A stretch of DNA of 64,000 nucleotides from Anaerovorax sp. IOR16 (GTDB lineage: Bacteria; Bacillota; Clostridia; Peptostreptococcales; Anaerovoracaceae): the NCBI RefSeq assembly GCF_017168145.1, contig NZ_JADQTL010000009.1, positions 496,001 to 560,000 on the forward strand, given 5' to 3'. Positions 1 through 64,000 of the stretch are shown one piece after another. The notes under the pieces are model-generated. The model saw only the letters and a program-made list of their open reading frames with translations, searched no databases and was not told the DNA's origin. Position numbers and translations under genes: made by a program. How positions within the stretch are numbered: the first letter of the stretch is position 1; the number at the start of each line of letters is the position of its first letter.

Positions 1-570
1 GCTTTTAATGTCAAGCATCCAAAAATAAAAATGGAAGTAATGAGCTATAAAAGACCGGGACTAATCAGGGGCATCAAAGACGGAGAAATTGATTTTGGTG
101 TTATCATGGCTGAGGATGAAAAATACGAAAATCTTGAAATTCATGAACTGAACACGGTAAAATACAGTTTCATTGTGGGTCCGAAATATAAGGATATGAC
201 GAAACGGAATTGGACTTTAGAAGAAATTATAGAGTATCCAATCATTTCTCTGGAAAAAGATATGAGTGCGAGAAAACATATAAATGATTATTTTCTTGGA
301 AATGGGTTGTTGTTTCGCCCTGATATTGAGTTGACTACGACATCTTTAATTGTTCCTTTTGCAGAACGAAATTTAGGGATTGGAATTGTAGCGCACCATT
401 TTGCTGAAGATTCCATGCATCAGCAAAGATGCTTTGAAATTCATGTTACACCGGCGATACCGGATCGAAGAGCCTGTGTTATAAATGGGAAAAAACATTC
501 CATTTCTTTAGCGGCAAAACAGTTCTTGACCGAAATTTTTTCAGATGAAGAGGATGAAAAAAAGTTGTAA
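1..570 (+). CDS. LysR-family transcriptional regulator, 3' part only
   Basis: The frame is open from the first base, so the N-terminal winged helix-turn-helix lies outside the window. What remains, about 189 residues, looks like the periplasmic-binding-protein-like effector domain of LysR regulators. It shows the typical 'hP.I.ME' opening, the 'L..GIKDGEIDFGVI' stretch, and a late 'VPFAERNLGIGIVAHHFA' segment. The C-terminus is charged. It sits immediately before the ATP synthase operon, whose promoter begins just after its stop codon. No functional link to ATP synthase is implied. The effector and targets cannot be told from this fragment. Confidence 0.8.
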   Translation, partial: AFNVKHPKIKMEVMSYKRPGLIRGIKDGEIDFGVIMAEDEKYENLEIHELNTVKYSFIVGPKYKDMTKRNWTLEEIIEYPIISLEKDMSARKHINDYFLGNGLLFRPDIELTTTSLIVPFAERNLGIGIVAHHFAEDSMHQQRCFEIHVTPAIPDRRACVINGKKHSISLAAKQFLTEIFSDEEDEKKL

Positions 571-590
571 TTGACATAAGTATTATTTAT

Positions 591-619
591 TTTACAAAAA
601 ACCTTATATCCTCTATTAT
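591..619 (+). promoter_or_regulatory. sigma-A promoter of the ATP synthase operon
   Basis: TTTACA at 591-596, a 17-base spacer, and TATTAT at 614-619 form a near-consensus housekeeping promoter. It lies between the LysR stop codon and atpB. The predicted transcription start near 626 leaves a leader of about 125 nt. Confidence 0.6.
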
Positions 620-669
620 TGTTCTAGTGATGAACAATGCCAAGAGAGGATGCCAATATGCATTAAATC

Positions 670-706
670 ATAGAGGTAACGTTAACGCGATGCTTCTATT
701 TTTTTT
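670..706 (+). terminator. possible leader hairpin followed by a U-run upstream of atpB
   Basis: ATAGAGG (670-676) can pair with CTTCTAT (693-699, one G-U pair), and a run of eight T follows. It lies inside the presumed atp leader, so it would act as an attenuator rather than an end-of-operon terminator. The stem is short and AT-rich, so this is a weak call. Confidence 0.25.
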
Positions 707-751
707 GAGGCTTTGAATCGTACAGTAATAAAGGAAAGGAGTCGATGAGTT

Positions 752-1444
752 TTGGATACGCTATCAGAGGAGTTGATACATAGGTTAAATACGGAAGTCT
801 TTTTTGAAATTCCCATTTTTGGCGGAATACCAATTTCTCAAAGTGTGGTTGCTACCTGGGGTATTATGGCTATCTTAGTTTTGGGCTCCATATTGCTGGT
901 TCGAAATTTAAAAATTGTTCCGGGAAGAAAGCAGATTGCTTTAGAGATTGTAGTCGGTGGATTTTTAAAAATGTTTTATGGGATTTTAGGGGAATCCGGA
1001 AAGCAGTATGCACCTTATTTGACGACAGTACTGATTTACATTGGAATTGCAAATCTTACCGGGGTTGTTGGAGTAGCACCGCCGACAAAAGATTTAAATG
1101 TAACAGCGGCATTGGCTTTTATGAGTATTATCCTTGTTGAATATGCAGGAATTCGAACCAAGGGGTTGTTCGGATGGTTCAAGAGTTTTGCTGAACCAAT
1201 GGCAATTATTACGCCAATTAAAATCATGGAAGTCTTTATGCGACCGCTATCGCTTTGCATGCGTATGTTCGGAAATATTTTTGGAAGCTTTGTTGTGATG
1301 GAGATGCTGATGATTGTTGCACCAGTGATTATTCCGGTTCCATTCAGCCTCTATTTTGATTTTTTTGACGGACTTGTGCAAGCATATGTGTTTGTATTTT
1401 TAACTTCTTTATTTATAAGGGAAGCGATTGAGATTGAAGGGTAA
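752..1444 (+). CDS. atpB: ATP synthase F0 subunit a
   Basis: This 230-residue, strongly hydrophobic protein has the subunit-a signature near residues 155-180 (PIKIMEVFMRPLSLCMRMFGN), including the conserved arginine that faces the c ring in 'MRPLSLCMRMFGN'. It forms the ion half-channels of the membrane F0 motor. The start is TTG at 752, set by the AAAGGAG at 736-742. The nearby ATG at 745 is in another frame and stops after 12 codons. It is the first gene of the atpBEFHAGDC operon. No atpI or atpZ precedes it; a LysR gene does. Confidence 0.93.
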   Translation: MDTLSEELIHRLNTEVFFEIPIFGGIPISQSVVATWGIMAILVLGSILLVRNLKIVPGRKQIALEIVVGGFLKMFYGILGESGKQYAPYLTTVLIYIGIANLTGVVGVAPPTKDLNVTAALAFMSIILVEYAGIRTKGLFGWFKSFAEPMAIITPIKIMEVFMRPLSLCMRMFGNIFGSFVVMEMLMIVAPVIIPVPFSLYFDFFDGLVQAYVFVFLTSLFIREAIEIEG

Positions 1445-1483
1445 AAAAAGAAAGAGAAAGAAAAAACGGCAGTTGCCGCATAA

Positions 1484-1726
<243 letters not shown>

Positions 1727-1745
1727 ATGCTGGAGGCGATGAAGA

Positions 1746-2183
1746 ATGACAGGATTAAATTGGAACTTTGTTTTTACCATAATCAATCTGATTGTCCTTT
1801 ATTTACTTATGCAGAAATTTTTATACCGTCCAATCATGAGTATTATGCAGCAAAGAGAACAGCTTATTAAAACGCAGCTGGATTCAGCTAAAAATACAGA
1901 GCAAGAAGCATTCGCATTAAAAGAAAAATATGAAACTTCTTTAGCAAGTGTAGAAAAAGAGGCGGATTTAATATTGAATCGTTCAAGAAGTCGTGCACAA
2001 GCAGAGTATGATTTGATTCTACAGGATGCAAATGCAGCTGCAAAGCAAGTAATGAAAGAGACAGAAAAAGAAATCGAGACAGAATGGGAAAAAGCAATAC
2101 AGAATATTTCTGATGAGATTGCTGCTCTTGCAGTATCGGCAGCGGAAAAAGCAATTGGACAACAAAAAAGCGGCGTTTTTTGA
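1746..2183 (+). CDS. atpF: ATP synthase F0 subunit b
   Basis: A 145-residue protein with one N-terminal membrane helix (about residues 5-27, ending LLMQKFLYRPI) followed by a long charged, Ala/Glu/Lys-rich coiled coil. This is the layout of the peripheral-stalk b subunit. The C-terminal part (EIAALAVSAAEKAI) is the usual delta-contacting segment. It is a little shorter than typical b subunits of about 160 residues. The SD GGAGGCGATGAAG immediately precedes the ATG. Position between c and delta confirms identity. Confidence 0.9.
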   Translation: MTGLNWNFVFTIINLIVLYLLMQKFLYRPIMSIMQQREQLIKTQLDSAKNTEQEAFALKEKYETSLASVEKEADLILNRSRSRAQAEYDLILQDANAAAKQVMKETEKEIETEWEKAIQNISDEIAALAVSAAEKAIGQQKSGVF

Positions 2184-2227
2184 TCAGAAAATGATGAACG
2201 CATTTTTGAAAGAAGAGGGTGTCAGCG

Positions 2228-2731
2228 ATGAACAAACAAGCCGACAGCTATGGAAGAGCGCTGTTTGAGATTGGAATTAAAAAAAGAATTATAGAGGAAA
2301 GCAGAAAACTTTATAGTAAGAATCCTGCTTTAAAAGAAGCGCTTTGTAATCCTTCCGTTACAAAAGAAGAAAAGCACCGAGTCATTGACGCGATTTTTTC
2401 TCCTAAGATACGGAATTTTTTAAAAGTTCTTTGTGATAATGGAAGTATGGATCAGTTCGAAGAGATTTATAGATCTTATGAAGGATGTTGCTTGGAAAGT
2501 GAAAATATTCTGACGGCAAAATTGATTTATGTAACAGAACCGCAAACAGAGCAGCTGGAAGCGATGAAACAAACGTTAGCATTAAAATATGATAAGGACA
2601 GTGTAAAGTTGGATATGAAGCAGGATGCTTCGTTAATCGGAGGATTTCTTTTAAGAGTTGGCGATGAGGAATACGATTATAGCGTAAAAGGCAGACTTGC
2701 GCAGCTTTACAAGAAACTCGCGTGGAGGTGA
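2228..2731 (+). CDS. atpH: ATP synthase F1 subunit delta
   Basis: A 167-residue OSCP/delta protein. The N-terminal helical domain starts at 'YGRALFEIG', and the C-terminal signature '[28 protein letters not shown]' spans roughly residues 135-162. It caps the alpha3beta3 head and joins it to subunit b. A GTG three codons upstream (2219) is in frame. The ATG at 2228 sits 8 bases after AAGAGGG, which is the better spacing, so that start was chosen. Confidence 0.9.
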
Positions 2732-2736
2732 AGGAA

Positions 2737-4239
2737 TTGGGCAATATTTGTGCTGAAGAAATTCTTTCGGTGTTAAAAAATGAAATTGAACATTATGAAG
2801 ATAAATCACAGATGCAGGAGGTAGGTACTGTTATTCGTGCCGGTGATGGAATTGCTACAGTCTATGGACTTTCTCGTGCAATGTATGGAGAGTTAGTGGT
2901 ATTTGAAACCGGAGTAGAAGGCATTGTACAAAGCTTGGAGGAAAAAACAGTTGGTGTCGTACTTCTAGGATCTGATCATGGAATTATAGAAGGTTCGAAG
3001 GTAAACCGAACTGGTGAAAGAGCCTGCGTTGGAGTTGGCGAAGAAATGATTGGACGTGTTGTTGATGCTCTTGGAAATCCAATCGATGGAAAAGGTAAGA
3101 TAAAGACGACGGAAAAGCGTCCGATAGAAAATCCGGCTCCCGGTGTAGTAGAACGAAAATCGGTATCGGAACCGATGTCTACCGGAATTTTAGCCATTGA
3201 CTCTATGTTTCCGATCGGAAGAGGTCAGCGTGAGCTAATTATTGGAGATCGTCAGACAGGAAAAACTTCCATTGCAGTAGATACCATTTTGAATCAAAAA
3301 GGAAAAGATGTTGTTTGTATCTATGTTGCCATTGGGCAGAAATCGTCTACGGTTGCACAGATTGTAAATACACTATCGAAACATGGTGCAATGGATTATT
3401 CCATTATAGTAGCTGCATCAGCAAGTGAATTGGCACCATTGCAGTATATTGCTCCTTATGCAGGTACCGCAATGGCAGAGTATTTTATGTATAGGGGCAA
3501 AGATGTTTTGATTGTTTATGATGATTTATCAAAGCATGCTGTGGCTTATCGTGCCATGTCTTTATTGCTCAAGCGTCCGCCTGGCAGAGAGGCTTACCCT
3601 GGAGATGTTTTTTATTTACATTCCAGATTGCTTGAACGTTCCAGTCGTTTGGATGAGGCACATGGAGGCGGTTCCATTACCGCTTTGCCGATTATTGAAA
3701 CCTTAGCAGGGGATGTTTCGGCTTATATCCCAACCAATGTCATTTCCATTACGGATGGGCAGATTTTTTTAGAAAGTGAATTATTTTTCTCTGGTATAAG
3801 ACCGGCGGTAAATGTAGGCTTATCGGTATCTCGTGTAGGTGGAGCCGCACAAACAAAAGCCATGAAAAAAGCTTCCGGAAATTTACGTATCGATTTGGCA
3901 CAGTATCGTGAGATGGAAGTGTTTACTCAGTTTAGCTCTGATTTAGATGCTTCTACGAAAGAATTGCTGGATCATGGTAGTCGTTTGATCGAGTTGCTCA
4001 AACAGCCATTGAATCAGCCGATGAGTTTGCATGCTATGGTAATTTCTCTTTGTGCAGCAAATCATAAACTTATGCTTGATGTACCACTAAAAGAGATTAA
4101 AACATTTCAAAGAAATATGCTTGCCTACATGGAAAAAGAGTATCATGCATTGGTACAGAAAATAGAACAGGAAAAGATTCTGACCGATGAAATGATTGAA
4201 GAAATTATAAGCGGTATTAAAGAATTTAAAAGCAGGTGA
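2737..4239 (+). CDS. atpA: ATP synthase F1 subunit alpha
   Basis: A 500-residue F1 alpha subunit with N-terminal beta-barrel, nucleotide-binding domain (Walker A GDRQTGKT at about 170-177) and C-terminal helical domain. It contains the family region '[17 protein letters not shown]'. The start was taken as TTG at 2737, eight bases after GGAGG (2724-2728). The in-frame GTG at 2722 would overlap atpH and lacks an SD. Five bases separate it from atpH. It provides the non-catalytic nucleotide sites of the head. Confidence 0.93.
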
Positions 4240-4243
4240 TTTC

Positions 4244-6546
<2,303 letters not shown>

Positions 6547-6549
6547 CAT

Positions 6550-6957
6550 ATGAGCAAAACCTTTGATTTAAAAATTGTAGCCAGCGATCGAGATTTTTTT
6601 GAAGGCAAATCGGAAATGATCATACTTCCGGCAATTGATGGAAATCATGGTGTGATGGCACAGCATGAATCTATGGTAACGGCAATTCAAGCTGGGGAAG
6701 TACGGTTTCAAGTCGACGGAGAATGGAAGATTGCTGCATTGGGTGATGGGTTTGCAGAAATTATGCCGGATTATGTGGTAGTAGTGGTTGATACCGCTGA
6801 ATGGCCGGAAGAAATCGATGTACGCCGCGCAGAAGAGGCGCGGGAGCGTGCAGAGGAGCGTTTAAGAAGCAAACAGGCATTGATGGAGTATTATCATTCG
6901 AAGGCGGCATTGTCCAGGGCTATGGCACGTTTAAAGGTTACGAAAAAGGTAAGATAA
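6550..6957 (+). CDS. atpC: ATP synthase F1 subunit epsilon
   Basis: A 135-residue protein with an N-terminal beta-sandwich (about residues 1-85; 'ILPAIDGNHGVMAQHESMVTAI' is the typical GxxGVLxxHxP-like segment) and a C-terminal two-helix domain rich in Arg, Glu and Ala. It belongs to the rotor and commonly damps ATP hydrolysis. It is the last gene of the operon; a Rho-independent terminator follows within 50 bases. Confidence 0.92.
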   Translation: MSKTFDLKIVASDRDFFEGKSEMIILPAIDGNHGVMAQHESMVTAIQAGEVRFQVDGEWKIAALGDGFAEIMPDYVVVVVDTAEWPEEIDVRRAEEARERAEERLRSKQALMEYYHSKAALSRAMARLKVTKKVR

Positions 6958-6967
6958 AGACTGAAAG

Positions 6968-7003
6968 AAAAAGGCGGCGCACTTCATGCGACCGCCTTTT
7001 AAA
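6968..7003 (+). terminator. Rho-independent terminator of the atp operon
   Basis: AAGGCGGCGCA (from 6971) pairs with TGCGACCGCCTT with a single bulge, and a short T-run follows. It is the only GC-rich hairpin between atpC and the convergent PucR gene. Confidence 0.8.
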
Positions 7004-7071
7004 ATAGTAATGTCCTTTCTTAAATTTTAATTGCTTATGAAGTTATACGATAATTGCAGTAAGATAAAAGC

Positions 7072-8253
7072 TTAAATCTGGAAGCATTGACTGCATTGAT
7101 GAATTTTGATTGCAATGGACAGTTGTTCTGCCTGAGACGGGTTTTTCCAGCTAAGACCTGTGATGGCAGTTATTTTATCAAGGCGATACCGAACCGTGTT
7201 TTCATGTTGCTTTAAGATCTCGGCTGCCTCGGAAATATTCTGACCGTAGTCTACGAAGGTCTCTAAAGTGGGAAGCAGCTTTGTGCCGTTTTCCATATCA
7301 TACTCTAAAACCTTTTCTAAGATACTTTTACAGAAATTCTGCATAGAAGGGCTGCTGCAGTGTGGAAGAAGCAGTTTAAAAATACCAAGATGATTAAAAT
7401 AGTGAATTTTTTTCTTTTCCTTCGAAATATTTAGGGAAGCGTATATGCTTTCTATGATGCTGTCAGAGTATTCATCAAGTTTATAGTGGCAGGCACTGAT
7501 GCCTGTTATAAATTCTTCTGAATCAGACAATACGGTATTTATCATTTTTTCAATAAAGTCTTCTTTATAAAATTCCGAAATATTATCGCAGGAATAAGTA
7601 AGAAGCATACCGTGTTTGTAATAGCACAGGCTTGTTCCCAAAGAGTTCAAAGGATTTTTTTGAAAAAGATTATAATATTTTTTAAACTGTACTTCGGTAA
7701 AAAAATCATTTCCACGGAAGTGAATCGTAAAAAATTGGTTTTCGGAGGATGGATTAATCATTTTTGCGTGTGTGATCCGTTCTGCTTCCGTTAACGGATG
7801 ATTCAAAAGTATGTCGATTTCCTTTTGGATAAAGTCTGTTGAAGCCATCAGGTTACTATGACTATCTATTTCGTATATTATTTTTTCAAAATATATTTTA
7901 TTCGATTCAATGAGAAAAATAGGGAAATTCATAGAATCAGCATAACGAATGATAGAATCACTGATCGGAAGCTTGAACACATTTTTAATTGCTAGTCCGC
8001 TTGCACCTTTTGCAACAAGGTGTTTGACCGCATCACTAACCAAGTAATGATTTTCTTTTGCATAGAGAAATGTGGTCAAAGCAAATTGTCCTTCATGAAA
8101 ATTAATGTGAAAATATTTGTTTTTCAGTGTTGGCTCCAGCTCGTAATCCAGTATGCCGGCATCTTTGATCACTCTTGAAAGCCCGCCTCGGCCGGCAATT
8201 ATCTTTACGCCGCCAGCAAAAGTACCATAAAAATCGGATACGGTATAATTCAT
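7072..8253 (-). CDS. PucR-family transcriptional regulator
   Basis: A 393-residue protein. The N-terminal PucR-type sensory region covers about residues 1-130 ('GRGGLSRVIKDAGILDYE...', 'LVAKGASGLAIKNVFKLP'). A GGDEF-like divergent middle follows. The C-terminal helix-turn-helix (about 330-390) contains 'FVDYGQNISEAAEILKQHENTVRYRLDKI', the hallmark of PucR and CdaR regulators. These usually govern purine or amino-acid catabolism as ligand-responsive activators. It is divergent from the aminotransferase/cyclodeaminase pair at 8501 and is its likely regulator (inference from position). Confidence 0.85.
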   Translation of the reverse strand: MNYTVSDFYGTFAGGVKIIAGRGGLSRVIKDAGILDYELEPTLKNKYFHINFHEGQFALTTFLYAKENHYLVSDAVKHLVAKGASGLAIKNVFKLPISDSIIRYADSMNFPIFLIESNKIYFEKIIYEIDSHSNLMASTDFIQKEIDILLNHPLTEAERITHAKMINPSSENQFFTIHFRGNDFFTEVQFKKYYNLFQKNPLNSLGTSLCYYKHGMLLTYSCDNISEFYKEDFIEKMINTVLSDSEEFITGISACHYKLDEYSDSIIESIYASLNISKEKKKIHYFNHLGIFKLLLPHCSSPSMQNFCKSILEKVLEYDMENGTKLLPTLETFVDYGQNISEAAEILKQHENTVRYRLDKITAITGLSWKNPSQAEQLSIAIKIHQCSQCFQI

Positions 8254-8319
8254 CTTCGTGCCTTTCTTTCTACATTTATAAATAAATATAAAAATAGAAT
8301 CTATCTTTTATAAATTTTA

Positions 8320-8359
8320 ACAATGATATAATTATGATATTTATACCATCAATCATTGT
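8320..8359. promoter_or_regulatory. inverted repeat in the divergent PucR/aminotransferase region
   Basis: ACAATGAT (8320-8327) and ATCATTGT (8352-8359) form a perfect 8-bp inverted repeat with 24 bases between them, in a very AT-rich 247-bp divergent region. It is a candidate binding site for the PucR protein; this is inferred only from symmetry and place. Confidence 0.35.
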
Positions 8360-8500
8360 CAATAGAATTATAACTTATTCTCCTGATTTGTATTGTAATT
8401 TATAACAAATAAATAAGATTGATTATGCCTTTGTTCTTAGATAGGCTGTTATTATAGATAGGAAATATCGCAGAAAGCGATGAGAAAGCAGGTGATGACT

Positions 8501-9625
8501 ATGATCAAAGAGTTTAAAGTGGAAACATGGCTGAATCCAAGAGATGCAAAGTGCAAGTATAATTTAGGAGCTAGCTGTGTAAAAGCAATGTCGCTGGAAG
8601 AACTGGCGGAAATCAGCGGGGAAAATAAGGATGAGCTGACTAACTATTTTATGCAGACACATCTTCACTATGGCGAGTTTGCAGGCTCAGAGCGTTTAAA
8701 AAAGGCGATAGCAGGTATTTATACTGAAAAAATTACTCCGGATATGGTTCTGACTCTTCACGGGGGAACCGGCGCAAACTCAACGGTAATTACCGGACTT
8801 TTGGAAAGAGAAGACAATGTCGTAGCGGTGCTTCCGAATTATCAGCAGCATTACTCAATTCCCGAAGCACTTGGAAATGAGGTGCGTATTCTTCATTTGG
8901 AGAAAGAAGAGGATTACAAAATAAATCCCGAGAAATTGGAAAAGCTGGTGGACTGCAATACAAAATTGATTACTTTCACCAATCCGAATAACCCTACCGG
9001 TGCGTATATGAGTGAAGATGAGCTGCAGCCGGTAATAGAAATCGCAAGAAAGAATGGCGCTTTTATTCTCAGCGATGAAATATATAGAGGATTGAGGGAA
9101 GACTATATGCCTTCAATCGTTGATCTCTATGAGAAAGGGATCGCAACAAGCAGTATGTCTAAGGTCTACTCTATGGCGGGAACAAGAGTCGGATGGGCTG
9201 TTGTGCCTGACGAGGCGGCTTATGAAATATTGTTTAACAGAAGATCCTATGACACGATTTGCAATGGAGTGTTTGATGAACTCATGGCTGCAATCTGCCT
9301 TGAAAACAATGAAAAAATTCTAAAGAGATCCAAAGAGATTGTATGTTCAAATAAAGCAATTGTAGATAAATGGTTAAAAAAACAGCCGCATTTAAAAGTT
9401 TACGGACAGACTTATACTTCAACAATGCTCGTTCATTATGACTACGAGATTGAAGTAGTGGAATTATGTGATGATATTTATGAGAAAACAGGTGTTTTGC
9501 TCTGCCACGGTGATTGTTTTGAAGAAGAAAAATGCTTCCGGCTCGGTTTTGGATTCGGAGATCAAACGCTTTTGAAAGATGGTCTGAAAACACTGGAAGA
9601 ATATTTAGCAAAGCTGGAAAAATAG
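8501..9625 (+). CDS. PLP-dependent aminotransferase, class I/II fold
   Basis: A 374-residue fold-type I enzyme. It shows NPNNPTG (about 161-167), the PLP-ring Asp in 'LSDEIYRG' (D192), and the Schiff-base lysine in 'SSMSKVYSMAGTRVGW' (K221). The N-terminus ('FKVETWLNPRDAKCKYNLGASCV') resembles the subgroup that includes capreomycidine-synthase-like enzymes acting on arginine derivatives; that resemblance is from memory and tentative. The start is ATG 8501, 8 bases after AGG. ATG 8480 lacks an SD. Nine bases separate it from the cyclodeaminase-like gene, so the two probably act in sequence. Confidence 0.85.
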   Translation: MIKEFKVETWLNPRDAKCKYNLGASCVKAMSLEELAEISGENKDELTNYFMQTHLHYGEFAGSERLKKAIAGIYTEKITPDMVLTLHGGTGANSTVITGLLEREDNVVAVLPNYQQHYSIPEALGNEVRILHLEKEEDYKINPEKLEKLVDCNTKLITFTNPNNPTGAYMSEDELQPVIEIARKNGAFILSDEIYRGLREDYMPSIVDLYEKGIATSSMSKVYSMAGTRVGWAVVPDEAAYEILFNRRSYDTICNGVFDELMAAICLENNEKILKRSKEIVCSNKAIVDKWLKKQPHLKVYGQTYTSTMLVHYDYEIEVVELCDDIYEKTGVLLCHGDCFEEEKCFRLGFGFGDQTLLKDGLKTLEEYLAKLEK

Positions 9626-9634
9626 GAGGAAGCG

Positions 9635-10630
9635 ATGGAAGTTATGATACTTGGACGCAAGGAAATTGAGAAAGTTCTTGAAATGCCTAAGGTAATAAAG
9701 GGCGTGGAGGAGGTATACAAGCTGAAAGCAGCAGGAAAAACAGTAGTATGGCCTCTGGTATCCTATGATTTTGAAGAAAAGAAAGCTGTTATGGACATTC
9801 GTTCCGGATGCGTATTCGGAGAGAACCTTCATGGATTAAAAATGCTGAATAATTTTCCGCTCAATGTGCAAAACGGACTTCCGCCCTTTAACGGGATGCT
9901 GATGATCTTTGATTCAGAGACGGGAATTCCGCTTGGTGTTATGGATGCATCCTATATTACTTGTATGAGAACCGGTGCAGCAGGTGCGATCGGAGCGAAA
10001 ACACTTGCAAGAGCAGATTCGGAAACACTTTTCATTTTAGGCGCGGGAAAACAGGCGGCTTATCAGATTAAGGCAAGTTTAATCTTAATGCCGCAAATTA
10101 AAAAAGTATATATTGCAGATGTAATTAATTCAGAGAATGCGGTTCACTTGGCGGAAGAATTTGAAAAAAGTATGGATTATGTACATTGCAGATTCGAAGC
10201 TGTCGGTAATCTTGAAAAAGCTGTGGGGGAAAGTGATGTGATTATTACCGTAACACCTTCGAGAAGTCCTGTAATAAAAAAAGAATGGATTAAGCCAGGT
10301 ACGCACTTCAGCTGTATTGGTGCCGATATGGAGGGAAAAGAAGAAATCGACCCGAAGATATTTGCCGGTGCTAGAATCTATGCAGATGATAAAGCACAGT
10401 GTATAAAAGTAGGAGAAATGGAGATCCCTTTGAGAGACGGTTACATTTCTGAGCAGGATATCTGCGGAGAAATCGGGCAGGTATTGGCAGGTCAGATCAA
10501 AGGAAGAGAGAGTCAGGAAGAAATTACAATTTTTGATGCAACTGGCTTAGCACTTTTAGATCTTGTGACTGGAAAATGTGCCATAGAACTGGCGAGAGAA
10601 AAAGGTCTTGGAATCAAAGCCGATATATAA
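9635..10630 (+). CDS. ornithine cyclodeaminase / mu-crystallin family enzyme
   Basis: A 331-residue NAD(P)-dependent enzyme of the OCD/mu-crystallin family. It has the substrate-carboxylate lysine in 'HGLKML' (K69), the conserved 'CMRTGAAGAIGAKTLAR' segment with R112, and the Rossmann motif 'ILGAGKQA' (about 134-141). A probable catalytic Asp lies in 'CIGADMEGKEEID'. Members deaminate ornithine to proline, oxidise alanine, or reduce cyclic imines, so the exact reaction cannot be read here. It is co-transcribed with the upstream aminotransferase. The neighbouring ureohydrolase and RocR-like regulator favour arginine- or ornithine-related substrates. Confidence 0.85.
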   Translation: MEVMILGRKEIEKVLEMPKVIKGVEEVYKLKAAGKTVVWPLVSYDFEEKKAVMDIRSGCVFGENLHGLKMLNNFPLNVQNGLPPFNGMLMIFDSETGIPLGVMDASYITCMRTGAAGAIGAKTLARADSETLFILGAGKQAAYQIKASLILMPQIKKVYIADVINSENAVHLAEEFEKSMDYVHCRFEAVGNLEKAVGESDVIITVTPSRSPVIKKEWIKPGTHFSCIGADMEGKEEIDPKIFAGARIYADDKAQCIKVGEMEIPLRDGYISEQDICGEIGQVLAGQIKGRESQEEITIFDATGLALLDLVTGKCAIELAREKGLGIKADI

Positions 10631-10637
10631 GTTATGT

Positions 10638-10687
10638 AAAAGAAAAGTCCTACCTGTTTTATGAAATTTGCAGGGGACTTTTCTTTT
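10638..10687. terminator. bidirectional terminator between convergent genes
   Basis: AAAAGAAAAGTCC (10638-10650) pairs with GGACTTTTCTTTT (10675-10687). The A-rich and T-rich arms let it work for the cyclodeaminase operon on plus and the sigma-54 activator on minus. Confidence 0.75.
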
Positions 10688-10730
10688 GTTATGCAGGAAA
10701 TATTATCAACAGGAATCTTTGATTTCACTA

Positions 10731-12113
10731 CTATAATAATCCGTATTTTTTTAATTTGTTATATAGGGTTTGACGTGATATGGAAAGTTCCTGTGCTGTT
10801 TTGGTAATATTAAAACGATTTTTTTCGAAGGAACTTTTAATGATAGTTTGCTCCAAAGTTTCAAGTTGGGTAGCCAAAGAAGAACCAGTGACCATATATT
10901 CGGAATAATCAGGCTCCGGAGCAGGAGATATTTTGATAGAAGATATGGTTTTAAGGGGATTCTTTATAAGAAGATAATCGGGAAGGTCGGATAAAGTAAT
11001 CATGCCGGAAGGCCTGATCGTGCAGGCGTATTCAATGACGTTTTTCAGTTCCCTTACATTTCCTTCCCAGGAATAGGAGCTGAATAAAGTCAGAACTTCT
11101 TTGTTAATACCTTTTACCTGGTGATTTAGTCTTGCATTGTAATAGCTGATATACGTATCACAAAGCAAAGGAATGTCATCGATACGTTCTCGAAGGGGTG
11201 GAATGGAAAAGCTGGCAACATTCAGGCGGAAAAAAAGGTCTTTCCTGAATTGCCCTCTTTGAACCATCTTATCAAGAGGTTCATTTGTAGAGGCGACGAT
11301 TCTGACATCGGTTTCTCTTTCGTAAGATTCACCGACACGACGGATGGATTTTGTTTCTATGGAACGGAGCAGCTTGCTTTGCAGTTCTAAAGACATCGAG
11401 TTGATTTCATCCAGAAACAGGGTGCCGCCTTTTGCCACTTCAAAAAGTCCAGCCTTATCCATTGCTCCTGTGAAACTTCCTTTTGTAGAACCGAACAAAA
11501 TACTTTCCATAAGATTGCTTGGGATTGCCGCGCAGTTTTGTATAATAAAAGGTTTTTCTTTTCTTTTACTGTTTGCATGAATTGTATGGGCGATCAATTC
11601 TTTTCCTGTTCCGGTCTCACCGTAGATTAAAATATTGGAATCGCCTCTGGCGAGCATTTTTAGCTTTTCAAAGCTGCCTTTAAAAGCTTTATTCTGAGTT
11701 ATAATATCATCGAAATTATATTTTGAAGAAAAAGGAATTTTCTTTTTGCGTCCGGAGGTGCTATTCAATTCCACGGACATGACGATTCCACCAATGACAC
11801 CTGTTTCGTTAATAAGAGGGTAGGCGGAATTGAGCGCCTTTTTTGCAATGCCATTGACTTCAAACTGTTGCAGTTCATTTACAATTACACTTTTTGTGTC
11901 CATTGCTCTGAATAGAGTAAAGTCCTCTCTTTTAAAAAAGGGATACAATTCAAAAATAGAACGTCCAATGGCATTTTCGTACCGTACCATATTGATTTCA
12001 TCATTATAGTCCTCATAATATAACACTTTACCGTTGGTATCACTAATCAGGATTGAGTCACTGTGACCAAATAACTCCTTAAATACTTTATCTGTCTTCA
12101 CATTTTTGTCCAT
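10731..12113 (-). CDS. RocR-like sigma-54-dependent activator (PAS-AAA+-Fis)
   Basis: A 460-residue enhancer-binding protein. A PAS-like sensor (about 15-115) precedes an AAA+ domain with Walker A GETGTGKE (165-172) and the sigma-54 contact loop GSFTGA (212-217; Ser replaces the usual first Ala). The C-terminal Fis-type helix-turn-helix contains 'ISRQTLYNKLKKYG'. The ATG at 12113 follows AAGGAGG; an upstream in-frame ATG at 12191 would lie beyond the promoter. Domain order matches RocR of Bacillus, which responds to arginine or ornithine. A textbook -24/-12 promoter on the other side of the intergenic region points to the ureohydrolase-TRAP operon as target. Confidence 0.88.
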   Translation of the reverse strand: MDKNVKTDKVFKELFGHSDSILISDTNGKVLYYEDYNDEINMVRYENAIGRSIFELYPFFKREDFTLFRAMDTKSVIVNELQQFEVNGIAKKALNSAYPLINETGVIGGIVMSVELNSTSGRKKKIPFSSKYNFDDIITQNKAFKGSFEKLKMLARGDSNILIYGETGTGKELIAHTIHANSKRKEKPFIIQNCAAIPSNLMESILFGSTKGSFTGAMDKAGLFEVAKGGTLFLDEINSMSLELQSKLLRSIETKSIRRVGESYERETDVRIVASTNEPLDKMVQRGQFRKDLFFRLNVASFSIPPLRERIDDIPLLCDTYISYYNARLNHQVKGINKEVLTLFSSYSWEGNVRELKNVIEYACTIRPSGMITLSDLPDYLLIKNPLKTISSIKISPAPEPDYSEYMVTGSSLATQLETLEQTIIKSSFEKNRFNITKTAQELSISRQTLYNKLKKYGLL

Positions 12114-12158
12114 CTTAGAAAGCCCTCCTTGTATGATAGTGTTACATATTGTCCAATT

Positions 12159-12187
12159 ATTATACATTTTGTAAATAGAATAGTCAA
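12159..12187 (-). promoter_or_regulatory. sigma-A promoter of the RocR-like activator gene
   Basis: On the minus strand, TTGACT (12187-12182), exactly 17 bases, and TATAAT (12164-12159) form a near-consensus promoter about 45 bases before the chosen ATG. This supports the shorter protein start. Confidence 0.65.
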
Positions 12188-12318
12188 TCAATTTAAAAAA
12201 TTAGAATAATATCCATGGCTGGAGGAGCAGAGCAATAAAAAATTAATTCTAAGAGGAATTCAGGAAAAGTAATGGGTTTAATCCATTCTTCTTTAAGATT
12301 TCATGATTTTTGAAGAGT

Positions 12319-12336
12319 TTGGCATAATTGTTGCTT
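12319..12336 (+). promoter_or_regulatory. sigma-54 (-24/-12) promoter
   Basis: TTGGCAT-AATTG-TTGCTT carries GG (12321-12322) and GC (12333-12334) separated by exactly 10 bases, as required for RpoN. The expected start near 12346 gives a 60-nt leader to the ureohydrolase gene. The divergent activator supplies the needed AAA+ ATPase. A possible activator site is the imperfect palindrome with arms AATGG (12271) and CCATT (12283). Confidence 0.8.
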
Positions 12337-12407
12337 AATTATTAAGTTATAAAAGATGCATCTTAGAAATTTATGATATGCTTATTGGTGAGGAGGACTT
12401 ATAAATA

Positions 12408-13313
12408 ATGGATCAATTAAAATTTGGTATTTTGGGGTTAAACTATGATACGGAAGCAGGAAGAGGATGGCCGGGAGCAAGGTATGCACCTGACAGCATC
12501 CGAAGAGCTATGTCGGGCATTATGAACCGAATAGAAGAGGGACACCTGTTTGACGTCTGCAATAATTATTTGGTAGATTTTAATAAAATAGTTTTAAAAG
12601 ATTTTGGAAATGTAGATAATATTGCAAGATATGATCATGAAAGATCGCTAAAGGAGATGGCAGAAGAAATCGGTAAGATCATGTCAGATGGTTATACACC
12701 GATTTTGCTGGGAGGTGACCACTCTGTCACCAATGCGGGCTTTAAAGCAATTCATGATAAAAAGCCGGGAAAAATCGGGATTATAGATCTGGATGCACAT
12801 CTTGACCTGAAGTTTGACTCTGTTGCACAGGGAAGATTTTCAGGGAGCAGTGAAATCAGACGGGCAATTGAAATGGAAAGAGTTGATGCAAAAAATGTGG
12901 TGGAAATTGGACCGAGAGGATTTAATTATCCAGAGCATTACCATTATATCAAAGACAGTGGAATGACAATCTTTACTCCGAGAGAGGTATTCGAGCAGGG
13001 GGCAAAGGAAATTGCAAGAAGAGCGCTTGAAATTGCCGGGGACGGCACTGAGTACATTTATTTAACGGTGGACATTGATGCACTTGATATGGCATATGCG
13101 TTAGGATCCGGTGGACAGGAGCCTGCAGGATTAAACCATTTTCAAATGTCGGACCTCATCCGGGCTTTTGCTCCTCATGTAGATGCAATTGACTTTGTAG
13201 AGGTGAACCCGATGACGGATCACCGTGAGCTGACAAGCCACGTTGCGGCAAATCTCATATTAGATTATATTTCAAGCGTTTATTACGCGAAATTTGAGGA
13301 AGAGAAGCAATGA
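12408..13313 (+). CDS. ureohydrolase (agmatinase/arginase family)
   Basis: A 301-residue binuclear-Mn enzyme. Metal ligands are H105 (GGDHS), D129, H131 and D133 (DLDAHLD), and D222 and D224 (VDIDALD). Family members split a guanidino group to release urea from arginine, agmatine, guanidinobutyrate or related compounds. The segment after the last motif reads 'MAYALGSGGQEPAG' rather than the usual proline-rich 'DPxxxPGTGTPEPGG', so the substrate may be unusual. It starts the sigma-54-dependent operon, and its stop codon overlaps the ATG of the TRAP gene by 4 bases. The imported substrate may therefore be its substrate (inference). Confidence 0.85.
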   Translation: MDQLKFGILGLNYDTEAGRGWPGARYAPDSIRRAMSGIMNRIEEGHLFDVCNNYLVDFNKIVLKDFGNVDNIARYDHERSLKEMAEEIGKIMSDGYTPILLGGDHSVTNAGFKAIHDKKPGKIGIIDLDAHLDLKFDSVAQGRFSGSSEIRRAIEMERVDAKNVVEIGPRGFNYPEHYHYIKDSGMTIFTPREVFEQGAKEIARRALEIAGDGTEYIYLTVDIDALDMAYALGSGGQEPAGLNHFQMSDLIRAFAPHVDAIDFVEVNPMTDHRELTSHVAANLILDYISSVYYAKFEEEKQ

Positions 13314-13843
13314 AATATTTATTAAAGCTGAACAAAGTGATAGTAAGAATTGAGCAGGTGATACTTGGCGGAAGCATCATTGCTATGGCAATGATTTTGG
13401 TACTGAATGTTCTTGGAAGATTTTTTTTAGGAACCGGAATCAATGCTTCCGAAGAGCTTGGACAAACTCTGCTGGTATTTGTCACCTTTATCGGTTTGAG
13501 CTATTGTGCCACTACGGGGAAACACATTAATATGCTGGCAATTTTTGATATTATGCCAGGAAAAATGAAAAAATGCACCGCACTTGCAGTTTCGGGAATA
13601 ACCGCGGCAACAATGCTCACACTGTCTGTAATTTCTTTCCAGTATGCTTATTTAATGAAGACAATCGGTAAGGTAACGGTTTCTCTGCAAATTCCGGTTT
13701 ATTTTATTATTCTAGTCGTTTCTTTTGGATTTTTGTTTGCAGGAATTCAATATCTACTGGTTTTTATCCAAAATATCCGTAAAAAGGAGATTTATATCGG
13801 ATTAGAGGAAAGCTATACCTCGGAAGAAAGGGGGGAGAAGTAA
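13310..13843 (+). CDS. TRAP transporter small permease (DctQ family)
   Basis: A 177-residue protein with four predicted membrane helices, including 'GGSIIAMAMILVLNVLGRFF' (about 24-43) and 'EELGQTLLVFVTFIGLSYC', the usual DctQ pattern. Together with DctM it forms the membrane part of a sodium-driven TRAP carrier. The ATG overlaps the ureohydrolase stop (ATGA), implying translational coupling. Confidence 0.9.
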   Translation: MKYLLKLNKVIVRIEQVILGGSIIAMAMILVLNVLGRFFLGTGINASEELGQTLLVFVTFIGLSYCATTGKHINMLAIFDIMPGKMKKCTALAVSGITAATMLTLSVISFQYAYLMKTIGKVTVSLQIPVYFIILVVSFGFLFAGIQYLLVFIQNIRKKEIYIGLEESYTSEERGEK

Positions 13844-13844
13844 G

Positions 13845-15119
13845 ATGCTTTGGGTTTTGACAATTATCTTAATCTGCTGTTTGTTGTTCGGATTTCCGAT
13901 GTATATGGCAATGGTACTGGGTTCTCTTGTCTCAGTCATGGTGTTTTTACCTTCTTTACCTTTAAGTACAGTGATTCAGCAGCTAATGGCTGGAGTTCAG
14001 ACTTTTGCACTACTGGCGATTCCATTGTTTATTTTTGCGGCAGATATTATGAGTTCCGGACATACGGCTACGAGGCTAGTTGATTTAATGAAAGCTTTTA
14101 TTGGGCATATTTACGGTGGACTGGGGGCCACTATGGTCGGAACTTGTACGCTTTTCGGTGCTATCTCGGGTTCAACGCAGGCTACGGTTGTAGCAATCGG
14201 AAAAACAATGCGAGGAAATATGCTGGAAGCGGGATACCGTGATGAGGATATAAATGGACTGATTGTAACATCATCGAATATAGCGATGTTTATTCCTCCG
14301 AGTGTAGCCATGATCATGTATTGTGTCGTAACGGGAACCTCAGTTGGAGAAATGTTTATTGCTGGTATTGGCCCGGGGATTTTATTAGCGATTCTCTTTT
14401 CCGTATATATTTATTTTCACTCGAAAAAACTGGATTTGCCAAGAACTCCAAAGATGACATGGGGACAGCGGGGACGGGCGCTGCAAAAAGCGATTCTTCC
14501 TATGGGATTTCCGATCATCGTTGTGGGAAGCATTTATTCCGGTATTTGCAGCCCTACGGAAGCAGCAGCCATCTCAGTACTGTATGCGTTTATATTAGAA
14601 GTCGTGATTTATCGAACCATAAAACTGAAAGATATCGGTAAGATTGCATTATCGACGGGAGCGGTGACCGCAACGTTGTTTATTCTGTTATCAAGCGGGC
14701 AGATATTCTCATTGGTTTTAACCTATGCAAATGTACCTCAGATACTGACGTCAGGGCTTCTTGGTGACAATCCTTCCTCTATTCTGGTCCTTGCATGTGT
14801 AACATTATTTTTCTTTATTGCCTGTATGTTTGTAGATCCACTTGTTGCAATCGTAGTATTGACGCCGATGTTTTATGGACCGGCAATGGCCGCAGGAATT
14901 GACCCGATTTGGCTGGGAATCATTATTACTTTACAAAATACACTCGGAGCCGTTTCTCCCCCATTCGGGTGCAATATATTTACAGCTTGTGCAGCCTTTG
15001 ACGTACCCTATATGAGGGTTGTGAAAGGACTTCCGCCTTATCTAATCATATTAGTCATTTTATCAGTTATATTAATATTCTTTCCTCAGATAATTACTTT
15101 TTATAGAGTATTTATATAA
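13845..15119 (+). CDS. TRAP transporter large permease (DctM family)
   Basis: A 424-residue protein with about 12 membrane helices. Features typical of DctM include 'AIPLFIFAADIMSSG', 'GAISGSTQATVVAIGKTM' and 'TQNTLGAVSPPFGCNIF'-like segments. It carries out substrate translocation with Na+. It begins 1 base after the DctQ stop and ends right before the binding-protein gene. Substrate is unknown; the operon partner suggests a guanidino compound or amino acid. Confidence 0.92.
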   Translation: MLWVLTIILICCLLFGFPMYMAMVLGSLVSVMVFLPSLPLSTVIQQLMAGVQTFALLAIPLFIFAADIMSSGHTATRLVDLMKAFIGHIYGGLGATMVGTCTLFGAISGSTQATVVAIGKTMRGNMLEAGYRDEDINGLIVTSSNIAMFIPPSVAMIMYCVVTGTSVGEMFIAGIGPGILLAILFSVYIYFHSKKLDLPRTPKMTWGQRGRALQKAILPMGFPIIVVGSIYSGICSPTEAAAISVLYAFILEVVIYRTIKLKDIGKIALSTGAVTATLFILLSSGQIFSLVLTYANVPQILTSGLLGDNPSSILVLACVTLFFFIACMFVDPLVAIVVLTPMFYGPAMAAGIDPIWLGIIITLQNTLGAVSPPFGCNIFTACAAFDVPYMRVVKGLPPYLIILVILSVILIFFPQIITFYRVFI

Positions 15120-15142
15120 TGATATTTAAAGGAGGTTACAAA

Positions 15143-16204
15143 ATGAAAAAGAGAATTTTTAGTTTACTTGTCTGTACGGTAATGGTAGTAGGCATGACCT
15201 TGAGTTTGTCAGGGTGCGGCAGCAGCGGGCAGGGAGATACGGGCTCAAACGAGGTATGGAAGCTGGCTCATACCGAGTCGACGGATACCATGTATGATAT
15301 GTGGGCAAATAAATTTGCCGAGTTGGTAAATGAAAAATCAGAAGGAAGAATTACCGTTGAAGTTTATCCGGTAGGACAGCTTGGCGATTCTGCCGCTCAA
15401 CTGGAGATGATTCAGACGGGGGGACTTGATATCGGAATCTTTGCGGCAGGCGATGTCGGAAGTACCTTCCCTGCTACACAGGCAATGGCACTCAATTTTC
15501 TTTTCAGTGAAAATGATAAAGTAAATGAGGCAGTACTTACAAAAGGTGAAGCAACGAAGAAGCTCAACGAAATGTTTGATAAAAAAGGAATCCATGTTTA
15601 TGATTGGTTAAGTCTGGGAAATATGCAGTGGACGAGCAATAAACCATTACATTCTCTAGATGATTTTAAGGGCTTTAAAATGAGAATTATGAATACACCG
15701 CTTATCAGTAAAAATTATAAGGCATTGGGAGCAAATCCGACACCGATGGCATTTATGGAAACTTACAGCGGGCTTCAGCTGAAAACGGTACAGGGAACGG
15801 AGCAGCCAATAAATGCAATTGAAGAAATGAAATTTTATGAAGTGCAGGATTATATCACTTTTTCAAATCATGCACAGATGGCAAGCTTTGTTGCATTTAA
15901 TGGTGAATTCTACAATGGTTTAAGTGACGAAGACAAAGAAATTATTGATAGTATTAAGGCAGACATGGAGGCCTATGCTTCGGAAAGCTTGGAAAAGGTT
16001 CAGAAAGAAAAATTTGAAATTATTAAAGAGAAAAAGCCGGATATCAAAATTGAATATCTGACAGAAGACGAAAGAGCAAGCTTTGCAAAAGCAAGCATGG
16101 CAGTGCGAGATAACATTGTAGATCTTGCCGGTGAAGAAGGAAAAGAGGTCATGGATCTTGTAATTGTAGATGTTGAAAATTTTGAAAAAGAGCTGGGAAA
16201 CTAA
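15143..16204 (+). CDS. TRAP transporter substrate-binding lipoprotein (DctP family)
   Basis: A 353-residue secreted binding protein. The signal peptide ends in a lipobox at about residues 20-26 (LSLSGCG), so it is anchored to the membrane by a lipidated Cys. The DctP core includes 'VYPVGQLGDSAAQLEMIQTGGLDIG' and the conserved Arg in 'FKMRIMNTPL', which normally binds a substrate carboxylate. The start ATG 15143 follows AAAGGAGG; an in-frame start at 15119 would sit before the SD. It is the last gene of the sigma-54 operon. Confidence 0.9.
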   Translation: MKKRIFSLLVCTVMVVGMTLSLSGCGSSGQGDTGSNEVWKLAHTESTDTMYDMWANKFAELVNEKSEGRITVEVYPVGQLGDSAAQLEMIQTGGLDIGIFAAGDVGSTFPATQAMALNFLFSENDKVNEAVLTKGEATKKLNEMFDKKGIHVYDWLSLGNMQWTSNKPLHSLDDFKGFKMRIMNTPLISKNYKALGANPTPMAFMETYSGLQLKTVQGTEQPINAIEEMKFYEVQDYITFSNHAQMASFVAFNGEFYNGLSDEDKEIIDSIKADMEAYASESLEKVQKEKFEIIKEKKPDIKIEYLTEDERASFAKASMAVRDNIVDLAGEEGKEVMDLVIVDVENFEKELGN

Positions 16205-16231
16205 AGTTAAAAAAATTAGTAAAAACAAAAG

Positions 16232-16267
16232 AAAAACTCTCGGGCCTTCGTAAGGCAGAGAGTTTTT
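16232..16267 (+). terminator. Rho-independent terminator of the TRAP operon
   Basis: AAAAACTCTC pairs with GAGAGTTTTT around an inner GCC/GGC stem, ending in five T. It lies 28 bases after the DctP stop. Confidence 0.85.
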
Positions 16268-16322
16268 CATTTAGCGGAATTTCCTTTTTCATTGAAATGA
16301 AAATCTATTTATGATTTAATGA

Positions 16323-16407
16323 TCTGAGCTGGTCACGATGGCAAAGGAACGTGGCGCATCTATAATCGCGGTTACGGGTCACGATGGATTGGATGGTGTG
16401 AAAGAAG
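16323..16407 (+). pseudogene. decayed fragment of the PHP-domain gene
   Basis: These 85 bases match 17283-17367 inside the PHP gene at a constant offset of 960 bases, with 10 mismatches by hand count (about 88 percent). The reading frame is still open and encodes 'LVTMAKERGASIIAVTGHDG', in which the metal-binding Asp of TDHDG has become Gly. No start codon or downstream homology is present, so this is a remnant of a duplication. Confidence 0.75.
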
Positions 16408-16415
16408 AATGTATA

Positions 16416-16445
16416 TTCACATTTTTCTCTTTTTAAAAATATAAT
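16416..16445 (+). promoter_or_regulatory. sigma-A promoter
   Basis: TTCACA (16416-16421), 18 bases, TATAAT (16440-16445), placed 36 bases before the ATG of the 176-residue gene. Confidence 0.55.
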
Positions 16446-16480
16446 ATCAAACAGATAGAATGATAGAAGGAGGAAAATAA

Positions 16481-17011
16481 ATGAATCATGAATTAAACTC
16501 TAAAAATAAACAATTATTTCATAGAATGAATGAGAATAGCAGTAATCTTAGTGAAGATTTTTCGGTTGCGGAATTATTAGAGAGATATACAACGGAAAAT
16601 TCTAAAATAGGATATTTACTATTTAAAATTGAGACGGCTCTTGGAACACTTCCGGTTCCAAATGCAAAAGTAACAGTGAGTAAACCATTAGGTAATGGTT
16701 ACTATATTTCAAAAGTTGTCATGACTGATATTGATGGTAAAACAGAAACCTTTGCGTTACCAACTGTTAGTGCAGAATTATCACAAGCTCCAGGCATTAT
16801 TCGTCCATATTCGATATACGATGTGACTGTGTCTGCACCTGGTTATTTTGACGTAGAGCTTTTTAATATCCCTATTTTTGAAAATATTACTGCAGTACAG
16901 CCAATAAATTTATTTCCGGATTTAGGTTTTGGTTCTGGTCAAAAAATTGAACAAATTTATGATATTTATCCGACAGGTCCTGAAATTTTTAAGAGAGGAT
17001 ACTTTTTATAA
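16481..17011 (+). CDS. conserved protein with carboxypeptidase-regulatory-like beta-sandwich
   Basis: A 176-residue protein of unknown function, with no signal peptide. The first 45 residues are polar and Asn-rich. Residues about 50-150 resemble a carboxypeptidase regulatory-like (transthyretin-type) sandwich: 'ALGTLPVPNAKVTVSKP', 'DGKTETFALPT', 'YSIYDVTVSAPGYFDVELFNIPIFE'. Proteins with this pattern are common in spore-forming Clostridia, sometimes near spore-coat or S-layer genes; that association is from memory. It has its own promoter and terminator. It lies between the PHP gene and the PHP fragment, so its arrival may relate to that duplication. Confidence 0.7.
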   Translation: MNHELNSKNKQLFHRMNENSSNLSEDFSVAELLERYTTENSKIGYLLFKIETALGTLPVPNAKVTVSKPLGNGYYISKVVMTDIDGKTETFALPTVSAELSQAPGIIRPYSIYDVTVSAPGYFDVELFNIPIFENITAVQPINLFPDLGFGSGQKIEQIYDIYPTGPEIFKRGYFL

Positions 17012-17032
17012 AAAGTTATAAAATTTTTACTT

Positions 17033-17067
17033 AAAAAGTAGTGACATATGGTCGTTACTACTTTTTA
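17033..17067 (+). terminator. Rho-independent terminator
   Basis: AAAAAGTAGT pairs with ACTACTTTTT around an inner GAC/GTC pair. It lies 20 bases after the 176-residue gene. Confidence 0.8.
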
Positions 17068-17070
17068 TAG

Positions 17071-17150
17071 TTTGTCCGCCATGGACGAGCTCTTATGGGT
17101 GAAAGCCCTTAACACGCTCAGGTAGTGGGAAGGGTGTGAGAGGTCGGAAA
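17071..17150 (+). other. structured RNA-like segment, possible group II intron 5' remnant
   Basis: This 80-base stretch is markedly more GC-rich than its surroundings. It contains a GTCC-GCCAT-GGAC hairpin (about 17072-17084) and, shortly after, GGGT-GAAA-GCCC, a stem closed by a GNRA tetraloop. Further short self-complementary pieces follow. The style resembles domain I of bacterial group II introns, but no reverse-transcriptase gene or domain V/VI was found nearby. Confidence 0.3.
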
Positions 17151-17181
17151 AATATTTAATTCTCCCTCATGCTTGATTTCT

Positions 17182-17209
17182 TTGATTTTTTTATAATTAT
17201 CAGTATAAT
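17182..17209 (+). promoter_or_regulatory. sigma-A promoter of the PHP gene
   Basis: TTGATT (17182-17187), 16 bases, TATAAT (17204-17209). The SD AAGGAGGG follows almost at once, so the leader is very short. Confidence 0.55.
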
Positions 17210-17231
17210 AGATAAAAAAGGAGGGAAACGA

Positions 17232-18110
17232 ATGATTGACTTACATTTGCATACGTTTTATTCGGATGGAAGCTTATCTCCTTCTGAATTGGTCACGACG
17301 GCAAAGGATCGTGGTGCATCTGTGATTGCGGTTACGGATCACGATGGATTGGATGGTGTGGAAGAAGCGATAAAAGCTGGCAATAAATTGGGGATAAAGG
17401 TGATATCGGGAATTGAATTTTCGGCACAGCTTCCAGATTTTTTGGATTCTTCTCCTTGTTTTATGCATCTTTTAGGTTATGGTATCGATGTGAAAAATAA
17501 AGCCTTGCAGGAAGCAGTAAAAGATATTTTAAGAAAGAGAAAAGAGCGTAATGATAAATTATTGAATGCATTGAGAGAAAAGGGTTATATTTTAGACAAG
17601 CAGGATTTTCAGGTTTATCCGCAGCAGACTTATATTGGAAAGCCTAATTTTGCCAGAGCATTATTAAAACGAGGCTATATTCAAGAATTAAGAGAAGCTT
17701 TTCAAGCAGGAGAATTTTTAGAGGCTCCGGAAATCAAGGCGATTCATAGAGTTAAAATTGATGTTCGGGAAGCAATTTCTTTGATTGAGAACGCTGGTGG
17801 AGTTGCGGTTTTGGCACATCCCTTGAAAATCTCCTATAAAGGGAAAAACCAACCTGGACAGGCCGGTTTTTTTGAAGTATTGTCATCCTTGTTATTTCGT
17901 TTGAAAAAATCAGGTTTACAAGGAATGGAGTGTTATTATAGCCGTCATTTGCCTTATGAAACGGAGCAGTTACTTGCACTTGCGGATGAATTTAATTTGT
18001 TGGTAAGTGCGGGATCGGATTTTCATGGTCCAGAGTTTGATGAAAATTTAAAGATTGGAACTCTAGCTGTAGAAGTGGAAGAAGGACGTTTAGACTGGGT
18101 ATATCACTAA
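17232..18110 (+). CDS. PHP-domain phosphoesterase (TrpH/YciV-like)
   Basis: A 292-residue metal-dependent phosphoesterase of the PHP superfamily. Motifs in order are 'DLHLHTFYSDGS' at the N-terminus, 'AVTDHDGLDG' (about 36-45), 'VLAHPLKI' (about 195-202) and the late 'GSDFHGP'. The TrpH/YciV family, about 280-290 residues, includes 3',5'-nucleoside bisphosphate phosphatase and 5'-3' RNA exonuclease activity. The ATG 17232 follows AAGGAGGGAAACGA. An 85-base decayed copy lies 960 bases upstream. Confidence 0.88.
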   Translation: MIDLHLHTFYSDGSLSPSELVTTAKDRGASVIAVTDHDGLDGVEEAIKAGNKLGIKVISGIEFSAQLPDFLDSSPCFMHLLGYGIDVKNKALQEAVKDILRKRKERNDKLLNALREKGYILDKQDFQVYPQQTYIGKPNFARALLKRGYIQELREAFQAGEFLEAPEIKAIHRVKIDVREAISLIENAGGVAVLAHPLKISYKGKNQPGQAGFFEVLSSLLFRLKKSGLQGMECYYSRHLPYETEQLLALADEFNLLVSAGSDFHGPEFDENLKIGTLAVEVEEGRLDWVYH

Positions 18111-18192
18111 AAGTGGTTAAAGCTTCACATAAACCGAGGTGTGACGGAGTGGTGGTAAATTTGCAGCTTCTTAAACTATTTAGTCTAACTGT

Positions 18193-20109
18193 TTATAAAG
18201 CGCAAAAGTACGGCAAGGACACCTCTGCATGGAAGCCTTTTTCATCGGCATACAAATTAATCACACCATCATACCGTTCCACGGTTTCTAAAACTGAGGA
18301 AATGCCAAGACCGAAGCCGTTTCGCTTGGACGATAAGTATTTTTCTCCTCTGGTTTTAAGCTTTCCGTCAAAGCTGTTATCTACAACCAATTCAAGCTGT
18401 CCATCCTGTACTCGTCCGGCGATAAAAATTGTCTTATCTCCGATTTGCTGACGCTGGCAGGCTTCTATCGCGTTCTCCAGCAGATTTCCAAGAAGACCGC
18501 AAAGGTCGACAATGGGGAAATTCAGCACTTCGGGAAGCAAAAGCCTTGCCCGGAACTGGATACCGCTAGACTGTGCAAGATTGCTGTAATACTGTACCAG
18601 CGCATCTAGCTCAATGTTGTCTGTTAGACGACCTAGTCGGGTACCCTCGTTAATCTCTGTGATACTGCGGATATAGTTTTCCAGTTCTTCACGGCGACCT
18701 TTCTCGGAAAGCGTCATCAGGGTGCGAAGATGATGGCGAAAGTCATGGCGCAGCTTAGCACTTTCCTCTACCTTCTGGTTCATTTGGCGCAGATGCTCCA
18801 CTTGCATAGTGAGCTGGCGTTTCATCTGGCGCTGTTCTTCAGCATAGACAAGGCTGTGTCGGTATCCCATGGCTACATCGTACCATAACACCACGCCTGT
18901 TGCGATTACAAGGCTTAAGCTGCCCCATTCCTGAAACCAGCCGCTAAAGACAGGCTCGTAGTTTGGCAGAAGCCGATCCCAGACAAAGGCGCAGGCATAT
19001 ACAATATCCGCATAGAGCAATATTGTTGCTTGTTCTATATTTCGGCGCATCGCTACAACGGAAGTAAACAGTAGATAAAGGGCAGTAAGCAGCTTAAAGC
19101 CGAAAACCACATTGGAAAAGGCAAGCATCACCGGCAGTGTCAGTTGCGCGGCAAACAATCCGTAAAGTAGCGCCAGCACACAGACTATTCCTGCTAAAGT
19201 ACCACTGATTATCTGTGCATATCTTTTCGCATCGCAAATACGATTGTGAAGAAGGATGACGAGTAGCGTCACCAGATATCCGCTGACCAGTTCTATGGAA
19301 TACCAAGGCTGGATCGGAAGCGGTAGGATACCATGTACCACAGAATAGGAAGTAAACACTGCGGTTGAAAAGCACAGCAGGAAAAAGATCCAGATATTGT
19401 TCCTTCTGTGGGTACGAATGGCAAGATAAAAGCTAAAAATGGCAAGCATCAGTGTCACTGTGACCAAAATCAGGCAGAGACCGATTCGAACTCCCCGAGT
19501 GGTGTTTAAATTCAGCGGTTCGCCAAAGGCTGGAGGATAAACTAGGCCGCTGTATATCCATGAGTGGTCACTGACAGCCAGCAGAAGCGTTACCTTGCTG
19601 GAGGCTTCGAAGGTGATCATACGGCATTGGGTCTGATCCTGATATTCCATCATGTTCGGATCGCCCATCTGCAGCTTCAGATTATTATCAATGTAAAACC
19701 GGTAGGTGGAATAGATTTCTGGAAGCTCAATGGCATAGGTGTGAACTTCCTCCGGCAGATAGAGTGTTAACGCATAGCTGGAGCTACCATGTGGGGAGCG
19801 GTGGGAGTCGCCTATGGCAAAATTTGAGCCCTCGCCGATGGACAGGTATTGATAATTGTCACCCTGCTGCTCTAAAGTTTCCGGTGTTAGTAGGCGGTCC
19901 GCATAGTAACGCCAGCCGTCCCGCAGATAGCGGATGGGCGTGTTCGTCCAATCCGCCTCTGAAACATACAGCGCGCCATTAATGGCCTGGGGTGCAGCTT
20001 TTGTATACTTGTTATCAAAGTGGTATAAGGCGATAAACAGTACGGAGGAAAGTATAATTGTCAGAAGCAGCACCAGAGAAAGCCGCAATACAAAGGGTTT
20101 TTTATCCAT
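18193..20109 (-). CDS. 7TM sensor histidine kinase (7TMR-DISM, GHKL type)
   Basis: A 638-residue sensor. It has one N-terminal membrane helix, then an extracellular beta-rich domain of the 7TMR-DISM type (about 40-200, a fold related to carbohydrate-binding modules). Seven membrane helices (about 215-410) and a coiled coil with the phospho-acceptor segment '[14 protein letters not shown]' (His near 452) follow. A GHKL ATPase has its N-box '[14 protein letters not shown]' near 543 and its G-box 'GFGLG' near 600. The kinase core resembles AgrC/ComD-type kinases that pair with LytTR regulators. It is the last gene of a tightly overlapping operon (8-base overlap with the surface-protein gene). 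Confidence 0.85.
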
Positions 20110-22090
20110 GGCGTCTCCTCCTGAAAAATGTAATTCCTCCCGCAGCCAAAATCAGCCCACCTGACAAAGGAAGTAGCGGTGACATATCGTTTTGTACTTC
20201 CTGCGTATTTGATATTTCCAAAATCGTGTAGGTTCCCACCACATCCGCTGTAAAGCGCAGAAGATCTCCATCATAGGAGGCATCTGTAATTTGTTCGCCT
20301 GCTTCATTTTGGACGGTTATTTCCGTATTTTCCGACTGCGGCATATATCGAAGCCGCAAAATCGTTCCCGTTAGTTCCGTAACCGATTTACCGGAAACCT
20401 CTACTGCAAGCTGAATTTGGTTGTTTTTCGGCTGTGTCAGCTTAACGGACAGGGTATCTGAATTCGACAGGTTCAGTGCCAAAAGCAGATTGCTTGGAAT
20501 GCTGGCTGTTAAATTGCCGGAACCAAACACCACGTTTTCCTCATCTGTGCAGAGATCCTGTAGACGCAGACCGGAAATTACAGTTTGGGTCGGAGAATAG
20601 GATTCTGAAACGACGGCAGGTTGGCGGGATTCGGAGATTTTTTCCGGCGGTGTATTGTTATCGTTCGGTACTGGGTTTAGTATTGCCTTTGTAATATCCT
20701 CCGGCTGGGACACTGTATGGTTCCTTGGCTCAGACAAAGCTCTCACTATTTCATAAAAAAAGGAGGTATCTGAATACACTGGCACTGCCGATTCTGTTAA
20801 AAAGGCAGGAGTATCCAAAGCTGGTGTATCTGTCACAGGAGCCGGAACCGGCTGGGTGCCTGACCCCGAGCTGCTGCCGCCAGCGTCGCCACCATCTCGG
20901 TCACCGTCTGAGTAATCGAGGATACTAAGCTCCCCATCATATTGAAAGGTCAGAACACCGGTATGATTACCGGGATAGGTCACCTTAAGTTCATAGGAGC
21001 TTCCATATACAAGGATTCGTTGGGAAAGCTGGAGACTATCGGAGACCAGCAAAAAACCATCGCTTAAACGTGTCCATTCTCCAGTATCCTGTCGCAGCCA
21101 TACGGCAAACTCGTCCAGCTGTTCCTGTTGATCCGCAGAAAGCACCCATGGAAAGCGAAGAAAGCCGCGCGCGGATACGCAGCAGTTGATATCCGGCTCA
21201 CCGGGTGCTTGAATAGAAACCGCGCATAGCTGTCGAGGTTGAGAAACTCCATCCGCCAGCATATATTCCGTTCCAAGGTTGGGGGGAGCCGAAGCATAGT
21301 AAACACCGGGGACACTAGTATCCACGGCATCAAAAGACCAGGTATCCGATACCAAGTTATAAGGATTGTTATCTGCGTCATAGCCGGTAAAGCCTACAAT
21401 TTGATCCGCGAACCAGTCGACAAGCTCATCCTGCGTGGTACCAACGGCAAATGCCACGGCATCCGTCCGATCCAGATTATCAAACCAGGTTAGGGTGATT
21501 GCCGTAGGAGATACGGCGAACACCGGCGAGGTTACTTGTACGCAAATGGAGATGATATTCTCCAGACCATCCGAGAGTACCGCTCCTTCTGGAATAGAAA
21601 TGCTTCCAATGGCAGTGTAGTTGCCGGGCGTTTGGGCGTCTATTGTACTGAAATCCCATGTAACGAACAGTGTAAGTGAATAGTAAGTGCCGTCTTTTTC
21701 TACCGTCCCATATAGAACAACAGTATCCAGTGCACTATGTAACTGAGTGAAGATAGTATCACCGCAATCCATGCAAAACGTACCACTAAGTGTATCCGGA
21801 GTAGTAAAGGAAATAACGCTGCTGGTATAATCAAAGCCTTCGGGAACCGGACTGTCTTCGATTCCTGATGGTGAGCCGGAAATTTCGTCTGTTTCAGTGG
21901 TTTCCGCATCGTCCGTAACCGTATCGGAAGGAGTGGCTGTACCAGTGGAAATATCGGAATCAGTGCCGCTACCTGAATCAGTATCCACAATAGCGTTAGC
22001 AGATACGATTGGATCCTCTGCTGCAAGTACGTAAGGCGTAAGCGCTCCGCAGAGCAGGGCAGTTAAAATCAATGCAAGTATCTGTTTCAT
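20102..22090 (-). CDS. sortase-type cell-surface protein
   Basis: A 662-residue secreted protein. A signal peptide (about 1-23, ending VLAA) is followed by a Ser/Thr/Asp-rich low-complexity region (about 25-70), several beta-rich repeats and a second Ser/Gly/Pro-rich linker (about 385-420). The C-terminus reads 'LPLSGG', then a hydrophobic helix, then RRRRHG, a sorting-signal layout with Ser in place of the usual LPXTG Thr. Its gene is sandwiched between the response regulator and the kinase, with 4- and 8-base overlaps. It may be part of the sensing system rather than only an output (inference). Confidence 0.75.
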   Translation of the reverse strand: MKQILALILTALLCGALTPYVLAAEDPIVSANAIVDTDSGSGTDSDISTGTATPSDTVTDDAETTETDEISGSPSGIEDSPVPEGFDYTSSVISFTTPDTLSGTFCMDCGDTIFTQLHSALDTVVLYGTVEKDGTYYSLTLFVTWDFSTIDAQTPGNYTAIGSISIPEGAVLSDGLENIISICVQVTSPVFAVSPTAITLTWFDNLDRTDAVAFAVGTTQDELVDWFADQIVGFTGYDADNNPYNLVSDTWSFDAVDTSVPGVYYASAPPNLGTEYMLADGVSQPRQLCAVSIQAPGEPDINCCVSARGFLRFPWVLSADQQEQLDEFAVWLRQDTGEWTRLSDGFLLVSDSLQLSQRILVYGSSYELKVTYPGNHTGVLTFQYDGELSILDYSDGDRDGGDAGGSSSGSGTQPVPAPVTDTPALDTPAFLTESAVPVYSDTSFFYEIVRALSEPRNHTVSQPEDITKAILNPVPNDNNTPPEKISESRQPAVVSESYSPTQTVISGLRLQDLCTDEENVVFGSGNLTASIPSNLLLALNLSNSDTLSVKLTQPKNNQIQLAVEVSGKSVTELTGTILRLRYMPQSENTEITVQNEAGEQITDASYDGDLLRFTADVVGTYTILEISNTQEVQNDMSPLLPLSGGLILAAGGITFFRRRRHG

Positions 22091-22812
22091 GTCCTATCCC
22101 CCCGTAGTGAGCCGGCGGAAAGGCTCAGACGCTGCTGCTGTACTTGTCGCTGTAACCGCCTGCTAACTGGCAGATGCTCTTCATTTTTCAAAATGAGATA
22201 GTTGCTGCCAAGTTCCCGCACCTCCTTTAGGTTGACCATAATGCCCTTAAAGCAGGACACGAACTGCGGATAGGCTGACAGCTGTCCAGAAAGCTCTGTG
22301 AAGCTGCCTGATACCGGAATAAGGCAGTCCTTTAAATGGATACAGGCGGAGCGGTTCTGGTAATCGGCATAAAGGATACGGTTCAGGGCAATTTCCAGAG
22401 GTTGATTCCTTGTGATAACCGTGATGGAGGGCTCGCTTTGCAATTCTGCAATTTTGCAGTAGTGTAGAGCCCGTGAGAGATTTTCCAGCGTTGCTGGCTT
22501 TACGATGTAATCGGCGGCCCGAACATCGTAGCTTTTCACACCAAATTCCGAGCTGGTGGTAAGGAAAATGAGATTGACATTCTCATCAAGCTGCCGCAGC
22601 TTTAATGCGCAGTCCACGCCATTTTCATCGTTTAGGAAAATATCCATAAAAACAACGTCATAGCTGCCCGGTATGTAATCGCTAAGTAGTTCCCTACCGC
22701 TGTGAAATTTTTTAATTTGTATCGTTTGCTGCTGTTTGATTTCATATTGTTCTAAAAGGCTACAGAGTATTTCGCATTCAGAAGCCAGATCATCTATAAT
22801 TGCTGCATTTAT
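22087..22812 (-). CDS. LytTR-family response regulator
   Basis: A two-component regulator of about 241 residues. The receiver domain has acidic pocket 'IIDD', phospho-acceptor D57 in 'VVFMDIF', and 'YIVKPA' with the conserved Lys. A C-terminal LytTR DNA-binding domain ('ITVITRNQPLEIALNRILYADYQNR...HLPVSRRLQRQVQQ') follows. The longest open frame starts further up (22935) but would cover the promoter. The receiver homology begins at 'INAAIIDD', preceded by AAAGGAGG 8 bases away, with ATA as the in-frame codon at 22812. The start may therefore be a non-canonical AUA. It is the first gene of a three-gene operon with surface protein and kinase. Confidence 0.78.
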   Translation of the reverse strand: MNAAIIDDLASECEILCSLLEQYEIKQQQTIQIKKFHSGRELLSDYIPGSYDVVFMDIFLNDENGVDCALKLRQLDENVNLIFLTTSSEFGVKSYDVRAADYIVKPATLENLSRALHYCKIAELQSEPSITVITRNQPLEIALNRILYADYQNRSACIHLKDCLIPVSGSFTELSGQLSAYPQFVSCFKGIMVNLKEVRELGSNYLILKNEEHLPVSRRLQRQVQQQRLSLSAGSLRGDRT

Positions 22813-22849
22813 TTGAAATCCCTCCTTTGCATATAATAATCCATTTAAT

Positions 22850-22858
22850 ATTATACCA
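22850..22858 (-). promoter_or_regulatory. extended -10 promoter of the response-regulator operon
   Basis: On the minus strand TGGTATAAT gives TG-N-TATAAT (TATAAT at 22855-22850). No good -35 is visible. Transcription would begin inside the longer open frame, so translation must start downstream of it. Confidence 0.5.
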
Positions 22859-22952
22859 TAAATTCTGGAAAAAATTTGACTGCTTGTGCAGATTTTCGAC
22901 CACTTGATCATAACGCCTTGTAAAACACTTGACAAAATGCTACCCTAATAAA

Positions 22953-22998
22953 AACTACTAGACTTCTGATGAAGAGGACTAGTAGTTATTTTTTTTAT
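22953..22998 (+). terminator. terminator-like hairpin in the leader of the 23025 operon
   Basis: AACTACTAG (22953-22961) and CTAGTAGTT (22979-22987) form a perfect 9-bp stem with an inner CTTC-TGAT-GAAG helix, followed by a long T-rich tract. No plus-strand gene ends upstream within 4.8 kb. A TTGACA lies at 22929-22934, so this is best read as an attenuator ahead of the pseudo-receiver genes. Confidence 0.6.
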
Positions 22999-23024
22999 TT
23001 TTTATAAGAAAAGGAGGAGGTCGC

Positions 23025-23405
23025 GTGAATATTGCACTGTGTGCGGCGTTTCTGGAGGAGGATGTCTGGGAAAGCCGTCTGCTGGAGGCCGCTTCCCTAC
23101 ATAAGGTGGAGATTACAGAATGCAACAGCGCCCGGGCGCTATTGCCTCTGTTAGAGCTAAAGCCATTTTCCCTTCTGGCCGTGGTATTAAATGGCGTGAC
23201 AGGACTCGAGGTGGTTCGGGAGCTTAGGGAGAAAGTACCGGATATGCCCATCCTGTGGATTTCTGACGAGGATTACAGTCTGTTTGGCTATCAGTACCGC
23301 GTCACATATTTTCTGCGAAGGCCTGTGTCAGGCATAGAGCTGCGGGAAGCGGTAACAGCCTGCTTGAGACTTTCAGAGAAGAGTGAGGAGGAAATGAAAA
23401 AATGA
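23025..23405 (+). CDS. degenerate receiver-like protein 1
   Basis: A 126-residue protein whose second half follows the receiver-domain pattern: 'GVTGLEVVRELREKVPDMPILWISDEDYSLFGYQYRVTYFLRRPVS' parallels the GLE/LR, TPI, T/S, Y and KP positions of LytTR-type receivers. The phospho-acceptor Asp is absent (hydrophobic 'AVVLN' there) and the KP lysine is Arg. It therefore cannot be phosphorylated in the normal way. The GTG start has a strong AAGGAGGAGG. It overlaps the next gene by 4 bases, and the two diverge from the LytTR operon. Role unknown; it may bind partners of that system. Confidence 0.6.
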   Translation: MNIALCAAFLEEDVWESRLLEAASLHKVEITECNSARALLPLLELKPFSLLAVVLNGVTGLEVVRELREKVPDMPILWISDEDYSLFGYQYRVTYFLRRPVSGIELREAVTACLRLSEKSEEEMKK

Positions 23406-23752
23406 CAAAAATAATTGCACTGTGCGGCGTGGATGAAGAAATAACCTGCTTACTGGAACGTTGCGATGAATATTGCTTTCTGCGCTTTTTTGACGAACCG
23501 GAACGGCGCGGAGATGTAAAGCTGGCATATTTGCTGCGAAGCGGTCTGACTGTATTGCTTGCCATTGTGGGTTACCGCGGAGCTAAAGGACTTGCGGCCT
23601 GCGATTATTTGAGAACACAGAATCGTTCGCTGCCTATTCTGTGGCTGTGTGATCGGAAGGAATTTGAGCTTGAAGCAAAGCGGATTTCGGTAAGCTTTCA
23701 TGGCACAGGTCCGCCATATCCGGTATCAGTAGTTCGGCAGGTGATGTTGTGA
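23402..23752 (+). CDS. degenerate receiver-like protein 2
   Basis: A 116-residue paralogue-like neighbour of the preceding gene. 'LLAIVGYRGAKGLAACDYLRTQNRSLPILWLCDRKEFELEAK' keeps the receiver rhythm, but there is no acceptor Asp and the KP motif is replaced by 'GPPYP'. The ATG overlaps the upstream stop, so the pair is translationally coupled. An imperfect hairpin follows at about 23812-23837. I do not recognise a named family. Confidence 0.5.
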   Translation: MTKIIALCGVDEEITCLLERCDEYCFLRFFDEPERRGDVKLAYLLRSGLTVLLAIVGYRGAKGLAACDYLRTQNRSLPILWLCDRKEFELEAKRISVSFHGTGPPYPVSVVRQVML

Positions 23753-23886
23753 TTAAGGACAGCACTGCTTTGCAGAGCTTGTTGAAAAGAAATAAGGGTT
23801 TATTACAAGGGACAGCATTTTGCACGGTTCCTTTCAGCTTATGAGGCAGTATGCCTAAGTATGAATTTTAATAGGAGGAAATCAAT

Positions 23887-26800
23887 ATGCAATCAAAATT
23901 TGCTAACAAAGTTCTTACGGGAATTCTGTCGGTTTGCTTAATGCTGCAGGTATGTATGCCAGTAGCATATGCCGAAGGCAGCAATAAAACACCTACTGTT
24001 GATATTGAAAGTAAAAGTATTTATGCCAACGGCACGCCGATTACTATTGAAGCAGGCACATTAACAGGTGGAGTGAGAAACACAAAAATCAAATACAATA
24101 ATGGCACAAATGATGTATATCTTGATTTAAATCCCAACGAAGGAGGTATTCAGCAAGAGGCAAATTTATCAGAATATAAGGTATTTGGCGGGAGCAACCC
24201 AAGTGATTACTCTGAGATAGAGAATACTTCTATCACCATGATAGGAGGAAGAGTACGTGATATCTACGGTGGAGGGCATTCTCCTGGTGTCAGCGGAGAT
24301 ACTCATATAAACATTAGTGGGAATGCTGAAGTTTGCGGAGATGTTTACGGTGGGGGTTCCGGTAATGAAGTTTTGGGGACTGCCTATATCACTATAACAG
24401 GTGGAGATATTTCTCAGGACCATGCGGGCATGGTTAGCGGTGGAGGCGCAGAGTGGGGTACTGTAGGCCGTGCTGAGATTAAAATAACTGGTGGAAAAGT
24501 AAATAAAGTCATGGTGGTAGCACAAGGCGGTGGTAATGTAACTGGGGATAAAACTGCGCTGATAACAGTGCCGGTTTGGGTAAACGATAGGGAGTTTACC
24601 AATGCTTTGTATAAAACGGACACACAGTGGATTGTAAAAGGAGATATTACACTTACTGATGATTTGAAAATAACTATAGCAGAAAATGAGACTATGATTG
24701 TGTCAGATGGAAGTAACCTTACAACCAACGAAAATCTTACTAACAACGGAACGATTATTAAAAAAGGGACAATAACAGGTGATGTCTCAGGTACAGGTTC
24801 TATCGTATTAACGCCTATAGTAGATGATGCAAATAAAGCAGTCTATGCAAATGGTATTCCTATCACTATTTTAGCAGGCACATCGGCTAATCAAAGCAAG
24901 ATTTCTTACGGAGAGGGTTTGTATGTGGATTTTAACGGAAATTCTTCTAAGGATTTAACAGGGTATTCCATATACGGTGGAAGCAATTCGGAACAAAAAA
25001 TAAATTCTAATATCAAGATGACTGGTGGCAGTGTCGAAAATATTTATGGACAAGGAAAAGGGTATGCTGTCCAAAATACAAACCTTCTGATTACTGGTGG
25101 AACGGTAAGCGGAACCATTGAGGGTGGAGGGGAAATCTCCACAGATAGTGGTTATATTGAAGTTGTTAGCAATGCCTTAAAACTTGAAACCTTTGACAGT
25201 CTTTTATATAAGGAAGAGGAACTAAAATGGAAAATCAAAGGAGAATACACGATTCTAGAGAAAGACGACTTTTGGGTAGATAGTAATGAAACCTTGGAGA
25301 TTCCGGAAAATGCTATACTTATTGTAAGAGGTGAGCTTACGAATAAAGGAACTATAATCAACAATGGAAAAATCATTGGTGTAGCAACAGGAAATGTGCA
25401 GGGAACAGGAGTGGTTTGCACTGAGCCTGTCATAGATAAGGATAATAAAGTAATATATGGTAATGGAGTTCCTATCATTATTGAAAAGGGTTCGGATTCG
25501 GAGCATTCAAAAATTAAATACTATGATGGTACAAGCTATACCTACTTAAAGATAGATAACTCAGAGGATTTACTAATTAAAGATTATAGAATTGATGGTG
25601 GCGCAGCAGGTGGAGAAGTAAGAAAGACATCAATTATTATTAATGGTGGAAATATCAATTGTATTAGTGGCGGTAATGCAACAGAATCCGTTGATATTAT
25701 TGTCACGGGAGATGTTATTATGCCAGCTGATCGTGAAAATATTTCTTGTGGTGTTAATAAAGATGCCATCAGCAACCTCTATGTATACTATGAAGGTACA
25801 GATCCCGATTATATGCCTTATCCAAGTATTGATAACAGTTCTTATGGTTTTAATAATATATTTTGTTATTATCCTAATATACAAAATAAGGGGGAGGATT
25901 GGAAACCTGAAATAATCAAAGGCAAAGCTGTTATTCCAAAGGGCTATAAGGTAGTGATACCAAATGGAAAAACAATGACAATTCCAAGAGGAAGCACTCT
26001 TACCATAGAAGGTACATTAATAAATGATGGTTCTTTATTAGCGGAGGGCTGTATTTCTGAAGAAAGCACAGGTACATTGCAAGGATCCGGCATATTCAAG
26101 ACAACGATGTTTACCGCTGATGATATTCAAGCGATTCCCGACCAACTCTATACCGGAAATCTCATTATGCCTGCTGTGACAGTAAATTCCACACGTACTT
26201 TTATGGGCAAAGTATTTTCCTTGGATACCTCAAGCTACACCAAGAGTTATGAGAACAATACCAATACAGGAGTTGCAAAGGTAGTATTTACTTCTGCAAA
26301 CGGTACAGCAGTTGAAAAAGCTTTCAATATCGTTAAATCTGGTACCATCTTTGATGGCGGTATAAAAACCTATAAGAATAAGGATAATGCAGAAACAAAT
26401 ACATTTACCTATGGCGATACCATCACCGTTTCTGCAAAGCCAAAAGCAACCGGCACGGCAAGTCGTTTTAAAACAAGGAGCCTTACCGCACCGACAACCA
26501 ATCAGATGGCATTGTTTATAACAAAGAATGGCGTGGAAACGCAGATTTCCGATCCTGTGGATGCAGATGGAAACGGTGTTTATACCATGTACTATGATAC
26601 AAAAAATAAAAACCTCGCCATTGGTAGCGCTACCATTACCGCAAAATATGTGGGCAATACCAATATGGCAGATTATAGCGGCACAGTAACCGTTACGCTA
26701 AATAAAAAGGCGATTACCTCCGCAGTAGTCAATCCTTCCGACACTTCTGTAAGCAAAGAATATGACGGAACAAACAGTTTTACCAGTGTGGCTTTGACCT

Positions 26801-28509
26801 TAAACAGCAGCGATATTTTATCTGGTGATACGGTAACTGCCACTGCAAAGGGTACTGTAGCCGATGCCGATGCTGGCACAGGTAAAACCTTTATGGCCAC
26901 AAGTGCTGCATTAGACGGTGATGATAAAGACTATTACAGCCTTGATAAAGCGGTTGTCAGCGGTAACGTATCTATCACCCAGGCAGTTGCCACAGGAGTA
27001 AATCAAGAATTGCCAGTCTTAAAAGGATTGGCAAAGGAACATACCTTCGATTTAACGAAGCTGCTCCCTGATCTTTCCGGGGATAAAAGCTTTGGAGATA
27101 TTAGTTATATGCTAGGAACGGTGACTAATACCGAAAATGTTTTGGCACAGAACCCTGTAGATAGTGATATAGCAGATGGTAAAATCACTTTAAATGTGGC
27201 CAATGTAACAGATAAGGACAAAACAGCAACAATACAAATTAAAGTAGCATCTAAGAATTATAAAGACTTCACTGCTGATTTGAAGGTAAAAACTATAGAT
27301 AAGACACCGTTGAGCATTGACGCTGTGTTTGAAAGCGGAACATATAATGGGAAGCCTTATGCTTATCTAGGTACACCAACTTTCAAAAATGGTACGGAAG
27401 CCGCGGAAAACATTACCTACACAGCAAAATATGCAGGCAGGGAAGGTACAATCTATGATGAAAGTGAAACTGCACCAAAGGATGCAGGAAAATACAACCT
27501 TATACTTACTGTCAGTGGAGAAAGTGCCAAAACCTATGCCGGTACAGCTGTCATAGGCTTTGAAATCACAAAAAAACAAATTACTGCTAAACCTAATGAT
27601 GTAAGTATAAAATCAAATGTTTCTTTCCCTGCATTTACTTGGAATATCGAAACAGGGATCACAGGAGAAACCCTTACAGCAACCAATGAGGCAAGCGTTT
27701 TAATGGAGGCACAAGAAAAGGGCGTGAAGCTCGAGGCTGTAAAGGTAGGTGAGTTTGATATTGTGTTTACAACAGTACCAGTCTTTAACCAAAACGGTGA
27801 TGCTGAGAAAAACTATGATATTCAAATCGGAAAAGGTAAGTTGACAGTTACAAAGCATAGCTCAGGCGGCGGTTCTTCCTCTAAGGGTAAGGGGAACAGC
27901 AACGTTGAAATAACCGAACCGGATAAGAATTCCGGTGCAGGATATGAGGAAACTACAACTACTGATTTTGCTGATATAGCAAACCATTGGGCAAAGGATG
28001 CCATTGCTTATGTAACAGAAAAGGGATATTTCAGCGGAACTACTTCTACTACATTTTCACCGAATAAATTTATGACGCGTGGCATGGTAGTAACAGTTTT
28101 ATATCGAGTAGCAGGAGAACCTAGTTTATCAAATTTATCGAATTTCAGTGATGTGAACAGCAATGATTATTATGCAGAGGCAGTTGCTTGGTGTGAATCA
28201 CAAAATATTGTGAAAGGTGTGAGTGAAACAAACTTTTCACCAAATACCGTTATTACAAGAGAACAATTATCTAAGATTATCTATGAATACGCAAAGAGTA
28301 AAGGCATGGATGTATCAAAAAAAGGAGATTTGAAAAAATTTACCGATGCAGCTTCAATATCTGAATATGCAGAAGATGCGGTTTCATATGCGGTTGCTAT
28401 GGGAATTATCAGTGGTCGTGGGAACAATACACTTGATACGAAGTCCAGTGCGACACGTGCAGAATTTGCGAGAATCTTGCAGGTCTTTTTAGAAGCTGTT
28501 GAGAAATAG
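23887..28509 (+). CDS. large S-layer-homology surface protein with repeats
   Basis: A 1540-residue secreted protein. Signal peptide about 1-29 (ending AYAEG). Residues about 35-700 contain three degenerate copies of a unit starting 'YANGTPITIEAG', 'YANGIPITILAG' and 'YGNGVPIIIEKG'. Each is followed by Gly-rich beta-helix-like turns and a 'TLTNKGTIINNGKI'-type segment. Residues about 750-1330 carry YDG/MBG-like Ig-type modules ('KEYDGTNSFTSVALTLN', 'SGTYNGKPYAYLG'). A Gly/Ser/Lys linker leads to three SLH motifs (about 1360-1535) that bind secondary cell-wall polymer. The gene has an AGGAGG SD and its own strong terminator. Confidence 0.85.
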   Translation: MQSKFANKVLTGILSVCLMLQVCMPVAYAEGSNKTPTVDIESKSIYANGTPITIEAGTLTGGVRNTKIKYNNGTNDVYLDLNPNEGGIQQEANLSEYKVFGGSNPSDYSEIENTSITMIGGRVRDIYGGGHSPGVSGDTHINISGNAEVCGDVYGGGSGNEVLGTAYITITGGDISQDHAGMVSGGGAEWGTVGRAEIKITGGKVNKVMVVAQGGGNVTGDKTALITVPVWVNDREFTNALYKTDTQWIVKGDITLTDDLKITIAENETMIVSDGSNLTTNENLTNNGTIIKKGTITGDVSGTGSIVLTPIVDDANKAVYANGIPITILAGTSANQSKISYGEGLYVDFNGNSSKDLTGYSIYGGSNSEQKINSNIKMTGGSVENIYGQGKGYAVQNTNLLITGGTVSGTIEGGGEISTDSGYIEVVSNALKLETFDSLLYKEEELKWKIKGEYTILEKDDFWVDSNETLEIPENAILIVRGELTNKGTIINNGKIIGVATGNVQGTGVVCTEPVIDKDNKVIYGNGVPIIIEKGSDSEHSKIKYYDGTSYTYLKIDNSEDLLIKDYRIDGGAAGGEVRKTSIIINGGNINCISGGNATESVDIIVTGDVIMPADRENISCGVNKDAISNLYVYYEGTDPDYMPYPSIDNSSYGFNNIFCYYPNIQNKGEDWKPEIIKGKAVIPKGYKVVIPNGKTMTIPRGSTLTIEGTLINDGSLLAEGCISEESTGTLQGSGIFKTTMFTADDIQAIPDQLYTGNLIMPAVTVNSTRTFMGKVFSLDTSSYTKSYENNTNTGVAKVVFTSANGTAVEKAFNIVKSGTIFDGGIKTYKNKDNAETNTFTYGDTITVSAKPKATGTASRFKTRSLTAPTTNQMALFITKNGVETQISDPVDADGNGVYTMYYDTKNKNLAIGSATITAKYVGNTNMADYSGTVTVTLNKKAITSAVVNPSDTSVSKEYDGTNSFTSVALTLNSSDILSGDTVTATAKGTVADADAGTGKTFMATSAALDGDDKDYYSLDKAVVSGNVSITQAVATGVNQELPVLKGLAKEHTFDLTKLLPDLSGDKSFGDISYMLGTVTNTENVLAQNPVDSDIADGKITLNVANVTDKDKTATIQIKVASKNYKDFTADLKVKTIDKTPLSIDAVFESGTYNGKPYAYLGTPTFKNGTEAAENITYTAKYAGREGTIYDESETAPKDAGKYNLILTVSGESAKTYAGTAVIGFEITKKQITAKPNDVSIKSNVSFPAFTWNIETGITGETLTATNEASVLMEAQEKGVKLEAVKVGEFDIVFTTVPVFNQNGDAEKNYDIQIGKGKLTVTKHSSGGGSSSKGKGNSNVEITEPDKNSGAGYEETTTTDFADIANHWAKDAIAYVTEKGYFSGTTSTTFSPNKFMTRGMVVTVLYRVAGEPSLSNLSNFSDVNSNDYYAEAVAWCESQNIVKGVSETNFSPNTVITREQLSKIIYEYAKSKGMDVSKKGDLKKFTDAASISEYAEDAVSYAVAMGIISGRGNNTLDTKSSATRAEFARILQVFLEAVEK

Positions 28510-28552
28510 CTTGTATGAATACCTGTAATTAATTGAAAGCTTCTAGATAAAA

Positions 28553-28581
28553 AAGGGACAGCACTTTTTGCGCTGTCCCTT
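28553..28581. terminator. bidirectional terminator between SLH gene and ABC-F gene
   Basis: AAGGGACAGC (28553-28562) and GCTGTCCCTT (28572-28581) form a perfect 10-bp stem with T-rich sequence on one side and A-rich on the other, serving both convergent genes. A decayed version of the same hairpin (AAGGGACAGCATTTTGCACG...) occurs at about 23812 before the SLH gene. Confidence 0.85.
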
Positions 28582-28601
28582 GTATATTTTATAAGCTGTA
28601 T

Positions 28602-30158
28602 TTACACAATTTTAGTTGTCCAATCTTCAACATTCCAGATGTCAGTTACCCAGCTTTCATAAAATTCCGGTTCATGGCATACCAGTAAAACCGTGCCCTT
28701 AAATGCGGCAATCGCACGTTTCAACTCTTCTTTCGCTTCAACGTCTAAGTGATTGGTGGGTTCATCCAAAACAAGCCAATTTGTTTCCTTTTGCATAAGC
28801 TTACAAAGACGAACCTTTGCATTTTCACCGCCGCTTAAAACTTTCATTTGGCTTGTGATGTGTTCTGCAGTTAAACCACATTTTGCAAGAGCAGATCGGA
28901 CTTCACCATTCGTATAAGTCGGATACTCAGCCCAAACACTTTCCAGAGCCGTTTGTGAATTATCTCGCTCTGCTTCCTGTTCGAAATAAGCAGGAACCAA
29001 AAAGTCTCCAAGTTCTGCAGTTCCGGATATCGGTGCTATCTTTCCGAGAATGGTTTTTAATAATGTAGATTTTCCAAGACCATTTGTTCCGACAATGGCT
29101 ACTTTTTGACCTCGTTCCAATGCAAAGGAAACAGGTCGCGTTAATGGTTCGTTATATCCCAGAACCAAATCCTTTGCTTCAACGATAAAACGTCCTGGAG
29201 TTCTTGCTTCTTTAAAGGAGAAAGAAGGCTTTGGCTTTTCTTTTGGTTTTTCCAGTACTTCCATTTTATCAAGCATTTTTTGGCGGCTGTTTGCCATACC
29301 TCTTGTTGCAACACGGGCTTTATTTCGTGCAATGAAGTCCTCCATACGTTCGCGTTCAGCCTGCTGCTTTTCATATGCTTTCGCTTCCTGTAATTTTTTT
29401 ACTTCGTACATTTGCATGAATTTTTCATAATTACCCGTGTAGCGAGTCAGGACACCATCGTTGACATGATAGATGACGTTAACAACATCGTTTAAGAAAG
29501 TCATATCGTGAGAAACCAAAATGAAAGCATTCTCATATTGCTGTAAATAACGTTTTAACCATTCAATGTGCTCATAGTCCAAATAGTTGGTCGGTTCGTC
29601 CAAAATTAAAATAGTTGGATCTTGAAGTAAGAGCTTCGTTAAAAGCACCTTTGTACGCTGACCACCAGAAAGATCACTTACATCCTTATCTAATCCGATG
29701 CTTCCAAGTCCCAAACCGTTTGCAACTTCTTCAATTTTAGCATCTAAGGTATAAAAACCACTGTGCTCGAGAATTTGCTGAATTTCTCCGGCATCTTCCA
29801 TCATTGCTTCAAGATCTTCTGCTTCTGCATTTCCCATTTTTTCATACAGTGAGAGCATTTCTGCTTCCAAATCAAATGAATTTTGGAAGGCTTCTCTTAG
29901 GATATCTCGAATAGTCATACCTTTTTTTAAGCTGGAATGTTGATCTAAATAACCGACAGTAACACGCTTGGACCACTCTATTTTTCCTTCATCAGGGGCT
30001 AATTGACCAGTAATAATATTTAAGAAAGTCGATTTTCCTTCACCGTTAGCTCCGATCAAACCGACGTGTTCTCCTTTTAATAAACGGAAGGAGGCATCCT
30101 CCAAAATCCGTCTTCCTCCAAATCCATGGGTGACATTTTCAACGATTAGTACGCTCAT
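28602..30158 (-). CDS. ABC-F family ATPase
   Basis: A 518-residue soluble protein with two ABC cassettes and no membrane domain. Walker A motifs are GANGEGKST (about 36-44) and GTNGLGKST (about 355-363). Signatures LSGGQ and LSGGE are each followed by 'LDEPTN.LD'. A charged linker (about 235-320, 'EKQQAERERMEDFIARNKAR') forms the P-site tRNA-interaction motif region. ABC-F proteins act on ribosomes, either in translation control or in antibiotic protection; the subgroup cannot be assigned by eye. AAGAGGAT precedes the ATG. Confidence 0.88.
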   Translation of the reverse strand: MSVLIVENVTHGFGGRRILEDASFRLLKGEHVGLIGANGEGKSTFLNIITGQLAPDEGKIEWSKRVTVGYLDQHSSLKKGMTIRDILREAFQNSFDLEAEMLSLYEKMGNAEAEDLEAMMEDAGEIQQILEHSGFYTLDAKIEEVANGLGLGSIGLDKDVSDLSGGQRTKVLLTKLLLQDPTILILDEPTNYLDYEHIEWLKRYLQQYENAFILVSHDMTFLNDVVNVIYHVNDGVLTRYTGNYEKFMQMYEVKKLQEAKAYEKQQAERERMEDFIARNKARVATRGMANSRQKMLDKMEVLEKPKEKPKPSFSFKEARTPGRFIVEAKDLVLGYNEPLTRPVSFALERGQKVAIVGTNGLGKSTLLKTILGKIAPISGTAELGDFLVPAYFEQEAERDNSQTALESVWAEYPTYTNGEVRSALAKCGLTAEHITSQMKVLSGGENAKVRLCKLMQKETNWLVLDEPTNHLDVEAKEELKRAIAAFKGTVLLVCHEPEFYESWVTDIWNVEDWTTKIV

Positions 30159-30220
30159 GTTCTATCCTCTTCTTTTTTTATTTTTTTCTTACTTATTCTT
30201 ATATCCAAATGATTCAGCTT

Positions 30221-30277
30221 TTATCTTATCAAAGCTTGATTATCTCTCATTAATATTGTTAGTTTCATTTTTTGCAT
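30221..30277 (-). promoter_or_regulatory. possible leader peptide upstream of the ABC-F gene
   Basis: An 18-codon frame (MQKMKLTILMRDNQALIR) lies in the 120-base leader of the ABC-F gene, followed by self-complementary AAGCTTTGA/TCAAAGC-type sequence. ABC-F genes are often controlled by such leaders, but no good SD is visible here. Speculative. Confidence 0.2.
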
Positions 30278-30363
30278 AACAAAAAGATTATATCATAAAG
30301 TGACGAAAAAGAAAGAATGAAAATTAAAGTGAATATTTTAATGTTAAAATATGTAAAATTTGA

Positions 30364-30393
30364 TTGACAAACAAGGGCTAATAAATGTATAAT
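30364..30393 (+). promoter_or_regulatory. sigma-A promoter of the PC4-like gene
   Basis: TTGACA (30364-30369), 18 bases, TATAAT (30388-30393): full consensus hexamers. The start codon is 52 bases downstream. Confidence 0.75.
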
Positions 30394-30445
30394 TATGGAA
30401 GAAAATACAATAAATAGAGAGTCGAATGTTAGAAAGGAGAATAAA

Positions 30446-30685
30446 ATGGCTACCAAAGAAAAGGATCGTGAAGTTACTTTTAAAATCGGAGAACATTTTG
30501 GAGTGATATCCACTTCTGCAAATGGATGGCAGAGAGAATTGAACATGGTTTCCTGGAATGGGGGAGCAGAAAAATACGACCTTAGAGATTGGGACAAAGA
30601 TCATAAGTCGATGAGTCGTGGCATTACTATGACACAAGAGGAAGTTAAGGAATTGGGGAACTTGATTATTGACTTGAAATTGTAA
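30446..30685 (+). CDS. YdbC/PC4-like single-strand nucleic-acid-binding protein
   Basis: A 79-residue protein resembling the bacterial YdbC family of PC4-type (transcriptional coactivator p15) folds. Strands such as 'VTFKIGEHFGVISTSANGWQRELNMVSWNGGAEKYDLRDWDKDHKSMSRGITMT' precede one C-terminal helix 'QEEVKELGNLIIDLKL'. Such proteins bind single-stranded DNA or RNA. The ATG 30446 follows AAAGGAG; longer in-frame starts lie upstream of the SD. Monocistronic, with a consensus promoter and a strong terminator. Confidence 0.75.
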   Translation: MATKEKDREVTFKIGEHFGVISTSANGWQRELNMVSWNGGAEKYDLRDWDKDHKSMSRGITMTQEEVKELGNLIIDLKL

Positions 30686-30742
30686 ACATTTTAGAAAAGA
30701 CAATCAAATTTTAATAATAATTGAAGATAGTGGATATAGGAA

Positions 30743-30786
30743 GATAAAAGTTCCCATTATAAAATAAATTGATGGGAACTTTTATC
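30743..30786. terminator. bidirectional terminator
   Basis: GATAAAAGTTCCCAT (30743-30757) and ATGGGAACTTTTATC (30772-30786) are perfectly complementary over 15 bp, between the PC4-like gene and the convergent ACT-domain gene. Confidence 0.85.
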
Positions 30787-30807
30787 CTTTAATATTGTTA
30801 CTTAATA

Positions 30808-31203
30808 TTATTCTAATTCAGCTTCTTTCAATGCAATTTGAGCACGTTCATTATCCACCACTTTAAGAATGAGTGGGGCTTTGCCGTCATTGGAATAACC
30901 ATACATATATGCTACATTTAAATCTACAGATAGAAGTGCTTTCAGTACACGATTTAAAGAGCCGGGAACATCCGGCATTTCTACGCAAAGAACATCGGTT
31001 ACTTTAATAGAGTAGCTTAAGTCTTTTAAGGCATTAACTGCTTTTTCAATATCATCTACAATCATACGAAGTACACCATATTCTGCGGTCTCTGCAATAT
31101 TAAGTGCTGAAATATTTACATTTGCTTCGTGAAGTGCTTCAGTGACTTCCATTAGTCTTCCGGATTCATTTTGGACAAAAACAGATAATTGCTTGATAAT
31201 CAT
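30808..31203 (-). CDS. tandem ACT-domain protein
   Basis: A 131-residue protein made of two ACT domains: 'KQLSVFVQNESGRLMEVTEALHEANVNISALNIAE' (N-terminal half) and 'VLCVEMPDVPGSLNRVLKALLSVDLNVAYMY' (from about 70). ACT domains bind small ligands, usually amino acids. This form is regularly found next to phenylacetate-CoA ligase in anaerobes, presumably as a ligand-sensing partner. The ATG 31203 is chosen because AAGGAAGG lies 8 bases upstream; the in-frame GTG 31212 overlaps that SD. It is 24 bases downstream of the ligase gene. Confidence 0.85.
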   Translation of the reverse strand: MIIKQLSVFVQNESGRLMEVTEALHEANVNISALNIAETAEYGVLRMIVDDIEKAVNALKDLSYSIKVTDVLCVEMPDVPGSLNRVLKALLSVDLNVAYMYGYSNDGKAPLILKVVDNERAQIALKEAELE

Positions 31204-31227
31204 TGTTTCCACCTTCCTTTGTAAAAT

Positions 31228-32526
31228 TTATATATGTCGTCTGTCTATAACTCGCTTCGCTTTGCCTTCGCTTCGCTGAATGGTTTTATGTTCCACTAGT
31301 TTAACTATAACACCAATACGTAGTACACTGTCAATTTTTTGTTTGATTTTTTTACGAATTTTTTCTAAATCTGCAATTTCATCAGTAAAATACTTATCAT
31401 CAATTTCAACCTGTAATTCAATGGTATCCATTGTACCTTGACGGTCAACGATAATCAGATAATGAGGTTTTGCCTCCGGCACTTCAAGAAGGACACTTTC
31501 AATCTGAGATGGGAATACATTGACTCCGCGAATGATGAGCATATCGTCAGAGCGGCCGCATACTTTGGACATTCTAGCGCTGGTTCTTCCGCATTCACAC
31601 GGTGTATGAGTAATGCTGCTTAAATCTCTTGTTCGATATCTTAAAAGAGGCATTGCTTCCTTTGTTAGGTGTGTGAAGGTTAATTCCCCAATCGTGCCGT
31701 CTGCAACCGGTTTTAAGGTATCAGGATCCAATATTTCCGGATAAAAATGATCCTCGGCAATGTGAAGCCCATTTTGGTTTTCACAGCTGATGGCTACTCC
31801 TGGCCCCATGATTTCAGAAAGTCCATAAATATCATAAGCCGTAACATTTAAACTTTCTTCAATTTTTGTACGCATTTCTTGGCTCCAAGGTTCTGCACCA
31901 AAAATACCGATACGTAAGTTTAATTGTTTTGGATCTACTCCGGCTTCTGCAAGTGCTTCACCTAAAAATAAAGCGTAGGAAGGAGTACATGCTAGAATAC
32001 TCGTTTCAAAATCTTGCATTAAGGTTAATTGATTTCTTGTATTTCCTCCTGAAATTGGTACAACTGCAGCTCCTAGTTTTGTTGCGCCATCATGAATTCC
32101 TAATCCTCCCGTAAAGAGTCCATAGCCATAAGCAACCTGTACGACATCTTCTTTTGTCCCTCCTGTACAGCAGATTGCTCTTGCGACACATTCAGCAAAG
32201 GTATCAAGATCTTTTCTTGTATGTGGAACAGAGGTTGGTTTTCCTGTAGTTCCGGAAGAAGCATGTATACGGACAAATTCACTTTTAGGTACGGAGCAGA
32301 GCCCGAAAGGATAATTGTCCCGTAAATCTTTTTTTGTAGTGAAAGGGAGCTTTACAATATCTTCAATGGTTTTGATGTCTCCCGGTTCTATACCAAGCTC
32401 TTGCATTTTTTTTCTATAAAATTCTACATTCTGATAAACACGTCCAACCGTATCTTTCAATCTTTCGCTTTGTAATGCGTGCATATGATCTCTACTCAAC
32501 GTTTCAATCGGTTCATTCCAATACAT
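31228..32526 (-). CDS. paaK: phenylacetate-CoA ligase
   Basis: A 432-residue acyl-adenylate-forming enzyme. The phosphate loop 'SSGTTGKP' is at about 90-97, the adenine motif 'YDIYGLSEIMGPG' near 235, and the hinge region includes 'GRSDDMLIIRGVNVFPSQIE'. It activates phenylacetate or another aryl acid to its CoA thioester using ATP. In amino-acid-fermenting anaerobes this serves salvage or disposal of aryl acids made from Phe, Tyr or Trp. AAGGAG is 8 bases before the ATG. The operon, with the ACT gene, is preceded by a T-box leader, which ties it to tRNA charging. Confidence 0.88.
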   Translation of the reverse strand: MYWNEPIETLSRDHMHALQSERLKDTVGRVYQNVEFYRKKMQELGIEPGDIKTIEDIVKLPFTTKKDLRDNYPFGLCSVPKSEFVRIHASSGTTGKPTSVPHTRKDLDTFAECVARAICCTGGTKEDVVQVAYGYGLFTGGLGIHDGATKLGAAVVPISGGNTRNQLTLMQDFETSILACTPSYALFLGEALAEAGVDPKQLNLRIGIFGAEPWSQEMRTKIEESLNVTAYDIYGLSEIMGPGVAISCENQNGLHIAEDHFYPEILDPDTLKPVADGTIGELTFTHLTKEAMPLLRYRTRDLSSITHTPCECGRTSARMSKVCGRSDDMLIIRGVNVFPSQIESVLLEVPEAKPHYLIIVDRQGTMDTIELQVEIDDKYFTDEIADLEKIRKKIKQKIDSVLRIGVIVKLVEHKTIQRSEGKAKRVIDRRHI

Positions 32527-32621
32527 AATTTTGTCTCCTTCAAAGCTATAAATTTTTTTCTGTCACCAAATCCTATGCGTTTTCATATTCTATACCATAA
32601 ACTTTAAGGAGGTATTATTTC

Positions 32622-32756
32622 ATGAGATGTTACAATGAATGCGCAGGGATTGACGATAGTCTTCTGTTCTTTTTTCTGTTGTTACTTGTAATCATTTGCA
32701 TGCCATCCATGTTTGGTTGCGGTGACATGAATAATAATGATAATTGCTGTTGCTAA
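32622..32756 (+). CDS. 44-residue Cys-rich membrane peptide
   Basis: ATG 32622 follows a strong AAGGAGGT. The 44-residue product starts 'MRCYNECAGIDDS', has one hydrophobic stretch (LLFFFLLLLVIICMPSMF) and ends in 'GCGDMNNNDNCCC'. Cys residues flank and follow the helix. No family recognised. It lies on the opposite strand between the T-box terminator and paaK, so it is antisense to the paaK leader transcript. The SD and composition argue that it is real. Confidence 0.55.
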   Translation: MRCYNECAGIDDSLLFFFLLLLVIICMPSMFGCGDMNNNDNCCC

Positions 32757-32773
32757 TTTTACATTAACTAAAC

Positions 32774-33051
32774 AAAAAGGGCTCCTCGTCTCGTAAGAGA
32801 CGGGAAGCCCGTGGTACCACTCTTCTTGCTGTGCTTAAAATAAGGATAAGCCTTCAGCCACTCAGGACAAATCATCCGTATCCCTGTAACGGGGGAAACC
32901 GTGTACACCTACTATTGCAAAATGCAGCGTTCAATGTACCAGCTCAAGGGGGAACTTGGGTGAACACATGTATCCGGTTCTCATCTATTCCGGATTCTCT
33001 GTATACATTGGTGAATCACTTACTTTACCCTGTCATCGCTTTTTATATATT
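32774..33051 (-). ncRNA. T-box leader (tRNA-sensing riboswitch), probably Phe-specific
   Basis: On the minus strand: Stem I opens AGC-GATGA-CAGGG with AGTA in the specifier loop (k-turn and loop-E signatures) and closes CCCTTG-A-GCT. The distal part has an AGAGA bulge and an ATCCGG/CCGGAT stem. The T-box AGAGTGGTACCACG (about 32824-32811) overlaps a terminator GGGCTTCCCGTCTC...GAGGAGCCC plus T5. The specifier-loop 3' strand reads CCAAGTTCC, so TTC (Phe, 32954-32952) is the best codon. TGGT in the T-box demands a tRNA ending ACCA, which suits Phe or Tyr and not bacterial Trp. Downstream gene: paaK. Confidence 0.85.
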
Positions 33052-33057
33052 GAGCAT

Positions 33058-33086
33058 ATAATACAACTACAAAATAAGTTTGTCAA
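33058..33086 (-). promoter_or_regulatory. sigma-A promoter of the T-box leader
   Basis: Minus strand TTGACA (33086-33081), 17 bases, TATTAT (33063-33058). Start expected near 33051, just before Stem I. Confidence 0.75.
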
Positions 33087-33268
33087 CTCTTTTTTTTATT
33101 ATATAGGAGAACTCTTTTTTTTGATATATTTTCGTTTTTGTTGACCCAAAAAGGGAGAAATGGTATGATATGTTAGAAGTTAGCAATTGCTAACCTGTAA
33201 CCATCTATTTATTACTTAATACATTATACATCGTAGATAAGATGCAACACAGAAGGGAGAAAATTGCG

Positions 33269-33900
33269 TTGTCAAAAAAGAAAAAAGTGGATTCCTTATT
33301 GTTGTACCATGATCTTATTTTTGGAATTGTAACTGCATTGGAAGCAAGGGATGAATATACAGCCAGTCATTCAATACGAGTTAGTGATATGACAGAACAG
33401 ATATGCTGTCTTTTAAATCTTTCCGAGGAGGAAATGGAAACCATTCATATTGCAGCACATCTTCATGATATAGGAAAAATTGGGATTGAGGATCACATTT
33501 TAAGAAAAAGTGGCCCATTGAATAAAGGAGAATGGTTGTTGATGAAACAGCATCCTGTAATAGGCTATGAAATACTGAAAAAAGTAGAAAGGTTTGAACT
33601 AATTGCTGCCATTGTACGTCATCATCATGAGCGATGGGATGGAATGGGATATCCGGATGGTATTAAGGGGAAAGCAATCCCGCTTGGTTCGAGAATTATT
33701 GCAATCACAGATTCAATTGATGCAATGTTAAATGATCGTCAATATCGAAAAAAATGTCTCCGGAAGAATGTAGAATAGAAATTCAACAAAACATTGGAAT
33801 TATGTATGATCCTAAAATTGCAGAAATGGTACTAAATAACTGGGGGAAGATAATTAAAAATGAGAATGAAAAAGATCTAATATTGGATTATTCTATTTAA
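33269..33900 (+). CDS. HD-GYP domain protein with a -1 frameshift
   Basis: The zero frame encodes an HD-GYP phosphodiesterase-like domain: 'HSIRVSDM', 'HLHDIGKIGI' (the HD pair) and 'HHERWDGMGYPDGI' (the GYP region). It ends at 33778 soon after 'DSIDAMLNDRQYRKK'. The expected domain ending ('MSPEECRIEIQQNIGIMYDPKIAEMVLNNWG') continues in the -1 frame up to 33900. The switch point is a run of seven A (33748-33754) read A AAA AAA, a classical slippery heptamer. This could be programmed frameshifting, polymerase slippage, a mutation or an assembly error. The start is taken as TTG 33269 after AAGGGAG. Likely cyclic-di-GMP-related; no sensor domain. Confidence 0.72.
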
Positions 33901-33915
33901 TAAAATTGATTATTT

Positions 33916-33942
33916 AGACGTTCAGAAATGAGCGTCTTTTTT
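33916..33942 (+). terminator. Rho-independent terminator
   Basis: AGACG (33916-33920) pairs with CGTCT (33933-33937), followed by T-rich sequence, 16 bases after the frameshifted HD-GYP end. This supports the longer reading of that gene. Confidence 0.6.
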
Positions 33943-34027
33943 ATAAAGATTCAGGGCGTTCTGCCAGCCTTTCCTATTGAAGTATAATAAAAGTAAATCT
34001 ATAATTAGGGGTATGGAGGAGTGTGGG

Positions 34028-34876
34028 ATGTTTAAAATCGGAGAATTTTCTAAATTAACGCAAGTAACAATTAGGATGTTAAGATATTATGATGAGGTGG
34101 GACTTTTAAAACCAGCACAAATTGATTCATGGACTGGCTACCGGATGTATTCTGTAGAACAAATACCTATTTTAAACAAGATAATTTATTTAAGAGATAG
34201 TGGATTTAGTGTAGCTGAAATTGCAATCGTCATTAATAGTGAAGACAATAATTTCATTATGGAGCAGCTTGATAATAAATTTTTAGAAATAAAAAAAATA
34301 ATACAGTCAGAGCAAGAAAAATTAAGAAAAATAACGCTTGCCAAAAGCGAGATTTTACATAAAAAAAGTGATATGCACTATAATGTTACAATAAAATCGG
34401 TTCCTAGTTATCAAGTACTTTCACTAAGAAAAATTATTCCAGATTATTTCGCAGAGGGAGAACTGTGGAAAGAGCTGTTTGCCTTTGCAGAACAACAACA
34501 GATCTCAGTTTCAAGTGATACATTTACAATTTACCACGATGCAGAATATAAAGAAAAAAATGTGGATGTTGAATTGTGTATGCCTGTTAAAAAAGTAGGA
34601 AAAAGTATAGGTGATTTTAGCTATCGAAATACCGAATTAGTATCAATTATGGCATGCACAATGGTCTATGGCGAATTTTCTAATATTGCAGGTGCTTATT
34701 TGGCTTTTGCAAGATGGTTACAGAAAAACAGCTTTTATAAAATGGGCGAACAGAGTAGGCAGATTGTACACCGTGGACCGTGGAATGAAAAAGATCCACA
34801 AAAATATTTAGTAGAAATTCAAATTCCTTTAGAAAAAGTACAGCCTTGTCCCTCAATGAAAACAACAGAAGGGTAA
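34028..34876 (+). CDS. MerR-family regulator with GyrI-like effector domain
   Basis: A 282-residue BmrR-like activator. The N-terminal winged helix ('MFKIGEFSKLTQVTIRMLRYYDEVGLLKPAQID', ending near residue 70) leads to a coiled-coil dimer helix (about 75-120) and a C-terminal GyrI-like small-molecule-binding domain ('VTIKSVPSYQVLSLRKIIPDY...VELCMPVKK'). Such proteins sense hydrophobic or cationic drugs. The ATG 34028 follows GGAGGAG. Right after it comes a separate promoter for the riboswitch-controlled yjdF gene, so a common theme of toxic small molecules is plausible (inference). Confidence 0.85.
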   Translation: MFKIGEFSKLTQVTIRMLRYYDEVGLLKPAQIDSWTGYRMYSVEQIPILNKIIYLRDSGFSVAEIAIVINSEDNNFIMEQLDNKFLEIKKIIQSEQEKLRKITLAKSEILHKKSDMHYNVTIKSVPSYQVLSLRKIIPDYFAEGELWKELFAFAEQQQISVSSDTFTIYHDAEYKEKNVDVELCMPVKKVGKSIGDFSYRNTELVSIMACTMVYGEFSNIAGAYLAFARWLQKNSFYKMGEQSRQIVHRGPWNEKDPQKYLVEIQIPLEKVQPCPSMKTTEG

Positions 34877-34878
34877 AC

Positions 34879-34907
34879 TTGACAGACATTATGAAAAAAG
34901 CTAGTAT
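34879..34907 (+). promoter_or_regulatory. sigma-A promoter of the yjdF leader
   Basis: TTGACA (34879-34884), 17 bases, TAGTAT (34902-34907), overlapping the end of the MerR stop region. Confidence 0.65.
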
Positions 34908-34924
34908 TTAAGTAGCAAAGATAA

Positions 34925-35034
34925 AAACACAGTTCCGGTTGGTAGTCCGGACGCAGGTAAATATCCTGTCAGTAACCTGCCCTCCCATGGGTTGTCCATT
35001 CTCTGCGTTTAATTTTTTTATGGGAGGAATGCAT
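34925..35034 (+). ncRNA. yjdF-type riboswitch leader (azaaromatic-sensing)
   Basis: The leader of a YjdF-family gene contains a folded segment starting at CAGTTCCGG/GTCCGGAC. It includes CAGGT/ACCTG and ends with CCTCCCAT (34981-34988), which is exactly complementary to ATGGGAGG (35020-35027), the SD of the next gene. This matches the known yjdF RNA, reported to bind azaaromatic compounds and to control translation by SD sequestration. The family match is by position and by the SD-masking helix, not by covariance search. Confidence 0.75.
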
Positions 35035-35454
35035 ATGGCATTAATATCAGCAAAACTTACTGTGTTTTTTGAAGAGCCATTTTGGATCGGTGTATATGAG
35101 CGGACAGAGAATCAAAAACTGGAAGTATGCAAAATTTTGTTTGGAGCAGAACCAAAGGATTATGAGGTTTACGAGTATCTTTTAAAAAATTTTTCTAAGT
35201 TAAAATTTAGTCCATCGGTTTGGACAGAGAAAAAAGTGCGAAAACCTATCAATCCGAAACGATTGCAGAGAGAAATCAGCAAACAATTGCATGAAACCGG
35301 ACTAGGAACAAAAGCACAGCAAGCATTAAAACTTCAACAACAAGAGATGAAAACAGAACGGAAATTAAACCGTAAGAAGAAGACTGAGGAGGAAAAGCAA
35401 CGTCAATTTGATTTAAAACAAAAAAAGAAAAAACAAAAGCACAGGGGAAGGTAA
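35035..35454 (+). CDS. yjdF: YjdF-family protein
   Basis: A 139-residue protein with a short N-terminal beta-rich part ('AKLTVFFEEPFWIGVYERTENQKLEVCKILFGAEP') and a long, very basic C-terminal helix rich in Lys, Gln and Arg (about 75-139, ending KKKQKHRGR). This is the YjdF layout known from Bacillus. Biochemical function is unknown; its riboswitch control suggests a role against azaaromatic compounds. The ATG 35035 lies 7 bases after GGGAGG; the in-frame upstream ATG at 34939 is inside the riboswitch. Confidence 0.85.
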   Translation: MALISAKLTVFFEEPFWIGVYERTENQKLEVCKILFGAEPKDYEVYEYLLKNFSKLKFSPSVWTEKKVRKPINPKRLQREISKQLHETGLGTKAQQALKLQQQEMKTERKLNRKKKTEEEKQRQFDLKQKKKKQKHRGR

Positions 35455-35523
35455 AATAATAAAAGTAAGTTATAATTTTCCAAACACTTTTTATAATATT
35501 CTGTCAATAATGCATATACTTTG

Positions 35524-35532
35524 TGTTATAAT
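35524..35532 (+). promoter_or_regulatory. extended -10 promoter
   Basis: TGTTATAAT (TG-N-TATAAT, TATAAT at 35527-35532) about 135 bases before the small membrane protein gene. No clear -35. Confidence 0.45.
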
Positions 35533-35668
35533 AAATACGAATTTAAGTAACAAAATCAAATAACATCAAACGATTTTGTCTCAAATGTATTTATTGATCC
35601 TGGTGAAGCAAACCGGAGCAACGGTTTGCACTTATGATGTAATAAAAAAACAGAGAGGAGTGATGGAA

Positions 35669-35899
35669 ATGAAGAATTTGTTTTCCTATGGAGATGACTT
35701 CATTAAACAGTCGGATTGGAAGGATATCTCACTGCTTAAGCTTTGCCTTTTTTCACTTGGAATTCTATTTGGTATGAAGTTACCGCATAAGGTACAGAAG
35801 CCAGCTGCTGCTGTAGCTTCAACGGTTTTTGTTGCAACTTATGTTCCATTAATGCTCAAGATGTTAAGAATTTTTACAAAAACAGAAGTAAATGAATAA
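35669..35899 (+). CDS. small membrane protein
   Basis: A 76-residue protein, 'MKNLFSYGDDFIKQSDWKDISLLKLCLFSLGILFGMKLP', with two hydrophobic segments (about 22-38 and 46-65). Close relatives in Clostridia are often labelled phosphate-permease-related without evidence; I assign no function. ATG 35669 was chosen for its 8-base distance from GAGGAG; ATG 35663 is too close. Confidence 0.65.
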   Translation: MKNLFSYGDDFIKQSDWKDISLLKLCLFSLGILFGMKLPHKVQKPAAAVASTVFVATYVPLMLKMLRIFTKTEVNE

Positions 35900-35934
35900 A
35901 ACAGATGTAAATAATTAAAAATGAATTGTTTTTG

Positions 35935-35970
35935 AAACAGTACAATCTTTTTAGATGTACTGTTTTTTTT
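35935..35970 (+). terminator. Rho-independent terminator
   Basis: AACAGTACA (35936-35944) and TGTACTGTT (35956-35964) form a perfect 9-bp stem followed by eight T. Confidence 0.85.
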
Positions 35971-36102
35971 ATAGGAATATATGCAAATAGAACTGCTGAT
36001 GTAAACAAAAACATAAGTTAATTTTTACGATGTATTAAATGTAGAATAATCTATTGTTTATTGATAAAATAAACTTTATGAATTTTCTTTACAATGTTTA
36101 TC

Positions 36103-36131
36103 TTTACAAATACGAATATTTAAACTATAAT
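36103..36131 (+). promoter_or_regulatory. sigma-A promoter of the recombinase-like gene
   Basis: TTTACA (36103-36108), 17 bases, TATAAT (36126-36131), 31 bases before the ATG. Confidence 0.7.
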
Positions 36132-36162
36132 GTGAATACTAAGAAAAAAGAGAGAGAAAACA

Positions 36163-36798
36163 ATGAGAAAAATTTATGGATACATGCGTAATGGCGCTAA
36201 TGAATCTAAAAAAACAAAAGATCAAACTATTCGAAAATTAAATGAAATGGGAGTAGATTCTCAGAACATTTTTATAGAGAACCCACGTGGCAACAATAAA
36301 AAAAGCGAATTGGAGCGTCTTTTTGCAGAAATAAAATCCGGAGACACTCTCATTTGTACGGATATGCTTCAGATTGCAAAAAGTACCCGACAATTTAGTG
36401 ACTTAGTAGAGTTCGCAAAAGAACAAAAATTGAAATTAATCGTTGGAGACTTTGTCTTAGATTGCAGCAAAGAGATAGATTCCTTTACAGAGGGCATGCT
36501 CAAGATGGCCGATGTCTTTAAAGAAATTGAACACAATATGATAAGTCAAAGAGTAAAAAGCGGTTTGGCGAAGGCAAAAGATAAAGGAAAAATGATAGGG
36601 AGACCATCCCTAAAATTGGAGAACATACCGAAAAAGGTAATTGAAAATTATGACCTATTGGAAAAAGGTGCAATCAATAAAACGGATTATGCAAAAATAT
36701 GTTACATCAGTAGACCTACACTAGATAAATATTTGGCATTAATGAGAAGCAGCAAATATTTAAATCAAGAACGTGATGAAGATGAAAAAAAGAAGTAG
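36163..36798 (+). CDS. serine-recombinase homologue lacking the catalytic serine
   Basis: A 211-residue protein with the resolvase/invertase layout: N-terminal catalytic-like domain (about 1-110), long helix (about 115-140) and C-terminal helix-turn-helix ('NKTDYAKICYISRPTLDKYL'). The N-terminus reads 'YGYMRNGANESKK' where active enzymes have Y.RVS; the catalytic Ser position is Gly11. The 'DRLGRS' active-site segment is 'DMLQIAKS'. It is therefore probably catalytically dead or altered and may have become a DNA-binding regulator. It has its own good promoter; the downstream neighbour is the broken nhaC. Confidence 0.75.
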   Translation: MRKIYGYMRNGANESKKTKDQTIRKLNEMGVDSQNIFIENPRGNNKKSELERLFAEIKSGDTLICTDMLQIAKSTRQFSDLVEFAKEQKLKLIVGDFVLDCSKEIDSFTEGMLKMADVFKEIEHNMISQRVKSGLAKAKDKGKMIGRPSLKLENIPKKVIENYDLLEKGAINKTDYAKICYISRPTLDKYLALMRSSKYLNQERDEDEKKK

Positions 36799-36908
36799 TG
36801 AATGGGTAAGAAATTTAGTTTGATATAAACGCTCAGGCGCGGTTATATAGTGGCTAGTCTGTCACGCAATAATATTTTTAGCTATGTGTTAGTACGGAGG
36901 TATGAACT

Positions 36909-38322
36909 ATGGAAAAAACCAGATTGCCTAAGTTATGGGAAGCGTTGATTCCCGTTGTATTTATGATGGTATTAATCATCGTATGTACTGTGTATTGGAA
37001 AATTGAACCCCATGTCCCACTGGTATTGTCTTGCATTGTAACTGCATTTATGGCATGGAGATGTGGTTATAAATGGGATGCCATTATTTCAGGAGTATTG
37101 GACAGCATTGGAAGAGCAACGGAAGCCTTATTAATTGTAATGGTTGTAGGGTATGCTCATTGGTACATGGGTATGGTCGGGAACCATACCTGCAATGGTG
37201 TATTATGGATTGGATTTGATTTCACCAGGTGCTTTTCTTGTTGTCGGTACAATTCTTACTGCGATTGTAGGTCTTGCAACCGGTTCTTCTTGGACCGCTT
37301 CCGGTACTGTAGGTGTTGCGTTAATGGGCATTGCAATGGGCCTTGGAATCAATCCTGCTCTAGCAGCCGGTATGGTAATTTCAGGAGCTTATACCGGAGA
37401 TAAGTTATCCCCGTTATCTGACAGTACGAATGTTGCGGCAGCTGGTGCAGAAACACCGCTTTATGATCACGTTCGGGCTATGATGACAACGACCATCCCA
37501 AGTTTTTGTATGGCGCTTGTCATTTATGGGATTGTTGGAATGAAGGTTGTAAATGTTGATGGTTATGATGCAACAACAGCTATTGAGATTCAAAATGCCA
37601 TTGCAGATAATTTTTATCTGTCACCTTGGATCATGCTTCCGGTGGTTGTAGTCGTTATCGGTGCGGTTAAAAAAATACCGGCAATTCCTTCACTTTTACT
37701 TGCAGCAACTTGCGGATGCATTATTGCGATGATAGCACAGGGGGCATCCATTGCAGATTGCTTAGGTGCACTCCATTATGGATATGAAGCAGAAACAGGC
37801 AATGCCATTGCAGATAAGTTGTTAAATCGTGGCGGCTTAAATTCTATGATGTGGACGATTTCACTCATTATGTTCGCTCTTGCATTCGGAGGAATCCTAG
37901 AAAAATGTGGGTTTGTTGAAGTACTTCTTGGTGGCATGGTGAAAAGAGTAAAAAGCGTTGGCGGACTTGTGGTTTCCACTATTATAACGGGTATTGTCTG
38001 CGATGTCGTATTAACAGACCAATACTTAGCTATTTTAGTACCTGGAAGAATGTTTTCAAGAATATATGATGAAAAAGGCTTAAGCAGAAGCTTTTTATCC
38101 AGAACAACGGAGGACGGAGCAACTTTATGGTCTCCAATGATACCGTGGAATGGATGTGGTGCATACCAATCAGCAACCCTTGGTGTTGCAAATTGGGACT
38201 TCGCTCCTTATGCTTTTATGAATTTAATCAATCCAGTTTATGCAATCATCATTTCTTATCTTGGAATTGGGGTAAAATATGCCGATGAAAGCAAAAACCC
38301 TAGAAATAAAAAGGCAGCATAA
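36909..38322 (+). pseudogene. nhaC: Na+/H+ antiporter NhaC family, frameshifted
   Basis: Residues 1-81 from ATG 36909 ('ALIPVVFMMVLIIVCTVYWK...EALLIVMVVG') and the +1 frame from 37153 ('MLIGTWVWSGTIPAMVYYGLDLISPGAFL...') together make one continuous, about 470-residue NhaC protein with the expected membrane helices. The junction GTAGGG-T-ATGCTC (about 37146-37158) carries one extra base (T37152 or a G of the preceding run). Removing it restores 'VVGMLIGTW'. There is no slippery sequence, so this is an inactivating indel or an assembly error. The SD CGGAGG before the ATG is intact. Confidence 0.8.
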
Positions 38323-38351
38323 TCAGAGTTTATAAGAAGGATGGAATAGGA

Positions 38352-38768
38352 ATGAGCAAAGTGAAAGCATTAAGTGATAGAAAGCAGAGAAAATCAACAA
38401 AGATTCTGACTGGAATCATCGGAACTATTTTACTTGTACTTGGAGCATATTTAGTATCGATTTACAGCTTACTATGTGGTGCATTATTGTTATTCGCATC
38501 TCTTCTTAAAAAATATACGATTGTAGAAGAGCAAGGCATTGTTATAACTTATAATGCAAGAATTTATCAGTATCATGAAACATGGAGCTTTTCGGAAATA
38601 ACGGAAATGCATATTGAAAAAGTTTCTGACCCTGCTTATACGGTATTGCATTTTACAAAGGATGTTCTATCAAAACGGCTCATTTTTAAAACAGACGATG
38701 CAAATGACGTGATTAAATTAGCATTAAAGCAAAATCCTAAAATCCATTTTGGTGAAGTAGAAGCATAA
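38352..38768 (+). CDS. membrane protein with PH-like domain
   Basis: A 138-residue protein: basic N-terminus, two adjacent membrane helices (about 19-52, 'ILTGIIGTILLVLGAYLVSIYSLLCGALLLFASLL') and a C-terminal beta-rich part ('GIVITYNARIYQYHETWSFSEITEMHIEK...') that looks like a bacterial PH-type domain. Function unknown. It lies 29 bases after the nhaC locus and may be co-transcribed with it. Confidence 0.6.
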   Translation: MSKVKALSDRKQRKSTKILTGIIGTILLVLGAYLVSIYSLLCGALLLFASLLKKYTIVEEQGIVITYNARIYQYHETWSFSEITEMHIEKVSDPAYTVLHFTKDVLSKRLIFKTDDANDVIKLALKQNPKIHFGEVEA

Positions 38769-38821
38769 TTGCATTTTCTCTGATTCATCCCGGAGATGAG
38801 GTTATTGTTCCGGAAAAATAA
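38768..38821 (+). pseudogene. possible fragment of a PLP aminotransferase gene
   Basis: The frame directly after the preceding stop reads 'IAFSLIHPGDEVIVPEK' and then stops. 'l..l..PGDEVlvP.P' is a strong signature of class I aminotransferases, just upstream of the NPxNP region. No other part of such a gene is visible, so this would be a deletion remnant. Confidence 0.4.
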
Positions 38822-38845
38822 CTATAAAGTAATTAAAAAACAATA

Positions 38846-38893
38846 AACGGCAGTGTTGGTGCTTGAAAACTTCAAGTTACCGACGCTGCCGTT
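38846..38893. terminator. long hairpin terminator between convergent genes
   Basis: AACGGCAG (38846-38853) and CTGCCGTT (38886-38893) with a largely paired interior (CTTGAA/TTCAAG). The minus side is followed by T-rich sequence, so it also fits the convergent gene's read-through from the other side. Confidence 0.75.
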
Positions 38894-38916
38894 ATGTTTC
38901 TATGTCGTTCCTAATA

Positions 38917-39576
38917 CTAGAGGGTCTTTTTTTGGTGATAGCCCATCCATACAATCCAGACATAAGCACAAGTTTTTGGAATCATAAGCATGCCAATGGG
39001 TGGAAATATGTTAGAGAATAACACCACAGGGATATAGAATGCAAAGCTGAATACAATTGCCAGCCACATAAAGCGTAATTCTTTGTTTTTTGATTTTTTA
39101 CTCTGCTGATAATATAAAATAAGAATGATACATCCCAAAACAGTAAAGGGAATATTACGGTAAATGCTCCATATAAGTGGTGAATTTAAACTAAACCACT
39201 GATTTTGTGGCGCAAAGCAGAGTGCAATTCGCAGAACGGCTAACAAATAAATAAAAAAGGTTAGTTGTTTCTGCCCTGAAATTTTATGGTTCATTCTCCA
39301 TATATGATACAGCATTATATAAAAAATGGTCATGGTAATGGACGTAACAAATTGTCCAAATCCCAGAATGGAAGCATTCGATTCCATTCCCGTAGTCCAC
39401 ATGGCATAAATACGGGGTACTAAATGAAACGCATCGCCGACCCCAAGAACGATAGCCATATAGCCAAATAAACGATATTGTGTTGTGTTTTTTGCATCCA
39501 AACTCATTTTAAGTCCAAGTGTAATAACTGTGATTAAATATAGGATATCAAATGTAGTTTCAAAAATTTTAGTCAT
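38917..39576 (-). CDS. six-helix membrane protein under TetR control
   Basis: A 219-residue protein with six to seven predicted helices (for example 'FDILYLITVITLGLKMSL', 'FVTSITMTIFYIMLYHIW', 'WSIYRNIPFTVLGCIILILYY'). No family recognised with confidence. The promoter region contains the palindrome ATGAACGATGTTCAT. The same palindrome stands before the neighbouring TetR gene, so the protein is very likely its regulated output. Confidence 0.65.
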   Translation of the reverse strand: MTKIFETTFDILYLITVITLGLKMSLDAKNTTQYRLFGYMAIVLGVGDAFHLVPRIYAMWTTGMESNASILGFGQFVTSITMTIFYIMLYHIWRMNHKISGQKQLTFFIYLLAVLRIALCFAPQNQWFSLNSPLIWSIYRNIPFTVLGCIILILYYQQSKKSKNKELRFMWLAIVFSFAFYIPVVLFSNIFPPIGMLMIPKTCAYVWIVWMGYHQKKTL

Positions 39577-39589
39577 AATATGCCTCCAT

Positions 39590-39606
39590 CATGAACGATG
39601 TTCATG
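39590..39606. promoter_or_regulatory. TetR-type operator, site 1
   Basis: CATGAACGATGTTCATG, a 17-base near-perfect palindrome, 14 bases upstream of the membrane-protein start. It matches site 2 at 40256 in every position but the central base and one edge. Confidence 0.75.
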
Positions 39607-39674
39607 TTTCTTTAAAAAAAACTTAAAAAAAGTATCTAGTTTTTTTTCAATTTGTTTTTTATTTATTCTAGTTG

Positions 39675-40235
39675 TTAATATAGTAAGCGGATAATCATTT
39701 CCTTAAGAAAAATAGAATTATTTTCTCCTTGTTTTAATGAGGAAATCATGCTTTTAAATACAAGATCAATAAATGCATCCCTTGTAAAAGAATCATTCCA
39801 AATTGACGGGGGTATCTGCTGATCCTGTTGTAGTGCACATGAAAGCTCATTTTTTATATATTGAAAATATATTTTTTCAATTGACTTGCCTTTTTCTTTT
39901 TCAGCATGATCAAACTGCATAATTTGTTGTAGAAATTCTGCTTTGAATTCTTTAAGTCGCAAATAAAGGTTCTGATAAATCTGTTCAAAATAATCTGGAA
40001 ACCCAATTTTTTGGGTATTCTTAAATAAGGTTTCATTAATAATCGAACTCCAAAAATCTTCGATTAGAGCAAATATCAAATCAGATTTTGAAGGAAAATA
40101 ATTGTATACAGCACCAATAGAAATATTACAAGCTAAAGCAACGCGGCGAATGTTCAGATGGTTCAGTCCTTCGCTGTAAGTGATATCCTTTGCTGCTTTA
40201 AGTAAGGTTTGTTTTGAGGTAACTGTATGATTCAT
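39675..40235 (-). CDS. TetR-family repressor
   Basis: A 186-residue regulator. The N-terminal helix-turn-helix is typical ('LLKAAKDITYSEGLNHLNIRRVALACNISIGAVYNYFPSKSDLIFALIEDF', about 10-62). The C-terminal ligand-binding helical domain is divergent. It lies 98 bases upstream of the membrane protein on the same strand. Each gene has its own copy of the ATGAACNATGTTCAT palindrome in its promoter region, indicating autoregulation plus control of the partner. Confidence 0.85.
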   Translation of the reverse strand: MNHTVTSKQTLLKAAKDITYSEGLNHLNIRRVALACNISIGAVYNYFPSKSDLIFALIEDFWSSIINETLFKNTQKIGFPDYFEQIYQNLYLRLKEFKAEFLQQIMQFDHAEKEKGKSIEKIYFQYIKNELSCALQQDQQIPPSIWNDSFTRDAFIDLVFKSMISSLKQGENNSIFLKEMIIRLLY

Positions 40236-40254
40236 AATTAATATCTCCTTTCAA

Positions 40255-40271
40255 TATGAACAATGTTCATG
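40255..40271. promoter_or_regulatory. TetR-type operator, site 2
   Basis: ATGAACAATGTTCAT (40256-40270), 20 bases upstream of the TetR start, same consensus as site 1. Confidence 0.75.
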
Positions 40272-40317
40272 TTAATAGATATATATTCATTTGTCAAGCA
40301 ATTTACTAATGATTTTT

Positions 40318-41733
40318 TCAAAGAATGCTTAATAAACGATGTACATGCTCCATCACTTTATAATCAATACAAGAATAATTAATTACAAGTTTATGCTGTA
40401 GATTATTTAGTTGTAAATCTTTTTTACATCCATAATAATAATCAGATAAACAGGATATGTTGATACCATTATTATGAGCTTGTTGGATGAGTTCTTCATC
40501 TGACATATTCGTATTTACATCCAAAATAAAGTGGAGTCCAGAATTTTCTTCCATTACGGTGACCTTTTTATTGAAAGGACTCTTTTTTATTTTTTCAAGT
40601 AAACAATCCCTTTGTGATTTATAAAAATTTCGCATACGATTAATATGTCGCTCAAAATAGCCTTTCTCGATAAAGCTTGCTAATGTATATTGCTCAAAGC
40701 TGGAGACTGTACATGAATAAAATCCCATTTCTTCTCGAAATTTCTCCATTAAATGAAACGGTAAAACCATATAACTGATACGAATGGTTGGTGCTATGGT
40801 TTTTGAAAAGGTATTTATATAAATTACTTTTTCATTTGTGTCAATGCTTTGCAGTGTTTGAATTGGCTTACCATGAAAACGAAATTCACTGTCATAATCA
40901 TCTTCAATAATATAACGATTGCCATCCTGATTCGCCCAATTTAATATTTCTTGTCTTCGTTTCATTGGTGTGATAATTCCTGTGGGAAAATGATGAGAGG
41001 GTGAAATGTGTATCACATTTGCTTTACTTTGTTTTAGTTCCTGAACGGACAAGCCATATGAATCTAGATGAATCGATTCAAATGAAACATCATTTGCAGC
41101 ATAGATTTTTGAAATTTTAGAGTATCCCGGATTTTCTAATGCATAGACATGTTCTCTACCTAATAGTTGAATTAGCAGATGATATAAATATTCCGTTCCG
41201 GCACCAACAAGGATTTGATCTGGTAAAACATGCATTCCTCGAAAATGGTAGAGATGATCCGCAATGGCAGTCCTTAACTGCTCTGCCCCATTAAAAGGCA
41301 TTGGTTGTAACAATTGACTGCCTCTTTCACTCAGCACTTCACGCATAAGCTTTGACCATACAGAGAAAGGAAATTTTTCTGCAGGGACCGCATTGCTCTT
41401 AAAGTCGATTGTGAATTCATCTTTTTTTCGTTCAAGTGGATGTATATGGTTTTTTATTTGTGATTTTAATGGTTTTTGTAATGGAGTTTTTTGTAACTCA
41501 CATGCATAATAACCTTTTTTCTCAATGGAATAAATATAGCCTTCCGACAGCAACTGGGTGTAAGCATTCTCAACGGTGATAATGCTTATTTTTAAATGCA
41601 GTGCAAGTGAACGTTTGGATGGCAGCTTTTCATTTGCTGTTATTTTCCCATCTAAAATATCATTTTTTATGTTTGTGTAAAGAAGTTCATATAAAGTTGA
41701 TTTTTCTTTATTATGAAGATTATATGTAAGCAC
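40318..41733 (-). CDS. pdxR: MocR-type regulator PdxR
   Basis: A 471-residue fusion. The GntR winged helix (about 1-75, 'LYELLYTNIKNDILDGKITANEKLPSKRSLALHLKISIITVENAYTQLLSEGYI') leads to a fold-type I aminotransferase-like domain with 'IIEDDYDSEFRF' and the PLP lysine in 'NTFSKTIAPTIRISYMVLP'. PdxR senses PLP and activates pdxST. The GTG 41733 has AGGAGA 8 bases upstream. It diverges from pdxST, with a perfect 10-bp inverted repeat between them. Confidence 0.88.
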   Translation of the reverse strand: MLTYNLHNKEKSTLYELLYTNIKNDILDGKITANEKLPSKRSLALHLKISIITVENAYTQLLSEGYIYSIEKKGYYACELQKTPLQKPLKSQIKNHIHPLERKKDEFTIDFKSNAVPAEKFPFSVWSKLMREVLSERGSQLLQPMPFNGAEQLRTAIADHLYHFRGMHVLPDQILVGAGTEYLYHLLIQLLGREHVYALENPGYSKISKIYAANDVSFESIHLDSYGLSVQELKQSKANVIHISPSHHFPTGIITPMKRRQEILNWANQDGNRYIIEDDYDSEFRFHGKPIQTLQSIDTNEKVIYINTFSKTIAPTIRISYMVLPFHLMEKFREEMGFYSCTVSSFEQYTLASFIEKGYFERHINRMRNFYKSQRDCLLEKIKKSPFNKKVTVMEENSGLHFILDVNTNMSDEELIQQAHNNGINISCLSDYYYGCKKDLQLNNLQHKLVINYSCIDYKVMEHVHRLLSIL

Positions 41734-41767
41734 TTTTGTATCTCCTATTAAACTGACATTAAAAAAA

Positions 41768-41811
41768 ATAATCAAAATGGATATATCAATAATATCACTT
41801 TTGATTATAAT
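41768..41811. promoter_or_regulatory. PdxR operator and pdxST promoter
   Basis: ATAATCAAAA (41768-41777) and TTTTGATTAT (41799-41808) are perfectly inverted with a 21-base spacer. The right arm overlaps a TATAAT (41806-41811). No -35 hexamer is visible at the right distance, as expected for an activator-dependent promoter. Confidence 0.65.
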
Positions 41812-41849
41812 GGAGTTAAAATCAATTGTAAATAAGGAGATGTATAAAA

Positions 41850-42725
41850 ATGAGAAATGACAGATTAGAATTAAATAAGAATCTTGCGCAAATGCTTAAG
41901 GGTGGAGTAATCATGGATGTAACAACTCCGGAGCAAGCTAAAATTGCCGAAGCAGCTGGCGCTTGTGCAGTAATGGCGTTGGAACGCATTCCTGCTGATA
42001 TTCGCGCTGCGGGAGGTGTTTCTCGTATGAGTGATCCTAAAATGATTAAAGGCATTCAAAAGGCAGTTTCGATTCCGGTAATGGCAAAATGCCGTATTGG
42101 TCATTTTGCAGAGGCACAAATTTTAGAAGCCATCGAAATTGATTATATTGACGAAAGTGAAGTATTATCCCCAGCTGATCAAATTTATCATATTGATAAA
42201 ACAAAGTTTCATGTACCGTTTGTATGTGGTGCGAAAGATCTTGGAGAAGCACTTAGAAGAATCAATGAAGGTGCTGCTATGATTAGAACCAAAGGTGAGC
42301 CGGGTACCGGTGATGTGGTTCAGGCTGTACGTCATATGCGTATGATGCAAAGTGAAATAAGAAGATTGACTTCTATGAGCAAAGATGAGTTGTATGATGC
42401 GGCGAAGCAGCTGCAGGTTCCTTATGAATTGGTTGTATTTGTTCACGAAAATGGAAAGCTTCCGGTTGTGAACTTTGCAGCTGGAGGGGTTGCAACTCCT
42501 GCAGATGCAGCTCTGATGATGCAGCTTGGTGCAGAAGGTGTGTTTGTTGGATCTGGTATTTTTAAATCTGGAAACCCTGAAAAACGTGCAGCTGCCATCG
42601 TAAAAGCAGTAACCAATTTCCAAGATTCCAAAATGCTTGCTGAATTATCTGAGGATTTAGGTGAAGCTATGGTTGGCATCAATGAACAGGAAATAGAGTT
42701 GTTGATGGCAGAAAGAGGGAAATAA
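41850..42725 (+). CDS. pdxS: pyridoxal 5'-phosphate synthase subunit PdxS
   Basis: A 291-residue (beta/alpha)8 synthase, very strongly conserved: '[52 protein letters not shown]', the Schiff-base lysines in 'MAKCRIGHF' and '[11 protein letters not shown]'. It condenses ribose 5-phosphate, glyceraldehyde 3-phosphate and ammonia to PLP. Ammonia comes from PdxT, encoded 1 base downstream. AAGGAGAT precedes the ATG. Confidence 0.97.
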
Positions 42726-42726
42726 T

Positions 42727-43299
42727 ATGAAAGTCGGGATTCTTGCACTTCAAGGAGCGTTTATTGAGCATGAAAAAATCCTTGAGAAAGTTGGAGTAGA
42801 CATCTTTGAAATCAGACAAAAGGAGGATATCAAGGATTCCTTTGATGGATTAATCCTTCCGGGAGGAGAAAGTACGGTGATGGGTAAATTGCTGCATGAT
42901 TTGGAACTATTCAATCCCCTGCAAGCAATGATTTTCGAAGGTATCCCTGTTTTTGGGACATGTGCAGGACTTTTGCTGCTTGCAAAAGAAATCATTAATG
43001 ATAATCGACTGCATTTTGCTGCTATGGATATTTCTGCAAAAAGAAATGCTTATGGAAGGCAGCTGGGCAGTTTTTATACGGAAGAAGAGTTTAAAGGAAT
43101 CGGAAAGATCCCTATGACGTTTATACGAGCACCCTATATTGAATCGGTTCAGTCTGATACAGAAGTTCTTGCGGTGGTAGACAACCAAATTGTTGCTGCA
43201 AAGCAAAAAAATAAACTAGTCACATCCTTTCATCCGGAATTAAATCAAGATACCGCTGTTCATGAATATTTTATAAAGATGATTGAAGGAAAAAACTGA
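42727..43299 (+). CDS. pdxT: PLP synthase glutaminase subunit PdxT
   Basis: A 190-residue class I glutamine amidotransferase: 'GVLALQGAF'-like start, '[15 protein letters not shown]' (oxyanion strand), nucleophile Cys in '[11 protein letters not shown]' (about residue 79), and C-terminal 'TSFHPEL' with the catalytic His-Glu pair. It hydrolyses glutamine and passes ammonia to PdxS in the 12+12 complex. Only one base separates it from pdxS. Confidence 0.97.
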
Positions 43300-43327
43300 G
43301 GGTAAAATACAATTCTTCTTAAAAAGG

Positions 43328-43368
43328 GAAAATCCCACTTCGAAACTATGGTTCTAAGTGGGATTTTC
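43328..43368. terminator. bidirectional terminator after pdxST
   Basis: GAAAATCCCACTT (43328-43340) and AAGTGGGATTTTC (43356-43368), a perfect 13-bp stem. Its right arm touches the stop codon of the convergent XRE gene. Confidence 0.85.
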
Positions 43369-43694
43369 TACTTGTTTACTGCTAAAATAAAGGTTTTTAA
43401 AAGATCTTCGGCGTAAGGGAGATACTTTGGATTAAGATTGGAAAGCATCTCGTGAAATACGTTTAAATCATTTTTTTCCTGTTTGCCAAGTACGATGTAA
43501 TCAGCTGAAGCACTTAAGGCATTGCATATCTTATAAAGGGTTGTGGTTGACATGCCTCTTCTGCCGAGTTCAATTTGGGCAAGAAATTGCGGAGATACAT
43601 CAATACATTCTGCAAGTTTTTCACGGCTTAATTTTAGTTCTTCTCTTTTGATGCGGATACGTGATCCAATTTGCATGTTTAAATCTTTTTTCAT
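43368..43694 (-). CDS. XRE-family regulator
   Basis: A 108-residue protein with an N-terminal Cro/CI helix-turn-helix (about 8-65, 'IGSRIRIKREELKLSREKLAECIDVSPQFLAQIELGRRGMSTTTLYKICNALSASADYIVLG') and a short helical tail. Targets unknown. Its coding end overlaps the shared terminator stem. Confidence 0.8.
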   Translation of the reverse strand: MKKDLNMQIGSRIRIKREELKLSREKLAECIDVSPQFLAQIELGRRGMSTTTLYKICNALSASADYIVLGKQEKNDLNVFHEMLSNLNPKYLPYAEDLLKTFILAVNK

Positions 43695-43892
43695 CTTAGC
43701 ACCTCTTTAAAACTATCGTATAGGAAGCTGTTAGCTATAAAAACAAGCTATAAGATATTGATTTTATGAATCTAATAGCTTATACTAGAGATTATTAATA
43801 TATACAAAAATAAATAGATTATGCATAAATATTAAAAAATAACTAGTTCTATATTTTTTAGAGCTGAACGAATAAATAAACTCATATCTTAG

Positions 43893-43915
43893 TTCGGTAA
43901 AACCGAATTTTTTTT
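43893..43915 (+). terminator. leader terminator/attenuator upstream of the diguanylate cyclase
   Basis: TTCGGT (43893-43898) and ACCGAA (43902-43907) with a three-base loop, followed by eight T. Upstream CTGAAC (43864-43869) can pair with GTTCGG (43892-43897), a mutually exclusive antiterminator. No upstream plus-strand gene needs terminating here. Confidence 0.5.
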
Positions 43916-43942
43916 ATATAACGATAAGGGAAGGAGGGAGCT

Positions 43943-44800
43943 ATGAAAAACCATAGGAAAGAGTTAATGCAGTTGAAAACGATAAATAAACTGTTTGAGT
44001 GCATACGCTTGGTTGATATTGAAAGCGAAACTCTCTATGCAGAATATCAAATTCGAAAATCTCTAAATCCTATTCCTACTTTTGATTTTCAGATACGTCA
44101 GGAGCTCTACCATAAGTGTATGGCATCGGATACGACTATGTATTGGATGGAACAGGAGGGACGACTTCTGCTGCTCTTTACTATGCTTCCTGTCGAGATC
44201 GGGAAAAGAAAGCTTATTATGGAATGTATCGCGAATGTAACCGGGAAAATAGATATCAATCGTTTGATTGGGAAAAGTTCAGCTTTGCTGGAAAATGCAT
44301 ATCGACTGTCAGTTACGGATGAATTAACCGGCTTATATAACCGAAGGTACATCAATCAAATGCTGCCACATGTAATAAAGAATTGTGCAAAGCATGAAAT
44401 TCCACTTTCTGTACTTTTTACCGATTTGGACTATTTTAAAAAGACAAATGATTCCTATGGTCATGTTGCTGGAGATTACCTTTTATATGAGTTTGCTATG
44501 GAGTTAAAAAAAGACATTAAAAAAAGTACGGATTGGGCAGCAAGGTATGGTGGAGATGAATTTTTGTTATGCCTTGTTGGTACAGACAATCAGACAGCAA
44601 AGAAAAGAGCAGAAGAAATTCGGAAAGCAATTGAAGACAAAACCTTTCGATATCATGAACATGAGATTAAAACGACTTGCAGTTTCGGGATTTATACAAT
44701 AGAAAATTTTACTCCTTTACCTACCTGTGACTCCATTTTCAGAGAAATTGATAAGAAATTATATGAAGCAAAAAGAGAAGGAAGAAATACGGTCAGATAG
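43943..44800 (+). CDS. GGDEF diguanylate cyclase
   Basis: A 285-residue cytoplasmic protein. The N-terminal region (1-115) is of unrecognised, PAS-like type. The GGDEF domain shows 'DELTGLYNRRYINQM', 'LFTDLDYFKKTNDSYGHVAGD' and the intact RYGGDEF (203-207). The product-inhibition I-site position reads KSTD rather than RxxD, so feedback inhibition by cyclic di-GMP may be missing. The SD AAGGAGGG is strong. A terminator-like hairpin in the leader suggests conditional expression. Confidence 0.88.
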   Translation: MKNHRKELMQLKTINKLFECIRLVDIESETLYAEYQIRKSLNPIPTFDFQIRQELYHKCMASDTTMYWMEQEGRLLLLFTMLPVEIGKRKLIMECIANVTGKIDINRLIGKSSALLENAYRLSVTDELTGLYNRRYINQMLPHVIKNCAKHEIPLSVLFTDLDYFKKTNDSYGHVAGDYLLYEFAMELKKDIKKSTDWAARYGGDEFLLCLVGTDNQTAKKRAEEIRKAIEDKTFRYHEHEIKTTCSFGIYTIENFTPLPTCDSIFREIDKKLYEAKREGRNTVR

Positions 44801-44885
44801 AAACATAATGGTATTTTTTAACATTTACAAATGACGTATTTTATGTTCTTATAAATAGGTAGGAAAAAATAAAGGGGAAAGTGAT

Positions 44886-45254
44886 ATGTCAAATAAAAAA
44901 GTATTGATTGCATCAGCAATCGCAGGATTTGGAGCAGCAGCTACCTTTCTTTATTATCGATTTATGCCGCGTGTGTCGTTAAAGGAATATACGAAGCTAT
45001 GTCTTACTTTTGCGATTATGGACGATGAAATTGCAAGAAATGAATTAGAAGGAAATTTCATTCAGGGAAAGGAAATTGAATTCCCATCAAAAGACGAATC
45101 TATTGTTTATCGGTATGAGTTATTTTTGGAAATGTATAAAAAATATTCACGAAAAGAATTGGAAAATGAGAGGATAAGACTCATTCAACGATTGGAGGAG
45201 TCAAAGCAATATGTAGATGTACCGAAGGAAGAATTAGATTTTGAATTTGGTTAA
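44886..45254 (+). CDS. hypothetical protein with N-terminal membrane anchor
   Basis: A 122-residue protein: one membrane helix (about 7-26, 'LIASAIAGFGAAATFLYYRF') and a charged helical domain ('YTKLCLTFAIMDDEIARNELEGNFIQGKEIEFPSKDES...'). No family recognised. It is preceded by a weak but plausible SD (GGGGAAAG). Confidence 0.55.
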   Translation: MSNKKVLIASAIAGFGAAATFLYYRFMPRVSLKEYTKLCLTFAIMDDEIARNELEGNFIQGKEIEFPSKDESIVYRYELFLEMYKKYSRKELENERIRLIQRLEESKQYVDVPKEELDFEFG

Positions 45255-45305
45255 TAAGTGATTGAGAATAATATGGTACAATAAAAGCATCTTTGTATCA
45301 ATTTG

Positions 45306-45358
45306 AGACTTTGAGGATTAAGAAAAAAGAACTTAATTCTTTGAGTCTTTTTTTATTT
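45306..45358 (+). terminator. Rho-independent terminator
   Basis: AGACT (45306) with AGTCT (45344-45348) and inner ATTAAG/CTTAAT pairing, followed by a T-run. Confidence 0.7.
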
Positions 45359-45488
45359 TTTCATTAAAAAATTATTGTTTTGTATTTTAATTCTTCAAAT
45401 TTTAATTTAAAATTAAGAATATTTCGTAAAATAAAATGAATAAATAGTGATAATTTTTAATCGTATATAAGAAAATATATATTGGATG

Positions 45489-45532
45489 TCTCAATTTGAG
45501 AAGATTAAAAACAGTAAAATCTCAATTTGAGA
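45489..45532. promoter_or_regulatory. twin upstream activator sites of the sigma-54 operon
   Basis: The 13-base palindrome TCTCAATTTGAGA occurs twice (45489-45501 and 45520-45532), centres 31 bases apart, on the same helical face. They lie 65-110 bases before the -24/-12 promoter, the usual place for enhancer-binding-protein sites. A 12/13 match, TATCAATTTGAGA, lies at 45296-45308. Confidence 0.8.
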
Positions 45533-45594
45533 TTGTGAATCATTATTCTTTAAGCTTTGTGATAATAAATGTTGAAATTTCAATAAATTTTAAA

Positions 45595-45611
45595 TTGGCA
45601 TAGTTATTGCT
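45595..45611 (+). promoter_or_regulatory. sigma-54 (-24/-12) promoter
   Basis: TTGGCAT-AGTTA-TTGCT with GG (45597-45598) and GC (45609-45610) exactly 10 bases apart. Start expected near 45622, giving a 40-nt leader to the YfcC gene. Confidence 0.85.
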
Positions 45612-45660
45612 CTATTTATAGACAAGCTGATTTTAGCACAACAAGAATAAGGAGGTAACT

Positions 45661-46986
45661 ATGGAAACGTTAAACAAGAAAAAATTTCGGCTTAGCATGC
45701 CCGACACAGCGGTATTATTATTAGTCATCGTATTCATTATGGCAATCTTAACTTATATCATACCTGCTGGCGAATTTGCTAGAGTCGTCGATGAAGAAAC
45801 CGGAAGAACTTTAGTTCAGGCTGGAACCTATGCACAAGTAGATCCCAATCCTACCGGAATCAAGGATCTGTTTTCATCCATCTTTCGTGGGATTTTGAAG
45901 GCAGGCGAAATTATATCTTTTGTCTTTGTAGTAGGAGGGGCATTCGGCATCATATCAAAGACAGGTGCGATTGCAGTTGGTCTGGAGCATTTGATTCATA
46001 AGTTCTCCGGTAAAGAATCCTTCCTGATTGTTATTATTATGAGTACGTTTGCCGTATGTGGAACTACATTTGGTATGGCGGAAGAAGCATTGCCTTTCAT
46101 TGTTATTTTAGTCGCAGCCGCGAAGAAAATGGGCTACGATCCGATTGTCGGTGTTTCCATGGTGGTTATCGGTATTTATTCCGGCTATTCTGCAGGTGTA
46201 CTCAATCCATTTAATACCGGTATTGCGCAGGGTATTGCAGAGCTGCCTTTATTTTCCGGTATGGGACTTCGTTTTGCTTTAATGGCAGGCGCAATTATCA
46301 TTGCAGCTCATCACACGATTCGTCATGGTAAAAAATATAAGTTAGAACACTTAAATGATAAGTTGACAGTGGAAGAACAAACTGTTTTGGCAGAGGATTC
46401 CCGCCCAATGAATGCAGTGGATCGTATCATCCTTCTCATTCTTTTCAGTACGATTGTTGTTTTAATTTTAGGAGTATTAAAACAGGGCTGGTATTTAGAG
46501 GAAATTTCTGCGTTGTTCTTTGGAATGGGATTGCTTTCCGGAATGATTTACTTTAAAGGTAACATAACGGAGGTTGTAAAAGCATTTATTGCCGGCGCAA
46601 ATGAAATGACAACGGCAGCATTGTATGTTGGTTTTTCCAGAGCAATTCTCGTAATTATGGAGGATGGCTGCATTATGGATACGATTGTATATTGGCTATC
46701 CATTCCTCTTTCTCAGATGAGCAATGTATTTGCAGCATGGGGAATTTATTTTTCACAAGGTATCATCAATTTCTTTATTCCTTCCTCAACCGGACAGGCA
46801 GTTGTTGTTATGCCAATTGTATCACCTTTAAGCGATGTAATTGGAGTTACAAGACAGACTGCAGTACTGGCATTCCAGGCCGGAGATGGTTTTTGGAATA
46901 TGATTACACCTACACATTCTGTATTAATGGCCTCTTTAGGCTTGGCAGGTGTACCGTTTGGAAAATGGTTTAAATTAAACAACTAG
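45661..46986 (+). CDS. YfcC-family (anaerobic C4/basic amino-acid type) transporter
   Basis: A 441-residue protein with about 11 membrane helices. YfcC/DcuC-like hallmarks include the 'LTYIIPAGEFARVVDEETGRTLVQAGTY' N-terminal module, 'GMAEEALPFIVILVAAAKKMGYD', 'FFIPSSTGQAVVVMPIVSPLSD' and 'FQAGDGFWNMITPTHSVLMA'. It ends 'GKWFKLNN', while relatives I remember continue for about 30 more residues with a last helix, so the C-terminus may be truncated. Likely imports an amino acid or imports/exports an opine. It is first in a sigma-54-controlled operon with an opine-type dehydrogenase. Confidence 0.82.
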   Translation: METLNKKKFRLSMPDTAVLLLVIVFIMAILTYIIPAGEFARVVDEETGRTLVQAGTYAQVDPNPTGIKDLFSSIFRGILKAGEIISFVFVVGGAFGIISKTGAIAVGLEHLIHKFSGKESFLIVIIMSTFAVCGTTFGMAEEALPFIVILVAAAKKMGYDPIVGVSMVVIGIYSGYSAGVLNPFNTGIAQGIAELPLFSGMGLRFALMAGAIIIAAHHTIRHGKKYKLEHLNDKLTVEEQTVLAEDSRPMNAVDRIILLILFSTIVVLILGVLKQGWYLEEISALFFGMGLLSGMIYFKGNITEVVKAFIAGANEMTTAALYVGFSRAILVIMEDGCIMDTIVYWLSIPLSQMSNVFAAWGIYFSQGIINFFIPSSTGQAVVVMPIVSPLSDVIGVTRQTAVLAFQAGDGFWNMITPTHSVLMASLGLAGVPFGKWFKLNN

Positions 46987-47022
46987 TGTGAAACAAGGAA
47001 CAAATAAAGGGAGAGAATGATC

Positions 47023-48141
47023 ATGAAACAATTAAAATATGCGGTTATCGGTGCAGGTAATGGTGGACAAACTATGGCTGGTTATTTGAGTGCAAAAGGT
47101 TACAGAGTAAGTCTGTTTGACTTTTTAGAAGCACCGATTCAAAAAATAAAAGAAGGCGGCAACGTAATTAAGATAACAGGGGCGCTGGAAATGGAAAGTA
47201 AGCTGGAGCTTGCATCCAATAATATGGAAGAAGTTGTTCGTGGTGCAGATGTTATTTTTGTTGTCAATCCATCCACGTATCACATTAAAATTGCAAAGGA
47301 ATGTGCAAAGTATTTGGAAGATGGACAGGTTGTATTTTTAAATCCAGGTTCTACTTTTGGGTCTTTTGCCTTTAAAAAAGCATTGGATGATGCAGGATGT
47401 ACAAAAGATATTATTTTAGCAGAAAGCAATACGCTTTTGTTTGCTTGCCGTATGATTTCTCCGGGTCTTGTAGAAATTGGAGGGAAAAAGGATCGTATTA
47501 TCGTAGCTGCTTTCCCTGCAACGAAAAACGACTTTGTAAAGGGACTTTTGGAGGAAGCACTTCCGGAAGTGCAAATGGGTGATAATGTATTTGTTACAAG
47601 TTTAGATAATACCAATCCTTTGGTGCACCCGGGACCAACCATGATGAACTGTAACTGGGCAGAATCCGGAAACCGATTCTTGTATTATCATGATGGAATT
47701 GGAGAAACTATGGGTGAGTTCATCGAAAGAATGGACAAAGAACGTATTCGAATGGGATTGGCTTTAGGATTGGAGCTTGGAAAAAATTTATTCGATATGT
47801 TTATGCAGTATGAAGAAGAGTATGAAACAAAGGGAGAAACATTAAGCAATATATTCAAAAATGTGAAGGCATACGATACCATTTATGCAGTAAACAACGT
47901 AAGAACGAGATATATTTATGAAGATGTTCCGACTGCACTCATTCCTCTAATTGAGCTTGGACGTCTGCTTAATTGTCCGGTGGATAGTTTGAAGCTTGTC
48001 GCTGATATGTGCTGCGGCATTCTCAATGAAGATTTCTGGAATTTTGAAGAAACAAGAAGCTTAGAGAAACTGGGCTTAGATGGAATGACCGTTGGCGATT
48101 TGATTGAATATGCAAATACAGGAGTAAAAAAGAAGGCTTAA
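47023..48141 (+). CDS. opine/octopine dehydrogenase family oxidoreductase
   Basis: A 372-residue NAD(P)-dependent dehydrogenase. The N-terminal Rossmann motif GAGNGGQ (about 9-15) and 'GYRVSLFDF' are followed by a C-terminal octopine-dehydrogenase domain with 'NTNPLVHPGPTMMNC', containing the conserved catalytic His. Members make or cleave opines (secondary amines joining an amino acid and a keto acid). Together with the YfcC carrier and the dedicated sigma-54 activator, this suggests opine uptake and breakdown. The ATG 47023 is 9 bases after AGGGAG; ATG 47017 is too close. Confidence 0.85.
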   Translation: MKQLKYAVIGAGNGGQTMAGYLSAKGYRVSLFDFLEAPIQKIKEGGNVIKITGALEMESKLELASNNMEEVVRGADVIFVVNPSTYHIKIAKECAKYLEDGQVVFLNPGSTFGSFAFKKALDDAGCTKDIILAESNTLLFACRMISPGLVEIGGKKDRIIVAAFPATKNDFVKGLLEEALPEVQMGDNVFVTSLDNTNPLVHPGPTMMNCNWAESGNRFLYYHDGIGETMGEFIERMDKERIRMGLALGLELGKNLFDMFMQYEEEYETKGETLSNIFKNVKAYDTIYAVNNVRTRYIYEDVPTALIPLIELGRLLNCPVDSLKLVADMCCGILNEDFWNFEETRSLEKLGLDGMTVGDLIEYANTGVKKKA

Positions 48142-48187
48142 ATTGAATATAACTTAAATAATTTGGTTTTTCGGTAAATTTAGTATA

Positions 48188-48218
48188 AAATCAGTGTAGT
48201 ATTACACTACACTGATTT
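48188..48218. promoter_or_regulatory. perfect 13-bp inverted repeat before the sigma-54 activator gene
   Basis: AAATCAGTGTAGT (48188-48200), loop ATTAC, ACTACACTGATTT (48206-48218), ending 20 bases before the ATG. No T-run follows, so it is either an operator or an RNA hairpin separating the dehydrogenase and regulator genes. Its left arm overlaps a TATAAA (48184-48189). Confidence 0.6.
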
Positions 48219-48238
48219 CATGCTAGGAGGATATTTGG

Positions 48239-49996
48239 ATGACGGGTTTATTAGACATCGGTGCATATGTACAGAAAACAGCCGTTATTATTGGTTCTGT
48301 TTTGGAAATGGAAATTTTGGTATGTGACCATAATCGAAAGCTGATTGGAGATACTGAAGACGATGAAGTAACGGAATACATTAATGAAAACTCAATATTG
48401 ACAAAGGTAATGAATCAACAGGAAACTATCATTATTGATGATAAGAATGCGCAATGCAAAGGATGTCAAATCTGTCCGAAAAAAGAAAATTGTCCCGTAA
48501 AGGCAATCATAGGATTTCCAATTCAAAAGGGAGGTCGTGTGTATGGTGCTATGGGCATTTATGCATCTTCTTACCATATGACAGAACGTTTGTTAAATAA
48601 AAAGAAATTCTTTATTGAATTTATTTCTAATATGTCTGACTTATTGATTAGTAAGCTAGAGGAAAAACAAGAAAATGTAGAACTAAAAGCCTTTCAGAAA
48701 AAGTTTTCTCGTATTGTAGAATCCATCGATATTCCAATTTTGGGTCTGGATGAAAATCGAGAAGTGATTCACTGTAACAAACGTTTTCGAGATCTTTTTC
48801 AAATTTCTGAGAGAAAGGCACCAAATGGTGCACAATTATTAAAAGCCTTAAAACAACCAGATTTTATCGATTTCATAAACAATTGCAGTCAAGATTCACA
48901 GAAGGAATTTACATTTTCCATTCGCGGAAAAGAGACTTTGATTTTAGTGGAAGTGGATGCCATTGATATATCCAGAGATTTTAGGGGCGCTTTGATTTAC
49001 TTTAAAAAGGTTGAAGATTTATATGATGAGGTCAATCGAGTGACCAATAACTATACGACTTGCGCCATTGATGAAATCATTGGTGAAAGTCCTGCAATCA
49101 GAAAGCTGAAAGAGGATGCGAGAAAGTTTGCAGGAAGTGATTCGACAATTTTGATTCAGGGGGAAAGTGGAACAGGGAAAGGCCTTTTGGCGAGAGCCAT
49201 TCACAGTGAAAGCAGTCGTTCGTCGGGACCGTTTGTTGTGGTAAATTGTGCTGCAATTCCGGACAACCTTTTGGAGAGTGAACTGTTTGGCCATGAGGAA
49301 GGTGCCTTTACCGGATCTATGCGAGGTGGACGTGTCGGTAAATTTGAATTGGCGAACAAAGGAACGCTATTTTTGGATGAAATCGGGGAGTTGCCAATTC
49401 ATTTACAGCCGAAGCTTTTGCGGGCTGTTCAGGAAAAAAAGATTGAGCGAGTCGGCGGGCGTACAGACATTCATGTCGATATCCGTATCATTGCCGCGAC
49501 CAATAAAAATTTAGAGGATATGATGTTGTGCGGTGAATTCCGTGAGGATTTGTATTATCGCCTCAATGTCATTCCACTTGTTGTCCCTCCTTTGCGTGAG
49601 AGACCACAGGATATTTCTTTGATGATTGAAAGCTTTATGAAATATTATGCAAGCATTTTAAACCGAAACATCGATGGCATAGAGAAAGAAGCTGAACGAT
49701 ACTTGCTCAGCTATCCTTGGAAAGGAAATGTGAGAGAGCTGCAAAACATCATAGAGTATGCGGTGAATGCAGCAAAGTCCACGTGGATTGTCGTGGATGA
49801 TTTGCCCGATCGTATTATAAATGGAGATGAAGTAACCGAAAAGGTACAAATCCGAAAGCTTAAGGATGTTGAGGCTTTCTATATTCAGGAAGCTTTAAAG
49901 GCATTCGGGGATGACATTCATGGAAAAGACAAGGCGGCCAAAGCTTTGGGAATCAGCCGTGCAACTTTATATCGAAAGATTAATCAAGATGATTGA
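48239..49996 (+). CDS. sigma-54-dependent activator with Cys cluster (GAF/PAS-AAA+-Fis)
   Basis: A 585-residue enhancer-binding protein. The N-terminal GAF-like domain (about 1-150) contains C73-x2-C76-x2-C79-x5-C85 ('CKGCQICPKKENCP'), reminiscent of an iron-sulfur or zinc site. Then come a PAS domain (about 155-255), AAA+ with Walker A 'GESGTGKG' and the sigma-54 loop GAFTGS (usually GAFTGA), and a C-terminal Fis helix-turn-helix ('AAKALGISRATLYRKINQ'). It closes the YfcC/opine dehydrogenase locus and should bind the twin palindromes at 45489-45532. Confidence 0.9.
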   Translation: MTGLLDIGAYVQKTAVIIGSVLEMEILVCDHNRKLIGDTEDDEVTEYINENSILTKVMNQQETIIIDDKNAQCKGCQICPKKENCPVKAIIGFPIQKGGRVYGAMGIYASSYHMTERLLNKKKFFIEFISNMSDLLISKLEEKQENVELKAFQKKFSRIVESIDIPILGLDENREVIHCNKRFRDLFQISERKAPNGAQLLKALKQPDFIDFINNCSQDSQKEFTFSIRGKETLILVEVDAIDISRDFRGALIYFKKVEDLYDEVNRVTNNYTTCAIDEIIGESPAIRKLKEDARKFAGSDSTILIQGESGTGKGLLARAIHSESSRSSGPFVVVNCAAIPDNLLESELFGHEEGAFTGSMRGGRVGKFELANKGTLFLDEIGELPIHLQPKLLRAVQEKKIERVGGRTDIHVDIRIIAATNKNLEDMMLCGEFREDLYYRLNVIPLVVPPLRERPQDISLMIESFMKYYASILNRNIDGIEKEAERYLLSYPWKGNVRELQNIIEYAVNAAKSTWIVVDDLPDRIINGDEVTEKVQIRKLKDVEAFYIQEALKAFGDDIHGKDKAAKALGISRATLYRKINQDD

Positions 49997-50032
49997 TTAT
50001 AAAGAAATTTCGATACTATAAATTTAATAACG

Positions 50033-50072
50033 AAAACCTCATTTTTAGCAGATTGCAGAAATGAGGTTTTTT
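50033..50072 (+). terminator. Rho-independent terminator
   Basis: AAAACCTCATTT (50033-50044) and AAATGAGGTTTT (50059-50070), perfect 12-bp stem with T-run, 36 bases after the activator gene. Confidence 0.85.
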
Positions 50073-50141
50073 ATTGAGCAAACAAAGTATTAGGAATATA
50101 ATGGGATTAATCGAATGCTTGTTTACACAGGAGGAAATGAT

Positions 50142-50603
50142 ATGTCTCAGTTTGAAATAATTCAATACCAGGAAGAACACAAATTAAGAGTAAAAGAACT
50201 TAATCATGAGTGGTTGGAAAAGTATGATTTATTAGAGCCGCTTGATGATGAATACCTCGATCATCCGAAAGAAAAGATTCTGGATAAGGGTGGTTTTATA
50301 TTACTTGCCAAGGTGAAAGACGATATTGTAGGAACTGCATTTTTTGTGCCGATTGATGAAGGTACCGGTGAGATCTGCAAACTGTGTGTCGGGGAGAAAT
50401 GGCAAAACGATGGCATTGGTAAAGCATTGATGATGAAATGCATTGAAGATGCAAAGAAAATGAATATTTATACAATTATTTTGTATTCCAATCATAAGCT
50501 TGTCCGAGCGTTAAAAATGTATGAAAAGATGGGGTTTAAACTGATCGAAGATGACAATGAAAAATATGAGGAATCGGATATAAAAATGATACTTAAATTA
50601 TAA
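50142..50603 (+). CDS. GNAT-family N-acetyltransferase
   Basis: A 153-residue acetyltransferase: 'ICKLCVGEKWQNDGIGKALMMKCIEDAKK' carries the acetyl-CoA pyrophosphate loop (Q/R-x-x-G-x-G/A form, 'QNDGIGKA'). It is followed by 'LYSNHKLVRALKMYEKMGFKLI', the usual C-terminal motif. Substrate unknown. ATG 50142 has AGGAGG 7 bases upstream; the in-frame ATG 50115 has no SD. Confidence 0.8.
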   Translation: MSQFEIIQYQEEHKLRVKELNHEWLEKYDLLEPLDDEYLDHPKEKILDKGGFILLAKVKDDIVGTAFFVPIDEGTGEICKLCVGEKWQNDGIGKALMMKCIEDAKKMNIYTIILYSNHKLVRALKMYEKMGFKLIEDDNEKYEESDIKMILKL

Positions 50604-51226
50604 TGAGAATTAAAGCAATTCAAAGGAAAAGGTTATTTTTAAAAATAAAAAGATAGGAGTTTGCACCGAAGCACAAACCCTATCATGTAAATGGAAAGGA
50701 TGGTTTGGATTTCCATTTACAATATCATTATAGAATATAATATACAAATGTGATACAAGAAAATATTGGTAAAAAATTATAAATAATAAGTTATAAATAT
50801 TTAAAATATACAAATGACAGAAAATTTTTAAAAAAAGGTACAATAAGATTGAAATAATAAATTTTAAGGGATATAATGATTGCAATGGGGAATTATTGGT
50901 AATATAGTCGAGAGGTGGCGAATACATTCGCTTTACCAAGGTATTGAAATGCAAAAATTAGAGACCAACGAACAAAGAAATTTATATCTATCAATATAAA
51001 GAATTGAGAAAAGCTGTTTTCGACGCATTGTCTATAGACTAACGCGTCGAGCAGCTTTTTGTGGTTAATTTAATAAAGCTAGAATGAATGACATAAAAAA
51101 GGCGAATGGCTATGTTACCGGAGTGGGGGAAACATATGAGTGAGTTTTGAGTATGTCTTTTTTAATGTATGTAAAGATGTTGGGATTATAACAATAATCG
51201 GAATTGGTTAAGGAAAGGCAATAATA
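50604..51226. other. gene-free stretch with tandem hairpins
   Basis: About 620 bases without a credible gene. It holds two hairpins after the GNAT gene: GATAGGAGTTTG/CAAACCCTATC (50652-50684) and the perfect 11-bp GTAAATGGAAA/TTTCCATTTAC (50687-50720). GCGAATACATTCGC lies at about 50918, and a strong terminator at 51011-51061 has no visible gene in front. It marks the boundary to the accessory patch. Confidence 0.6.
51011..51061 (+). terminator. orphan Rho-independent terminator
   Basis: AGCTG...CGACGC (51012 onwards) pairs with GCGTCG..CAGCT, followed by five T. No plus-strand gene ends within 400 bases upstream, so a small RNA could end here. Confidence 0.65.
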
Positions 51227-52036
51227 GTGAAAAATTCTATAGAAATATTATTAAACAAATGTGAAAGTCAACATATTGCTAATTTGTGGATGTTTTATAG
51301 AGATTATTTTGAATCTGATAAAAGTTGTGTTGAGTTTCTATTATCAGTATTTGATAATGAACCAAATCAAAACGATGGAGAGATTTCTGTAAGGGACAGT
51401 TGTCAGAATATATTTATACCGCGTAGAATGGTTAACACTACTATGCGACTTGTTTTAGCAGCAAGGGATATGGAAGTGATTCGTAAAGGTAAAGATGTTT
51501 TTAAAATTATATACCTTGTATCATGCATTGAAACTTTACAGACATTGAGAGGAAAAGGAGGATGGGAAAAATGGAAAATGATTATAGACTTCTTCGTAAA
51601 ATCCACCTCTGATACAGATAAAGAAACAATTAAAATGAAGTTTAAACGTAGCCTTGGTGATGATATGTATAATGAAAATTCTATTTCTGCTTGCCCTGAC
51701 CAGAAAATATGTATTGAAGAATTTGCAAATATAATTAATATACTTCGCAATTGTGCTGCACATCAAGGTGAATACTGGAATTTTTCATTTTGCACACCAA
51801 ACAATGAAGACTACGGGTTAATTTGTTTAATAAATATTGATATTGGTAAGACGTATATTAATAATTATGAGAGTATTTCAAAAGATGAAAAGGAAAAATT
51901 GTTAAGTCACAATGGACAAAAACCGCATGTCTATGAAATTATGCTGACCTACAGAGAATTCGAAAGTATTTTTGTTAGAACGTGCATTAGATTTATAAAG
52001 AGTTACATAAAAGAATATAAATTTACATTACAATGA
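51227..52036 (+). CDS. HEPN-like protein 1 (putative Abi-type)
   Basis: A 269-residue helical protein of no firmly recognised family. Near residue 174 it has 'LRNCAAHQGEYW', which contains R-N-x3-H (R174, H179), the RX4-6H signature of HEPN ribonuclease domains with the common Asn after Arg. HEPN proteins are frequent in abortive-infection, toxin and phage-defence systems. The GTG start has AGGAAAGG 8 bases upstream. It is very AT-rich and lies in an accessory patch with a second HEPN-like gene and an immunity-like gene. Confidence 0.55.
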   Translation: MKNSIEILLNKCESQHIANLWMFYRDYFESDKSCVEFLLSVFDNEPNQNDGEISVRDSCQNIFIPRRMVNTTMRLVLAARDMEVIRKGKDVFKIIYLVSCIETLQTLRGKGGWEKWKMIIDFFVKSTSDTDKETIKMKFKRSLGDDMYNENSISACPDQKICIEEFANIINILRNCAAHQGEYWNFSFCTPNNEDYGLICLINIDIGKTYINNYESISKDEKEKLLSHNGQKPHVYEIMLTYREFESIFVRTCIRFIKSYIKEYKFTLQ

Positions 52037-52062
52037 GGTGTAACCCATCACATAGATTATGA

Positions 52063-52182
52063 ACAAGTAATTATAGCAATAATGGGAAGCTTGTTTATTT
52101 ATCTGAAACAAGGGATGTTCCAAGGCATGAAATACCCCAAATAATTAGAAGCAACTTTCGCTCCGCATTATCTCAACTTTGA
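52063..52182 (+). pseudogene. possible gene remnant
   Basis: A 39-codon frame with no start, bounded by stops, encodes a plausible protein end ('NNGKLVYLSETRDVPRHEIP' onwards). The amino-acid pattern looks protein-like, but no family is recognised. The surrounding 52037-52352 holds no intact gene. Confidence 0.25.
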
Positions 52183-52352
52183 AACACCGTCACCAGATAA
52201 TCAGAGATAAGTTTAATGTTTTGAACTTCCCGTTTGTTTAAGCCACAAAGATGGGGATGTTCTTTGCGTTGGTTTTATTGTTATCTGTAGATGATGGCTA
52301 ATATAAAGATAAGCTCCTAAAATGCTGCTGAAAACGAAAGGATGAGAATAGT

Positions 52353-53177
52353 ATGAATCCAACAATCAAAAAACATAACCAAACGAAAATACAGAAAGAT
52401 ATTAAATGCCAGCAACTGATTGATGAAATGAAAGCTATCGAGAAATTCATATGTAGCTTTGGATTTTTGTCATTTGGGAGAGATTATATCTTATGTAAAA
52501 ATTGGTCGTTTTCGCTTCAGGGTATTATTACATCAGTAGAGTTGACAGCTGGCAATATTATTACATGTTGTGAATACGGATGTATGGCTGATGCAAATTC
52601 CCTATTACGAAAATACCGTGATGATCTGTTTTTCTATCTCTATATAGTGGTTTTTGATTCAAATCAAAAACCAGAAATCACTTATAATGCTACAGAAATG
52701 GAAGATAATATATCTCAATGGATTCAAAATGGTCTGAATAGTCTCTACATACAAGATGTTCTAAAGGCAGTCGGGACATCGCCTCAGTTGAAAAAAGCGG
52801 TAACCGCATATAAATTACAAAAAAGTTTTAATGGCATAGGCGAACGATTGAACAATTTTGTCCATGGCAATGGATTTGCATATTACAATCGTAACATTAA
52901 TGCATACAAAGCGGATGAACTCCAATATAACATGAAGATACTTGTCAATGATATGAAGTATATAACGGTAACATTTCTGATTTTGCTCATACTGTGTTCA
53001 CCGCTATCAGTCATGTCAACGGATTATATCGATTATCTAGATTGCGGAGATACTCCACCCGAGGATTCTCAATATTGGGTTGCTCCATTCGTGGAACATT
53101 TTATCTTAAATAATATCAATTTAATTGATGAGAACTGCTACAATTATCTTAAAGAGAATACAAGTATGCAATTTTAA
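52353..53177 (+). CDS. HEPN-like protein 2
   Basis: A 274-residue protein. 'SLLRKYRDDLFFYLYIVVFD' (about 83-102) and 'ERLNNFVHGNGFAYYN' (about 164-179) give R165-x5-H171 within a helical context, again the HEPN RX4-6H pattern. A hydrophobic stretch 'YITVTFLILLILCSPLSV' (about 203-220) could be membrane-embedded. The SD GAAAGGATGAG precedes the ATG. I do not recognise a named family. It is not clearly similar to HEPN-like protein 1. Confidence 0.5.
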   Translation: MNPTIKKHNQTKIQKDIKCQQLIDEMKAIEKFICSFGFLSFGRDYILCKNWSFSLQGIITSVELTAGNIITCCEYGCMADANSLLRKYRDDLFFYLYIVVFDSNQKPEITYNATEMEDNISQWIQNGLNSLYIQDVLKAVGTSPQLKKAVTAYKLQKSFNGIGERLNNFVHGNGFAYYNRNINAYKADELQYNMKILVNDMKYITVTFLILLILCSPLSVMSTDYIDYLDCGDTPPEDSQYWVAPFVEHFILNNINLIDENCYNYLKENTSMQF

Positions 53178-53251
53178 TAGATGGATTTCGCATTATGTTT
53201 ATAAAATATAAGAATGAGACAGATTAATAAGACTTTGGAGAGAGGGGTTAT

Positions 53252-53701
53252 ATGGAGATTTTTTGCTTAAATGGATATGAAAATGAAAAGATTTCTCTTG
53301 AACTTAACGAAGTAATAGGATTCCCAGCTGCTACTAGTTATGAAGGTGGTTATGATATCATATGCACATTAACAATTGACGTTGGATGCTATCATGTCAG
53401 ATGTGATAGATACTATTCTGCGACAGGTGCATTATACAAGTTCAATAGTAAGTTAAAAGAGTGTTATAAAAATCTAGTTGGGCAAGCAGAATATCGTTTG
53501 CTATTGGAAAATGATTTGATATTTAATGTCTCTATGACATCATCGGGACATGCATTAGTAACTGGTACTTTTCAGGAAAGGCCAGATAAACACAGTATTC
53601 TCAGCTTCGAAATGGACACAGACCAATCATGCTTTTTGTCCGTTATTGAATCTATAGATAATTTAATAAATACATATGGTGGTATGCTTGGAATCGAATA
53701 A
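53252..53701 (+). CDS. WapI-like immunity protein
   Basis: A 149-residue beta-rich protein resembling the WapI/DUF6228-type immunity family by layout. It shows an early 'GGYDIICTLTIDVGCYHVRCDRYY', then 'LVGQAEYRLLLENDLIFNVSMTSSGHALVTGTFQERPD', and a C-terminal 'FLSVIESIDNLINTYGG' helix. Such proteins neutralise contact-dependent toxins. No toxin gene is seen beside it, so it would be an orphan immunity gene. The SD AGAGAGGGG is good. Confidence 0.5.
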   Translation: MEIFCLNGYENEKISLELNEVIGFPAATSYEGGYDIICTLTIDVGCYHVRCDRYYSATGALYKFNSKLKECYKNLVGQAEYRLLLENDLIFNVSMTSSGHALVTGTFQERPDKHSILSFEMDTDQSCFLSVIESIDNLINTYGGMLGIE

Positions 53702-53814
53702 ATTATTTTTACCTTTGTAGTAACTAAGTGAATTACCCATTATGTTTATAACACGAATTTAATTTACTATTTATAACAAACAAAAGAGTATTGTTATAAG
53801 GAAGGTGATGTCTT

Positions 53815-54516
53815 ATGGATATGATATTTTTTTTACTTTCTTTTGTGTTTTTTATCTGTTTAATTATTGGTCTTGTTAAACCTAAGCTTGTTATCAAGTG
53901 GGGTATGGAAGAAAATAAGTCAAGGAAGAATGTTCTTAAGTATTATGGTATAGGAACAATCATATTCTTTATCTTATTTACAGTGAATATAGATGCCGTT
54001 GACATTGAAAAAGATAACTCTAATATATCTGAGCCTACAATTGAACAGTCGATGACAGTAGATGAAAAAGCAGCAGCAAATTTAGATGCAAAGATAGTAG
54101 CTCTAGGAGATATAGAATCAATTACATTAGATAAGCTAGTTGATGTACAAGCATTAAGAGATAGTTACGAAGAGTTAACAATAGATCAAAAGGTACTTGT
54201 AACAAAGCTTTCTCTTCTAACAGAAGTAGAAAAAAAGATTGTGATTCTTCAAAACGAAGAAAATGAAAATCAAAATACAATTAAAGCTCAAGCAGCGTTA
54301 GAGGCAAAAGCAGCAAGGGAGGTTCAAACGGTTGAAGTGCAACCGGAAACAGAAACTCAGACTAAAGAAATAGTTGTAGATCAAAGCCAAAATAACGAAT
54401 ACACGGTGTACATAACTAGAACTGGAAGTAAATATCATAAAGATGGATGCAGGTATTTAAGACAAAGTCAGATAGAAATATCGAAATCTGATGCAATAAA
54501 CCAAGGATATATGTAG
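53815..54516 (+). CDS. membrane-anchored protein with truncated C-terminal Cys domain
   Basis: A 233-residue protein with two N-terminal membrane helices (about 3-21 and 43-58), a charged coiled linker rich in Glu, Lys and Ala, and 'YTVYITRTGSKYHKDGCRYLRQSQIEISKSDAINQGYM' at the end. That ending normally continues '.PCKVC.P' to complete a small Cys-rich (Ada_Zn-like) module. Here a stop comes right after GYM and no continuation is found in other frames, so the 3' end appears lost. Confidence 0.6.
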   Translation: MDMIFFLLSFVFFICLIIGLVKPKLVIKWGMEENKSRKNVLKYYGIGTIIFFILFTVNIDAVDIEKDNSNISEPTIEQSMTVDEKAAANLDAKIVALGDIESITLDKLVDVQALRDSYEELTIDQKVLVTKLSLLTEVEKKIVILQNEENENQNTIKAQAALEAKAAREVQTVEVQPETETQTKEIVVDQSQNNEYTVYITRTGSKYHKDGCRYLRQSQIEISKSDAINQGYM

Positions 54517-55050
54517 ATTATCAAAATAAATGACAAAGAGAGAGACCAGACGAGACGGTGAGGAAATAGGTGGGAAACCTCGAGATGACAAGGGATACAC
54601 CACGATAGACAGGGAAAGAAAATCATGGACAGGTTTCTCAAGATAATTGACAAAGTGCATCAAAAGACAGTGATAAGGTTGTGATATCCGAAATACTGGT
54701 AACGGTGACACGTTGGAATGCTATTAAAGCGACACATTGTTGATATATTGGGTGTTACAGGCGACACAAGACCCAGAATCATCACCCTCAGTATCTTTTT
54801 AAATATCATATGAAAAGATTTTTAATAGCGAAAAATAATAAAGTTTTAAAAGCAATAGCGAAAAAACAGATAGAACCATTGAAATACAAGGCTTTTGAGC
54901 CAATGAAAAGAGTAAGCACATATTTTCTCAATAGCGAAATAGCGAAATGAACAATAATTTAATATTTTAGAAAATATATGCAATAACCTTTAATGCATCC
55001 TGAAAATATTATATAATAATAGAGTAATAAAATATACAAGGGGGATAATT
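54517..55050. repeat. gene-free stretch with four AATAGCGAAA repeats
   Basis: No convincing gene. AATAGCGAAA occurs at 54824, 54854, 54930 and 54938 (the last two overlap as AATAGCGAAATAGCGAAA). Upstream, GGTGACAC/GCGACAC-like words recur three times (about 54705-54770). These may be protein-binding repeats or remnants of an inserted element; nothing identifies them. Confidence 0.5.
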
Positions 55051-55416
55051 ATGAGTATTAAAAAAATCTTTGCTCTATGTTTGATTATTTTATCAACAGT
55101 CTCACTATTCGGCTGCGGTGAGTCGGAACCGACATATATTGATTTGAATGCCAAGGTTTCTGCTGATGCCAAGTACATATATATCGAAAATGAAGACGAC
55201 TTTATATGGGACAATGCCGAAATTACTATCAATGAAGACTATAAGTATAAAGTAGACTTTTTAGCCAAAGGAAAGTCGAGTTTGGAATTGGTTGAATTTA
55301 TGAAAGAAGATGGAGAGCGACTTGATTCGTCTAAAGTTAAGGTTAAAAAAATAATGATTTTCGTTCCAAAGACCGAAGAAAGAAAAGAGGGTTATTGGAT
55401 AGGCGAATTTAATTAA
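55051..55416 (+). CDS. small lipoprotein
   Basis: A 121-residue secreted protein: signal peptide with lipobox 'LFGC' (Cys at about residue 22), then a beta-rich domain ('YIYIENEDDFIWDNAEITINEDYKYKVDF...KVKVKKIMIFVP') of unknown function. It has the SD AAGGGGG and its own terminator. It is the last host gene before the prophage. Confidence 0.65.
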   Translation: MSIKKIFALCLIILSTVSLFGCGESEPTYIDLNAKVSADAKYIYIENEDDFIWDNAEITINEDYKYKVDFLAKGKSSLELVEFMKEDGERLDSSKVKVKKIMIFVPKTEERKEGYWIGEFN

Positions 55417-55420
55417 AGAC

Positions 55421-55457
55421 AAAGCTACTGCAAGCAATGAAGCAGTAGCTTTTTTAT
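55421..55457 (+). terminator. Rho-independent terminator
   Basis: AAAGCTACTGC (55421-55431) and GCAGTAGCTTT (55442-55452) with T-run. Confidence 0.85.
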
Positions 55458-55468
55458 TTTATAAATGA

Positions 55469-55491
55469 TGTAAAATCGTATCAAAATACGA
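55469..55491. repeat. candidate left end of the Mu-like prophage
   Basis: TGTAAAATCG followed by the palindrome TCGTATCAAAATACGA. Mu-type ends start with 5'-TG and carry transposase sites. This is the only symmetric site between the host terminator and the repressor gene. Confidence 0.35.
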
Positions 55492-55498
55492 CAAAAAA

Positions 55499-55942
55499 TT
55501 AAGCGTGCTTCTTTTCTCTAGTTGCAGCCTCTTCTCCATTCTGATAAGTAGATGACATTCCCCTTTTAACTTCCATTGACTCGTCAATGAATCTTTCAAG
55601 ATACCCTTCCAATTTTCCTTTTTGCTTATCGTTTAACATTCTGTAAGTTTTGATTAATTGAATTTCATCATCAGTAATACTGCCAAGCTCTTCGTTAATT
55701 CTGGAATCAGTATTACTGAAATCAGTATCAATCATCATATCCCCTTCACCTTCTAATAACCACTTTTGAGAAACACCATAAACCTTCTCTATATTTGACA
55801 AAGCTTTAGTAGATGGCTTATATCTACCTTTAGTCCAATCTGTTACATTGCCTGGTGAATACTCAATCGAACGGGCAAAATCCTTTTTAGTTATCTGTAA
55901 GAAGTCAATAAGCTCCTCTAATCTTTTTCCTATATCACTCAT
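55499..55942 (-). CDS. phage CI-like repressor
   Basis: A 147-residue XRE protein: helix-turn-helix about 5-62 ('GKRLEELIDFLQITKKDFARSIEYSPGNVTDWTKGRYKPSTKALSNIEKVYGVSQKWLLEGEG'). A short helical C-terminal region ('DDEIQLIKTYRMLNDKQKGKLEGYLERFID') is typical of clostridial phage repressors without a peptidase domain. It diverges from the early phage genes, and palindromic operators lie in the promoter region and, unusually, inside its own coding sequence. AGGTAAGT-type SD. Confidence 0.85.
   Translation of the reverse strand: MSDIGKRLEELIDFLQITKKDFARSIEYSPGNVTDWTKGRYKPSTKALSNIEKVYGVSQKWLLEGEGDMMIDTDFSNTDSRINEELGSITDDEIQLIKTYRMLNDKQKGKLEGYLERFIDESMEVKRGMSSTYQNGEEAATREKKHA
55714..55727. promoter_or_regulatory. 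operator-like palindrome inside the repressor gene
   Basis: TACTGAAATCAGTA, identical over 14 bases (15 with the following T) to the promoter operator at 55998-56013. It falls in the codons of the 'DFSNTDS' region. Confidence 0.5.
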
Positions 55943-55965
55943 AAATACTTACCTCCGAAATAAAA

Positions 55966-56018
55966 TTACTGATTTAAGTAAAAAAGGTCTTTACAAATAC
56001 TGAAATCAGTATTATAAT
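55966..56018 (+). promoter_or_regulatory. early promoter and repressor operators
   Basis: TTTACA (55990-55995), 17 bases, TATAAT (56013-56018). The spacer is filled by ATACTGAAATCAGTAT (55998-56013), a perfect palindrome. A second, related site TTACTGATTTAAGTAA (55966-55981) lies towards the repressor start. Repressor binding would block the early promoter directly. Confidence 0.75.
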
Positions 56019-56286
56019 GTTGTTAACGATAAGAAATCACATCATAATTTTATCACAACTCTTCAAAATTAAATAGCGAGATTTACCAAAATTTATAATT
56101 TATCATTTCTCGCACCTGTTGAAATTTCTTGTCTCGGTGCTTGTTAAATCTCGAATGGGTGTTCCTGTCCTTATGACACCGAAACAAAACGATTACTCAG
56201 AGCCAGCCCAGTTGGGAAACGGTAGACAGTAGGAGCCTGTATCAAAATTGGTGAGAGTGGCAGCAGGATTAAAGGAGCTGAACAAA
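56019..56286 (+). other. structured early leader
   Basis: No gene. CGAGATTTA (about 56075) and TAAATCTCG (about 56147) are inverted, with GCACC/GGTGC between them and GGTGT/ACACC after them, so the early transcript could fold into a nested structure before the first small phage gene. Confidence 0.4.
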
Positions 56287-56442
56287 TTGAAAAAGTTAAA
56301 ACCAGAGGAAAGAATTAGCAATTTAGAAAAGAAAGTTGCTGAACTTGAAAAGCAACTTCAAGAACAGCAACAAAGCTATGAGATGATGAAAACTACTTGG
56401 AAGAAGTTTTATGATGAACTATCTCTTTACAATCAGAGCTAA
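56287..56442 (+). CDS. small coiled-coil phage protein
   Basis: TTG 56287 lies 9 bases after AAAGGAG. The 51-residue product is one continuous amphipathic helix ('EERISNLEKKVAELEKQLQEQQQ') with heptad Leu/Ile spacing, so it is probably a coiled-coil oligomer. Function unknown. Its 3' end overlaps the convergent minus-strand gene by 50 bases. Confidence 0.5.
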   Translation: MKKLKPEERISNLEKKVAELEKQLQEQQQSYEMMKTTWKKFYDELSLYNQS

Positions 56443-56602
56443 GAACCTCGCTGTGATATTTAGCGATAGCGATAGAGGTTACTTGAGCTGAAATTTTAAC
56501 GAAAGTTTCAAGCATTGGCATTTCCTTTTCATTAAAAGGGTGCACAGTATTTTTGAAAGTTTCAATTAACTCTTTTTCAAAAGCTTTAACATCAAATGAC
56601 AT
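56393..56602 (-). CDS. small phage protein on the minus strand
   Basis: A 69-residue helical protein ('VKAFEKELIETFKNTVHPFNEKEMPMLETFVKISAQVTSIAIAKYHSEVL'). The SD AAAGGAAG is well placed 7 bases before the ATG, which is the main reason to accept it although it runs against the early operon. Function unknown. Confidence 0.5.
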   Translation of the reverse strand: MSFDVKAFEKELIETFKNTVHPFNEKEMPMLETFVKISAQVTSIAIAKYHSEVLSSDCKEIVHHKTSSK

Positions 56603-56692
56603 TGTCTCACTTCCTTTCTGTTAGATTATGAAATCTGGACAATTTCATTTTACAACAATAGGAAGAGTGGCACAACAAAGGAGGTTGATAAC

Positions 56693-56848
56693 TTGAAACA
56701 TGGAAAAAAACCAACCAGAAGACAAAAGGAATTGATTCAAGATAAAAAACTGAATCCGAATAACTGGCTTGTGGTTAAGGACTCACAGGAGGTATTTGAA
56801 ATAGTTCACAAACTATCAGGAAAGCTGAGAAGCTATTCTAAACACTAG
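56693..56848 (+). CDS. DUF6906-like small phage protein
   Basis: TTG 56693 follows AAAGGAGG by 8 bases. The 51-residue basic protein reads 'KHGKKPTRRQKELIQDKKLN' and continues with 'PNNWLVVKDS' and 'VHKLSGKLR'. This pattern is common in Firmicute phages and integrative elements (DUF6906, from memory). Function unknown. Confidence 0.6.
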   Translation: MKHGKKPTRRQKELIQDKKLNPNNWLVVKDSQEVFEIVHKLSGKLRSYSKH

Positions 56849-56863
56849 AAAGGGGCTGTTACA

Positions 56864-57091
56864 ATGCAAGGCAAAAATAAACCACTACCACTTAATGGTA
56901 TCAAAATCAAGAAAAGACTTGTTGAATTAAACATGACTCAAAGGGAACTGGCTAATAGAGTTGGAATGAATGAGAACTATTTGACAGATGTTCTAAAGGG
57001 AAGACGTTCAGGAAAGAAATACATGGATGAAATTATGGAAGTCCTTGGTCTTGATGAAAAACACTACAGACCAATGAGGGAGGTGATATAG
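56864..57091 (+). CDS. Cro/Ner-like helix-turn-helix protein
   Basis: A 75-residue protein with a helix-turn-helix ('IKKRLVELNMTQRELANRVGMNENYLTDVLKGRRSGKKYMDEIMEVLGL'). By size and place just upstream of the transposase it corresponds to Mu Ner or lambda Cro, a negative regulator of early transcription. It ends directly before the next ATG. Confidence 0.7.
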   Translation: MQGKNKPLPLNGIKIKKRLVELNMTQRELANRVGMNENYLTDVLKGRRSGKKYMDEIMEVLGLDEKHYRPMREVI

Positions 57092-57439
57092 ATGGATATG
57101 ACCGTTAAACATGTAAACCTCGAAATACTTGACGAGTTTTATGACGAGGCAAAGCAGAGCCTTGGAACTTCTAAGAGCTTAAGTCTTGAGAATAACAAAA
57201 GGTTTTTAGAAATGAGAATAAAGTATCTTGATGGATACTTGGATGAATTAGAGCAACAACAGAAGCATCTTGAAGAAGAACTCATAAATGGCATACAGCA
57301 GCTTATTGCTGATAAAGGAGCAGAAATATTATCTATTAAGCAGATTATCAAATTGGCAGCAAAGGAATGCGGAGTTTGTGAAGCTAGTCTGGACACACTT
57401 AACGAACAACTTGAAAATGGGGAATTAAAGAATGCTTAA
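57092..57439 (+). CDS. hypothetical early phage protein
   Basis: A 115-residue, mainly helical protein with a Gln/Glu/Leu-rich coiled segment (about 45-70, 'LDGYLDELEQQQKHLEEEL') and two Cys near the end (ECGVCE). Preceded by GGGAGGTGATATAG. No family recognised. A 30-codon frame with a CFTC motif (57432-57524) overlaps its end but has no good SD. Confidence 0.6.
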   Translation: MDMTVKHVNLEILDEFYDEAKQSLGTSKSLSLENNKRFLEMRIKYLDGYLDELEQQQKHLEEELINGIQQLIADKGAEILSIKQIIKLAAKECGVCEASLDTLNEQLENGELKNA

Positions 57440-57589
57440 ACAAAGAAAAGAGAATATTTTAAGGGCTACACAACAAAGAAAAAAAGAGTGCTTCACTTGC
57501 CAGAGACTCACTCTAAATTCTTAAAACCTTTAAAATATACTCTTTCCCCCAGTATACCAAAAATCAAATAAAAAATAAAGGGGGATAAT

Positions 57590-59500
57590 ATGGTAACTTG
57601 GTTGACTACAGCGGATGTTGCTGAATTATACGGAGTAACAGAAAGAACAATTCAAAGACGAATTACAAAAGGTACTTTTGACGGAAAAGTTAAGGAAACC
57701 ATAGGAGCGAAGAACAAAAAGGCATACATGATAGACCTCTCCTCTCTCTCTTTAGACAAACAAAAGCAATATCTTCTTTCTAAAGGCGAAGAGCGAGCGG
57801 AACTTATAGAGGATGAAGTCCAAAAGGATGAAGGCAATCTTGAAGAAGAGTACACTCTGGGGGAATTAAGAGAAATACATGGAGAAGCCTTCGAGGAAAA
57901 ACTTGAAGAAGCTTTAAAGAAAAAGGAAGCGGTACTCAAATTCATATCTTTAGGACATGGAGAGAAAACGTCAGGAGTAAAAGCTATCTGCAAAGAATAT
58001 GGCTTCAGCCAAAGAGCTCTTTACAGATACAGAAAAACTTATGATGAATATGGCTTTGTAGGACTTATCAAAAAGCCTAGAAAGGACAAAGGCGAATCAA
58101 GGCTTCCTGATGAAGCGATTCGATTTATAAGGGGTTGTTACCTACAGCCAATGAGACCGAAGATAACTCATGTTGTGAAGATGTACAGGAAGAAAGCTGA
58201 AAAGATGGGATGGGCTCAAGTTTCTAAGGATACGATTTACAGGGAAATTGAGAAGATTCCAGAGCCTGAGAAGTGCTTAGCCTTCGAGGGTGAAAGAGCT
58301 TACAATGCTAAATACATGCCATGCATCACAAGGACTTATGATGACTTAATGGTTAACGAGTATTGGGTTGATGATGGTCATACCCTCGCTATCTGGACAC
58401 CAGAGGATGGCAAGATTAAAAGATACACTATGTCGGCATGGATGGACATGAGAACCAGAGCAATGGTCGGCTGGTGCATTGCTAGAAACAGTAATTCTCA
58501 GGTAATAGCGGCAGCATTAAGAAGCAGTATCATAAGATATGGATTGCCTGGTACTTGCTACATGGATAATGGTAAGGACTACAAAAGCGGATACCTTAAT
58601 GCGGACACCAAAGAGGAATTCTTCAGAGGCTACGAAGGGATATTCAAAGCACTTGATATCAAGACCAGCTTTGCGATTCCTTTCAATGCGAAGGCAAAAC
58701 CGATTGAGAGATTCTTTGAAACCTTCAGCTCGGAGCTTAGCAGATACTTAGTCGGCTTCTGTGGTGAAAGTATTGAGGAAAGACCACACAACATCAGCAA
58801 GAAGGAAATCTTGATTCAAGGACTTAGCATTCTAGATGTATCAAAATTCATAGAAGGCTACATGGAATCTTACAACAATTCCCCTCACTCTTCCCTTGGA
58901 GGAAAGACACCAATGGAAGTAATGAAGGAAGTTGACTTGATAAGACATGACATGCCTACTGAAGAAGAACTGGACATGTTGATGCTAAGAGCAGAGGTCA
59001 AAACCATTTCTTCATCAGGTATCAAGAAGTTTGGTATTTACTACTGGGACGACAAGCTTATCCCTCACTTTGGAAAAAGCTGTGTAGTTAGATATGACCC
59101 TAACAATATCGGTGAACTTTATGTTTATGTAGATGGAAAGCTTACTTGTAAGGCAGAAAATAAAGAGCTAATGTCCATGAATGCAACTGAGGAAGATATG
59201 AAACGTTGGGGCAAACTCAAAGCTGAAGCTAAGAGAGCAACCAAAGAAGCGATTAAGGCTTATGAGGTACGTCAGGACGAAGTTAGAAGATACATGCTTG
59301 AAGATTATGTGGACGAGGAAACCCTTAACAACATGCTGACACCTAGAAACAAAGAGGTAGTCAATAAGGCTAAGGTTGTAAGGATGAATAAGCATACAGC
59401 CAAAGGCAAAGAGAAGAAAGAGTTTGATACTGAAATAGAAAACAATAAGGGGTTTGAGTTCTTTGAGAAACTTGGCGAAGAATTCTTACAAGCTAAATAG
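57590..59500 (+). CDS. MuA-like DDE transposase
   Basis: A 636-residue transposase. It has an N-terminal winged helix ('TTADVAELYGVTERTIQRRITKGTFDGKV', like the Mu DNA-binding domain), an internal helix-turn-helix (about 125-160) and an RNase-H-like catalytic core. Probable active-site residues are D261/D262 ('YWVDDGH'), D326 ('CYMDNGKDY') and E373 ('KPIERFFE'), then a C-terminal beta-barrel of the Mu transposase type (about 470-540). It integrates and replicates the phage by transposition. The SD is AAAGGGGG. MuB follows 11 bases downstream. Confidence 0.92.
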   Translation: MVTWLTTADVAELYGVTERTIQRRITKGTFDGKVKETIGAKNKKAYMIDLSSLSLDKQKQYLLSKGEERAELIEDEVQKDEGNLEEEYTLGELREIHGEAFEEKLEEALKKKEAVLKFISLGHGEKTSGVKAICKEYGFSQRALYRYRKTYDEYGFVGLIKKPRKDKGESRLPDEAIRFIRGCYLQPMRPKITHVVKMYRKKAEKMGWAQVSKDTIYREIEKIPEPEKCLAFEGERAYNAKYMPCITRTYDDLMVNEYWVDDGHTLAIWTPEDGKIKRYTMSAWMDMRTRAMVGWCIARNSNSQVIAAALRSSIIRYGLPGTCYMDNGKDYKSGYLNADTKEEFFRGYEGIFKALDIKTSFAIPFNAKAKPIERFFETFSSELSRYLVGFCGESIEERPHNISKKEILIQGLSILDVSKFIEGYMESYNNSPHSSLGGKTPMEVMKEVDLIRHDMPTEEELDMLMLRAEVKTISSSGIKKFGIYYWDDKLIPHFGKSCVVRYDPNNIGELYVYVDGKLTCKAENKELMSMNATEEDMKRWGKLKAEAKRATKEAIKAYEVRQDEVRRYMLEDYVDEETLNNMLTPRNKEVVNKAKVVRMNKHTAKGKEKKEFDTEIENNKGFEFFEKLGEEFLQAK

Positions 59501-59511
59501 GAGGTTAAATG

Positions 59512-60459
59512 ATGGAACAATTAAGAATTGATGAACTTAAAACTTTTATTATTTCACTTATAGATAGCGGAGTTACACAAACGGAAATAGGCAAAAGACT
59601 TGGTTACAGCAGGTCTCAAGTAAGTAAATTTATTGACGGTGGCAAGGTATCGGATGAATTCTTGGCAGCAGTTGAAAAGCTTAAGGAAGAGCATCCAGAA
59701 CACAAAGAAGTAACGGAAGCTAAAAAGTCTGTTGAGGACTTGGATTTTATACTGACAAAGGATGCAAAGAACATCTTAGGAGTGTGCAAAGCTACAGAGA
59801 GTATTAATGGATTCAGTGTTATTTTAGGCAATGCTGGAACAGGTAAGACCGAAACGGTTAAGCAGTTTGTAAAGAGTTCAAGCAATGTAGTGTATATCAG
59901 ATGCAACTGCCTTATGGCAACAAGAGACATCCTTAAGGCAATCGGCAGAGCTTGTGGAACTGTTCTTCAAGCTAATTCCAAGAGTGAAATGTTCGAGGAG
60001 CTTATTGAGTACCTCATTCATAATCCAAAGATACTTATATTTGACGAGATAGACCAGATAATGCCTGTCAAGAACATAAACAAGATTGAGACCATCAGAA
60101 ACCTTCACGATATCGTCAAGGAATATGGCAACTCATTAATCATGGTTGGGTCTCTTGCTGTAGAGCACCACTTTAAAAAAAGAAGCATGAACGAGAACTA
60201 TGGACAGATAGATTCAAGAATTGACTATGTATATAAAACACAGGGCTTGAGTGAAGCTGAGCTTTTGAACATATTATCTGAATTTAACATTGCAGATTCA
60301 GCAAAGATGGAGATTGTAAACTTAATCCTAAGAACCACAAAGGGTGGCATCAGATGGCTTACTAAGGTCTTGAATAAGTGCCTTGATATTGCAGAGCTTG
60401 AAGGCGGAACAATCACCAAAGACATTGTGAAAAGTGCAACCACAATCATGATGCTTTAA
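59512..60459 (+). CDS. MuB-like AAA+ target-selection ATPase
   Basis: A 315-residue protein: N-terminal helix-turn-helix ('GVTQTEIGKRLGYSRSQVSKFIDGG'), Walker A GNAGTGKT (about 106-113), Walker B 'ILIFDEID', sensor 'LIMVGS', and a C-terminal small domain. MuB coats target DNA and activates MuA. ATG 59512 is 7 bases after AGGAGG; the adjacent ATG 59509 is closer than usual. Confidence 0.9.
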   Translation: MEQLRIDELKTFIISLIDSGVTQTEIGKRLGYSRSQVSKFIDGGKVSDEFLAAVEKLKEEHPEHKEVTEAKKSVEDLDFILTKDAKNILGVCKATESINGFSVILGNAGTGKTETVKQFVKSSSNVVYIRCNCLMATRDILKAIGRACGTVLQANSKSEMFEELIEYLIHNPKILIFDEIDQIMPVKNINKIETIRNLHDIVKEYGNSLIMVGSLAVEHHFKKRSMNENYGQIDSRIDYVYKTQGLSEAELLNILSEFNIADSAKMEIVNLILRTTKGGIRWLTKVLNKCLDIAELEGGTITKDIVKSATTIMML

Positions 60460-60515
60460 GATGACAGAAATTCGCACAAAGAGTGGCAAATCGAAAAATG
60501 AAGGAGGCTAACCCT

Positions 60516-60764
60516 ATGAAAAATAACTCAGAGTTTGGGCTTAGAGATATCGTTGCTGTAGCTGTAAACAGTCTTGATGCTGGAATTGAATCTAGGAAGG
60601 ATACAATAGACCGTATTTGCAACTTTGTTGAAGAAACATATATCAGGAAACAAGCGATTGAAGCTCTACCAGTGGAAGCAATGTATAACCTAAACGAATC
60701 CTATGGCATCAGTGTTGATGTCATGGCTGGTTCGATTAAAGATATAAAAATTGAAAATTCATAA
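60516..60764 (+). CDS. hypothetical phage protein
   Basis: An 82-residue acidic, helical protein ('LRDIVAVAVNSLDAGIESRKDTIDRICNFVEETYIRKQ'). ATG 60516 has AAGGAGG 8 bases upstream; an in-frame start at 60483 precedes that SD. It lies between MuB and Gam. No family recognised. Confidence 0.6.
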   Translation: MKNNSEFGLRDIVAVAVNSLDAGIESRKDTIDRICNFVEETYIRKQAIEALPVEAMYNLNESYGISVDVMAGSIKDIKIENS

Positions 60765-60776
60765 GGAGGTCATAAC

Positions 60777-61277
60777 ATGGCAAGGAAAAGAATTGAAAGT
60801 GTCCCAAAGCTTAAGTCTTGGGATGATGTAGACATGAACTTGATGGAGATACTTGAGAATGAGGTCGCTATTGAAAAGCTAGAAGGCGACATGAACATGA
60901 AAATAGCTGAAATCAAGGAAGAATACAAGGACAAGATTGAGCCTCATAAGCTTAAAATCAAAGTTCTTGAGAAGGAAATGCAGGAGTTTGCTGAAGAAAA
61001 CAGACACGATATGGATGGCAAGAAAAACAGAATATTTACTCATGGGACTATTGGATTCAGGAAGAGCACAAAGTTAAGCATACCAAAGAAGCTGGTTGAT
61101 GAAGCCATAAGAAAGCTTAAAATGATGAAGCTTACAAACTGCATCACTGTAAAAGAAACCATCAACAAGGACGAACTGAAGAAGCAGCCAATGGAAACAT
61201 TAATCAAGGTCGGTGCATCCCTTAAGACGGATGATGTCTTTGGTTATGAGACCAACAAGGAAAGTATTCCAGATTAA
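60777..61277 (+). CDS. gam: Mu Gam-like host-nuclease inhibitor
   Basis: A 166-residue protein: long coiled-coil N-terminal half ('EKLEGDMNMKIAEIKEEYKDKIEPHKLKIKVLEKEMQEFAEENR') and 'GTIGFRKSTKLSIPK' plus a 'KPMETLIKVGA'-like ending, the Gam layout. Mu Gam is a Ku-like DNA-end-binding protein that shields linear phage DNA from exonucleases. SD AAGGAGGT. Confidence 0.85.
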   Translation: MARKRIESVPKLKSWDDVDMNLMEILENEVAIEKLEGDMNMKIAEIKEEYKDKIEPHKLKIKVLEKEMQEFAEENRHDMDGKKNRIFTHGTIGFRKSTKLSIPKKLVDEAIRKLKMMKLTNCITVKETINKDELKKQPMETLIKVGASLKTDDVFGYETNKESIPD

Positions 61278-61291
61278 GGGGTGATGACTGA

Positions 61292-61693
61292 ATGGCAGCT
61301 AAAAAAGGCAAACCTCAGATAAAAACTATCTGGGGTCTTGCTTCAGAATTAGGCTTTGATAAGGAAATGCTATACACCATATTGGAGCGAGAAACAGGAA
61401 AAGACAGTATGAGAGCTTGCACAGGAACGGAACTCAATAGAGTAATATTTGCACTAGGGAAAATGAAAGACAGTTACAACGACAGCAGAAATGGAATGGC
61501 GAGCAAAGAGCAAATTTGGAAGATTAGGCAACTGGAAGAAGCTCTTGGGTGGAAGGATAACCCTGCTCGCCTTAATGGTTTCATGAAAAAGTATTATCAG
61601 ACTGAAAGAGTTGAATGGCTCAAAGGCTGGCAAGCCCACAAGCTCATTGAAAGCCTCAAGAAAATGCTTCAAAAGCAGTCGGAGGTGATGTGA
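61292..61693 (+). CDS. gemA: GemA-family phage regulator
   Basis: A 133-residue protein typical of Mu GemA (DUF1018): 'IKTIWGLASELGFDKEMLYTILERETGKDSMRACTGTELNRVI' followed by 'ASKEQIWKIRQLEEALGWKDN...RLNGFMKKYY...W'. Mu GemA modulates host gene expression. Its stop overlaps the next ATG (TGATG). Confidence 0.85.
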   Translation: MAAKKGKPQIKTIWGLASELGFDKEMLYTILERETGKDSMRACTGTELNRVIFALGKMKDSYNDSRNGMASKEQIWKIRQLEEALGWKDNPARLNGFMKKYYQTERVEWLKGWQAHKLIESLKKMLQKQSEVM

Positions 61694-62067
61694 TGGCAAA
61701 GAAAAAGTATAAGAAAATGACCCAGAAGGAAAAGAAGCTCCAAGCTGAAATACGAGCGGAGCTTCGAGAAAAAGGAATCATTCCTCCAGTAAAGCAAAGG
61801 CTCAACCGCAATAAATTTGCTGAGGAAGTTATTGAGGAATGGAACAATCATGGAGATATTTTCTATTTGCCAAGGGCATTAGGCTACATCATTCCAAGTA
61901 CCGAATTTAAAACTAAGATAACACCTGAACAAATTGGAGCTTTAAAGGTCATGAAGCTTGCAATGGAATATAAGAAATTTGAAGAAGAACTCAGAGCTCG
62001 TGGGGAAACTTCTTACAATGCTGTGGAGTTTTATGAGAAGGTAGTAAAACCGATCATTAATCTATAA
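61693..62067 (+). CDS. hypothetical phage protein
   Basis: A 124-residue protein with a very basic N-terminus ('KKKYKKMTQKEKKLQAEIRAELREKG') and a helical C-terminal part. Translationally coupled to gemA through TGATG, with GGAGGTGATGTG as SD. No family recognised. Confidence 0.6.
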   Translation: MAKKKYKKMTQKEKKLQAEIRAELREKGIIPPVKQRLNRNKFAEEVIEEWNNHGDIFYLPRALGYIIPSTEFKTKITPEQIGALKVMKLAMEYKKFEEELRARGETSYNAVEFYEKVVKPIINL

Positions 62068-62079
62068 GGAGGACTGATT

Positions 62080-62307
62080 ATGGCTGTACTGAAATTTAAG
62101 ATTGAGCTTACAGCAGAAACAAAGGATATTCAAAAGGCTCTAAAAAACAGAGGTATTACTGTCAATAGAGCCAATACTAATAGATTTATCAAGATGATAC
62201 AAAGTGGATGTTTTTCCATAAAGCCAGAGCTTTATGAGGACTTTCCAAAAGACAGGGACACCTTATTGATGCATGGGTTTACTTTTCAGAAAAACAAGGG
62301 GGAATGA
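62080..62307 (+). CDS. hypothetical phage protein
   Basis: A 75-residue protein, 'VLKFKIELTAETKDIQKALKNRGITVNRANTNRFIKMIQSG', likely alpha/beta. The SD AAGGAGGAC precedes the ATG. It overlaps the next frame by 4 bases. No family recognised. Confidence 0.55.
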   Translation: MAVLKFKIELTAETKDIQKALKNRGITVNRANTNRFIKMIQSGCFSIKPELYEDFPKDRDTLLMHGFTFQKNKGE

Positions 62308-62621
62308 AATTGGATAAAAAGAAAAATGTAAGTCCATTTGAAATCTTTGAAAATATAAGCAATGTTATTAAGAATAGGCTCATATCTGAAGCAATTGCCA
62401 TGAATCAGAATACAGGCTTCATGGAAAAAGAAGAGTTCGAAGAGAAAATAAAGCAATTAGACAACTGGCAGATTGCAGAAATTTCAAAGGATATAGCTTT
62501 ATGGAATGCAGTCAAAGAAACGAATATCAACCTCAGAAGAATGCGAGCTGAGGAAGAACAAAAAAATATAAGTGATGAAATTATTGAAAGCTTAAAAAAG
62601 AAAATGAAGGGGGTTCATTAA
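62304..62621 (+). CDS. hypothetical phage protein
   Basis: A 105-residue helical, charged protein ('IFENISNVIKNRLISEAIAMNQNTGFMEKEEFEEKIKQLDNWQ'). Either ATG 62304 (overlapping the previous stop) or TTG 62310 (better spaced from AAGGGGG) may be the start. No family recognised. Confidence 0.55.
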   Translation: MKLDKKKNVSPFEIFENISNVIKNRLISEAIAMNQNTGFMEKEEFEEKIKQLDNWQIAEISKDIALWNAVKETNINLRRMRAEEEQKNISDEIIESLKKKMKGVH

Positions 62622-62623
62622 CA

Positions 62624-63796
62624 ATGTTTGAAGTTGAAAAGAAAATAATCGTTGACTTGATTCCAAGTACCAACGGAAATAGACCAGGCTACAAGATGGA
62701 ACCAGAATACATAACGGTTCACGACACAGGAAACACCAGTAAAGGTGCTAATGCATATATGCACAGCAGATATATAAAGAATCCGACAACAGGAGCGAGC
62801 TGGCACTTTACCGTTGATGATGAAAAGATATACCAGCACCTACCAACCAATGAGAATGGATGGCATGCTGGGGATGGAAGAAACGGAACAGGAAACAGAA
62901 AAAGTATAGGTATTGAAATTTGCATGAACTCAGATATCGACAGAGCTAAAGCTGAGAATTTAGCAGCTCAGCTTATAACTTACCTCATGTGGAAGTTTGA
63001 TATCCCTGTTCAAAAGGTTGTTCAGCATAATCACTGGACTGGCAAGAATTGTCCAAGTGTGATTCGCTCAAGGAAAAACGGTTGGCAAAGCTTCATAAAA
63101 CTTATTCAGGAATCAAATACCACACTGACATCCATCATGGGAAATATGGAAGCTAAACTGGCACAGATGGTCACATTCGCACTAAAGGGAAATAAGTCCC
63201 CTGCTCTTCCTTACTGCTCCACTGAGGAACTTGCACAAATATTCATTGAAGAAGCTGAGATTGAAGGAGTTAGAGCTGATGTGGCATGGGCTCAAACCTT
63301 AAAAGAAACTGGATATTTCAAATATGGCGGAATAGTAGTTCCAGAGCAAAACAACTATTCAGGAATTGGAGCCTTAAACGGAAATGGAAAAGGACAGGCA
63401 GCAAGATTTGACAGTCCACGACTTGGAGTAAGAGCACAAATTCAACACCTTAAAGCTTATGCATCTACAGAGCCATTAAAACATGAATGTATTGACCCAA
63501 GATTTTCACTTGTAAAAAGAGGCAGTGCTAAATATGTTGAATGGCTTGGTTATAAAAATAATCCCAATGGAGCTGGTTGGGCTTACCCTGGGGATGGCTA
63601 CGGATACGATATTGTAAAGCTTGTAAATCTCATTGTTAAGGAGCCTGTAAATGAAGCACACTGGGGAGATAAATACATTCAGAAAATGAAAGAACTTGGA
63701 TTAATCTCAGGAGAACACAAGGCACTTGATGAACTCACTTGGGCGGAGTTTGGAGCAGTTACCGTAAAGCTCCTTGATATGTTGGCAAAGCAATAA
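62624..63796 (+). CDS. phage endolysin: amidase_2 plus glucosaminidase-like domain
   Basis: A 390-residue two-domain lysin. Residues about 10-160 form an N-acetylmuramoyl-L-alanine amidase of the amidase_2/PGRP type: 'TVHDTGN' (Zn His33), 'GWHAGDG', 'HNHWTGKNCP'. Residues about 205-345 resemble a glucosaminidase domain ('VRADVAWAQTLKETGYFKYGGIVVPEQNNYSGIGALNG'), with the likely catalytic Glu in 'LKETGYF'. A short C-terminal helical tail follows. It cuts host peptidoglycan at lysis. It lies unusually early, before mor. Confidence 0.88.
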   Translation: MFEVEKKIIVDLIPSTNGNRPGYKMEPEYITVHDTGNTSKGANAYMHSRYIKNPTTGASWHFTVDDEKIYQHLPTNENGWHAGDGRNGTGNRKSIGIEICMNSDIDRAKAENLAAQLITYLMWKFDIPVQKVVQHNHWTGKNCPSVIRSRKNGWQSFIKLIQESNTTLTSIMGNMEAKLAQMVTFALKGNKSPALPYCSTEELAQIFIEEAEIEGVRADVAWAQTLKETGYFKYGGIVVPEQNNYSGIGALNGNGKGQAARFDSPRLGVRAQIQHLKAYASTEPLKHECIDPRFSLVKRGSAKYVEWLGYKNNPNGAGWAYPGDGYGYDIVKLVNLIVKEPVNEAHWGDKYIQKMKELGLISGEHKALDELTWAEFGAVTVKLLDMLAKQ

Positions 63797-63859
63797 TCAA
63801 GATATGTATTACTTGATTTCTAAATCCGAATAATGTACAGTTAAGGTGGTGATTCGCAT

Positions 63860-64000
63860 TTGGATGAAAAATGGATGGGCGAACTTACAGTTGAAATGTT
63901 ACCAGAAGTATATAAGGAATTAGCAAGGGTTGTAGGTGTTAATGGGCTTTTATCTCTCACGAAAGAATTTGGTGGAATCAGGCTGTATATTCCGAAAAGA
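63860..64000 (+). CDS. Mor-family middle-operon activator, 5' part
   Basis: TTG 63860 follows AAGGTGGTG. The 47 visible residues ('LTVEMLPEVYKELARVVGVNGLLSLTKEFGGIRLYIPK') match the start of the Mor/C family, which activates middle or late transcription in Mu. The gene runs off the end of the window, so its helix-turn-helix is not seen. Confidence 0.8.
   Translation, partial: MDEKWMGELTVEMLPEVYKELARVVGVNGLLSLTKEFGGIRLYIPKR

Follow-up and report, generated by a model that had tools for sequence, protein, structure and literature searches.

A T-box riboswitch for tRNA-Phe ahead of a phenylacetate-CoA ligase homolog suggests tRNA-controlled salvage of phenylacetate in Anaerovorax sp. IOR16 and related Clostridia

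That anaerobes form phenylalanine from phenylacetate is old knowledge, and a 1965 work by Allison, going by its title, reportedly described phenylalanine from phenylacetic acid in rumen anaerobes. The locus described here would serve the same overall conversion as the one in that title, and differs in that a gene, a switch and a sensor are named. With respect to the enzymes, the closest described systems are the indolepyruvate:ferredoxin oxidoreductase (IOR) of Bacteroides with its AMP-forming arylacetate-CoA ligase, and the IOR of methanogens, the same enzyme pair as considered here (PMC13285125). That paper argues from chemistry that AMP-forming ligases favour acyl-CoA synthesis and proposes that the Bacteroides IOR beside such a ligase may be biosynthetic; which way the pair runs in gut bacteria remains a matter of debate. 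The term T-box has no occurrence in PMC13285125, whereas here a tRNA-dependent switch argues for the direction, and it does so in Clostridia. With respect to the RNA, a T-box activates its gene when the tRNA is uncharged, and the T-boxes collected in TBDB are of the same RNA class and use the same switch as our leader, which differs in that its target is a homolog of aryl-acid CoA ligases instead of a synthetase, a shikimate gene or a known amino acid transporter (PMC7778990). In C. difficile a T-box lies upstream of the ACT protein gene CD1564, a likeness to our locus taken from a partial text of the source (PMC11477304), while 'phenylacet' has no occurrence in the text of that paper. In the literature we found no account of a T-box before paaK or of a pairing between ligases and tRNAs, but the 2008/2009 T-box regulon surveys were not covered and TBDB may list such leaders. 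T-boxes, PaaK and IOR are known, and the RNA is an ordinary T-box; the putative novelty, which remains unproven, is a regulon that pairs a ligase clade with a tRNA.

When the window, which is the whole stretch of 64,000 nt that was analysed, was searched using cmscan, a single T-box was found. The T-box leader RNA (RF00230), from Stem I to the T-box, was matched on the minus strand at 33045-32793 (32793..33045) with 115.2 bits (E 9.2e-25; gathering score 93), and the match covered model positions 1-219, that is, all 219; Rfam also found T-boxes at 16 orthologs in the family. Just upstream of the leader, a sigma-70-type promoter (TTGACA-17-TATTAT; 33058..33086, minus strand) agrees with the consensus at 11 of 12 bases, although this is a consensus match only. 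The scanned stretch contained 4 promoter-like sites compared with a mean of 3.2 (sd 1.8) in shuffles, and since the number of sites stays at the shuffle level, the promoter is backed only by its position and quality. In Stem I, the specifier codon UUC (Phe) is located at 32952..32954 (minus strand), one base ahead of the CCCU strand: the 3' side of the specifier loop reads CAAG-UUC-C followed by CCCU, and the 5' side supplies AGGG as its pairing partner. The distal part of Stem I (32979..33000, minus strand) contains two T-loop motifs read from the sequence, AGAGA at 33000-32996 and UGAGA at 32983-32979, and motifs of this kind dock onto the tRNA elbow according to the part of PMC7583486 available to us.

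The switch region is formed by two mutually exclusive structures. The antiterminator (32795..32824, minus strand; fold -8.4 kcal/mol) consists of helix A1 (AAGAG/CUCUU), a 7-nt bulge UGGUACC and helix A2 (ACGGG/CCCGU), and the UGGU of the bulge can base-pair with the ACCA end of tRNA-Phe(GAA), a tRNA that is present in the host genome. The intrinsic terminator hairpin with its U-run (U5) lies at about 32774..32810 on the minus strand (fold -23.3 kcal/mol). Both structures form by folding and have the CUCUU strand in common. A simple terminator scan found none, so the evidence for the terminator is the fold. A sequence-only reading had described the promoter, the Stem I motifs, the T-box bulge and the terminator, and its coordinates and anatomy hold according to the Rfam match, the folds and the consensus match. 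The Rfam match on the minus strand, together with the UUC codon, the tRNA-Phe(GAA) and the folds, likewise bears out what it had claimed about the presence of a T-box, its direction, its specificity for tRNA-Phe and paaK as its target. A chance match or a misread T-box is ruled out by the Rfam score, the T-boxes at orthologous loci and the covariation described below.

AAGUUC is invariant across 17 aligned family leaders, so that conservation alone cannot set the frame of the specifier. As a control of the decoding, we compared the other T-boxes of the same genome (3.38 Mb in 12 contigs), which contains eight T-boxes, six of them above the Rfam cut-off. The other seven read AUC before ileS, UGG before a TrpB-like gene (trpB2), UAC before an SSF symporter, CUC before leuA, GCU before alaS, GUU before valS and UGG before a trpX-like gene. 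The trpB2, trpX and SSF genes were identified by profile match, whereas ileS, leuA, alaS and valS were named by eye; the trpX-like gene scores below its curated cut-off, and to read its codon, positions were counted from the base of the stem. At six of the seven controls the codon agreed with the amino acid of the gene; the seventh, the SSF symporter, cannot be judged because its substrate is unknown, and its assignment to Tyr comes from the code alone. The spacing from the base of Stem I, together with the six controls that fit, rules out a specifier shifted by one (GUU or UCC). In two-codon families one specifier is favoured in over 85% of cases, and UUU makes up only 1% of the Phe specifiers in Bacillales, according to the accessible part of PMC7778990.

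The gene downstream of the leader, paaK1 (31228..32526, minus strand), encodes a 432-aa homolog of AMP-forming phenylacetate-CoA ligase with AMP-binding and AMP-binding_C_2 domains. It matched the full TIGR02155 model with 592.6 bits, which is under the equivalog cut-off of 646.3, and its closest solved relatives were the PaaK enzymes 2y27, 2y4o and 4r1l (E 3.2e-137 to 5.5e-125). Because the cut-off was missed, the substrate of PaaK1 is uncertain; from its sequence we regard it as a PaaK homolog and not as a proven PaaK, and phenylacetate is the probable substrate. The next co-directional gene, 3' of paaK (30808..31212, minus strand), encodes an ACT domain pair protein (PF19571, 86.9 bits). 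An ACT-like ORF was seen by eye at the same position in 25 of 26 relatives inspected, a count that excludes L123, and the exception was L120. However, five loci of family f11 with downstream DNA (L262, L263, L264, L267 and L268) have no ACT gene immediately 3' of paaK. These loci rule out the ACT protein as the true general target and leave paaK as the common one, so that of the paaK/ACT unit that had been placed under the T-box, paaK stands while the ACT gene as a necessary partner does not. Further along, a small PC4-domain protein is encoded on the plus strand at 30395-30685 (PF02229, 35.2 bits), and small ORFs like it recur 3' of the ACT gene in several relatives (by eye). Between the terminator and paaK lies an antisense ORF of 44 aa with an AGGAGG site (32622..32756, plus strand), which has no Pfam or NCBIfam match and was absent from the sequence-only reading. 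A scan of 28 family loci recovered its motif, a conserved core like GGIDDSLLFFFLLLV with a Cys-rich tail, at 12, including one without a T-box (L129), and we think of the ORF as a neighbour and not as part of the switch.

We then surveyed paaK/ACT loci in related Clostridia, as the sequence-only reading had suggested, starting with 148 Anaerovoracaceae genomes and accepting as orthologs proteins that were 65% or more identical along their whole length (the gap to the next-best reached down to 56%). Full-length paaK orthologs were present in 28 genomes, and a T-box was found upstream in 17 of these by Rfam. A 29th ortholog (G094, 66% identity) was cut by a contig end; its T-box, reading UUC, was detected not by Rfam but by a profile built from the relatives (E 3.5e-46), which brings the total to 18 of 29, and this genome is outside the iorA, aroC and PDT surveys described below. 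Before the other 11 of 28 orthologs, no T-box was found by Rfam up to E 5 or by nhmmer below E 1, and two of these loci (L120 and L134) had little upstream DNA. At L129 the promoter-like site and the terminator hairpin are kept, while the T-box between them is absent (by eye). Outside the family, a Ruminococcaceae MAG (L043), one of 80 named loci, has a Phe T-box ahead of paaK by Rfam; within these 80, 13 loci and L043 were assessed by Rfam and the remaining 66 by motif only. A class-wide search of 391 genomes with the L043 protein gave 30 loci, of which the 16 positive by motif were passed to Rfam and all 16 were confirmed (13 in family f11 and three in family f34). At the other 14, which include one without upstream DNA (L233), motif and nhmmer searches found none. 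Counting once the contigs that we took to be the same from their matching lengths and positions (L011, L015 and L016 as L112, L124 and L126), Rfam places a Phe T-box ahead of paaK at 34 loci and the profile adds one more, and the specifier is UUC in 35 of 35. In all 34 Rfam leaders the specifier site reads AAG-UUC, and each leader has a hairpin plus a T-run.

The alignment of the 17 family leaders showed covariation, with 26 of 57 predicted pairs varying on both sides compared with 17.5 in shuffles. In this alignment 95.0% of cells were paired, compared with 85.3% in shuffles (0/500 as high) and only 40-47% when the structure was slid. The structure was derived from the same 17 leaders, which is a bias in its favour. 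Mapped onto a PaaK tree with 93 rows, the T-box label required 12 changes against 27.8 after shuffling (0/500 as low), a clustering that is inflated by near-copies among the rows; two main clades hold the T-box, which has been gained or lost inside them.

Several PaaK clades coexist within the family, and a third clade (PaaK3) is split from PaaK1 by a 100/100 branch. PaaK3 genes mostly occur in iorA-iorB-paaK runs, and three of the 18 PaaK3 loci examined carry a T-box (the family listing holds 19, G140 was left out, and L271, L278 and L287 are among those on cut contigs). In G062 the T-box, found by Rfam with 99 bits, lies ahead of iorA-iorB-paaK3; in G002 it lies ahead of trpB2-iorA-iorB-paaK3 (E 1.8e-10) and in G028 between iorB and paaK3 (E 2.7e-8), the latter two found by profile and not by Rfam. 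As a control of the nhmmer T-box profile, reversed sequences gave one match at E 0.65; L226 belonged to the training set, so the evidence for that locus is Rfam. Read by eye, the specifier is UGG (Trp) in all three. The bulges of G002 and G028 are UGGC, fitting a tRNA-Trp whose discriminator is G, like that of the window's genome, whereas that of G062 is UGGU despite the Trp codon, an exception noted for many Trp T-boxes in the part of the TBDB paper available to us (PMC7778990). A TrpB-like enzyme (NF009057) is encoded under a Trp T-box at L096 4255-5990 and is followed, as far as seen, by no further trp gene, and a gene 70% identical to it heads the trpB2-iorAB-paaK3 run of L282; a lone TrpB-like gene under a Trp T-box suggests indole salvage.

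The surroundings of the Phe T-boxes differ among the relatives. In L043 the order is T-box(Phe), paaK, SSF symporter, paaK2 and iorA, and the symporter shares 63% identity with the SSF protein that the window's genome encodes behind its Tyr T-box. This Tyr T-box (UAC) precedes two transporter genes at L097 3603-7023, one for the SSF symporter and one for a transporter of the short-chain fatty acid type, and these might take up tyrosine or 4-hydroxyphenylacetate. In G066 a second Phe T-box heads aroF-aroB-aroC-pheA-aroA (aroA by eye). That observation comes from six relatives with 53 T-boxes, of which 30 were extracted and 29 read; the other 23, including any pheST T-box, are outside the count. 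In G129, G061 and G081 the T-box sits between a second paaK and paaK1. In G009, where paaK1 follows closely behind the ACT gene of an upstream paralog, Rfam found no T-box between them. With respect to the oxidoreductase, IorA is present in the window's genome (IOR_alpha, 697.9 bits) with iorB adjoining (by eye), unlinked to paaK and without a T-box. IorA is also present in 24 of 27 family relatives; among the 16 T-box relatives searched it was not found in G061 and G031, and the genomes of f11 and f34 were outside this survey. Elsewhere, a T-box on iorA as a general feature was rejected, as among 28 iorA loci in 24 relatives only one (L164, in G062) had a T-box, and that one reads Trp. The window's genome also keeps the de novo genes aroC (chorismate synthase) and PDT (prephenate dehydratase). 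That the T-box tracks a loss of de novo synthesis was likewise rejected: aroC and PDT are missing in G107, which has the T-box, and in G062 and G010, which do not, all three being draft genomes.

Based on these observations, we suggest that a canonical T-box senses uncharged tRNA-Phe and turns on paaK for the salvage of phenylacetate to phenylalanine, a reading to which we give a probability of roughly 0.8 in the absence of bench data. When tRNA-Phe is charged, the terminator would form and the transcript would end. When phenylalanine is short, uncharged tRNA-Phe(GAA) would base-pair at two places, the UUC specifier and the UGGU bulge, and the antiterminator would hold. RNA polymerase would then carry on for some 250 bases to transcribe paaK and the ACT gene. 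While the RNA, its specificity, its switch helices, its target and its conservation are read from DNA, the metabolic part is inferred: PaaK would activate phenylacetate, scavenged or earlier excreted, to phenylacetyl-CoA, an IorAB-type ferredoxin oxidoreductase would carboxylate it reductively to phenylpyruvate, and an aminotransferase would yield phenylalanine. The ACT protein may add feedback from an aromatic amino acid. Since a T-box is on at amino acid shortage, enzymes under it should supply that amino acid, and given that a switch of this type also stands before the aro-pheA operon and trpB2, salvage is the simplest reading; the pairing of the Phe T-box with paaK in several anaerobe groups also suggests that phenylalanine is rebuilt from phenylacetate when short. 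The comparison favours the predicted anabolic direction, from arylacetate through aryl-CoA and arylpyruvate to the amino acid. Salvage with reductive carboxylation, which had been proposed from the window alone, is thus supported by comparison only (the L043 run, the aro-pheA operon of G066 and the Trp T-boxes with iorAB), and both the presence of aroC and PDT and the separate iorAB without a T-box speak against a need for it. Further points against the reading are the family and class-wide paaK loci that lack a T-box, the two T-box relatives in which IorA was not found, the PaaK score under the equivalog cut-off and the antisense ORF between switch and gene. Because aroC and PDT are present and the pattern of their loss among relatives does not match that of the T-box, the route in the window's genome would be a supplement to de novo synthesis and not a replacement.

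Three other explanations were considered. PaaK could run in reverse in an oxidative fermentation of phenylalanine to phenylacetate, with the T-box exerting catabolic control. The wide occurrence of IorA is compatible with this, as is G071, where the neighbours of iorAB are a permease gene, an aminotransferase gene and genes like ptb and buk (L227 4858-11999, by eye), an arrangement as in amino acid fermentation, and an oxidative pathway of this sort was shown in a Clostridium according to the part of PMC13285125 available to us. However, the T-box raises expression at phenylalanine shortage, a state in which degrading the amino acid would hardly be useful, and the ligases of this family are AMP-forming. 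In addition, the aro-pheA operon of G066 is driven by a Phe T-box and a Trp T-box heads trpB2-iorAB-paaK3 in G002, and we consider catabolic control quite improbable. The G071 cluster itself looks like an oxidative fermentation operon apart from the T-box paaK. It is also conceivable, though unlikely, that the Phe T-box is real while PaaK1 acts on another acid (another aryl acid or the precursor of a secondary product), so that the link to phenylalanine would be regulatory only. The score below the TIGR02155 cut-off and the several PaaK clades of the family leave room for this; against it, the Phe code goes with PaaK1-type enzymes in 35 of 35 cases and the Trp code with PaaK3 in three of three, so that the code follows the enzyme clade, even if three is a small number.

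The remaining explanation is that the leader does not control paaK, its transcript serving or opposing the antisense 44-aa gene while paaK is transcribed from a promoter of its own. In its favour, roughly 250 bases separate the leader from paaK, and the antisense ORF in this interval has a good ribosome site, but a scan limited to the sigma-70 type found no promoter-like site on the minus strand between the terminator and paaK. Moreover, the ORF motif is absent at six of the 17 family Rfam T-box loci and at 17 T-box loci outside the family, and the T-box still precedes paaK at all of these. We give this explanation hardly any weight. Returning to salvage of phenylacetate under control of tRNA-Phe, if it is true, cells draw on phenylacetate, a metabolite common among anaerobes, to obtain an amino acid, and a paaK gene switched on only when tRNA-Phe is uncharged would be an internal witness for the anabolic direction, a question that would become testable gene by gene. 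The evidence leans, with less assurance, towards a wider regulon of tRNA-controlled arylacetate assimilation in anaerobic Clostridia, in which PaaK1 is paired with tRNA-Phe (phenylacetate to phenylalanine) and PaaK3 with IorAB is paired with tRNA-Trp (indoleacetate to tryptophan, beside trpB2 for indole), possibly together with Tyr-controlled SSF uptake. In such a regulon the codon of the T-box would predict the substrate of the ligase and set the direction of IOR/PaaK as biosynthetic, and the specifier could help to assign substrates in a large, poorly resolved ligase family.

Two further elements lie on the plus strand of the window. At 36909-38322, an NhaC/ArcD-like antiporter is apparently split into overlapping frames (36909-37403 and 37153-38322), which seems to reflect a frameshift or a sequencing error. 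At 34911-35015, an azaaromatic (yjdF) riboswitch (88.2 bits) is located ahead of a DUF2992 gene, with a MerR/GyrI-like gene upstream, and the yjdF riboswitch is present in G088 too.
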